Shown in pieces: positions 1-35,014 of a stretch of DNA of 35,014 nucleotides (position 1 is the first letter of the stretch; every line of letters begins with the position of its first letter). The stretch is from Candidatus Eisenbacteria bacterium. GTDB lineage: Bacteria > Eisenbacteria > RBG-16-71-46 > SZUA-252. The position numbers and the translations under genes were made by a program. The stretch lies in the NCBI GenBank assembly GCA_005893305.1, contig VBOZ01000009.1:20199-55212 (forward strand). Direction: 5' to 3'. Below the pieces are notes generated by a model. It saw only the letters and a list, made by a program, of their open reading frames with translations. It searched no databases and was not told the DNA's origin.

Positions 1-817
1 GCGAGAATTGGGCCTTCCGGTACGACAGCCTGACGTGCGCCCCCGCCTGCGCGAGCCCGATCGCGGTCTCGAGCGCGGTGTCTCCGCCTCCCACCACCAG
101 CGCCTGCTTCCCCGAGAAATCGCTCGGGTCGTGGAGCCGGTTGTAGACCTTGTCCCGATCTTCCCCGGGAACTCCGAGCTTCCGGAAATCGCCGCTCTGG
201 CCGATCGCGACCAGAACGCGTCGGGCGCGGAGCGGGGCGCCCTCGGCGAGGTGGACGGTGAGAGCGCGAGCCGACGGCTCGATGCGCGTGGCGTTCGCGG
301 CCAGCGGGCGAATCTGTGCGGCCTCCGCCTGGCGGCGGAGCTCGTCGACGAGCGCCTCCTTCACGTCGGCCGACACTTGTAGCTTCCCGGCCGGAGTCAT
401 CGACTTGGGATAGGTGTAGATCGGTTTGCCCTTCGGGAAATTGAGAATCGTGGTGAATGGCTCCGTGGACTCGAGGATCGTGTACGTGAGACCAAGTCGC
501 TTGGCTTCGACCGCGGCGGCCATGCCGGAGACGCCGGCGCCGATGATGATGAGATCGAGGAGGGCCGGATCGGCCGGGCGGTTGGTCGGAGCCGCGCGGT
601 CTGGGTTCTCGGAGAGCTCGCGGGCGATCGTCTGCGCGACGCGCGCGCCGGTATCGAGCGAGAACTTGAGGAGCGGGATCCCGGTGAGGTCGCCCGCCAC
701 GAATACTCCGGGGACGCTGGTGCTCCCGTCCGCGCGGACTTCCGGCAGGCGCTCCACGGTTCCCGCGGGCCACCGCGTGTGGAGCCACCGGGTGTAGCGG
801 GCGATCAGACCGAGCAT
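1..817 (-). CDS. FAD/NAD(P)-binding oxidoreductase, thioredoxin-reductase-like, 3' end cut by window
   Basis: A minus-strand frame stays open from an ATG at 817-815 to the window edge (272 visible codons). It shows two dinucleotide-binding sites: GAGVSG at residues 93-98, after a hydrophobic beta strand (LLDLIIIGAG), and GGGDTA near 243-248. This is the two-Rossmann layout of thioredoxin-reductase-like flavoproteins. An AIGQSGDFRKLGVPGE stretch near 205-220 is typical of the linker between the two sites. No CxxC redox pair is visible in the part present. Residues 36-55 read VPGVFVAGDLTGIPLLKFSL, the GD motif that normally closes the FAD site at the C-terminus of such enzymes, here placed ahead of the first Rossmann motif. 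A TATAGT hexamer lies 9 nt before the ATG and there is no Shine-Dalgarno. The electron acceptor is unknown. Confidence 0.8.
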   Translation of the reverse strand, partial: MLGLIARYTRWLHTRWPAGTVERLPEVRADGSTSVPGVFVAGDLTGIPLLKFSLDTGARVAQTIARELSENPDRAAPTNRPADPALLDLIIIGAGVSGMAAAVEAKRLGLTYTILESTEPFTTILNFPKGKPIYTYPKSMTPAGKLQVSADVKEALVDELRRQAEAAQIRPLAANATRIEPSARALTVHLAEGAPLRARRVLVAIGQSGDFRKLGVPGEDRDKVYNRLHDPSDFSGKQALVVGGGDTALETAIGLAQAGAHVRLSYRKAQFS

Positions 818-826
818 GGAGCTTCG

Positions 827-832
827 ACTATA
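827..832 (-). promoter_or_regulatory. Putative -10 hexamer for the flavoprotein gene
   Basis: TATAGT on the minus strand, 9 nt before the ATG at 817. No convincing -35 element is visible. If used, the 5' leader would be only a few nucleotides long. Confidence 0.35.
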
Positions 833-873
833 CACGCCTCGGCGCGGCCGCGCGCGCCGGGATCAGACGCGCG

Positions 874-1473
874 CTAGGGGCCTGAAGCCTTGGTCTCGTT
901 CCAACGTACGATCGTCCAGAGGGTGTCGGTCGGGGAGGACGGCGCTGGCGTCGTGGGCTTGAACATGAACTCGAAGAACAAGCTCGAGCCGCCGGCCTCG
1001 TAGGTGTCGGTCCCTTCCGTGACTCGAACGTTCAAGCTGCTGCCCGCGATCTGGATATCGGCCCACTCGGGGTGCGACGTATCGTTCGACGCGAGGCGGG
1101 TCCAGCTCGCCGAGGGACCCAGACTCATGTAAGCGGACGTGATCGTCGACCAGCTCGCCAGCTTGGCGACGTGAGCCACCTCATCGGCGTAGGTCAGCGT
1201 GATGGGCGCGGTCCCCGGCGGATCGTTCTGGTCCCGGGATATCCCCACGTAGCTCGGGTCATACAGCGCCTTGTACTCCACGCTGTCCCTGTGCGAGTAG
1301 GCTTCCTCAAGCGCGGAGAGCACGTTTTGGGGGGTGCTGAGGACAGGATACGGGTCGCTAAAGACTACGCCGTTTTCGGTGGGCTTGACCGAGTCCTTCC
1401 CGCACCCCGACAAGACCATCGCGGCCAGAATTGCCGGTGCCAGGCTGAATCGCGCGAATCGGAGAGCCCGCAT
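874..1473 (-). CDS. Hypothetical lipoprotein
   Basis: A 199-residue protein with a short basic N-terminus, a hydrophobic segment and a lipobox LSGC, so Cys23 would be lipidated and the protein held in the inner or outer membrane. The start at 1473 is preferred over the in-frame codon at 1512 because GGGAGGCG lies about 8 nt upstream and because it gives a normal-length signal peptide. The mature part is rich in Ser, Thr, Tyr and Trp. It begins with a stretch reading like a short helical region (NVLSALEEAYSHRDSVEYKALY), followed by probable beta strands. That would suit an NTF2-like fold of the kind seen in secreted proteins of these lineages, but I cannot confirm the fold. It is divergent from the membrane protein gene at 1595. 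Function unknown. Confidence 0.75.
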   Translation of the reverse strand: MRALRFARFSLAPAILAAMVLSGCGKDSVKPTENGVVFSDPYPVLSTPQNVLSALEEAYSHRDSVEYKALYDPSYVGISRDQNDPPGTAPITLTYADEVAHVAKLASWSTITSAYMSLGPSASWTRLASNDTSHPEWADIQIAGSSLNVRVTEGTDTYEAGGSSLFFEFMFKPTTPAPSSPTDTLWTIVRWNETKASGP

Positions 1474-1559
1474 CAAACGCCTCCCGAGGAAATGCCCCCG
1501 TTCCGGCCCCAAGTCTACACGTGGCGAGCCGATCGCGTAGGCTTTCTAATGCAAAGTAC

Positions 1560-1588
1560 TTGACCCCAACCCCCCTCCGGCGGATGCT
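1560..1588 (+). promoter_or_regulatory. Putative sigma70-type promoter, leaderless spacing
   Basis: TTGACC (1560-1565), a 17-nt spacer and GATGCT (1583-1588) lie just ahead of the ATG at 1595, with 6 nt between the -10-like hexamer and the start codon. The -35 matches the consensus well and the -10 only moderately. There is no Shine-Dalgarno in front of the ATG, which fits a leaderless transcript. Confidence 0.45.
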
Positions 1589-1594
1589 CACTCC

Positions 1595-2203
1595 ATGTCC
1601 CACCCCCCGCGATCGACCCGGCCCGGGCCGGACGACCTGGAAGAGAAGGCGCTCGAGAGCATCCGCTTCATCCGCGGAGCGATGGAGCGGGCTGGATCGT
1701 TCACCGCGGTGCCCGGATGGGGCGGCGTCGCGATGGGCGTCGTCGCGCTCGTGGGCGGCTGGGTCGCGGGCCGTGCCACGAACCCCCACGCCTGGATGCG
1801 AGATTGGCTCGCGAGCGCGGCGGTCGCGTTCATCTTCGGCTGCCTGGGCATCGCGTGGAAGTCGCTCCGCGTCGAGACGCCCCTGGTCCGCGGGCCCGCC
1901 CTCCGGTTTCTTCTCACACTCGCCGCCCCGCTCGCCGCCGGCGCGGTCCTGACTGTCACGCTCGCGCGGACGGGCCGGTACGACCTCCTCCCCGGAGTGT
2001 GGCTCCTCCTCTACGGCACGGCCGTCGCGACCGGGGGCGCCTCGTCGGTGCGGATCGTCCCGATTCTCGGCGTCTGCCTCATGCTCCTTGGAGTCGTCGC
2101 GCTCGCTGCCCCGGCGTCGTGGGGGAATCCTGTCCTGATGGTCGGCTTCGGGGTGCTCCAGATCGGGTTCGGATTGACGATCGCGCGGAGGCACGGTGGC
2201 TGA
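1595..2203 (+). CDS. Multi-pass membrane protein of unknown function
   Basis: A 202-residue protein with a charged cytoplasmic-type N-terminus (about 45 residues, including a helical DDLEEKALESIRFIRGAMERAG) followed by about six hydrophobic segments, e.g. GVAMGVVALVGGWVAG and VPILGVCLMLLGVVALAA. No catalytic motif is visible. Its stop overlaps the start of the winged-helix gene by 8 nt, so the two are translationally coupled, and the membrane protein may be the target or signal partner of the regulator. The ATG start has no Shine-Dalgarno but sits 6 nt after a -10-like hexamer. Pairs of a small membrane protein with a one-domain winged-helix regulator recur in several phyla; the role here is unknown. 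Confidence 0.75.
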   Translation: MSHPPRSTRPGPDDLEEKALESIRFIRGAMERAGSFTAVPGWGGVAMGVVALVGGWVAGRATNPHAWMRDWLASAAVAFIFGCLGIAWKSLRVETPLVRGPALRFLLTLAAPLAAGAVLTVTLARTGRYDLLPGVWLLLYGTAVATGGASSVRIVPILGVCLMLLGVVALAAPASWGNPVLMVGFGVLQIGFGLTIARRHGG

Positions 2204-2570
2204 CCGCTCTCGCGCCGCGCGCTCGGGCCAATCCAAGTCCCCACTCCCTACAGTGAAGCGAGCGCCCACCAAGCTTCCCGATCTCGACCGGTTGATCCAC
2301 GAGCGGGTCCGGCTCGGCATCGTGAGCGCGCTCGCCGCGAACGAGCCGCTCAGCTTCGCGGACCTGAAGCGCCTTCTCGAGGCGACCGACGGCAACCTAT
2401 CCGTCCATGCCCGAAAGCTCGAGGAAGCGGGCTATATCGCCTGCGCGAAGCGATTCGAGGGGAGAGTGCCGCGAACGGAGTTCCGTCTCACGCGTACGGG
2501 CCGCGATGCCCTCACGCGCTACCTGTCGCACCTGGACGCGCTGGTTCGCTGGGCGAGGAAGGGGCCGTGA
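2196..2570 (+). CDS. Winged-helix transcriptional regulator (HTH_34/MarR-like)
   Basis: A 124-residue protein with a single winged helix-turn-helix at about residues 30-115. The pattern LDRLIHERVRLGIVSAL, then LSFADLKRLLEATDGNLSVHARKLEEAGYI, then a wing with GRVPRTEFRLTRTGRDAL matches the small one-domain regulators assigned to the HTH_34 family. The N-terminal 28 residues are basic and probably disordered. The start is the GTG at 2196, with GGAGG at 2187-2191 (a tight 4-nt spacing); the reading frame overlaps the end of the membrane protein gene. It likely controls its own operon, but no operator is identified. No ligand pocket or cysteine sensor is evident. Confidence 0.85.
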   Translation: MADRSRAARSGQSKSPLPTVKRAPTKLPDLDRLIHERVRLGIVSALAANEPLSFADLKRLLEATDGNLSVHARKLEEAGYIACAKRFEGRVPRTEFRLTRTGRDALTRYLSHLDALVRWARKGP

Positions 2571-2621
2571 TGGCCCGTGGCACGGAAGGATCAGGTTCGT
2601 GCTGAAACAGGGGGAGTAGCG

Positions 2622-2639
2622 CGCCGGCGCCCGCCGGCG
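2622..2639. terminator. GC-rich hairpin between convergent genes
   Basis: Perfect 7-bp arms CGCCGGC (2622-2628) and GCCGGCG (2633-2639) with a 4-nt loop lie between the convergent stop codons at 2570 and 2647. No U-tract follows on either side, so it is a weak bidirectional terminator candidate. Confidence 0.4.
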
Positions 2640-2646
2640 GCGTGAG

Positions 2647-3489
2647 TTACTTCTTCGCGGTCTTCTTGGTTTTCGTGGGCTTCAGCGACTTCCCGTTCTT
2701 CGCCACCGTGGCCGCCTTGCTCTCCGCCGCCAGGCGCTCCCAATCGTCCGGCGTCACTTGGGCTACGACCTCGAAGGCCCCCTCGCCGAGCGGCTTCACG
2801 ACAAGGGCGTCGCCCTCGTGCAGCTGGTCGCGCCGAAGTCCCTTGACGATCGGGATGAGGAGATCCTGGTGAGTGACCAGGACTATGTCTTTCCCCTCCT
2901 CCGGCTTCGAGCCGAGAAGGGCGATGCGCATCGCGCGGTACTCTGACCCGCGGCGGACGAGCTCGGGCACCGCCTGGTGGTGCCCGAAGGCGATCTGGGC
3001 CGTGTCGCGGCAGCGCCACATCGGGCTTGAGAGCACCGTGCCTATCGGAATGCCAAGGTCAGCGATCGCCTTCCCGATGCGGGCTGCCTGAGCCTCTCCC
3101 TCCTTGTCGAGATTGCGCTGGGTGGAGCGGTCGTCGAAATTCCCTCCGCGTAGGTCACGGTCGGTGACCGCGTGGTTGGTGATCGAGTGGCGAAACACGA
3201 TCACGTAACCGCCCGAGCGGAGGCGCGTCACCAGCGTTGAGTCGAGATGCGGGAATTCCTTGGCTCGCACAGAGTCGGCGGCCGTGTCGCCTGCGGCGCC
3301 CGCCGAGGCCGCCGCGGATGAATCGGCGGCTGCCGCGGACGAATCGGCGACTGCGGCGGATGAATCGGAGGCGGCACCGAGGGAATCCGGAGCCGTCGCG
3401 GACGCCAGCCCGGGGAGGAACGCCGCGGCAACCAGCGCGATCGCCAGGACCAAGAACGGGAGCCACGCTGGCCTCAGTGCTCGAATCAA
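2647..3489 (-). CDS. Membrane-anchored/exported histidine phosphatase family protein (SixA-like)
   Basis: A 280-residue protein starting at TTG 3489-3487, which overlaps the TGA of the DoxX-like gene as TTGA; GGGAAGG lies 6 nt upstream. Residues 1-33 form a hydrophobic signal or anchor (LPFLVLAIALVAAAFLPG). Residues about 35-75 are an Ala/Ser/Asp low-complexity linker with a 7-residue repeat (ADSSAAV/ADSSAAA). The phosphatase domain follows: R100-H101 in VIVFRHSITN, the second Arg in SSPMWRCRDTA, and the second His in VLVTHQDLL. The canonical RHG motif reads RHS here. The C-terminus is Lys-rich (KPTKTKKTAKK). Small phosphatases of this branch act on phosphohistidine or small phosphoesters; the substrate is unknown. 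It lies downstream of the DoxX-like gene in one transcription unit. Confidence 0.8.
   Translation of the reverse strand: MIRALRPAWLPFLVLAIALVAAAFLPGLASATAPDSLGAASDSSAAVADSSAAAADSSAAASAGAAGDTAADSVRAKEFPHLDSTLVTRLRSGGYVIVFRHSITNHAVTDRDLRGGNFDDRSTQRNLDKEGEAQAARIGKAIADLGIPIGTVLSSPMWRCRDTAQIAFGHHQAVPELVRRGSEYRAMRIALLGSKPEEGKDIVLVTHQDLLIPIVKGLRRDQLHEGDALVVKPLGEGAFEVVAQVTPDDWERLAAESKAATVAKNGKSLKPTKTKKTAKK
3304..3366. repeat. Three imperfect 21-bp tandem repeats encoding an Ala/Ser/Asp linker
   Basis: The region encodes three copies of the heptad D-S-S-A-A-x-A within the phosphatase linker. The DNA units (seen on the plus strand as gaatcggcggctgccgcgga-type blocks) differ by a few bases, as expected for a repeat that expands and contracts by slippage. 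Confidence 0.6.
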
Positions 3490-4343
3490 GCGACGCCTTC
3501 CCTTGCCGGGACCTTCACGCTGCCCCCGATCGGATCGCGCGCCGCGCGCCGGGATATGAGGAAGAAGAGCGCGAGCGGCGCCCCGTAGCTGCCGCCCCTC
3601 TCGATGAACTCCCAGAATGGAGCGCCGGAAACCGGATAAAGCATCTCGGTAGCGACCTTCCAGGCGAAGATGAAGAGAAGCAGCGCGGGGAGCGGCGCCA
3701 CGAGAACCGCCGCGCCGAGAAACATGTCGAACCAGCCGATCCCCGAAACGAGCGTCCCCAATCCGCCCGGCACTCCGGACAGGCCGACCGACGCGTACTG
3801 ATCCGCGAGCATTTGCTTGTGCATGAATGCGCCGTATCCGCCGTGACCGATCAGGAGGAGTCCCGTCGTGATCCGCAGGACGATCGCGACGTGGGCCATC
3901 CGCGCCTGATTCGGCTCGATCGAGGGACGCGGCAGGATCGGCTCGAACCACTCTCGCCAAGACCGGGCCCAGCCGCTCATGACCAGAAACGCCAGCGGAA
4001 TCCCATAGTTCCCCGCGCGCTCGATCACCTCCCAGTACCCCTGCCCCGCCATGGGCCGGAGAAGGGACGTGAAAAGGGCCCACACGCTCATCCAGGCCAG
4101 AACGATGCGGCAGGGACTCAGGAGGACGAAAATCGCCATCGTGATGTCGCTGGTCCCGATGATCGGCATCAGCCGGAAGGCCGTCGCCTCGTTAATGCCG
4201 AGCGCTTGGAAGAACGGGACCCAGCCAGGCTTGGTGATAATCCCGAACGCGCCGTGCCCGATGAAACACATGGCGGCCGCGATGCGCAGGATCCAATGGG
4301 CGGCGGGAGTGTAGGAGGCGGGACGATTTACATCTAGCACCAC
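3486..4343 (-). CDS. DoxX-like integral membrane protein with internal duplication
   Basis: A 285-residue protein with about eight hydrophobic segments. The two halves are recognisably related: LRIAAAMCFIGHGAFGI near residue 19 matches LRITTGLLLIGHGGYGAF near residue 155, and GYWEVIERAGNYGIPLAFL near 101 matches PFWEFIERGGSYGAPLALF near 244. Each half resembles one four-helix DoxX/DoxD-like unit (usual length 120-150 aa), so this is a tandem fusion. DoxX-like proteins are quinone-linked or redox-associated membrane proteins in some systems; the role here is unknown. Two GTG codons are in tandem (4343 and 4340). A TTGAAA-17-TACGAT promoter puts the second one 6 nt from the -10, so 4340 may be the true leaderless start. 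The downstream phosphatase overlaps its stop codon. Confidence 0.8.
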   Translation of the reverse strand: MVLDVNRPASYTPAAHWILRIAAAMCFIGHGAFGIITKPGWVPFFQALGINEATAFRLMPIIGTSDITMAIFVLLSPCRIVLAWMSVWALFTSLLRPMAGQGYWEVIERAGNYGIPLAFLVMSGWARSWREWFEPILPRPSIEPNQARMAHVAIVLRITTGLLLIGHGGYGAFMHKQMLADQYASVGLSGVPGGLGTLVSGIGWFDMFLGAAVLVAPLPALLLFIFAWKVATEMLYPVSGAPFWEFIERGGSYGAPLALFFLISRRAARDPIGGSVKVPAREGVA

Positions 4344-4346
4344 CTG

Positions 4347-4375
4347 ATCGTAGCAGAAATCTTCAACGTTTTCAA
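4347..4375 (-). promoter_or_regulatory. Sigma70-like promoter of the DoxX/phosphatase operon
   Basis: On the minus strand TTGAAA (4375-4370), a spacer of exactly 17 nt and TACGAT (4352-4347) precede the tandem GTG start codons. This is the best -35/-10 pair I found in the window. Only 3 or 6 nt separate the -10 from the two GTGs and there is no Shine-Dalgarno, so transcription probably begins at the start codon. Confidence 0.6.
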
Positions 4376-4400
4376 TGACTTGCGGGACCGGAGCCCCCCC

Positions 4401-6884
4401 CTAGGAGCCGTCTGGGACGGGGGCGGCGCCAACCCCTGGCCCATCCAGCACCTCGCGGACCTTTTTGGCGAGGTTCTCGAGCGTGAAGGGCTTCTGCAAG
4501 AAGGCGACCTTGGCGTCGCGAACGCCCCGACGCACCATGGTGTCGTCGGTGTAGCCGGAGATGAAGAGAACCCGGATTCCCGGCCTCTCGACGCCGAGGC
4601 GCTCGGCCAGGTCCCGCCCGCTCATCCCCGGCATGACGACGTCCGAGAGGAGCAGGTGGATGGGTCCCTGGTGAGTCATGGCCAACTGCAGCCCCTTCAC
4701 GCCGTCTTCCGCCTCGAGCACGTTGTAGCCCTCCATCTCGAGCACCTCGCGGGCGACCGAGCGCACTCCCGCCTCGTCTTCGACCAGGAGGATAGTCTCG
4801 GCGCCCCCGCCGAGCCCGGGCGCGACGGCTCCGCTCGAGGCCGTCGATCCGTCGAGGCTCGGAATGTAGACGGTGAACGTCGCTCCCTTGCGGGCCTCGC
4901 TCGAGACCGTGATCGAGCCCCCGCCCTGCTTGACGATCCCGTAGGCGGTCGAGAGTCCGAGGCCGGTTCCCTTCCCGCGCTCCTTGGTCGTGAAGAACGG
5001 CTCGAAGATCCGGCCCTTGGTGTCCGAATCCATCCCGAGGCCGGTGTCCTGGACGGTCAGGGCGCAGAACGGGCCCGGCGCCGCGGTGCCCAGCTCCCGC
5101 GCCATCGATCCGCCGACGGCGACGTGCGCGACGGAGATGCGGAGGCTCCCTCCGTTCGGCATGGCGTCGCGCGAGTTCGCGACCAGGTTCAGCATCACCT
5201 GCTCGATCTGGCCCCGATCGGCGCGAACCAGAGCGCTCTCCGGTGCGCGCGCGCAGACCAGGTCGATGTCGTCACGGAGGAACCCACGGAACATCCCCTC
5301 CAGCTCCGCCACCACTGTGTTCAGGTCGATAACCTCGGGCGACACGACTTCATTCCGGCTGAACGTGAGCAGCTGCCGCGTGAGGAAAACACCTCGCTTG
5401 CTCGCGGCGTGGATTTCCGCACCGATCCGCGCGGCCGGCGACCGGGGGTCCGCATCCTTCACAAGGAGTCCCGCCTGCGCCATGATCACGCTCAGGAGAT
5501 TGTTGAAATCGTGCGCGACGCCGCCGGCGAGCACGCCGATCGCTTCCATCTTCTGTGCATGGCGGAGCTGCTCTTCGCTCCGGCGGAGCGCGGCCTCGCT
5601 CTCCAAAAGCGCCCGCTGCGCGCGGCGGCGATCCGAGATGTCCGTCGCCACGCCGATCACGCCCTGGACGTCACCGCGTCCGTCGCGGATCGGCGCGTAG
5701 CGCGCTTCGAACGCCACCTCCCCGATCTCGATCTCCGCGGAGAATTCCTCGCCCCCAAGCGCCCGTCGGACGTTCTGGGCCAGATCGGGGTAGTCGGCAT
5801 AGACCGCGTAGATCGACTTGCCGACCGACTCCCCTGATTTCCTGCCGAGCGCCGAGAGCCCCCGCCCTTCGGAGAAGGTGATGATGCCTTGCGGGTCGAT
5901 CGCGAAGAGGACGATCGGCGCGCCCGAAATCACCGTCCGGAGCCGCTCCTCCGACTTGCGGAGTCCCGCCAGCCCGGTCAGATCCTGGATCATCACCATG
6001 ATCTCGTCGGCGCCGCCGCTCGGGCCCAGGATCGGAAGCGCGGTGAGGTAGAGGAGCCCCTCGGTCCCGCGCACGTTCGCGCGGAGCTCGTGGTGGATGA
6101 CCTGCGCGTGCTCGAGGGCCGCCGACACGGGACAGTCTTCGCATTTCTCGCGAAGGCGCGAGCAGACGTCGCTGCAGCTCTTTCCCACCCAGCTCGACCC
6201 CGCGCCGTCGGGCGGGTAGAGAACGGTCATGGCGCGGTTGTTCCAGCGAATGATCTTCGCGCCGTCGGTGACGTAGACGAACGTGTCGGTTTGATTCACG
6301 AAGGCGGCGAACTTCTGGCGCTCCCGGTCGAGGACCCGGAGATGATTGTCGAGCGTCTTGAACCAGCTCTGGTCGCGTTCGCGCTGGGCGCGGTAGCGGA
6401 CAGCCTCCTCGTGGGAAGCGGCCTTGTGCGCCAGCACCGAGGTGACCGCCTCGATCAAGCGATCGCGGTCCACGCCCTTCTGGCCCTGCTCGCCTGGATC
6501 CGAGAAGCAGACCGCGCCGAGAACACGCCCTCCCGTCCGAAGTGGGTGCGCGCACGGCTGGATCAGCCGCTCGCCGACCACCACGGGCGCGGGCGTGACC
6601 ACCAATCCGGCGCGCACCGCCTCTAGGGCCGTGGCCTTGAACGTGGCGCGGATGCGCTCGCGAACTTCGGGGACCTTGGAATGCCAGTACTCGCGGAGCG
6701 GCTCCTCACCGTCCGCGAGGAAGACCGCAGCCTGCTCGCTCGAGAGGACGTGCGCGAGGAGTCCGGCGCCCACGGTCATGGACTCCTTTAGCGTGCCGGA
6801 TCCGAAGACGCCGGCGAGCGCCTCGAGGAGGACCCGCGTGTCTTGGGCGCCGTCGGGCGGTCGCGGTGGCTCGGGTGACTGCAT
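4401..6884 (-). CDS. Hybrid sensor histidine kinase (GAF-PAS-PAS-HisKA-HATPase-REC)
   Basis: An 827-residue soluble kinase with no transmembrane segment. In order: a GAF-like region (about 15-160), a short coiled coil (160-195), PAS1 (about 195-305), PAS2 (about 315-420), HisKA with the phospho-acceptor His458 in GGVAHDFNN, a HATPase_c domain (N box NLVANSRDA around 566-574, G1 DTGLGMD around 613-619, GTGLGLS around 639-645), and a C-terminal receiver domain with acidic pair E702-D703, phospho-acceptor Asp748 (SDVVMPG) and Lys798 (LQKPF). PAS1 carries four cysteines (C237, C241, C248, C251). The receiver is joined at the C-terminus, so phosphate may pass intramolecularly before reaching a histidine phosphotransferase encoded elsewhere. 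The ATG overlaps the TAA of the upstream GAF gene by 1 nt, so the two proteins are co-translated. The signal is unknown; a redox cue is plausible from the neighbour. Confidence 0.93.
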   Translation of the reverse strand: MQSPEPPRPPDGAQDTRVLLEALAGVFGSGTLKESMTVGAGLLAHVLSSEQAAVFLADGEEPLREYWHSKVPEVRERIRATFKATALEAVRAGLVVTPAPVVVGERLIQPCAHPLRTGGRVLGAVCFSDPGEQGQKGVDRDRLIEAVTSVLAHKAASHEEAVRYRAQRERDQSWFKTLDNHLRVLDRERQKFAAFVNQTDTFVYVTDGAKIIRWNNRAMTVLYPPDGAGSSWVGKSCSDVCSRLREKCEDCPVSAALEHAQVIHHELRANVRGTEGLLYLTALPILGPSGGADEIMVMIQDLTGLAGLRKSEERLRTVISGAPIVLFAIDPQGIITFSEGRGLSALGRKSGESVGKSIYAVYADYPDLAQNVRRALGGEEFSAEIEIGEVAFEARYAPIRDGRGDVQGVIGVATDISDRRRAQRALLESEAALRRSEEQLRHAQKMEAIGVLAGGVAHDFNNLLSVIMAQAGLLVKDADPRSPAARIGAEIHAASKRGVFLTRQLLTFSRNEVVSPEVIDLNTVVAELEGMFRGFLRDDIDLVCARAPESALVRADRGQIEQVMLNLVANSRDAMPNGGSLRISVAHVAVGGSMARELGTAAPGPFCALTVQDTGLGMDSDTKGRIFEPFFTTKERGKGTGLGLSTAYGIVKQGGGSITVSSEARKGATFTVYIPSLDGSTASSGAVAPGLGGGAETILLVEDEAGVRSVAREVLEMEGYNVLEAEDGVKGLQLAMTHQGPIHLLLSDVVMPGMSGRDLAERLGVERPGIRVLFISGYTDDTMVRRGVRDAKVAFLQKPFTLENLAKKVREVLDGPGVGAAPVPDGS

Positions 6885-7363
6885 TATTCGTCCAGGGGCG
6901 CGCGGCCGCGCGCCTCGTACGCCTTCGCCAGCCAGTCCGCCACGCGCTGGACCATCGCAACGGCGTCGTCGTTGAAGGCGCCGACCTGGTGGCTGTCGAT
7001 GTCGATCTGGGCGTGTATCCGATCGCCGGTGCGGATCAGCACGACGAGCTCGGACCGCGTCTCGGCACTGCAGGCCAGGTAGTTCGAGATCTCCCGAACG
7101 TCGGGGATGTTCAGATTTCGTTTCTCGGCGACCGCGGTGCCGCAGACGCCGTTTCCGACGCCGATGAAGACGTGGTCCGTGGGAGAGCCGACGTAGGGGC
7201 CGAGGCGAAGGACATTGTCCGAGAAGAGCTCGTAGATGCCGGTCCAGTGGAACCGGGGATCCATGCGGCTCAGCTCCTGGACCGCGGTCTCGAGAAGACG
7301 ATCGAAGTCCGCGCCGCTCGCGGAGAGTTCACGTAGGTGGGCCAGAAGCTGATCGACCGTCAT
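6884..7363 (-). CDS. GAF-domain protein resembling free methionine-(R)-sulfoxide reductase (fRMsr)
   Basis: A 159-residue single-GAF protein of the length and order of fRMsr (YebR/MsrC). The key features are GVCGTA with Cys74 and NYLACSAETRSELVV with Cys98. Their 24-residue spacing equals that between the second and third conserved cysteines of the E. coli enzyme (94 and 118, from memory). The first conserved cysteine, 10 residues before the second, is His64 here. The C-terminal part (IHAQIDIDSHQVGAFNDDAVAMVQRVADWLA) is also family-typical. It could reduce free Met-R-sulfoxide with altered recycling, or serve as a redox sensor. One-nucleotide overlap with the hybrid histidine kinase supports a signalling link. 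The ATG is preceded by a hairpin rather than a Shine-Dalgarno. Confidence 0.8.
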   Translation of the reverse strand: MTVDQLLAHLRELSASGADFDRLLETAVQELSRMDPRFHWTGIYELFSDNVLRLGPYVGSPTDHVFIGVGNGVCGTAVAEKRNLNIPDVREISNYLACSAETRSELVVLIRTGDRIHAQIDIDSHQVGAFNDDAVAMVQRVADWLAKAYEARGRAPLDE

Positions 7364-7366
7364 CGG

Positions 7367-7395
7367 GAGAGAGATCGGCCAATTCGGTCTCTCTC
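7367..7395 (-). promoter_or_regulatory. Hairpin directly before the fRMsr-like gene start
   Basis: Inverted repeat with arms 7367-7377 (GAGAGAGATCG on the plus strand) and 7385-7395 (CGGTCTCTCTC), one mismatch, 7-nt loop. In the minus-strand mRNA it ends 3 nt before the ATG at 7363. The only purine-rich tract that could serve as ribosome-binding site is the upstream arm of the stem, about 20 nt from the start. A translation-control element is possible. Confidence 0.35.
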
Positions 7396-7494
7396 TTTAG
7401 CTTAGGGAGATTTCGCCAGGGGCATGAATCCAGCCGTCCGGGCGCACGGAGGCGGCCTCTATCTGATTGAAGCGACTATCGTTCCGGGGGTTAG

Positions 7495-7512
7495 GGGCGC
7501 CTCGTGGCGCCC
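7495..7512 (-). terminator. GC hairpin downstream of the ACT-like gene
   Basis: GGGCGCC (7495-7501), loop TCGT and GGCGCCC (7506-7512), starting 4 nt past the stop of the ACT-like gene. It is a 7-bp perfect stem without a U-tract. The interval from here to the fRMsr-like gene start holds no open reading frame that I would support. Confidence 0.35.
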
Positions 7513-7516
7513 AAAA

Positions 7517-7933
7517 TCATCTGGCTTTGAGTGCCCTCGCCGCTCGCGCGTAGTCCTTCGGCTTCACCCAGACGATCATCCCGTAGCGATTCCCGCCCGC
7601 TGCGAGAGCGGCGGCGGCGGTCACGCCGATGCGCGCGTCGGCCAGGCGGGCGAAGTGCCGATTCACCGCGCCGGATTTGTCCGAGCCCTGGACGAGGAAC
7701 GCCTTCTTGGGCCGGCTGACTCGCCACCCGTTCCGGCGCGCCACGCTCCGGATCTTGGAGAGGTTCTGGGCAACGAAGTCCAGCTGGGCTTTCCCCTTCC
7801 TGCCCGGGAACCCGACGTGGGCGAGGAGATTCACCCCGCCCTCGCGAATCGCGGTGAAGACCTTCGCGCCCTGCCCCGGGCGGTTCGGTACCATCAGGTA
7901 GCAGTAGTTGACCTTCTTCACACTGTCGGACAT
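7517..7933 (-). CDS. ACT-like domain protein
   Basis: A 138-residue basic protein. Residues about 7-70 read like an ACT domain: NYCYLMVPNRPGQGAKVFTAIREGGVNLLAHVGFPGRKGKAQLDFVAQN gives the beta-alpha-beta-beta pattern with the P-x-x-P-G-x turn. Residues about 75-135 may form a second, more diverged copy (KKAFLVQGSDKSGAVNRHFARLADARIGVTAAAALAAGGNRYGMIVWV). ACT domains usually bind amino acids and regulate enzymes; standalone members exist, and the ligand here is unknown. The start is well set by AAGGAGGT about 6 nt before the ATG at 7933. It lies 34 nt downstream of the DinB gene on the same strand and is probably co-transcribed with it. Confidence 0.75.
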   Translation of the reverse strand: MSDSVKKVNYCYLMVPNRPGQGAKVFTAIREGGVNLLAHVGFPGRKGKAQLDFVAQNLSKIRSVARRNGWRVSRPKKAFLVQGSDKSGAVNRHFARLADARIGVTAAAALAAGGNRYGMIVWVKPKDYARAARALKAR

Positions 7934-7967
7934 CGGAGACCTCCTTACGGATCGTGGCCGGGACGGA

Positions 7968-8426
7968 TCAGCCTTTCTTCAAGATCGCGATCTGCCCCGC
8001 GTGGTAGAGCTCATGGTGCACGGCTCCGTGGACCAATCGGAACATCTTGTACTTCTTCTTGGGGCCGTAGCCCGCATCGAGCCGAGCGGGCTTGAGCTTC
8101 GCGATCTGCCGATTGAGCTTCTGGTGGGTTGATTTCATCAACGCGACGGCCCGCTTCCAGGCGGCGGGGCTCACGTCTCGCACATCGGGCCAGTTCTCCT
8201 CGTCCGACAGGTCGATCGGATGGCCGGTCAAGCGGCCCAGGACCACGCGGTCCCACGCCTCGATGTGGAGCACGATCTCCCAGATGGAATGCGCCGTCCG
8301 AATCGGCCGCGCCGCCGCGCGCTTCGCCGTGACGCCCCTGAGAACCTCGAACAGTGCGGGCCCGTGCCACGCTCCCCCCTCGAGCGCGCGCCGGTGCTGT
8401 TCGGCCAAATGCTTGACCTCATTCAT
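7968..8426 (-). CDS. DinB/YfiT-like metal-binding four-helix protein
   Basis: A 152-residue protein with the DinB-superfamily metal triad: His54 in SIWEIVLHIEAWD, and His138 and His142 in AVHHELYHAGQIAILKK (HxxxH). The length and four-helix pattern fit the family, which includes bacillithiol/mycothiol-dependent transferases and many proteins of unknown activity. It is a probable thiol-dependent transferase or hydrolase. The ATG at 8426 has no Shine-Dalgarno and sits 6 nt after TAGGAT. It is divergent from the exported TPR gene, with 69 nt between start codons. Confidence 0.85.
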   Translation of the reverse strand: MNEVKHLAEQHRRALEGGAWHGPALFEVLRGVTAKRAAARPIRTAHSIWEIVLHIEAWDRVVLGRLTGHPIDLSDEENWPDVRDVSPAAWKRAVALMKSTHQKLNRQIAKLKPARLDAGYGPKKKYKMFRLVHGAVHHELYHAGQIAILKKG

Positions 8427-8432
8427 TCGTGT

Positions 8433-8462
8433 ATCCTAACCCTCCACCGAAGTCCGCGTCCA
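8433..8462 (-). promoter_or_regulatory. Putative promoter of the DinB-ACT operon
   Basis: Minus-strand TGGACG (8462-8457), an 18-nt spacer and TAGGAT (8438-8433), then 6 nt to the ATG. The -35 match is 4 of 6. The spacing predicts a leaderless or nearly leaderless transcript. Confidence 0.4.
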
Positions 8463-8495
8463 GATTCGGACAGCCAATATCTCTGGAGGAAGACG

Positions 8496-10145
8496 ATGAT
8501 TCGCGCCTGCTTCGCCGCCTCGCTGCTCCTTCTCTTCGCGTTCTCCACCGCCTCGGCCCAGCACGATCACGGAAGCGCGCCGGCCGGGTCCGGACCGCCG
8601 CCTCTCTATAGCGGGCTCGGCACGCTCCACCACAAGGTGACGACCAAGAGCCCCGTGGCTCAGAAATATTTCGACCAGGGGTTCCGCCTCACCTACGCGT
8701 TCAATCACGACGAGGCCGGCCGAGCGTTCCGCGAGGCGGGGCGGCTCGACTCGACGTGCGCCATGGCGTACTGGGGCCAGGCGCTGGTGCTCGGGCCGAA
8801 CATCAACATGCCGATGAGCCCCGAGGCGGAGGCGAGCGCGTATCCGCTCGCGCAGCGCGCGCAATCGCTCGCAACGGCGGCGAGCGAGCCGGAGCGCGCG
8901 TACATCGCGGCGCTCTCGAAGCGCTATGACGCGGTGGCGGGCACCAATCGCGCCGCGCACGATTCCGCGTACGCCGACGCCATGCGCGACTTGGTGAAGC
9001 GTTATCCGAACGACCTCGACGCCGCGGCGCTCTGCGCCGAGGCGCTCATGGATTTGAGGCCGTGGGATCTCTGGACGCTCGACGGGAAGCCACAGCCCGG
9101 CGCGACCCAGATCGTCTCGATGCTGGAGGGAGTTCTGAAGCGAAACCCGGACCACGTCGGCGCGCTCCATTACTACATCCACGCCGTCGAGGCCTCGCCC
9201 GAGCCGGCGCGGGCGGAGCCGTACGCGGACCGGCTCGCCAAGCTCACTCCCTACGCCGGGCACCTGGTCCACATGGCCTCGCACATTTATCTCCGCGTCG
9301 GCCGTTACGAGGACGCACAGGCGATCAACGCACGCGCCATAGCCGCGGATCGGGACTACATCAAGAAGCAGAACGTGAAGGGCATCTACACGGTCATGTA
9401 TTACCCGCACAACCTCCAGATGCGGTGGTCCGCGCTCTGCTCGCAGAGCCGCCGGGCCGACGCGATCGCGGCGGCCAAGGACCTCGCGGACGCCGTCCCC
9501 GACTCGCTGGTCCGCGAGATGCCGATGGCCGAGTTCTTCCTGCCTTCGCACTACCTGACGCAGGTGCGCTTCGGGCTGTGGGACGAGATCCTCAAGGAGG
9601 CGGCGCCTCCGGCGAGCATGCCGATGCGCCGAGCCGCCTGGCATTACGCGCGGGGAATGGCGCTTGCGGCCAGAGGGAAGAGTGCGGAAGCGGCAGCCGA
9701 GCGCGACAGCGTCGGAGCGATCGCCGGCTCGTTCCCTGCCGACGCCTATTTCAGCTTGAACCCGGCCGCCGCGGTTTTCCGATTCGCCGAGGCGCATCTC
9801 ACCGGGGAGATCGCGGCTCGAAGCGGTAAGACGGACGAGGCGGTAGCACTCCTCCAGAAGGCGGTGGGGATGCAGGATTCGCTCCACTATGACGAGCCGC
9901 CGGCCTGGAGCATGACGGCGCGGCAGTCCCTGGGCGCGGTGCTGCTCGCCGCGGGGCGCGCCGCCGACGCGGAGGCGGTCTACCGCGAGGACCTGGCGCG
10001 CTTTCCGGAAGAAGGCTGGTCGCTCTATGGGCTGACGCAGGCGCTCCGGGCGCAGAACAAGGCCAAGGAAGCGGCCGCCGCCGAGAAGAGGTTCCGTCTC
10101 GCCTTCGCCCAGGCCGACGTCACGCTCCAAGCCTCGCGCTACTAG
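8496..10145 (+). CDS. Exported tetratricopeptide-repeat protein
   Basis: A 549-residue protein. The ATG at 8496 is chosen over upstream in-frame codons because GGAGGA lies at 8485-8490 and because it yields a clean signal peptide (MIRACFAASLLLLFAFSTASA, cleavage near residue 21). The mature protein starts with a His-rich QHDHGSAPAG and a conserved-looking first block (SPVAQKYFDQGFRLTYAFNHDEAGRAFREA) typical of a family of secreted TPR proteins in Acidobacteria-like and Gemmatimonas-like genomes. TPR-like helical pairs recur throughout, with clear units near residues 60-95, 250-300 and 430-540. It probably acts as a periplasmic scaffold; no enzyme motif is seen. The HAD gene follows after 32 nt. 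Confidence 0.88.
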   Translation: MIRACFAASLLLLFAFSTASAQHDHGSAPAGSGPPPLYSGLGTLHHKVTTKSPVAQKYFDQGFRLTYAFNHDEAGRAFREAGRLDSTCAMAYWGQALVLGPNINMPMSPEAEASAYPLAQRAQSLATAASEPERAYIAALSKRYDAVAGTNRAAHDSAYADAMRDLVKRYPNDLDAAALCAEALMDLRPWDLWTLDGKPQPGATQIVSMLEGVLKRNPDHVGALHYYIHAVEASPEPARAEPYADRLAKLTPYAGHLVHMASHIYLRVGRYEDAQAINARAIAADRDYIKKQNVKGIYTVMYYPHNLQMRWSALCSQSRRADAIAAAKDLADAVPDSLVREMPMAEFFLPSHYLTQVRFGLWDEILKEAAPPASMPMRRAAWHYARGMALAARGKSAEAAAERDSVGAIAGSFPADAYFSLNPAAAVFRFAEAHLTGEIAARSGKTDEAVALLQKAVGMQDSLHYDEPPAWSMTARQSLGAVLLAAGRAADAEAVYREDLARFPEEGWSLYGLTQALRAQNKAKEAAAAEKRFRLAFAQADVTLQASRY

Positions 10146-10177
10146 GCTCGAGGCGCTCGAAGGCTCAGGGGAAGTCG

Positions 10178-10819
10178 ATGCTCTCCGCTCCGTCGCTCTT
10201 GACCTTCGACATCTTCGGGACCGTCGTCGATTGGCGGCGCGGTCTCACCGAGTCCGTACGCTCCCACGGCGTCGAAATGGGCGACCGGGAGTTTCAAGCA
10301 GTCATCGATTGGCAGGCGCGCGCCGAGTCGCAGGCGTACCAATCCTACGCCGATATCCTCGGGGAGAGCCTCGTGAGGGTCTTGCGCTTGGATCGCGAGG
10401 CCTCGCGCGCGATCGCCGCGGGGGCCGGACGGTGGCCGCTCTTCCCCGACTCCGCGGACGGCCTTCGCACGCTCATGCGCTCCGCTCCCTGCGTCGCGAT
10501 GACGAACAGCGACCAGATGCACCGCCGCCAGGTGGAGGACCAGCTCGGCTTTCGGATGAGCGGCTGGATCTGCGCGGAGGATGTGGGCTGCTACAAGCCG
10601 GCGGCCGAGTTCTGGATCGCCGTGGGCGCGCGGCGGAGCGTTCCGTTCGGCCCGGCCTGGTGGCACGTCTCGGCCTACGCGGACTATGACCTCGCGACGG
10701 CCGGCCGCCTGGGTCTCACGACCGTCTTCGTCAAGCGGCCGCACTCGATCTGGGGCCCTTCCTCGCTCGAGACCGCGGATCTTCGCGCCCTCGCTACTTC
10801 CCTTGGACGAGGCTCCTGA
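10178..10819 (+). CDS. HAD-family hydrolase, haloacid dehalogenase type II-like
   Basis: A 213-residue HAD enzyme. Motif I is TFDIFGTVVD, with nucleophile Asp11 and Asp18 in the D-x-F-G-T-x-x-D form used by L-2-haloacid dehalogenases and relatives. Motif II is AMTNSD (Thr109/Asn110/Ser111), motif III Lys140 in CYKPAAEFW, and motif IV the acidic VSAYADYDLATAGRLG near 164-180. The dehalogenase family has a similar VSxxxxDLxxAxxxG. The usual length is 220-230 aa, so it is complete. The substrate cannot be told and may be a phosphate ester rather than a haloacid. GGGGAAG lies just ahead of the ATG. Its 3' end overlaps the convergent proline dehydrogenase gene by 26 nt. Confidence 0.85.
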   Translation: MLSAPSLLTFDIFGTVVDWRRGLTESVRSHGVEMGDREFQAVIDWQARAESQAYQSYADILGESLVRVLRLDREASRAIAAGAGRWPLFPDSADGLRTLMRSAPCVAMTNSDQMHRRQVEDQLGFRMSGWICAEDVGCYKPAAEFWIAVGARRSVPFGPAWWHVSAYADYDLATAGRLGLTTVFVKRPHSIWGPSSLETADLRALATSLGRGS

Positions 10820-11714
10820 GCACGAAGGCGACGTTGGCCGGCCGCTCGGCGAGGCGGCGCATGAAGTAGGGCACCCACTGCGTGCCGAAGGTGACGTAGA
10901 CGCGGACCCGGTACCCCTCCCGCGCGAGCGACTCTTGCAGGTCTCGCCGCACGCCGAGGAGCATCTGTGCCTCCCAGTCGCCGGGCTTCCGCCCGTTCTC
11001 GCGCGCGAGGTGCTTGGCGAGGCCGAGCATCGCGACGTCGTGCGTGGCGATCGCGGGGACGAATCCCTCGGTGAAGAGGATCCGCATGAGCTTGGCATAG
11101 TTCTCGTCGACTTGCCGCTTCTCGGGGAACGCGACCTCCGCCGGTTCCAGATACGCCCCCTTGACCAGCCGGATCTTCGGGCGGAGGGGGCGGAGCCGGC
11201 GAATGTCGTCCTCGGTTCGACGGAGATACGCCTGCACGGCGAGGCCGACGTTGTCGTGGCGCGATCGGACCTGCTCGAAGAGATCGACGGTGGCGCCGCA
11301 GACTGCCGAATGCTCCATGTCGATCTCGACGAAATTCTGGAACGAGGCCGCGTCGGCGGCCAGCCGGAGCGTCAGCTCCAGGCAGAGGTCGGGCGAGAAA
11401 TCGATGCCGAGCTGGGTCGGCTTGATCGTGATGTTCCCGTCGATCTTTCGATCCGCCAGGTCCCGGAGAATCCGGTGGTAGCTCTCGTAGGCGGCCTCGG
11501 CCTCCCGCCGCTCGGTCACGTTCTCGCCGAGCTGGTTCATGATGACGAGCATCCCCTTCGCGTTCAGACCCGCGGCGGTCTGGAGCGCCTCCTCCAGCGT
11601 CTCTCCGGCGATGAAGCGGCGCGCGAAGCCCAGGCGCATCCCGGTACGGGCGATCGGTCGCGTGACGAGCGGCTTCGTGGAGAGCCAGGAGATGAAATCG
11701 CGAAGGAAGGGCAT
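10794..11714 (-). CDS. Proline dehydrogenase (monofunctional)
   Basis: A 306-residue FAD enzyme that oxidises L-proline to pyrroline-5-carboxylate and feeds electrons to quinones. Family motifs are clear: NITIKPTQLGIDF, FVEIDMEHSAV, VGLAVQAYLRRTEDD, IRLVKGAYLEP, and the substrate-binding C-terminal YFMRRLAERPANV. The length fits the monofunctional bacterial type (about 300 aa), and no aldehyde dehydrogenase domain follows. It is the last gene of a minus-strand run with the glutamine amidotransferase and FkbM methyltransferase genes, 12 nt after the latter. A TAGAGT hexamer 9 nt before the ATG could give it its own promoter. The pyrroline-5-carboxylate dehydrogenase partner is not in the window. 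Confidence 0.93.
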   Translation of the reverse strand: MPFLRDFISWLSTKPLVTRPIARTGMRLGFARRFIAGETLEEALQTAAGLNAKGMLVIMNQLGENVTERREAEAAYESYHRILRDLADRKIDGNITIKPTQLGIDFSPDLCLELTLRLAADAASFQNFVEIDMEHSAVCGATVDLFEQVRSRHDNVGLAVQAYLRRTEDDIRRLRPLRPKIRLVKGAYLEPAEVAFPEKRQVDENYAKLMRILFTEGFVPAIATHDVAMLGLAKHLARENGRKPGDWEAQMLLGVRRDLQESLAREGYRVRVYVTFGTQWVPYFMRRLAERPANVAFVLRSLVQGK

Positions 11715-11726
11715 GAGCGGGGTACT

Positions 11727-12635
11727 CTACCCGACGCGCGGGAAGAGGATGAGCTCCAGATTCTGCTCCGGGAGCGGGTGCGCGTCGAAGATCTCGGGGA
11801 TCGCGGCGACGTCGCGCGTCTCGATTCGCCCGGTCGCGGCGTCCACGATCGCGAACCGCGCGAACCGGGATCGAACGATCTCGGCGTAGGCGTCCCGCTC
11901 CAACCCGGAGCGCCGGATCCCGTAGGGCCAGAACTCGCTGATCACCGGCATTCCTTGGCGCAGGGTTTCTTGGGCGCCCCGGAACAGTCGCCCCTCGTGG
12001 CCCTGGATGTCGACCCAGACGAGACCGATCGTTCCGGGATCGACGCGCGCTTCCGTCCGGAGCAGATCGTCGAGGCGGCGCCCAGGGACCCGTACAGCGA
12101 CGCGGCGTTCCTCGCCCATCCGCGCGGAGGCGCCCGTGGTCGTGGCGCGGACGCGGTGGTCCCCGAAGTTCACGTCCGAGAGCTCCAGCTCCACCTCCCC
12201 CGCCTCCTCCGTGATCGCGACGGGGAAGGGGCGGATCCGGTCGCCCAAGCCGTTCTGCTCGATATTCCTCGTCAGTAAAGCGAAGTTGCGCGGATCCGGC
12301 TCGATCGCGATCGCCTCCCGGAAGTACCCGCGCTGCAGCATCGCGATGCAGATCATCCCGAGGTTCGCCCCCACGTCGACCAAGATGTCCCGGCCCGGCT
12401 TCCCCACGAGCCCTTCGCGCTTCAGGTAGTCCATCGAGCTCGTGATGAGATCGATCTCCCAGGCCCGGTGGATGTAGAGCGCCTTCGCGTTGTGGAGGTC
12501 CATGTTGCTGAACGAGAGGATCCCGTTCGCGGTCTGGACGGTGAGGATCCGGGGCGTACGGCCGGGGCCGCCGCGCACCATGCCCCAGCGAAGCTTGCGG
12601 TACGCGCGGCTCAGCCGCTGCCCGATCGTCGGCAT
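11727..12635 (-). CDS. FkbM-family methyltransferase
   Basis: A 302-residue SAM-dependent methyltransferase. The SAM-binding motif is VDVGANLGM (about 86-94), followed by the acidic EPDPRNFALLTRNIEQNG (about 112-129); IGLVWVDIQGHEGRLFRGAQETL near the C-terminal third is diagnostic for FkbM proteins. FkbM members O-methylate sugars, lipids or polyketides; the acceptor here is unknown. I take the ATG at 12635 rather than the in-frame codon at 12695, because the longer form would overlap the end of the amidotransferase gene and adds only low-complexity residues. Seven nucleotides separate it from the upstream stop, so the genes are probably co-transcribed. Confidence 0.88.
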   Translation of the reverse strand: MPTIGQRLSRAYRKLRWGMVRGGPGRTPRILTVQTANGILSFSNMDLHNAKALYIHRAWEIDLITSSMDYLKREGLVGKPGRDILVDVGANLGMICIAMLQRGYFREAIAIEPDPRNFALLTRNIEQNGLGDRIRPFPVAITEEAGEVELELSDVNFGDHRVRATTTGASARMGEERRVAVRVPGRRLDDLLRTEARVDPGTIGLVWVDIQGHEGRLFRGAQETLRQGMPVISEFWPYGIRRSGLERDAYAEIVRSRFARFAIVDAATGRIETRDVAAIPEIFDAHPLPEQNLELILFPRVG

Positions 12636-12642
12636 GCCCGCG

Positions 12643-13350
12643 CTAATCGTCGCCGCCGATCCGATCGACCCAGCGATCGAAGACGATGCTCCCAACCCGC
12701 CTCATCTCGCGGACGGCGCTCGGCGCCTGAGCGAGGATCCGGTCACCGTCCGCCCCCGCCTCCCGAAGCTCCTCCCCGAAGCTCTCGACCATGGCTCGCA
12801 CCATGGCCTCGTCCATCTCCATGTGGAAGAGCAGCCCGTAGGAGGCGCGCCCGTGCCGAAACGCCTGGTGAGGCGTGAGCGCCGAGGATGCGAGGGGAAC
12901 GGCGCCGCGAGGAAGCTCGAACGCATCTCCGTGCCAGTGGAACACCGCGATCTCTTGGTCCACGTCGCGCCAGATCGGGTCGTGGGCCGCCGCGTCCGTC
13001 AGCGTCACCGAATACCAACCGATCTCCTTCCGCGCGGGCTCGACCTTCGCGCCGAGCGCCGCGGCGAGTAGCTCGCTCCCCAGGCATACGCCTAGGACGG
13101 GCTTTCCGGATCGCACGGCGTCGCCGATCAGCCCGATCTCATCGCGCAGGAACGGAAGGCGACCCTGGTCATAGACGCCCATCGGACCCCCCATGACCAC
13201 CAGCGCATCCCGTCCCTCCATGGAGGCCGGGATCCGCTCCCCGGCGTATCCGCGAATGGTTTCCATCTCGATGCACCGCCGATCGAGAATCTCCGCGATC
13301 AGGCCCGGCGTCTCAGGATCCGCATGGAGCAGGACGGACACTCTCGACAC
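12643..13350 (-). CDS. Class I glutamine amidotransferase (GuaA-N-like)
   Basis: A 235-residue protein with the class I triad: nucleophile Cys89 in LGVCLGSELLA, and His176 with Glu178 in GLLFHMEMD. FHWHGDAFELP near 137-147 is typical of the standalone GMP-synthase-like amidotransferases. These proteins often act without a synthetase partner, some as gamma-glutamyl hydrolases, and no partner is present here. The start is the GTG at 13350, with GGGAGGAG about 10 nt upstream. Only 30 nt separate it from the divergent msrA start, so their promoters must overlap. Confidence 0.88.
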   Translation of the reverse strand: MSRVSVLLHADPETPGLIAEILDRRCIEMETIRGYAGERIPASMEGRDALVVMGGPMGVYDQGRLPFLRDEIGLIGDAVRSGKPVLGVCLGSELLAAALGAKVEPARKEIGWYSVTLTDAAAHDPIWRDVDQEIAVFHWHGDAFELPRGAVPLASSALTPHQAFRHGRASYGLLFHMEMDEAMVRAMVESFGEELREAGADGDRILAQAPSAVREMRRVGSIVFDRWVDRIGGDD

Positions 13351-13368
13351 GGATGCTTCTCCTCCCCG

Positions 13369-13374
13369 TATACT
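13369..13374 (+). promoter_or_regulatory. -10 hexamer of msrA with leaderless spacing
   Basis: TATACT lies 6 nt before the GTG at 13381. TCGACA 19 nt upstream is a possible but over-spaced -35. The whole divergent intergenic interval is only 30 nt. Confidence 0.4.
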
Positions 13375-13380
13375 CAGGTC

Positions 13381-14022
13381 GTGAACCTTCGAATCCTAGT
13401 ACTCGCCGCGACGATCGCCTGGGGCACGGTGGGGACGCGCGGCGACGCCGCGACGGTCGCCCAGCCGGCTCGCACGGGCGCGCCCGCCGACACCGCCACC
13501 TTCGCGGGCGGCTGTTTCTGGTGCATGGAGGCAGCGTTCGAGGCGCTTCCGGGCGTCTTCTCGGTCACTTCCGGATTTTCCGGCGGACCCGAGAAGAACC
13601 CAACCTACAACCAGGTCTCGGCCGGGCTGACCGGCCACCGCGAATCGATCCAGGTCCTCTACGACCCGAAGAAAATCACGTACGCGAAGCTCCTCGACGT
13701 CTACTGGCACAACATCGATCCGACGCAGGACGACGGACAGTTCTGCGACCGCGGGAAACAATATCGGTCCGCGATCTTCTTCCGCGGCGCGACCCAGCGC
13801 CGGAGCGCCGAGGCATCGAAGCGGGCGATCGAGAGCGGGAAACGCCTGAAGGGGCCGATCGTCACGCCCATTCTCCCTTTCACGGCATTCTGGCCCGCGG
13901 AGGAGTACCACCAGGATTACTACAAGAAGAACCCGGAGCACTATCACGCCTACCGGACCGGCTGCGGCCGCGATCGGCGCTTGCTCGAGGTCTGGGGCGC
14001 GGAGGCCCCGGTCCATTTGTAG
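13381..14022 (+). CDS. msrA: Peptide methionine-(S)-sulfoxide reductase MsrA, exported
   Basis: A 213-residue protein with a signal-like N-terminus (residues 1-24) and a complete MsrA domain. GGCFWCMEAAFEALPGV holds catalytic Cys45 and Cys48; YNQVSAGLTGHRESIQV, the DPTQDDGQFCDRGKQYRS block and PAEEYHQDYYKKNPEHY are all conserved; Cys195 near the C-terminus is the probable recycling cysteine. The enzyme reduces methionine-S-sulfoxide in proteins, here probably in the periplasm. I chose GTG 13381 over the in-frame ATG at 13324: the longer form runs into the divergent amidotransferase gene and spoils the signal peptide, whereas the GTG sits 6 nt after TATACT. No MsrB is adjacent. Confidence 0.95.
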   Translation: MNLRILVLAATIAWGTVGTRGDAATVAQPARTGAPADTATFAGGCFWCMEAAFEALPGVFSVTSGFSGGPEKNPTYNQVSAGLTGHRESIQVLYDPKKITYAKLLDVYWHNIDPTQDDGQFCDRGKQYRSAIFFRGATQRRSAEASKRAIESGKRLKGPIVTPILPFTAFWPAEEYHQDYYKKNPEHYHAYRTGCGRDRRLLEVWGAEAPVHL

Positions 14023-14043
14023 ATCGCGAGGCGGCGGCCGGGT

Positions 14044-14406
14044 TCACTCGGAGTCGAACACGCTGTAAACCCACCACCGCTGTTTCGCGCCGGCCTTCGA
14101 CCGGGCCTGCCTCTCGAAGTAGATCTTCATCTCCCGCCCCGCCGCGCTCCTGATGCGATACCAGTGCTTCCTTAGATATCGCTCCTGCATCGCGGCGCCC
14201 GGGCGCGAGTATTCCTTCCACCGCTCGAGCACCTCGGCGATGACGAGCTCTTCCCCGCGCCAAACGAAGCGCTCCGGAAGCATCGGCTCGCCCACCGCCT
14301 GGAATTCATTCTCGCCTGGCGCGGGGCTCTCCCCCGCGCCCGCGAAGAGCGGCTTGAGCGGTTCGCTGATGAGGCTCTCTTTCACGATCGAATCTCTCGC
14401 GGGCAC
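14044..14406 (-). CDS. Small conserved protein, DUF6504-like
   Basis: A 120-residue protein. The pattern of an N-terminal ISEPL, then LPERFVWRGEELVIAEVLERWKEY in the middle, then YLRKHWYRIRSAAGREMKIYFERQ and a WWVYSVFDSE end resembles the DUF6504 family as I remember it (moderate certainty). That family is small, cytosolic and sometimes encoded near translesion polymerase genes, but none is seen here. It is strongly charged and probably a compact beta-rich fold. The GTG start at 14406 has no Shine-Dalgarno and sits 6 nt after TATAGT. It is divergent from the serine-kinase operon across only 21 nt and convergent with msrA. Confidence 0.7.
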   Translation of the reverse strand: MPARDSIVKESLISEPLKPLFAGAGESPAPGENEFQAVGEPMLPERFVWRGEELVIAEVLERWKEYSRPGAAMQERYLRKHWYRIRSAAGREMKIYFERQARSKAGAKQRWWVYSVFDSE

Positions 14407-14427
14407 GATAGGACTATATCAGTCCTT
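14407..14427. promoter_or_regulatory. Shared palindromic divergent promoter
   Basis: The 21 nt between two GTG start codons contain the inverted repeat AGGACT (14410-14415), ATATC, AGTCCT (14421-14426). Minus-strand TATAGT (14418-14413) is 6 nt from the GTG at 14406; plus-strand TATATC (14415-14420) is 7 nt from the GTG at 14428. The two -10 elements overlap on opposite strands, so the genes are likely transcribed without leaders and cannot initiate at the same moment. Confidence 0.45.
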
Positions 14428-15294
14428 GTGTTACCCTTCACCATGCCCCACGCGGATCCGTCCGGTTTTCGCCTTCCCGATCTTCGCTTCGCCGCGGTGG
14501 ATCTCCTCGTCCCCCACGAGAAGGAGGACCAGCGGAGAACCGAATCGCTCGCCGCTCGCCTACGCGAGTCGGGAATCTTACGCAACCCCCCGATCGTGAC
14601 CCCCGCCCGCTCCGATCAGCGCTTCGTCGTTCTGGACGGAGCCAATCGCGTCTCGACGATCCGCGCGGCCGGGTTTCCGCACGTCGTCGTCCAGGTCGTC
14701 CCGTATGAAGGCCCCGGGGTCCGACTCTCCACCTGGCACCACGCCCTGGGAAAAGTCGCGGCGGAGGAGCTGGAGCGCGCCCTCCCGTCGATCCCCGGGC
14801 TGGAATCGCATCGGGAAGATCTGAGCCACGCCCGCGCGCTCCTGGCGCGCCGGGAGGCGATCGCGTTCGTGGAGCGCGCGGACGGCGCCGTGATCTGCCT
14901 GCACGGAGGCCCCGACCTCCACGCTCGAAACGCGCTTCTCAACGCCGTCGTCGATCTCTACCGCGGGAAGCACCCCTACCATCGCGTCACCCGCGACTCG
15001 ATCGAGGAGGCCCGGGGCCGCCATCCGGACGCGGCCGCGCTCGTCGTTTTTCCGCAGTTTCACCCCGAGGAGATCCTCGAGGTCGCCCTCGGCGGCGCCC
15101 GCCTCCCGGCCGGAATCACGCGGCACGTGATCGCGTGGCGCGCGCTCCGGATCAACATGCCGCTCGACGTCATGGCCGACCCAAGTAGGAAGCTCCCGGA
15201 GAAGCAGCGCTGGCTCTCGGAGTGGCTCGCGGAGCGGGTCGAGCAGAGCGCCGTGCGGTTCTACGAGGAGAGCACGGTTCTGTTCGACGAGTGA
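14428..15294 (+). CDS. SbnI/SerK-like ParB-fold free L-serine kinase
   Basis: A 288-residue protein of the ParB/sulfiredoxin-fold group typified by SbnI and archaeal SerK, which phosphorylate free L-serine to O-phospho-L-serine. Visible family features: VPHEKEDQRR with Glu31 at the position of the catalytic Glu, LRNPPIVTP, VLDGANR (70-74; the ParB-type DGxxR motif), LSTWHHAL, and a C-terminal PAGITRHVIAWRALRINMPLDVM that parallels SbnI along its length (from memory). Residues 200-288 have no counterpart in ParB partition proteins, so chromosome partitioning is unlikely. SbnI also doubles as a haem-responsive regulator in Staphylococcus; this is not shown here. The GTG at 14428 is preferred for its leaderless spacing; ATG 14443 is the alternative. 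The next gene starts 7 nt later. Confidence 0.8.
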   Translation: MLPFTMPHADPSGFRLPDLRFAAVDLLVPHEKEDQRRTESLAARLRESGILRNPPIVTPARSDQRFVVLDGANRVSTIRAAGFPHVVVQVVPYEGPGVRLSTWHHALGKVAAEELERALPSIPGLESHREDLSHARALLARREAIAFVERADGAVICLHGGPDLHARNALLNAVVDLYRGKHPYHRVTRDSIEEARGRHPDAAALVVFPQFHPEEILEVALGGARLPAGITRHVIAWRALRINMPLDVMADPSRKLPEKQRWLSEWLAERVEQSAVRFYEESTVLFDE

Positions 15295-15301
15295 CCGAAC
15301 G

Positions 15302-16309
15302 ATGAAGGTTCGAATCATCGCCCAGGCTGACGTCCCCCGGCTCCTCCCCATGGCGGAGTGCGTGAGCCTGATGGCGGACGCGCTCCGGGGCCTGGCCCGG
15401 GGGGAATCGGTCCAGCCGCTCCGCACCGTCACGCGCGTTCCGGAAGGAGGGGGCCTCCTCGCGTCCATGCCCGCCTATCTGGGCAGCCCTCGCGCCCTCG
15501 GCGTGAAGGTCATCACCGTGACCCCGGCGAACCAGGGCACGCCGTTCGACTCGCACCAGGGCGCGGTGCTGCTTTTCGAGCCGGTGCACGGAAGCCTCGT
15601 CGCGGTCATCGACGCGACGTCGATCACCTCGATCCGGACCGCCGCCGTAAGCGCAGTCGCGACCGACGCCCTGGCGCGAAACGGCGTCACCAGCGCGGCG
15701 ATTCTGGGATCCGGCGTTCAGGCGGCGGCGCACCTCGAAGCCCTGCGGGTGGTCCGGCCGATCGAGCGGGTGCGCGTCTGGAGCCGGAGCTTCGATCACG
15801 CGAAGGCGTTCGCCGCGCGCGAATCGGCACGTCACGGGATCCGGATCGACGCGGCGCGCTCCGCGCGCGAAGCCGTCGACGGAGCGGAGGTCGTCTGCGT
15901 TGCGACGGCGGCGCGGGAGCCGGTGCTCCTCGGAGAGTGGATCGCGCCCGGCACGCACGTGAACGCGGTCGGTGCCTGTGTCCCGACGTGTCGCGAGCTC
16001 GACACGGAGGCGGTGCGGAAAGCGCGCCTCTTCGTCGACCGGCGCGAGTCCGCGCTTCACGAGGCCGGCGACATCCTGATCCCAATCCGAGAAGGCGCCA
16101 TCCGGGAGGATCACATCATCGGGGAGATCGGCGACGTCCTCCTCGGCCGAGTTCAAGGGCGCCGCGGCGACGAGGAGATCACCCTGTTCAAATCCTTGGG
16201 CCTCGCGATCGAGGATCTGGCGGCGGCACACAGGATCCACGCCAACGCGACGGCGGGCGGCGTCGGGTCGATCGTCGATCTTGGAGGGCACCGCGATGCG
16301 CCCGCTTGA
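15302..16309 (+). CDS. Ornithine cyclodeaminase/mu-crystallin family NAD(P)-dependent enzyme (SbnB/EutC-like)
   Basis: A 335-residue protein matching the family throughout: GVKVITVTPAN with Lys69, IDATSITSIRTAAVSAVAT (Arg112), the Rossmann motif ILGSGVQA (134-141) and NAVGACVPTCRELD (221-234). True ornithine cyclodeaminases have an Asp in the last motif (Asp228 of the Pseudomonas enzyme, from memory), where this protein has Cys226. This fits the reductase/dehydrogenase branch better than a cyclodeaminase. Family members act as SbnB (N-(1-amino-1-carboxyl-2-ethyl)-glutamate hydrolysis/oxidation), EutC, or imino-acid reductases. It is the middle gene of the serine-kinase operon: 7 nt after the kinase and 14 nt overlapping the PLP gene. 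Confidence 0.88.
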   Translation: MKVRIIAQADVPRLLPMAECVSLMADALRGLARGESVQPLRTVTRVPEGGGLLASMPAYLGSPRALGVKVITVTPANQGTPFDSHQGAVLLFEPVHGSLVAVIDATSITSIRTAAVSAVATDALARNGVTSAAILGSGVQAAAHLEALRVVRPIERVRVWSRSFDHAKAFAARESARHGIRIDAARSAREAVDGAEVVCVATAAREPVLLGEWIAPGTHVNAVGACVPTCRELDTEAVRKARLFVDRRESALHEAGDILIPIREGAIREDHIIGEIGDVLLGRVQGRRGDEEITLFKSLGLAIEDLAAAHRIHANATAGGVGSIVDLGGHRDAPA

Positions 16310-17258
16310 GGCGCCGCGCCTCGAGGAGATTCGCGCCGCCCGCGAGCGGATCGCGTCCACCGTCTTGCGGACGCCGCTGGTGCGTCTCCAAGCGGACGAC
16401 GCTCCGGCCGAGATCCACCTGAAGCTCGAGAATCTGCAGCCGATCGGCTCGTTCAAGCTGCGCGGCGCTGCGAACGCGATGCGGCTTCACCCTCGCGACG
16501 CGCTCGCACGAGGCGTCTATACCGCGAGCGCGGGAAACATGGCGCAGGGGGTCGCATGGAACGCTCGTCTCCTGGGCGTCCCCTGCGCGGTGGTCGTCCC
16601 CGAGCACGCGCCGCGCACGAAGCTCGACGCGATCGAGAGGCTGGGCGCCCGCATCGTGAAAGTACCTTTCGACGTCTGGTGGAGCGTGTTGGTCGAGCGC
16701 AGCTATCCCGGCATGGAGGGTCTCTTTATCCACCCGGTGAGCGACCTCGCCGTGATCGCCGGGCACGGCACGATCGGCCTCGAGATCCTGGAAGATCTCC
16801 CTGATGTCGACGCGATCCTCGTCCCCTATGGCGGCGGCGGGCTGAGCTCGGGCATCGCAGCCGCGGCCCGGGCGCTCAAGCCCGGCGTGAAGATCTTCGC
16901 CTGCGAGGTGGCCACCGCGGCGCCCTTCGCCGCATCGCTCGCCGCGGGCTCGCCGCGCTCGATCGAGCACAGGCCTAGCTTCGTGGACGGAATCGGCGGG
17001 AAGAGCCTGCTCGCGGAGATGTGGCCGATGGTGAGGGAGCTCCTCGCGGGGTCGATCACCGTGGAAGTCGCGGAGGCGGCGGCGGCGGTCCGCCTCCTCG
17101 TGGAGCGGAATCGGGTCGTCGCGGAAGGGGCGGGAGCGGTGCCGGTCGCCGCCGCGCTCACCGGGCGCGCCGGCCCCGGAACGGTGGCGTGCGTCGTTTC
17201 CGGCGGCAACATCGACGCGGAGAAGTTAGCGAAGATCCTGGCGGGAGGAATCCCGTGA
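16296..17258 (+). CDS. Fold-type II PLP enzyme, threonine/serine dehydratase-like
   Basis: A 320-residue enzyme with PLP Lys54 in the diagnostic QPIGSFKLRGAANAM, SAGNMAQGVAWNARLLGV, ETALT-equivalent HGTIGLEIL, and the Gly-rich phosphate loop PYGGGGLSSGIAAA. The C-terminal ends with VVSGGNID, as in threonine/serine ammonia-lyases and serine racemases. It lacks the C-terminal ACT domain of biosynthetic IlvA. Cysteine synthases and SbnA carry a different Lys motif (P-x-x-S-x-K-D-R type), so this is not a plain SbnA. Relatives include EutB, hydroxyaspartate dehydratase and serine racemase. The start is the ATG at 16296, with GGAGGG at 16283-16288; upstream TTG 16281 is rejected. It overlaps the preceding gene by 14 nt. 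Confidence 0.88.
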   Translation: MRPLEAPRLEEIRAARERIASTVLRTPLVRLQADDAPAEIHLKLENLQPIGSFKLRGAANAMRLHPRDALARGVYTASAGNMAQGVAWNARLLGVPCAVVVPEHAPRTKLDAIERLGARIVKVPFDVWWSVLVERSYPGMEGLFIHPVSDLAVIAGHGTIGLEILEDLPDVDAILVPYGGGGLSSGIAAAARALKPGVKIFACEVATAAPFAASLAAGSPRSIEHRPSFVDGIGGKSLLAEMWPMVRELLAGSITVEVAEAAAAVRLLVERNRVVAEGAGAVPVAAALTGRAGPGTVACVVSGGNIDAEKLAKILAGGIP

Positions 17259-17336
17259 AACACCGTGCTGCCATCGATTTCCCTCGATTTCCGTCATTTA
17301 GTACGCATTATGTGGTCGGCCGGGGTAGATTAGGGT

Positions 17337-17358
17337 AACTTAACCAGAAGTTAACCAG
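17337..17358. promoter_or_regulatory. Repeated AT-rich element before the radical SAM gene
   Basis: AACTTAACCAGAAGTTAACCAG contains the direct repeat TTAACCAG (17340-17347 and 17351-17358) and the inverted pair AACTT/AAGTT (17337-17341 and 17348-17352). It is the most AT-rich stretch of this intergenic region (17259-17362). It may be an operator; TAGATT at 17326-17331 is a weak -10 candidate. Confidence 0.35.
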
Positions 17359-17362
17359 GGAG

Positions 17363-18940
17363 GTGCAACTGCGACGACTTCGCGTAGGGATCGTTGACCT
17401 CGTAGCCCGAACGCCGACGCGCTCGTTATACGCATGGGTGATGCACGCAAACCTCGCGAGCATCATGCCCCAGGTGATCGGCGTATGGTGTGAAGAACAA
17501 GGCCACGAAGTCGAGCTCGTCTGCTACACCGGATTCGAAGACCTCACCCGGCTGATCCCCCACGACATCGACATCCTCTTCATCAGCGCCTTCAGCCAGG
17601 CGGCCCAGCTTTCCTACGCGATCAGCAACATGTACCGGAAGAAGGGCGTCATCACAGCGCTCGGCGGACCGCACGCGCGATGCTATCCCCAAGATTCGCA
17701 GAAGTACTTCGACTACGTGCTTGGATTCACCGACAAGGAAACGCTGAAGACGGTTCTGGACGATTGCACTCAGCACCGGCCGGTCGGGCTCTACCTGACC
17801 GCGAAGAAACACCCGCCGACGCTACCCGGCGTTCGCGAGCGATGGAAATTCATCGAGCCGATCATCGCGAAGGCGCCGACGTTCAAGCTCGTCCCGATGA
17901 TCGGGAGCCTCGGTTGTCCGTACACCTGCCCCTTCTGCATCGATTCGACCGTCGATTATCAGCCGCTCGGCTTCGAGCAGATCCGGGAGGACCTCCGCTT
18001 CCTGCGCACGAAGATGAAGCGGCCGCGGGTCGGATGGCATGACCCCAACTTCGGCGTCCGGTTCAACGACTACATGAACACGATCGAGGACGCCGTGCCC
18101 CCCGGCAGCATCGATTTCGTCGCCGAGAGCAGCCTGTCGCTCCTCGCGGAGCCGCACCTCGTCCGCATGAAGAAGAACGGCTTCAAGGGGATCCTCCCCG
18201 GGATCGAATCGTGGTATTCCCTCGGGAACAAGGCTGGAACGGGAAGCGCGATCCAGGGCGCGGAGAAGGTCCGCCAGGTCTCCGAGCACGTGAACCAGGT
18301 GCTCCGCTACATCCCGTACGTGCAGACCAATTTCGTCTTGGGGTTGGACATGGACCAGGGCGATGAGCCGTTCGAGCTGACGAAGCGATTCGTCGACATG
18401 ACGCCGGGCGCGTTTCCCGGCTACTCGCTCCTCACGGCGTTCGGGCAGGCGGCGCCGCTCAACCTGCAATTGCAGAAGGACCAGCGGGTGTCCGCGTTCC
18501 CCTTCCACTTCCTGAACAACAATCACGCGATGAACGTGAAGCCGAAGAATTACGGGTGGCCGGAATTCTACGACCGTGTGATCGACCTCACCGAATACAC
18601 GTTCTCATGGCGCGCCATCGTGAACCGGTATCGCGCGAGCAAGGAAGCCATCCCGCGCTGGATGAACGTGGTCCGCGCGATCTCGACGGAGGGCTTCGGC
18701 CGGATCCGCTACCACAACGCCGTGCGGCAGATGCTCGACCAAGACCCGACGTTCCTCCCTTACTTCGACGGCGAGAGCGAATCGCTGCCGCAATTCTACG
18801 TCGATCGGGTGAAGCGCGACCTGGGCGGCCTGTGGGATCATCTTCCCGAGGGGGCCCTGTACCACGACCCCAACGCGTACTTGAAGTCCCACACCCGGGG
18901 GAACGGGGATCCCGCTCTCGCGCTTCCCATCGTCTCCTAG
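17363..18940 (+). CDS. B12-binding-type radical SAM protein
   Basis: A 525-residue protein. Residues 1-150 form a Rossmann-like region as in cobalamin-binding radical SAM proteins (IGVWCEEQGHEVELVCY, HDIDILFISAFSQAAQLSYAI, GVITALGGPHARCYPQD, FDYVLGFTD). The radical SAM domain begins at MIGSLGCPYTCPFC, the CxxxCxxC cluster ligand being Cys185, Cys189 and Cys192. GILPGIESW and NFVLGLD are further radical SAM signatures. The cobalamin His motif DxHxxG is not evident, so B12 may bind base-off without it or not at all. The last 150 residues are a distinct helical tail. The likely chemistry is methylation or rearrangement of an unactivated carbon; the substrate is unknown. The GTG start has GGGAG almost adjacent, an unusually short spacing. 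It follows the serine-kinase operon by 104 nt. Confidence 0.88.
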   Translation: MQLRRLRVGIVDLVARTPTRSLYAWVMHANLASIMPQVIGVWCEEQGHEVELVCYTGFEDLTRLIPHDIDILFISAFSQAAQLSYAISNMYRKKGVITALGGPHARCYPQDSQKYFDYVLGFTDKETLKTVLDDCTQHRPVGLYLTAKKHPPTLPGVRERWKFIEPIIAKAPTFKLVPMIGSLGCPYTCPFCIDSTVDYQPLGFEQIREDLRFLRTKMKRPRVGWHDPNFGVRFNDYMNTIEDAVPPGSIDFVAESSLSLLAEPHLVRMKKNGFKGILPGIESWYSLGNKAGTGSAIQGAEKVRQVSEHVNQVLRYIPYVQTNFVLGLDMDQGDEPFELTKRFVDMTPGAFPGYSLLTAFGQAAPLNLQLQKDQRVSAFPFHFLNNNHAMNVKPKNYGWPEFYDRVIDLTEYTFSWRAIVNRYRASKEAIPRWMNVVRAISTEGFGRIRYHNAVRQMLDQDPTFLPYFDGESESLPQFYVDRVKRDLGGLWDHLPEGALYHDPNAYLKSHTRGNGDPALALPIVS

Positions 18941-19013
18941 CATCCCGCGCGACACAACTACAGGGAGGCGGCGCTCCTTAAAGTTCGAGGGGAATCGCGC
19001 CGATTTTACTTGA

Positions 19014-19529
19014 GTGACGCCCGACAAGAGCACGACGGAACTGCGCAGCCGATCCGTGACCCAGCACCTCGCGCGCCGGGTCTGGACCGCATTCATCCTC
19101 ACCTTCATCGTTTCGCGGGCGACGGTGCTGGTGACGTCGCTGGATTGGTTCCCGAACCTCCACCTGCAGCTCGGGACCACGCATGTCCATCATCTGAACT
19201 TCGGCATCGCCCTCCTGACGATGACGGGCGCGTATCTCCTCTTCGTCCGTCCGGCGGGGCGGGCCCTGAATGCCGCGGCACTTCTGTACGGCATCGCCCT
19301 GGGGCTCACCTTCGACGAATTCGGGATGTGGTTCCACCTCGAGGACTTCTACTGGCAGCGTGCCAGCTTCGACGCCGTCGTCGTGATCGCGGGGCTGCTC
19401 GGCCTCCTGATCGTGGCGCCGTCGCTCCGCCGCTTTCGTCCGCGCCACTGGGCGACACTGGTCGGGCTTGCCGTCATCGTCCTCCTCTTCGGCGTACTGG
19501 TCCTGAAACCGCTCTGGTCCGCGGGCTAG
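19014..19529 (+). CDS. Small multi-pass membrane protein with HVHHLNFG motif
   Basis: A 171-residue protein with about five hydrophobic segments: AFILTFIVSRATVLVTSL, FGIALLTMTGAYLLFV, NAAALLYGIALGLTF, FDAVVVIAGLLGLLIV and LVGLAVIVLLFGVLVL. Between them sits THVHHLNFGIAL, and later GLTFDEFGMWFHLEDFYWQRASFD. The clustered His (HVHH), Asp/Glu (DEF, HLED) and aromatic residues look like a metal or haem site at a membrane face, and I recall similar unnamed membrane proteins in Actinobacteria and Proteobacteria. The GTG start at 19014 has no strong Shine-Dalgarno. The SRPBCC gene follows after 15 nt, suggesting one operon. Function unknown. Confidence 0.75.
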   Translation: MTPDKSTTELRSRSVTQHLARRVWTAFILTFIVSRATVLVTSLDWFPNLHLQLGTTHVHHLNFGIALLTMTGAYLLFVRPAGRALNAAALLYGIALGLTFDEFGMWFHLEDFYWQRASFDAVVVIAGLLGLLIVAPSLRRFRPRHWATLVGLAVIVLLFGVLVLKPLWSAG

Positions 19530-19544
19530 ACGGAGGTCGCCGCC

Positions 19545-20108
19545 TTGCCTCGCGCTGACTTCTGGGTCGCCGCATCGATCGCCCTGGCCCTTGGCGGCTC
19601 TCCTGCTACCTCCCTCGCGGCGCCGACCGAGGCAGCCGCGGACGACGCGGTCGTCAACGAAGCCGTGATCGACGGGCCGGCCGACGAGATCTGGCGCCTG
19701 ATCACGACCAAGAGCGGAATGGAGTCGTGGATGGTGCCGCACGCCGAGGTGGATCTGCGCGTCGGCGGGTTCGTGAGGACGAACCACGCCCCGGACGGCA
19801 AGATCGGCGATCCGAGGACCGTCACGAACCGGATTCTCGCCCTGCAGCCGAAGCAGAAGTTTTCGTTCCAGATCGCGGAAGTCCCCGATGGAATCCCGAT
19901 GATCGCAATGCTTGTCGGGACTCAATACGAGGTTCAGCTGAGGCCGCTCAGCCGCAAGCAGACGCGCGTCCGGTGCATGGGCCGTGGATTTCCGGGAGGG
20001 CCGCTCGGCTACACCGTGCGGGCATTCGCCGATCGGGGAAGCGAGTGGGCGCTCCAGCAGCTGGAGAAGGTGTTCGTCGATCGGAAGGCGCGGGCCCGCT
20101 CGAAGTAA
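19545..20108 (+). CDS. Exported SRPBCC (AHSA1-like START) domain protein
   Basis: A 187-residue protein starting at TTG 19545 with GGAGGT at 19532-19537. Residues 1-26 form a signal peptide (WVAASIALALGGSPATSLAAP). The remainder is an SRPBCC/Bet v1-like fold: VVNEAVIDGPADEIWRLITTKSGMESWMVPHAEVDLRVGGFVRTN at about 37-81 carries the W-x-L-I-T-T-x-x-G-x-x-x-W pattern of AHSA1-like proteins, and a long C-terminal helix reads GSEWALQQLEKVF. These proteins bind hydrophobic ligands in a cavity; an exported one may carry a lipid or pigment in the periplasm. It is probably co-transcribed with the membrane protein before it and convergent with the glycosyltransferase. Confidence 0.82.
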   Translation: MPRADFWVAASIALALGGSPATSLAAPTEAAADDAVVNEAVIDGPADEIWRLITTKSGMESWMVPHAEVDLRVGGFVRTNHAPDGKIGDPRTVTNRILALQPKQKFSFQIAEVPDGIPMIAMLVGTQYEVQLRPLSRKQTRVRCMGRGFPGGPLGYTVRAFADRGSEWALQQLEKVFVDRKARARSK

Positions 20109-20157
20109 CGAAGCAGCCGCTATCCCCCGTTCCCCGGCCGGCGCCGCCACGCCGGGA

Positions 20158-21891
20158 TTACCGACCCGACAGGATCCCGCGCAGGTACGCGATGCGCTTC
20201 CCGGGAGCGTCGTCGCCGGGACTCAGGGCCGCCGCGCGCAGGTAGAGGCCGATCGCCTCCTCCCACCGATGCTCCCGCTCCCGCAGCGCGGCCAGATCCA
20301 TGAGGGCCGTGGCGTCGTTGGGGTCGAGCCTCAAGCCCTCTTCGAACGCGTGCGACGCCGCGGCCACGTCCCCTTGCGATGCTTCCAGGACGCCCAGATT
20401 CACCCAGGCCTCGGAGTAGCTCGGCCGGTCCTCCAAGGCGATCTTGTAGTGGCTCATCGCCTCGCCGGCGTGCCCCTCGGTCTGGAGCATCGCCGCCAGC
20501 GAATACTCCGCATCGGCGTTCATTCGCGACGACATTCCGCCCTGGCCCAGATTGCACACCGCATAGGTCGCGGCGACCCCCGCCAGGGAGGCGGCCTTCC
20601 GCGCCGGCGCGGCCGTGACAAACCAGCGGACGGCCTCCGCCGCGAAAATCGCGAGATACGGGACGAGCGGGGCGCGGTACCGGGCGGCGACGAAGAACGC
20701 GACGATCGAGAGCGCGTAGGCGACGACCAGGCACGCGAGAAGCGGGGCGCGCCTCCACGCCACCACCAGTCCCAGCACGGCGAGGGGGGCGAGCAGGCCG
20801 AACGGGAAGGCGAGGCCCGGCGCCTTCCAGAGCAGAACCGAGAGAACAGGCGAGTATTGCCGGGAAGGATAGATGGCCTGATTCCTGAAGATCTCATCCC
20901 CCCCGAGGAGGAGTCGCACCTTCTTCAGTTGGAGCCGGAGAAAGTCGATTGGGTCCTCCAGCGCCCATTGGAATACCCGCCGGGCGAAATAGTCGGACCA
21001 GCCGCTATGCGTCCGGATTCCGTGCTCGTAGGGCTCTTTGGTCAGCTCGGTCCAATGATGATCGGGCCGGATCTGGACCGTCTCCTCGTAGCGGGGGTTA
21101 TTCCCGATATAGAGGTTGATTCCCGCGTTGGTCGAGATAAGGACCGCTTCCCCGCCCTTCACCGCGTTCCGAATCGTCACGGGCGCGATGACGAGTGCCG
21201 CGGCCAGAATCACGACATGCGCGTGGCGTCTCGCGAACGCGGCGAAGATCGGGACGAACAGCAGGGTTGTGGCCGTCACCAAGGACGCGGCCCCCGCCGC
21301 GAGGCCCGCGCCGGCCCAAAATCGGCCCGGTCGCGCGGCCCCAGCGGCCGCGATCGCGAGCGCCACCGCGAGGAGCTGGAGCGCGATCGTGAACGAGACC
21401 CCGAGCAGCTCCCCGTCGAAGTAGATCAGCGTCCCGTAGCACGCCGTAACGATTCCCGCGGCCAACCCCACGCGCGGGCCGAACTGGCGCGCGCCGATCC
21501 ACGCGGTGAGGGCCGCCGCGGCCGAGCCGAGGATCGCCTGGAGCAGGCGGGGAGCGAAGAAATCGGTCGGGCCGGTGATCGCGTAGACGAGCGCGAGGAT
21601 GTACGAGTACCCGGGAGGCTGCCAGAACACGGCGTCGGGGTGGCCGTGCCCCGCGAGGATGGACCGCGCAGCGTCGTGATAGGTCCACGCGTCGATGATG
21701 GGATGGGTGAAGTAGGGGCTCCGGCGCATCGCGAGGATGTTCGCGACGCGCAGCGCGAGCGCGGCGAGGAATATCCAGACGAGGGCTGCCGGAGGGAGGA
21801 AGGTCCGCGCCCCCGTGGCTCCGCCGCGGCCGGCAGGCCGGCGAGCGGTCGATGGTGTGGCTCTCCCCCGGGATTTCGCGGCCTTCTTCAT
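20158..21891 (-). CDS. Glycosyltransferase family 39-like membrane protein with C-terminal TPRs
   Basis: A 577-residue protein. Residues 1-30 are basic and probably disordered. Residues about 34-440 hold about ten transmembrane helices in the pattern of ArnT/PMT-type polyprenyl-phosphate glycosyltransferases. An acidic loop with IIDAWTYHDAARSILAG near residues 66-82 (the family's catalytic Asp region) is followed by AVFWQPPGYSYILALVYAITG, the PPGY motif of the family. Residues about 455-575 are three TPRs (AEYSLAAMLQTEGHAGEAM, AWVNLGVLEASQGDVAAAS, ALMDLAALREREHRWEEAI). It may add sugars to lipids or exported proteins from a lipid-linked donor, with the TPRs binding a partner on one face of the membrane. 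The TAAACT upstream is 12 nt from the ATG. Confidence 0.85.
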   Translation of the reverse strand: MKKAAKSRGRATPSTARRPAGRGGATGARTFLPPAALVWIFLAALALRVANILAMRRSPYFTHPIIDAWTYHDAARSILAGHGHPDAVFWQPPGYSYILALVYAITGPTDFFAPRLLQAILGSAAAALTAWIGARQFGPRVGLAAGIVTACYGTLIYFDGELLGVSFTIALQLLAVALAIAAAGAARPGRFWAGAGLAAGAASLVTATTLLFVPIFAAFARRHAHVVILAAALVIAPVTIRNAVKGGEAVLISTNAGINLYIGNNPRYEETVQIRPDHHWTELTKEPYEHGIRTHSGWSDYFARRVFQWALEDPIDFLRLQLKKVRLLLGGDEIFRNQAIYPSRQYSPVLSVLLWKAPGLAFPFGLLAPLAVLGLVVAWRRAPLLACLVVAYALSIVAFFVAARYRAPLVPYLAIFAAEAVRWFVTAAPARKAASLAGVAATYAVCNLGQGGMSSRMNADAEYSLAAMLQTEGHAGEAMSHYKIALEDRPSYSEAWVNLGVLEASQGDVAAASHAFEEGLRLDPNDATALMDLAALREREHRWEEAIGLYLRAAALSPGDDAPGKRIAYLRGILSGR

Positions 21892-21939
21892 GGGCGGGTG
21901 GAGAGTTTAGGCCACCCGCCGGACGCGCGGAAGCGCCGT

Positions 21940-24093
21940 CTACCGCACGAGCGCCACCCGCCGCGCGAGCGTCCACCCGACGCCGCGCAAGCGAAGGAAG
22001 TAGACGCCGGACGGTGCGCTGGCGCCGCTCTCCAGCCTGCCGTCCCATCGGAATGGGGTCTTCCCCGCGTACGTGAGTCCCCGCCTCAGGGTACGGACAT
22101 GGCGCCCGGTAAGGTCGAAGACGTCGAGCGAGACCGTCTCGTTTTGCGGGAGCTCGATCTCGGCATCCAAGGTCGAGCGGAACGGGACGGGGCTCAGGAA
22201 TCGAATGCCGGCCCGCGCCGGCGGCGCCGGCGGCGCGGAGACTCCGGTCGGGGCCGACGACTGGACGCGCGTGATCACGGTGACGCTCTCGCGGGCGGCC
22301 GGCGCCACCGGACCGAATGCGAACCCGAGCGCCAATCCCACGAAGGCCGGCCCCGCGGACGTGCCGCCCGCGAGCGGCTGGTCCTGGGCGACGCGCGCGG
22401 CGAGCTGGGAAGCGGTGTCCACGTCGGCGCTGTAGACGGCGCCCAAGGACCCCGAGCCGGAGTGGACGATCCAGCGATTCGGCGAGATCGCGTCATACTG
22501 CACCAGCTTCGCCGTCGTCCCCACGCCGGCAGGCGCGGCGGTCGTGGCGCCGTCCGGATCGCCCCGAAGGCGCGGGGTGATCACGTCGACGTACGTCAGG
22601 TCGCGAGGTCCCGACGCCCGATTGGTGAACACGAATTTGCGGGTCACCGTGCCCGCGGCGGCATCGACGCAGGTCTCGAGATCGATGTCGAACGGATCCA
22701 AAAAGACGTGCGACGTGAGGCAGCTCCCCGAGATGTCCGTGCAATCGCGGATCCGCGCGTCCCTGAGGTACCCGACTCCCCGGATCCGGCTCCCTGCGTC
22801 CGCGAAGGGAACGATGCCGGTAAGGATCGCGTTCCCGACCGCGCTCGACCCGAGCGTATCTCCCAGCGCGATGCGAACCCGGAGCGCCGGCATGTCCGCC
22901 TCGAGCACCGGGGCCTTGGGGACGATCTTGAAGACCTCGCCGCCCTGGTCGCAGATGTAGAGCTCGCCCCGCGCGTCCTCGCCGAAGCTCGTGATGCTGT
23001 TGATCGCGAGCCCGCCGCCCGGCGCGAGCTCGGCCGTGCGGTCCGTCACGTTCGTAAGCGTTCCGCCCTGGAACTGACCCGACCAGATCTCCGCGGTGCA
23101 GTAGTCCGCGAAGAAGTACACGCCACTCCAGTCGGGAATGGCGCAGCCCCGGTAGATGTACCCACCCGTGATCGCGCAGCGGCCCAAGGTGTGCCCGTAT
23201 TCATAGTCAGGGAACACCTTGGGACAACCCGGCGCCGAGCACGACCCGCACGGGGTCGTGGTGCTCGGAGCGAAGGCGAGCGTTCCCTCGAAGCAGCGCC
23301 AGCCGTAGTTCGCGCCCGCTCCGGTCCCCGCGGGGACGAAGTCGATCTCCTCGCGCTGGCTCTGGCCCACGTCCGCGATCACGAGGTCGTGGGTCTTCCG
23401 GTCGAAGCTGTTGCGCCAAGGATTCCGGAGCCCGAACGCCCAGATCTCGTCCAGGCCCGGTGTCGCTCCGAAGTACGGATTGGTGGGCGGGCTCGTGTAG
23501 CCCGCCCCGCTCACGTCCAGGCGGAGCAGCTTCCCGAGAAGCGTATTCAAGTTCTGCGCCCGGTCTTCCGGATCGCCACCGCTCCCTCCGTCCCCCGTGG
23601 CGACATAGAGGTACCCATCCGGACCGAACGCAAGCCATCCGCCGTTGTGATTGTCGTACGGGTCCGGGATCGTGAGGATTCGCGTCCCGCCCGGATTGGC
23701 GATGTCGGGGTTTCCGGAGACGGTGTACCGCGCCACGACGTCCGCCCCCGTCGAGTCGCTGTAGTCAATGTAGAAACGCCCGCTCGTGGCGTAGTCGGGC
23801 GCGAACGCGAGCCCCAGGAGCCCCTGCTCGCCCCCCGTCGCGAGGAGACCGGTCGTGAGGAACGGCGTGCCCAGCACCGCGCCGTTCTTGAAGATCTTGA
23901 TGCGGCCGCGATTGTCCGTGCCGCGCTGCTCGACGATGAAGAGGCGGGTCGTGTCGCCGGGCGGCGCCGCGACGTAGAGCGGCATGCTGAGGCCGCTGGC
24001 GATGCGGACCGTCGTCAGCGGCGTGGCCGAGCGGGCCTCGCGGACTCCGGTAGTGGAGGCGACGAGGCAGATCAGGATCAAGAATCGACGCAT
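21940..24093 (-). CDS. Secreted glucose/sorbosone dehydrogenase-like protein with C-terminal FlgD-like sorting domain
   Basis: A 717-residue secreted protein. Residues 1-24 form a signal peptide. Residues about 25-395 are a six-bladed GSDH/PQQ-dependent sugar dehydrogenase propeller: GGEQGLLGLAFAPDY, DPYDNHNGGWLAFGPDGYLYVATGDGG, DEIWAFGLRNPWRNSFDR, DVGQSQREEIDFV and NYGWRCFEG are family blocks. It should oxidise a sugar or polyol with PQQ, but the cofactor was not verified. Several Cys occur in the 280-320 loop and may form disulfides. Residues 396-630 are a separate beta-rich region of unknown role. The last 75 residues (SLDVFDLTGRHVRTL, SGVYFLRLRG) are the FlgD-like Ig/sorting module found in secreted proteins of FCB-type lineages. 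No Shine-Dalgarno is evident at the ATG. Confidence 0.9.
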   Translation of the reverse strand: MRRFLILICLVASTTGVREARSATPLTTVRIASGLSMPLYVAAPPGDTTRLFIVEQRGTDNRGRIKIFKNGAVLGTPFLTTGLLATGGEQGLLGLAFAPDYATSGRFYIDYSDSTGADVVARYTVSGNPDIANPGGTRILTIPDPYDNHNGGWLAFGPDGYLYVATGDGGSGGDPEDRAQNLNTLLGKLLRLDVSGAGYTSPPTNPYFGATPGLDEIWAFGLRNPWRNSFDRKTHDLVIADVGQSQREEIDFVPAGTGAGANYGWRCFEGTLAFAPSTTTPCGSCSAPGCPKVFPDYEYGHTLGRCAITGGYIYRGCAIPDWSGVYFFADYCTAEIWSGQFQGGTLTNVTDRTAELAPGGGLAINSITSFGEDARGELYICDQGGEVFKIVPKAPVLEADMPALRVRIALGDTLGSSAVGNAILTGIVPFADAGSRIRGVGYLRDARIRDCTDISGSCLTSHVFLDPFDIDLETCVDAAAGTVTRKFVFTNRASGPRDLTYVDVITPRLRGDPDGATTAAPAGVGTTAKLVQYDAISPNRWIVHSGSGSLGAVYSADVDTASQLAARVAQDQPLAGGTSAGPAFVGLALGFAFGPVAPAARESVTVITRVQSSAPTGVSAPPAPPARAGIRFLSPVPFRSTLDAEIELPQNETVSLDVFDLTGRHVRTLRRGLTYAGKTPFRWDGRLESGASAPSGVYFLRLRGVGWTLARRVALVR

Positions 24094-24110
24094 GATGAGA
24101 TGCGCCGGCC

Positions 24111-24130
24111 CCGGCGGCTTCCGCCGCCGG
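24111..24130 (-). terminator. Hairpin downstream of the amphipathic repeat gene
   Basis: CCGGCGGC (24111-24118), loop TTCC and GCCGCCGG (24123-24130): an 8-bp perfect stem 15 nt past the stop of the 24146-24778 gene. No U-tract is seen. Confidence 0.4.
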
Positions 24131-24145
24131 AGCCCGGCGCGTGGA

Positions 24146-24778
24146 TCAGCCGCGCGGTCGCGCGCGGTCGACGTTCCGGCTCCCCGGCCGGAACGGTTCT
24201 TTGAGCACGACCTTGACGCCCGAGATCGTCTTCGTCATGACGGTCTGGACCTGCTCCAATGCGCTGGAGCTGATCTCGCCTGCCGCCTGAATGGCGCCCG
24301 AACCGGCGGCCGACGCGGCCTCTTCCGCGCTCATGCCCAAATCGCGGGCGGCTTCGATCGCGCCTTCCACCGCTCCCTTCGCGGCTTCGGCAACGCTCCC
24401 GCCCACGTCAAATGCCCCCTTGACCACGGCGGCGGCGCTCGTGCTCACGGTCTCCGCGCCGACCTTGCCGACTTGCTGGGTGCCCTTGAGGGCGCCCACC
24501 ATGATCGACTTGGCGGCGCCGCCGACTTCGCCGCCGACATCACTCACGGCGCGCACGGCCCCGGTGATCGTGTCGACGACAAGGCCGAGAAGCTCTGATC
24601 CCACCAAGCGAGTGCCTTTGATGGAGTGCGCGAGCATTCCGCTCACTGCGTCCACGGTGGCTTTCCCGACATCGCCGACTCCACCAATCGCGGAGACGAT
24701 GTAGTCCCTCGTCTCCGACACGAAATTCGTCTGCTCCCTGTAGCTCCGGGTCCCGCCGTTCATGTCCCTGGCATTCAT
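24146..24778 (-). CDS. Glycine/alanine-rich amphipathic repeat protein of unknown function
   Basis: A 210-residue protein starting at ATG 24778 with AAGGAGGT about 5 nt upstream. The longer frame starting at 24823 is rejected. Residues 20-190 are Gly/Ala/Val-rich and amphipathic. Block 80-104 (DVGGEVGGAAKSIMVGALKGTQQVG) realigns with block 124-148 (DVGGSVAEAAKGAVEGAIEAARDLG), a shift of 44 residues, i.e. four 11-residue units. Eleven-residue periodicity is typical of long amphipathic helices that lie on membranes or lipid/polymer surfaces (LEA-like, phasin-like or DUF6781-like proteins). The C-terminus is basic (KEPFRPGSRNVDRARPRG). No signal peptide or catalytic residue is seen. A role in coating a membrane or granule is inference. 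It stands alone between terminators. Confidence 0.75.
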   Translation of the reverse strand: MNARDMNGGTRSYREQTNFVSETRDYIVSAIGGVGDVGKATVDAVSGMLAHSIKGTRLVGSELLGLVVDTITGAVRAVSDVGGEVGGAAKSIMVGALKGTQQVGKVGAETVSTSAAAVVKGAFDVGGSVAEAAKGAVEGAIEAARDLGMSAEEAASAAGSGAIQAAGEISSSALEQVQTVMTKTISGVKVVLKEPFRPGSRNVDRARPRG

Positions 24779-24810
24779 GGTGTACCTCCTTCCGCGGGGC
24801 GTTTTCTGCA

Positions 24811-24822
24811 TGGCATATGCCA
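24811..24822. promoter_or_regulatory. Perfect 12-bp palindrome upstream of the repeat-protein gene
   Basis: TGGCATATGCCA, about 32 nt before the ATG of the 24146-24778 gene. It is self-complementary over its full length and could be an operator near the transcription start. Two further repeats, ACCGTATCGG at 24871-24880 and 24956-24965, lie in the same 265-nt intergenic region. Confidence 0.35.
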
Positions 24823-24986
24823 CACGGGTCCCCCGTCCCCCTTAAAGGGCCCCGAACTCCCCACGGCTCAACCGTATCGGGGGTTTCCCGCGGGGAGGGC
24901 GGAGTGGCCCCAGCGCGGCCCGACGGGCCCGGGCGCGTCCCACCCCGTACACTGCACCGTATCGGACGCAATGCCGGAAACGCGAA

Positions 24987-25014
24987 GACCCCGGCGACGC
25001 CTGCCGCCGGGGTC
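24987..25014 (-). terminator. Intrinsic-type hairpin of the HEAT-repeat gene
   Basis: GACCCCGGCG (24987-24996), 8-nt loop and CGCCGGGGTC (25005-25014): a 10-bp perfect stem 30 nt past the stop at 25044, followed on the minus strand by TTCGCGTTTCC. Confidence 0.55.
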
Positions 25015-25043
25015 CTTCTCACCTCTTCGTTGGGTTGGCTCGA

Positions 25044-26873
25044 TCAGCCCGCGGGCTTGCGCATCTCGCTGGCCTTCCTCAACGCCTCGAGCGCCTGCTC
25101 GACCGCGCGGCGCACTTCCTGCCGCACGCTCGTCACCTCGCGATTCAGGATCGCGAATGCGGCCGGCGTCCCGATCCATGCGAGCGCCATCGCCGCCTCC
25201 CCCCGCCCACCCTCCGGACCCGAGCGGAACAATCCTCCGCGCGTCAGAATCTTCTCCAGGCGCGGCACCATGGCGTCCGATCCCGCCCGGCCGAAGGCCA
25301 TGAAGAACGAGGTTCGCTCCTCGGCGTCGCGGCCGGCGAACTCCGGAGACTCGATGACGCTCCAGAGTACTTGGGCCGCTCGTTCGTCCACCCGCTTGAC
25401 GACCGTCTGGGCGACGAGGATGCGCACGCTTCGGTCGGGGTCGCGGAGGGCGGAGTTCAAGTAGGCGCGGCTCACGGCGCTGTCGATGCCGCTTAGGGCA
25501 CGCACGGCTTCCCTCCGAACCCGCACGTCCTGGTGGTAGAGCGCCTCGCCCAGCGCGCGCTCCACGCCCTGGTGCCCGATCCGGCCGAGGACGAAGAGGA
25601 GGTTTCGCACGACGAACCATCGGGGATCCCAGAGACGCTGGATCAACACGTCGACGTTGCTCCTGCATAAGATCGCGAGCGCTTCGCACAGGGCTCGCCG
25701 CGTCCTTCGATCCTGGGCCTCGCCCAGGAGGTCGCAGAGCGTCGGGGCGGCCGCGGTCCCAAGCAGAACGAAGAACTTCGTGAGGTCGGGCAAGTTGATG
25801 TCCGCCCGTGACCGGAGCGCCGCGGCGAACCGGACCATGAGGTCGGGCCGGGCGATCTTTTGAATGACCTGGTCGGTCGCCGCCTGGAATTCCCCCTGCG
25901 AGGCGGCCTTGGAGCTTGGAATCGCGCGAAACTGCTCGAGAAGGTCCCTCGCGCGCTCCACGTTGCCTGCCTCGATTTCGTACTCGAGAAGGTGGATCAT
26001 CGTCGAGGCCATCTCGAGGTACTCCACCGGGCTTTCCTCCGCGTGGAGGATCATGGAGAAAATCTCCAAGAGCTGGTCCTGGGGCGAGTTGACTTCCTCG
26101 ATCCTCGCGACCATGCGGATGTTCTCCGCCTCGACGTCGGTGAGCGCGAATCGATTCTCGGGATACTCCCGGCGATCGGGCGTATCCCCCGTCCGGAATG
26201 CCCAGTCGTCCGACCGCCCCGTGGGCAGCGCTCTCTCAGCCGTCCCGCGATCCGGATCGTCGTCCGTTCCCAGCGGCCATGGAATCCCATGGTCTCCCGA
26301 AGCGGCGCCGCTCGCCGGCGACTCGGAGCGCTCGCGGAGCTCCAGCTCCGCCGCCGAGACGCAGGTGTATTCGATGCGTTCGAAGCATTGATCCCAGAGG
26401 AGCGTCACCGCGTCGTCCGAGCATTGCTCGCCCTCGTCGGACGCCGATCTCAAGACATTCACGAGCGCGCGCAATTCACCGGAGTCGACACCCTGGCGCA
26501 GGGTCAGCTGCTGGACGCCCGCGTAGTAGAGCGCGGCGGGAATCGATTCCTTCTCGGTCGCGGTGTGGTAGACGACGTGGCCGGTATAGGAGAAGTGGGA
26601 TTCCCCCACCGCGATCGTAAGGTCCCCCAACTGCCGCAGGCAGGCTTGGGTGCGCAGGCCGAGGTCGTCCGCGAGGCGCTGAAGGACCATTTCCTCACGG
26701 GTCGGAAGCCTGTATGTCTCCACCGTTCGCACAAGGGCCTCGGCCCAGGCGGATACCATATCGAGATCGGCCGCGAGGAGCTGGTCGCGAAGCCGTTCCG
26801 GAGTGACCTTGGGCCCTGTTTGATTCGGCGGCGCGCTCTGGTCCATATCGCGGTATGGATCGGCCCGATACAT
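25044..26873 (-). CDS. HEAT-repeat protein
   Basis: A 609-residue protein with no signal peptide. Residues 1-180 form a helical/mixed domain of unknown type containing [44 protein letters not shown], a pattern I associate with HEAT proteins linked to PilZ/GGDEF-type signalling, though without a match I can assert. Residues about 180-270 are a charged linker. From about 380 onward come HEAT-type repeats with clear units ([62 protein letters not shown]). The last repeat region includes [22 protein letters not shown] repeats scaffold protein-protein contacts. I chose the ATG at 26873 because TAAAGT lies 5 nt upstream; upstream codons give a Lys/Arg-rich extension and ATG 26846 is the alternative. 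It is divergent from purT. Confidence 0.82.
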
Positions 26874-26878
26874 CCGTA

Positions 26879-26884
26879 ACTTTA
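26879..26884 (-). promoter_or_regulatory. Putative -10 hexamer with leaderless spacing (HEAT gene)
   Basis: TAAAGT on the minus strand, 5 nt from the ATG at 26873. No -35 is evident and no Shine-Dalgarno precedes the start codon. Confidence 0.35.
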
Positions 26885-27003
26885 GCCGCGCCAAGGCGCT
26901 GAGGGGCGCCAGGGTCGCGCCGGCAGCCCCCCTCCGTCGCTTGCGTCCCGCTCCCAACCGGTCTACGCTCCGCGCTCCCTACACACCGACACCAGAGGTC
27001 CCC

Positions 27004-28200
27004 ATGCGCATCGGAACCCCGCTCTCCGAAACGGCGACGAAGGTCATGCTCCTGGGCGCCGGGGAGCTGGGCAAAGAGGTCATCATCGCCCTCCAACGCT
27101 TGGGCGTGGAGGTGATCGCGGTGGACCGCTACGCCCACGCGCCGGGGCATCACCTCGCGCACCGTTTCCACGTCATCGACATGACGGACGCCGCCGCGCT
27201 GCGCGCGCTTGTCGAGGCGGAGCGCCCTCACATCATCGTGCCGGAGATCGAGGCGATCGCGACGGACGAGCTGAAGCGGATCGAGGATGCGGGCCTCGCG
27301 ACGGTGATTCCCACCGCGCGCGCCGCCCAGCTCACCATGAATCGCGAGGGCATACGCCGTCTCGCGGCGGAAACGCTCCGCCTCCCGACATCCCGGTACG
27401 AATTCGCCGAGTCCGCCGAGCAGGTCCGGAACGCGGCGACCCACCTGGGCTTTCCCTGTCTGATCAAGCCGGTCATGTCCTCCTCCGGCAAGGGGCAATC
27501 GGTGCTCGATCGGATCGGCGACGTCGAGAAGGCGTGGACCTACGCGATCAGCTCCGGGCGCGTGAATCGCGGCCGGGTCATCGTCGAAGAGATGGTCCGC
27601 TTCGACTACGAGATCACGCTGCTCACGGTCCGCTCGCTGGACGAGCGCGGCACGCCAGCGACCTCGTATTGCGAGCCGGTCGGCCACGTGCAGGTGAAGG
27701 GCGACTACGTCGAGAGCTGGCAGCCGCAGCCGATGTCCGATACGGCGATCTCGCGGGCGCGGAACATCGCCAAGACCGTGACCGACGAGCTGGGTGGGCG
27801 CGGAATCTTCGGGGTCGAGCTGTTCGTGAGGGGCGACGACGTTCTCTTCAGCGAGGTGAGCCCCCGCCCGCACGACACCGGAATGGTGACGATGGTCACG
27901 CAGATGCAGAGCGAGTTCGACCTCCACGCGCGAGCGATCCTTGGCCTCCCCGTGAGCACCGACATGCGCTCCCCCGGAGCGAGCGCGGTGATCTACGGCG
28001 GGATGGATGGGAAGGGCATCACGTTCGAGGGCGTGGACGAAGCCCTGCGCGTGCCCCGATCCGACCTGCGATTGTTCGGAAAGCCGGAGGCCTTCACCCG
28101 GCGCCGGATGGGGGTCGCCCTGGCCTACGGCGCCGACGTGGCCGACGCGCGCCGCCGCGCCAAGCTCTGCGCCGGCAAGGTTCGACCGGTCAAGGTGTGA
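27004..28200 (+). CDS. purT: Formate-dependent phosphoribosylglycinamide formyltransferase (PurT)
   Basis: A 398-residue ATP-grasp enzyme. It converts GAR to FGAR using formate and ATP in purine synthesis and needs no folate. N-terminal [65 protein letters not shown] and the ATP-grasp segment [18 protein letters not shown] are all diagnostic, as is the metal/ATP site [16 protein letters not shown]. The E. coli enzyme has 392 residues, so it is complete. The start is ATG 27004, with AGAGG about 7 nt upstream; the 21 residues before it in the open frame are low complexity. The Vps62-like gene follows after 17 nt and may be co-transcribed without a functional link. Confidence 0.97.
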
Positions 28201-28217
28201 AGGGAGGGGTGCGGGTG

Positions 28218-30155
28218 ATGTTCGTCTCGAGCGGTACCGCAGGGGCTCCTTGCTGGCAGCGTGCGATCGCCGGAGCCCTCCTCGCCGCGGCGCTGTGCAG
28301 CACCGGTTGCGCCGCATCGCGGAGTCAGCGGACCGCCTACCTGCAAGTCATTCGCCCTGACCAGAGGCCGCCGCTCGTGGGCGCTCGGGCCGCGGCCGAC
28401 TCGCTTTTCGGGGACGGCCGACAGAGCCGGCGCGGGGACGGAATATCCGAGGAAGTGCGGGACTCCCTCGACGCGCTCGTCCGGCGCTTTACGCCGACCC
28501 TCGTGCTTCCAAAAGATGATGCCATCCGTGTCGGCGGCCGGCGATACCAGCTGGTCCCCTGCGACCCCTGGGTGCTCGCCGACACGCTCCACATCGACCG
28601 GATCGACGCGGCGCCGTACCAGCTTCGGTCGTACGAGAGCGTCCCCCTCCGCGATCTCGCGCCGGATTCCCTGGCGCGCCTGGTGGACGCGGCGTCCCAG
28701 TATCAGAGCGACCCGGATCACCTCGAAATCTGGTATTTCGACTTCCCTGGAGAGTCCCCCCGGCACTGGTGGAAGGAATACGGGCGGCTCCGCGAAGGAC
28801 CCGACAGCGCCCGCTGGGCGGCGCCGGTTACGTGGGTCCACCCGTACCTCGACGCCACGGGGCGCGTCGTGCTCCAGTATTGGTTCTTCTACCCCTTCAA
28901 CGACTACATGAGCGACCACGAGGGCGATTGGGAGCACGTCAACGTGGCCCTCAATGAAGACCGCGCTTCGATCCGGGAGATCCACTACTACTTCCATGGG
29001 CGGAGCGTGCGCCTCCCTCAGGGCAAATACCTCCCACAGATCCAGGACGGGACGCATCCCGTCGTGTACGTGGGCGGGCGCGCCTATATGGTTTCGGACT
29101 ACCCGATGCGCCTGATCAACGGGGATCACAACTCCGGCTCGCACGGGAATTACCCCTATCCCGGCGAATGGGAGGCGGCCGCCGCGCTTGGCCATACGGA
29201 AAGCGTCGCGGGGCCGGGGGCCGACGCGGACCGAATCGTGTCCCACGACCAATTCCGCGCGGTGGTGACTCCCGAAGCGAGCCGGATCGACTATCGAGCG
29301 CACCCCGAGGTTCTTCGCGATTGGGCTCCGCTCCTCCTCCCGGTGAGATGGGGATTTCCGAGCGGCCCCTCGCTCGCATCGGTCATCAAACTGACGGACG
29401 TGGGCAATCGCGCGCCCTTCGGGCCGGCCTTCAACGCCGGCTGGAACCGCGCCGCGCCGGGCCTCGCCTATCCCAATTATCGCGTGCGACGGATTCCGGC
29501 GATGCGGTCCTACCTGGAGGACCTGCTCCAACCGTGGTACTACGCTTACATCTTTCGCCATCCTCGATATGTGAACGACACCCGCGGCTCGCTCGAGCGC
29601 CAGGAGCTGGAACGCCTCGGGCTCGCACCTCGAAGCGGCTGGAACGAGCGAGGAATCGGCTCCCCGATTCTCGGGCTTCACGTCGGATTCCCACGCGGGG
29701 ATTTCGCGGACCGGTATGGGAATTCGGTCGGCTTCCTGTTGTGGCGGAATCTCTGGGTGAAAGCCCGCTTCGGCGCGCTGGAGCTGAACGGCGGCTACCA
29801 GAAATTCCAGACTCAGGAGAAGGGCGCGGGCTCGATCTTCGTTTATCCCGTTACCGCCAACGTCGCCGTTCGCGGGCCCGAGGGTCTCCTGCGTCCCTAC
29901 GTCACGCTCGGAGTAGGACCGAGCGGTTGGGAATCGAGGCAGCGCATCCCCGGCACGAAGTCGAAGATTGTGACCTCCGGGTGGGGGGGCGGAGCGACCG
30001 CATCCTTGGGCATCGAATATTACCTACGGCCGAGAGTGGCGTTTGATCTCGGGCTGCGGTACACGGACCTGGCCGGGCCCGGCTCCGGAGCGGGCTTCGA
30101 CGGTAATCGGCTCCGCGCCGTCAGTCTCTGGGCCGGGCACTACGTGCGCTTCTAG
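28218..30155 (+). CDS. Putative lipoprotein with Vps62-like domain and C-terminal beta-barrel-like region
   Basis: A 645-residue protein starting at ATG 28218 (GTG 28215 adjacent), with GGGAGGGG upstream. The N-terminus has a hydrophobic stretch and LCSTGC, so Cys31 may be lipidated; the lipobox is imperfect. Residues about 165-350 resemble the Vps62 domain: VLQYWFFYPFNDYMSDHEGDWEHVNVAL, IHYYFHGR, HPVVYVGGRAYMVSDYP and NGDHNSGSHGNYPYPGEW. Residues about 480-645 alternate hydrophobic and polar residues (VGFLLWRNLWVKARFGALELNGGY, RPYVTLGVGPSGWE, GGATASLGIEYYLRPRVAFDLGLRYTDL, WAGHYVRF) and end with Phe, as outer-membrane barrels do. The function is unknown; Vps62 was named in fungi for vacuolar sorting. 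The stop codon shares the CTAG tetramer with the convergent kinase gene. Confidence 0.78.
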   Translation: MFVSSGTAGAPCWQRAIAGALLAAALCSTGCAASRSQRTAYLQVIRPDQRPPLVGARAAADSLFGDGRQSRRGDGISEEVRDSLDALVRRFTPTLVLPKDDAIRVGGRRYQLVPCDPWVLADTLHIDRIDAAPYQLRSYESVPLRDLAPDSLARLVDAASQYQSDPDHLEIWYFDFPGESPRHWWKEYGRLREGPDSARWAAPVTWVHPYLDATGRVVLQYWFFYPFNDYMSDHEGDWEHVNVALNEDRASIREIHYYFHGRSVRLPQGKYLPQIQDGTHPVVYVGGRAYMVSDYPMRLINGDHNSGSHGNYPYPGEWEAAAALGHTESVAGPGADADRIVSHDQFRAVVTPEASRIDYRAHPEVLRDWAPLLLPVRWGFPSGPSLASVIKLTDVGNRAPFGPAFNAGWNRAAPGLAYPNYRVRRIPAMRSYLEDLLQPWYYAYIFRHPRYVNDTRGSLERQELERLGLAPRSGWNERGIGSPILGLHVGFPRGDFADRYGNSVGFLLWRNLWVKARFGALELNGGYQKFQTQEKGAGSIFVYPVTANVAVRGPEGLLRPYVTLGVGPSGWESRQRIPGTKSKIVTSGWGGGATASLGIEYYLRPRVAFDLGLRYTDLAGPGSGAGFDGNRLRAVSLWAGHYVRF

Positions 30156-32515
30156 CCCAATCCGAGTCGCCGCAATATCTGCCGGAACCGGGGAGCGTCC
30201 CGGAGCGCGTCGAAACGCGAGTCCACCCCGAGATCCTTGACGCCGGAGGGCTGCTCCCGGCACGCCTTCTCGATCCAATCGAGGCACTCGTCACGAGCGC
30301 GAGCGTTGGATTGGCCGGCTCTCGCCAATCCCACCCAGACCAACCCGATGTCGAACGGGACCGACTGCCCTTGAGCGGAACGCCCCTCCAGCTCCTTGAG
30401 GACCTGCCCGGCCTCCGGGCTCCTTCCCGCGCGGCCCAGGGCGTATCCGAGCCCTCCAAGGACATACGATCCGCCTCCCGCGAGGGTTCGCGCGGTATTG
30501 CAGGACGCGATCGCCGAATCGATCGCCCCGCTCTGCGCGAACGCCATCGCGAGATAGAGATGCGTCGGCGCGAAGGCCGGATCGAGGTCGCGTCCGAGCC
30601 GATGCTGCCGGATCGCGTCGTCGTATCGTCTGGCGAAAAAGAATACGTCGCCGAGATTGGCGTTCATGATCGGCGAGAGAGGGTCGAGCTCGAGAGCGAG
30701 CCGCGCCTCGGCGATCGCCTCTTGGAACCGCCCTTTGTCTCGAAGCAGGATCGAGTACCAGTGATGCGCCGTGGCGTAGCTCGGCCGAAGCTCGATGGCT
30801 CGCTTGAAATCGGCCTCCGCCCCGGCCCAATCCCACCGGCGGTAGAGTTTCACCATGCCGAGCGCCGGGTAGGCCTCCGCCAGCTGATCGTCGATCTCGA
30901 GCGCCTTCCGCGCGGCCTCCTCGGCGCGCGGCAGGGCCTCGTCCGCCCGTAGCCCCGAGTAGAGATCGAGGAGAACATAGACGTCGGCCAGGCCGGCGTA
31001 AGCGAGCCCGAGCTGCGGATCGATCTCGGCGGCCCTCAGGAAATGCCGGCGCGCCTCCTCGAGCCCTGCCTGGGTTCGCTTGCTCCACTCGTGGCGACCC
31101 TTCAGATATTCGTCATAGGCTTCGGGATTGACGCGGCCGGCGCGTGCGAGACGCTCTCTCTCCTTCGCCGTCAGTCGGACGTGAACTTGACCGGCGATCG
31201 CCTCCGACAAATCCCGCTGCAGCGCGAAGACATCGCCCACCTCTCGTTCATATGTGTTCGCCCACAGATTCCGGTCCTCCGCCGCCGCGACCAGCTGCGC
31301 GCTGATCCGAACATGGCTGCCCGAGCGGAGCACCGCGCCTTCCACCACGGCGTCCACGTGGAGCTCCCGCGCGATGTCGGGCAGTGCCTTGCTGGTTCCT
31401 CGATACCGCATGACGGATGTCCGCGAGATCACCCGCAGGCTGCCGATCTGCGCCAGTCGCGCGATCAAGGCGTCGGTCATGCCATCCGCGAAGTAGCCCT
31501 GCTCCGAGCCGCCCGACAAGTCGTTGAGGGGCAGCACGGCAAGAGACTCGATGCGCCCGAGAGCGGGGCCGCGCAAGACACCGAGGCGGGAAGCGACGAC
31601 GATCGCGACCGTCGCGAGCACGACCGCGGCGATCGCCCCCGCCATCGCCCATGGCCGGCGGCGGCGAGCGCGCGGGGCGGCCAGGGTCGTTCGCGTGGCG
31701 CCGATGCTTTGCAAGGCCGCCACGACCTCGCTCGCCATCGCATACCGAACGCTGGGGTCCTTCTCCAAGCATTTGAGAATGATCCCCTCGAGGCCCTCCG
31801 ACAAATTGGGCGCGATCGCGGTGGGCTTTCTTGGGGAATCCTTGAGCACAGCCTCGATGAGCGAGGCGGTCGTGTCCTGCGCGAATGCGCGGGCGCCGGT
31901 CGCGATCTCGTAGAGCACGGCACCCAAGGCATAGATATCGACGCGCGCATCCGCTTCAACCCCGCGGAACAGCTCGGGAGCCATGTACGGCAGGGTCCCG
32001 GCGATCATTCCCGGCTGGGTGAGGCTCTCCGTGTTCCGCAGATCCGGCTCCAGTGTCTTCGCGAGGCCGAAGTCGAGGACCTTCACCGCACCCCGATCGG
32101 TCAGCATCACGTTCCCCGGTTTCAGGTCCCGATGGACGATTCCCGCGGCGTGTGCCTCCTCGAGAGCCTCGGCAATCTGGACGCCGATCGACAGGACCTC
32201 CGCCTCGGTGAAGCCGGCTTGGAGCCGGCGGGCAAGGTTCTCCCCTCGGACGAACTCCATGACGAGAAAGTCGACCCCGCCCTCGGAGTCGAAGTCATAA
32301 ATAATGTTGATGTGGGCGTGGTTGAGCTTCGAAAGGGCGCGTGCCTCCCTGCGGAGACGCTTGCGCGCGGCCTCATCCGCGACGAGGCTCGCCGACAGGA
32401 CCTTGAGCGCGACATCCCGGTCAAGGCGCTCGTCTCGGGCAAGATAGACGACACCCATGCCGCCGGCGCCGAGCTGTTCGGTGATGCGGTAATGGGAGAG
32501 GATCTTGCCGATCAT
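30152..32515 (-). CDS. Transmembrane Ser/Thr protein kinase with TolB-N-like and TPR regions
   Basis: A 787-residue Hanks-type kinase. The kinase domain spans residues 8-270: Gly-rich LGAGGMGVVYLA, Lys38 in VALKVL, catalytic HRDLKPGN (Asp130, Asn135), DFG at 148-150, and the activation-segment end GTLPYMAPELF. A basic stretch (ARRRRPW) precedes one transmembrane helix at about 289-309. Outside lies a TolB-N-like region (about 322-455: LAVLPLNDLSGGSEQGYFADGMTDALIARLAQ), then TPRs from about 480 to 780. This kinase-TM-TolB-TPR build is common in Acidobacteria-like and Eisenbacteria-like genomes. GGAAGG lies 6 nt before the ATG. The likely role is sensing envelope or cytosolic partners and phosphorylating regulators; targets are unknown. 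It is convergent with the Vps62-like gene. Confidence 0.95.
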   Translation of the reverse strand: MIGKILSHYRITEQLGAGGMGVVYLARDERLDRDVALKVLSASLVADEAARKRLRREARALSKLNHAHINIIYDFDSEGGVDFLVMEFVRGENLARRLQAGFTEAEVLSIGVQIAEALEEAHAAGIVHRDLKPGNVMLTDRGAVKVLDFGLAKTLEPDLRNTESLTQPGMIAGTLPYMAPELFRGVEADARVDIYALGAVLYEIATGARAFAQDTTASLIEAVLKDSPRKPTAIAPNLSEGLEGIILKCLEKDPSVRYAMASEVVAALQSIGATRTTLAAPRARRRRPWAMAGAIAAVVLATVAIVVASRLGVLRGPALGRIESLAVLPLNDLSGGSEQGYFADGMTDALIARLAQIGSLRVISRTSVMRYRGTSKALPDIARELHVDAVVEGAVLRSGSHVRISAQLVAAAEDRNLWANTYEREVGDVFALQRDLSEAIAGQVHVRLTAKERERLARAGRVNPEAYDEYLKGRHEWSKRTQAGLEEARRHFLRAAEIDPQLGLAYAGLADVYVLLDLYSGLRADEALPRAEEAARKALEIDDQLAEAYPALGMVKLYRRWDWAGAEADFKRAIELRPSYATAHHWYSILLRDKGRFQEAIAEARLALELDPLSPIMNANLGDVFFFARRYDDAIRQHRLGRDLDPAFAPTHLYLAMAFAQSGAIDSAIASCNTARTLAGGGSYVLGGLGYALGRAGRSPEAGQVLKELEGRSAQGQSVPFDIGLVWVGLARAGQSNARARDECLDWIEKACREQPSGVKDLGVDSRFDALRDAPRFRQILRRLGLG

Positions 32516-32642
32516 TGGCCTTCCGCGGGCTGCTCCGGAGCGACTGGCGAGGCGACCGTCCGGGGACGATGTACCTAAGTCCGCGCTGAAACAATCGTCA
32601 ATTCATCTGCGAGGATTGCTGTGGCGCGGCCGTGTGGCCGGA

Positions 32643-33083
32643 TCAGCGCCCTTTCGGCTTGATGATCTCGCGGAGCGCGGCGTTGCTGCTCTTGGGCGAG
32701 GTCGTGGTCTTGTCGCGATCCGGCGTATCGGGGACCTCAGAGGAGCCGATCGGCGGCGGCGTGGGCAGGTCGGAGGAGTTTGAGATCCCGGGCGGAGTCG
32801 AGCCGTCCGAAGGCTGGCTCTCGCGCGGCTTGGGACGCTCTTCGTCCCGGACCGACGGGTTTACATAGGAGGGCGCGTAGGACGGCGGACGGGACCCGAA
32901 CGAGTCGGCCGGAGGAGCGGGAGGGGCGGCGATGCCGGCCGGCTGAGACTCGGCGATGGGAGATCCGTCCCCGGGGCGCGAAGGCGACGGGACGCGGACC
33001 GAGTTTGTGAGCCAATCCAGCAGGAACGAGCCCAGCACGAGGGCACCCAGAAAGTAGATGAAATATCGATAGCGCCTGTACAT
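32643..33083 (-). CDS. Single-pass membrane protein with Pro/Ser-rich tail
   Basis: A 146-residue protein. Residues 7-22 (YFIYFLGALVLGSFLL) are a hydrophobic helix after a basic MYRRYRY, i.e. a type II anchor or uncleaved signal. Residues 30-146 are Pro/Ser/Asp/Thr-rich, low complexity and probably extended through the periplasm or wall, with a Lys/Arg end (IIKPKGR). No domain is recognised. GGGGGGAT lies close to the ATG. The 127 nt between it and the kinase gene contain nothing else that I can see. It is likely a structural or anchor protein; the function is unknown. Confidence 0.65.
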   Translation of the reverse strand: MYRRYRYFIYFLGALVLGSFLLDWLTNSVRVPSPSRPGDGSPIAESQPAGIAAPPAPPADSFGSRPPSYAPSYVNPSVRDEERPKPRESQPSDGSTPPGISNSSDLPTPPPIGSSEVPDTPDRDKTTTSPKSSNAALREIIKPKGR

Positions 33084-33120
33084 CGTGATCCCCCCGAGTC
33101 TTATCCCCTCCGAAATATCG

Positions 33121-33155
33121 GCAACCCCCCTCGTCTCCTTAACGAGGGGGGTTGC
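33121..33155 (-). terminator. Perfect 14-bp hairpin, terminator of the ZU5-like lipoprotein gene
   Basis: GCAACCCCCCTCGT (33121-33134), 7-nt loop and ACGAGGGGGGTTGC (33142-33155), 33 nt past the stop at 33189. It is the strongest inverted repeat in the window. No U-tract follows, so it may also protect the 3' end or act in both directions. Confidence 0.6.
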
Positions 33156-33188
33156 GTGGTGGGACCTAACCTCAGTTCTGCCCTGATG

Positions 33189-33773
33189 CTACCAGCCTGC
33201 TTTGCCTCCACCTTGAACGCGGTAGGTCGAGAAGTGCCAGAGCGGGGCCGTGACGGTGAGGTCGAGGAGACTGACCACACAGCCCGCCACGGTCTCCCAC
33301 TGACCCGTAGCCGGGTTGTAGTAGCCGATCGTGGCGATGGAGAGGAGCGAGCGGTCCATCGGCCGCGCGTCGGCCACGAGGAGGACCGGCAGGAGGAACC
33401 GGTTCGCCGAGGCCGGCGAGATGCTCAGGTTGACGACCGGCTTCGTGAGGTCCGGCTGCGACACGGTAATCGTCGCGGTCTGGAGAAGGGCGGCGGGCGG
33501 GACGATGACCGTGAAATTGCCGACGGCCACGGTGCCACCGAGGAGGCCAATGGTCTTCGTCTTGGTCGTCGTGGAATTGGAGCCGCCGCCAAGGAGATTG
33601 AGGCCCAGCACCCCGGCGGGCGCCGTATCGGTGGCGATCGCCGTGTCCGTGGCCGTCGCGCTGGATCCGTCGAGCTGGGGCTTCGTCGGCAGATCGGAGC
33701 ATCCTGCGACCGCGAGCAGGGCCGCCAAGCTGAGGGCGAGAGTCAGTGCGAACCGGGAGCCACGGGACTTCAT
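33189..33773 (-). CDS. Lipoprotein with ZU5-like domain
   Basis: A 194-residue protein with lipobox VAGC (Cys25) after a clear signal (LTLALSLAALLA). Residues 26-70 are a Thr/Ala/Ser linker rich in DTA motifs. Residues about 74-110 read GLLGGTVAVGNFTVIVPPAALLQTATITVSQP, the pattern of a ZU5 domain (gly-gly turn, V-x-V-P-x-x-A-L, T-x-T-I-T-V). The rest (FLLPVLLVADARP, IGYYNPATGQWETV, LWHFSTYRV) fits the remaining beta strands. ZU5-like modules of bacterial surface proteins are thought to mediate contacts or autoproteolysis; no autoproteolytic HFS-type motif is certain, although LWHFS is present near the end. The start is set by AAAGGAG 6 nt before the ATG. Confidence 0.72.
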   Translation of the reverse strand: MKSRGSRFALTLALSLAALLAVAGCSDLPTKPQLDGSSATATDTAIATDTAPAGVLGLNLLGGGSNSTTTKTKTIGLLGGTVAVGNFTVIVPPAALLQTATITVSQPDLTKPVVNLSISPASANRFLLPVLLVADARPMDRSLLSIATIGYYNPATGQWETVAGCVVSLLDLTVTAPLWHFSTYRVQGGGKAGW

Positions 33774-34104
33774 GATTTTCTCCTTTATGGGCCGCCGCCT
33801 CGGGGAGCCGCGCCGCCGTTCAGCCGGCGAGAGTCCCGGGGCTACACTTCGTGGGCGTAGACAAAGGCATCGGCCGTGCCCAATGAGGGGGAGCGCCGGG
33901 TTGCTTCTCGCACGAGGGCCGTGTAGGACGGAGTCTTAGTGGGCGACGTGGCTTGGGCGGTGGCCGGATAGAGCCACGGAGACCCCCTGTGCGCAAAGCA
34001 CGACGGGGGTGTTGGTTCCGGAGCCCCTACCTGGGGATTCTCGCGGGGTTTGTGGGGCGGATCGCGCAGCGGGGCCGCGGCTGGTCGCCGAAGCGGCTAG
34101 CGCG
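33774..34104. other. 331-nt intergenic region with stacked hairpins
   Basis: No supported gene. Three successive inverted repeats are seen: CGTGGCT (33947-33953) with AGCCACG (33972-33978); ACCCCC (33982-33987) with GGGGGT (34005-34010), containing the inner pair GTGC/GCAC around a GCAAA loop; and CCCC/GGGG near 34024-34036. The part next to the ZU5-like lipoprotein start is its leader, with AAAGGAG. A structured leader RNA or small RNA is possible; no known riboswitch consensus was recognised. Confidence 0.4.
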
Positions 34105-34659
34105 CTAGTGTGAGGGCGCGAGCCAGGGCGAATTGAGAATGTGTAAAACGAGCACGGTGGTTGTGGCCCAACCTGCCCGACCCCCGAACGTCCCGAGCCT
34201 TCTCGCGCGAACCCAGTAGTAGGCGCAGCAGAGCGCGATCGTCCACAGCTCCACCCACCAGTAGCCTACCGGCATCGATTTCCAGAGTCCAAAACCGAGG
34301 TGGATGCTCGAGCCCGGCCAGAGCGCGAGGTCGGGCGGATGCATCGGGACATCGAGGAGGAAGTGGGAGAAGACCGAGAAGGCGAGCACCATTGCCACAG
34401 CCCGCCCCTGACCGAGAAACGCGGCCCCGAACAATCCCGCCCACACGAGCGACATCGCGAGCGAGTGGGACCAGTCGATGTAATCCAAGGAAAATCCCGG
34501 CGGGACGCCCGGCGTCATGGTCACGCGCTCGATCCCGAGCAGAACAAACGGGCCGAAGAGCAGGTCCAGGAGACCCACCCCGAGGAGCACCGCCCAGGTG
34601 GGGGCGCGAGGCTCCTTCGCCTTGATGGCCAGCCCGAACGCGAGATGCCCGGCGTACAT
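34105..34659 (-). CDS. YdjM/DUF457-like membrane-bound hydrolase family protein
   Basis: A 184-residue protein with about five transmembrane segments. MYAGHLAFGLAIKA at the start, WSHSLAMSLVW in the middle and FSHFLLDVPMHPPDL later give the His/Asp pattern of the YdjM family of membrane-associated metal-dependent hydrolases (LexA-induced in E. coli). The start at 34659 is chosen over 34719 because the family begins with M-x-x-G-H and because its ATG overlaps the stop of the preceding micro-ORF as TGATG. The substrate is unknown. It is the last of three minus-strand genes. Confidence 0.8.
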   Translation of the reverse strand: MYAGHLAFGLAIKAKEPRAPTWAVLLGVGLLDLLFGPFVLLGIERVTMTPGVPPGFSLDYIDWSHSLAMSLVWAGLFGAAFLGQGRAVAMVLAFSVFSHFLLDVPMHPPDLALWPGSSIHLGFGLWKSMPVGYWWVELWTIALCCAYYWVRARRLGTFGGRAGWATTTVLVLHILNSPWLAPSH

Positions 34660-34784
34660 CAGCGCGGCCCAGGCGGCTTCGCGGCCTCGCGGCTCTTCGC
34701 GCGCGGCCGGTCGAGCCATGCAAGGAGGGGCACGGGGATCAGGAACGCTACGAAGCAGAAGATCGCGAACGTCTGGGCGGTCAT
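34659..34784 (-). CDS. Micro-membrane protein, 41 residues
   Basis: A 41-residue protein from ATG 34784. Residues 2-23 (TAQTFAIFCFVAFLIPVPLLAW) form one hydrophobic helix, followed by a short basic tail (LDRPRAKSREAAKPPGPR). Its TGA overlaps the ATG of the YdjM-like gene (TGATG), a typical coupled arrangement. The region was previously read as the N-terminus of the downstream gene in another frame. TACCCT lies 8 nt upstream and no Shine-Dalgarno is seen. It could be a small partner subunit of the YdjM-like protein. Short length keeps the call tentative. Confidence 0.55.
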   Translation of the reverse strand: MTAQTFAIFCFVAFLIPVPLLAWLDRPRAKSREAAKPPGPR

Positions 34785-34818
34785 GGTTTGCCAGGGTAGG
34801 CCGGGCGTGCCTCCTCCT

Positions 34819-35014
34819 TCAATCCCCCACTTTGCTCAGGCTCTCCCGCGCGAGGCGCAGCTGCTCGCGGGCCTCGTCGTTCCGCGGGTCCTCCCTGAGC
34901 GCGGCTTCCAGCGCCTCGACGGTCTTGTCCTTCTGGCCGAGCTTCCAGTAGATCGCGCCGAGGTTGTAGTAGAGCACCGAAGCGTGCCCCGGATCCCAGC
35001 CCTTCTGTCTCAGG
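34819..35014 (-). CDS. TPR-repeat protein, N-terminal part outside the window
   Basis: A minus-strand frame open to the window end with stop TGA at 34821-34819. The visible 64 codons contain one full TPR (SVLYYNLGAIYWKLGQKDKTVEALEAALREDP) and the start of a following helix pair (DEAREQLRLARESLSKVGD). The repeat is near consensus (Y-x-x-L-G-x-x-Y, A-x-x-x-x-x-A-L-x-x-D-P). It probably belongs to a longer TPR protein upstream; the role is unknown. The next gene starts 34 nt after its stop. Confidence 0.8.
   Translation of the reverse strand, partial: LRQKGWDPGHASVLYYNLGAIYWKLGQKDKTVEALEAALREDPRNDEAREQLRLARESLSKVGD

Follow-up and report, generated by a model that had tools for sequence, protein, structure and literature searches.

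A SerK/SbnI-like putative serine kinase gene beside a predicted beta-elimination and imine-reduction module in a Candidatus Eisenbacteria bacterium

Kinases of free serine have been described in few organisms. SerK of Thermococcus kodakarensis depends on ADP and acts specifically on free serine (PMC5120207), and no clear-cut bacterial SerK homologs were reported by Makino 2016. The kinase activity of Staphylococcus SbnI requires Glu20 and Asp58, according to the passage of PMC9641203 that cites Verstraete 2018. SbnI has also been described as a transcriptional regulator, and the ParB-CTPase fold includes many non-kinase members (PMC12704722, PMC9641203). TrpB2 enzymes use O-phosphoserine, according to the citation of Busch 2014 in PMC11917138. 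Here we describe a locus of a Candidatus Eisenbacteria bacterium in which a SerK/SbnI-like gene is followed by genes for an OCD/mu-crystallin-family protein and a fold-type II PLP enzyme (PLPA).

The window, which is the whole 35,014-nt stretch of DNA analyzed, contains these genes as three plus-strand ORFs (Table 1). The ORF coordinates confirmed the tight packing described in the initial annotation, with 7 nt between the first two genes and a 14-nt overlap of the last two. The probable start of each gene is an ATG at the first position listed, and a GTG at 14428 is the longest-ORF start of gene 1. The window contains no N; GC is 0.69-0.71 and GC3 0.85-0.87 across the three genes. A sigma-70 promoter scan found no site. 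A B12-binding/radical SAM gene (17363-18940) lies about 100 nt downstream of PLPA on the same strand. Its product weakly resembles TIGR04013 (27.7 vs 251 bits), and the gene does not adjoin SerK-PLPA in G002. G-numbers denote the genomes compared and L-numbers their loci; the phylum set comprised 47 genomes, and G000 is the genome of the window (2.75 Mb, 96% complete).

Table 1. Coordinates of the three genes and associated features in the window
Feature	Position	Strand	Basis or characteristic
Gene 1, SerK/SbnI-like putative free-serine kinase, 283 aa	14443..15294	+	E26 and D65 catalytic-site residues; family and profile matches
Gene 2, OCD/mu-crystallin family, reductase type, 335 aa	15302..16309	+	Cys226 replaces cyclodeaminase Asp
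Gene 3 (PLPA), fold-type II PLP enzyme, 320 aa	16296..17258	+	K54 in GSFK, SAGNMAQGVAW loop, SFVDGIGG motif
GGAGGG-containing, ribosome-binding-site-like stretch in the last part of the OCD gene, just before ATG 16296	16281..16295	+	sequence
HAD type II-like hydrolase	10178..10819	+	motif DIFGT; orthologues adjoin SerK in relatives

Gene 1 was compared with NCBIfam, Pfam and PDB sequences. It scored 55.8 bits (E 4e-15) against SbnI (NF033589) and 43.5 bits against archaeal SerK (NF053625). As these scores are below the equivalog cut-offs of 350 and 380 bits, gene 1 is a relative of both families and a member of neither. No Pfam family matched it. Its PDB matches were SbnI and SerK chains. A profile of 16 gene 1 homologs (hmmsearch) found SbnI (5uje, E 2.8e-28; also 6nr6) and archaeal SerK (5x0b, E 5e-15), and among the PDB chains it matched neither ParB nor anything else beyond these two proteins. 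Profile comparison gave homology with SbnI across almost the entire protein (E 3e-27 to 3e-28). In the alignment, Glu20 and Asp58 of SbnI corresponded to E26 and D65 of gene 1, and Glu30 of T. kodakarensis SerK (TK0378) also corresponded to E26. Both E26 and D65 were invariant in 16/16 homologs, and their invariance upheld the earlier grouping of gene 1 with SbnI and SerK, as opposed to ParB-type proteins lacking the catalytic Glu. Differences from SbnI are the low model score, the lack of a siderophore operon, and partners that are neither SbnA nor SbnB. Gene 1 shares the fold family of archaeal SerK; a difference, besides the score, is that it belongs to a bacterial clade. Homologs were present in 29 of the 47 genomes of the phylum.

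Gene 1 probably encodes a free-serine kinase, judging from these residues and matches. The assignment is further supported by homologs that adjoin TrpB2, a family known to use phosphoserine. Alternatively, gene 1 could encode a nucleotide-binding regulator with the ParB/Srx fold and no kinase activity. Its scores under the equivalog cut-offs, the many non-kinases of this fold and the regulatory role of SbnI (PMC12704722, PMC9641203) agree with such a function. We consider it very unlikely, because both SbnI kinase residues are invariant, no ParB chain was matched, and the TrpB2 neighbors fit a phosphoserine supplier.

In three genomes of unrelated families (G019, G052 and G009), a SerK homolog with 31-35% identity to gene 1 was directly upstream of a TrpB-like gene, with gaps of 66, 28 and 224 nt, respectively (loci L056:7913-10186, L055:6315-8511 and L059:7996-10397). 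All three TrpB-like genes exceeded the curated TrpB2-type cut-off. G052 is outside the phylum set, and the survey of its phylum covered four genomes only. PLPA shares fold type II with the PLP enzymes TrpB2 and SbnA. SerK and TrpB2 are likely a phosphoserine-supply pair. The pair is apparently undescribed in the literature searched, where none of the publications listed contained both TrpB2 and "serine kinase". A deep-branching bacterial SerK clade beside TrpB2 would explain the source of O-phosphoserine in genomes without canonical SerC, and would suggest that SerK is paired with fold-II PLP enzymes more generally. A difference from the present locus is that G000 has no TrpB2 above the cut-off, and PLPA is not TrpB-like. 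In G009, glycine-cleavage genes, identified from reading translations, follow SerK-TrpB2.

PLPA matched PF00291 with 231 bits. It was closest to threonine/serine dehydratases and serine racemase, not to the cysteine synthase group. With TdcB (2gn0), the serine racemase SRR, EutB and BhcB it shares fold type II, the GSFK lysine, the tetraglycine loop and the SGGN motif. Its orthologues (60-73% identity) have LQPIGSFK, SAGNMAQ and SFVDGIG in common. A difference is that nearly all of them carry SAGNM, with Met where ordinary dehydratases have His (SAGNH/SSGNH), and PLPA has SFVDGIGG in place of xADG. A paralogue with about 40% identity, PLPB, has the ordinary SAGNHAQ and TLADG. PLPA was below all curated cut-offs, including those of BhcB (NF045641, 186.5 vs 550 bits), EutB (TIGR02991, 215.2 vs 413.35 bits) and SbnA (TIGR03945, 54.3 vs 349.95 bits), the last being a cysteine-synthase-type framework that PLPA does not have. 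By these sequence features, PLPA represents a separate subfamily within the threonine/serine dehydratase group. It is probably a beta-eliminating lyase.

Gene 2 matched PF02423 of the OCD/mu-crystallin family with 270 bits. The closest solved structures were T. litoralis pyrroline-2-carboxylate reductase (6t3e) and the ketimine reductase CRYM. Like these enzymes and BhcD, with which it is homologous over the whole length, gene 2 lacks the Asp of the cyclodeaminase site and retains counterparts of the Lys and Arg that bind the substrate. Cys226 occupies the position of the catalytic Asp228 of the P. putida cyclodeaminase, which sets gene 2 apart from true OCDs. Close relatives have Cys or Ser at this site, never Asp; a true OCD-like sequence in the alignment (L118) keeps Asp. 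A catalytic role of Cys226 was weakened as a candidate, since some relatives carry Ser there. In the nucleotide-binding domain, the residues that follow the second beta strand (WSRS) suggest NADPH as the cofactor. Gene 2 missed every curated equivalog cut-off, including SbnB (TIGR03944, 149.2 vs 326.9 bits), BhcD (NF045643, 145.3 vs 500 bits) and EutC (TIGR02992, 172.7 vs 471.65 bits). Another difference from the described reductases is that it adjoins genes of fold-II PLP enzymes. Gene 2 is probably an NAD(P)H-dependent imine reductase.

The initial annotation had correctly read the QPIGSFKLRG motif with K54 as dehydratase type and the replacement of the cyclodeaminase Asp by Cys226. It had also seen a resemblance to a non-canonical diaminopropionate-type pathway. 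In the pathway of the SbnA/SbnB kind, phosphoserine and glutamate give ACEGA, followed by oxidative release of L-Dap. At the level of broad families, the three gene products do correspond to SbnI, SbnA and SbnB. However, the scores against the SbnA model (54 vs 350 bits) and the SbnB model (149 vs 327 bits) are low, PLPA is of the threonine dehydratase group, and no siderophore or NRPS gene was recognized among the flanking genes examined. Since gene 2 is not SbnB-like and gene 3 is not SbnA-like, a diaminopropionate pathway is unsupported; we rejected it on family scores and consider it extremely improbable.

The gene order was compared across relatives. SerK-OCD-PLPA was found in G000 and in no other genome searched, so a conserved three-gene operon was rejected. 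In the two congeners (G001 and G002), PLPA directly followed SerK, and OCD was elsewhere, beside PLPB. SerK and PLPA were thus adjacent in 3/3 genomes of the genus. OCD adjoined PLPA in nine genomes. In seven of these, from two families (G003, G005, G006, G007, G008, G018 and G038), the order was PLPB-OCD-PLPA, with no SerK beside it; in G007, two reading frames make up a broken OCD gene. G028 apparently has this cluster divided between two contig ends. At the conserved loci L122, L123, L125, L126, L127 and L130, two fold-II PLP enzymes flank an OCD-type reductase. Compared with SerK-PLPA-c26 of G002, the window has the OCD and B12-binding/radical SAM genes added.

In the trees, SerK of G000 grouped with those of G001 and G002 (100/99). 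OCD of G000 grouped with the G028/G039/G003 type, outside the clade of G001 and G002 (95/98), and is not an orthologue of the congeners' OCD. PLPA of G000 had no resolved placement. As SerK follows the congeners and OCD does not, the three-gene operon appears most simply to be a recent, lineage-specific assembly. The idea of a shared pathway was weakened by the lack of conservation of the three-gene order, but not removed, as the adjacency of SerK and PLPA held throughout the genus.

Our preferred explanation, which we hold tentatively at somewhat less than an even chance, is that a kinase producing O-phosphoserine became linked with a module for beta-elimination and imine reduction. Gene 1 would phosphorylate free L-serine to O-phospho-L-serine, as suggested by homology, the conserved catalytic residues and the TrpB2 neighbors. 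PLPA would catalyze beta-elimination from an amino acid that carries a substituent at the beta position, yielding 2-aminoacrylate/2-iminopropionate, and its substrate in this genus is plausibly O-phosphoserine. With NAD(P)H, the OCD-family enzyme would reduce the imino acid to an amino acid, for example alanine. An older PLPB-OCD-PLPA module would be the source of both OCD and PLPA; in G000, OCD may have been inserted between the genus-typical SerK-PLPA pair to form a new three-gene operon. The gene structure, neighborhoods, trees, conserved residues and family membership are observed, and we infer every reaction in this scheme. The use of the kinase's product by PLPA and OCD is, taken singly, possible and similarly tentative. 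A further proposal is reductive beta-elimination as a bacterial route, in which phosphorylation of free serine provides phosphate as leaving group and a dehydratase-type PLP enzyme with an OCD-type imine reductase converts O-phosphoserine into another amino acid. In a wider form of it, a bacterial SerK clade would feed O-phosphoserine to differing fold-II PLP enzymes, TrpB2 included, depending on lineage. This proposal is speculative, and we think it rather unlikely to hold as a whole.

Several observations speak against the linkage. PLPA and OCD occurred without SerK in G005 (94% complete) and G006 (93% complete), and about eight genomes with close SerK had no PLPA. Sequence comparison identified no phosphate-binding-specific residue in PLPA. 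Plain synteny may account for SerK and PLPA being neighbors in one genus, as MsrA has likewise stayed close to them. In most relatives, SerK adjoined other genes, such as those of a zinc alcohol dehydrogenase or a HAD hydrolase.

It is also possible, though somewhat doubtful, that the kinase is real and its neighborhood incidental. PLPA, PLPB and OCD would then form an O-phosphoserine-independent dehydratase/imine-reductase module like BhcB/BhcD or EutB/EutC, acting on amino acids with a beta-hydroxy group, such as serine, threonine or 3-hydroxyaspartate. The persistence of PLPB-OCD-PLPA in two families with no adjacent SerK, and its presence in the two SerK-free genomes, agrees with this. PLPB and PLPA also scored highest with threonine/serine dehydratase and EutB models; the PLPA gene was divergently oriented to a malate synthase gene in G042 and followed a dicarboxylate/amino-acid symporter in G044. 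However, SerK adjoins PLPA in every genome of the genus (3/3), SerK co-occurred in 16/18 PLPA genomes (not corrected for kinship), and no known pathway model reached its cut-off. The PLPB-OCD-PLPA module is predicted to be a separate, uncharacterised amino-acid pathway, now open to testing.

The serine and cysteine metabolism of the host was also considered. SerK might serve central metabolism, providing phosphoserine for cysteine or tryptophan or connecting serine with 3-phosphoglycerate, as has been suggested for Thermococcus, with OCD and PLPA as unrelated operon passengers. SerK and canonical SerC never occurred together in the phylum: SerC was in 0/29 SerK genomes vs 8/18 others (P = 1.4e-4, not corrected for kinship). 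The window's family lacks CysE. It has an alternative aminotransferase-SerA-ThrH-like-PurA cluster, with names taken from sequence reading and not from curated matches. The ThrH-like phosphoserine phosphatase was in 7/8 other genomes of the family; G000 has lost it, as the genome search found no match there and nothing occupies the interval between SerA and PurA (L192:4800-5184). On the other side, most close relatives carry both SerK and a ThrH-like phosphatase, and G000 retains the alternative aminotransferase-SerA operon, which could make phosphoserine. G000 also has a CBS-plus-cystathionine-lyase-like pair for cysteine and, as noted, no TrpB2 above the cut-off. We judge a purely central role quite unlikely. 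Replacement of CysE by SerK was rejected, as the association was not significant (P = 0.11) and the CBS-plus-lyase pair exists. A broken phosphoserine aminotransferase in G000 is not claimed, because the split falls at a run of N (L192:6624-6632).

The HAD type II-like hydrolase of the window (Table 1) has orthologues that immediately precede SerK in G003 and G008. It is unlikely to be a phosphoserine phosphatase, because its motif I lacks the second Asp of HAD phosphatases and is dehalogenase-like. In G007, the HAD hydrolase and SerK form one uninterrupted 470-aa ORF (L041:3835-5247), a possible natural fusion. In family f8 (L048, L038, L054 and other loci), SerK is commonly followed by a zinc alcohol dehydrogenase gene, and a gene for a GlcF-like iron-sulfur protein lies farther along. 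In G020, a SerK homolog is located 2 nt from a HAD-IB phosphatase-like gene with the motif FFDVDKTLLPG (L058:6812-8397), and this pair is followed by genes read from sequence as ThiS-, ThiG- and ThiE-like.
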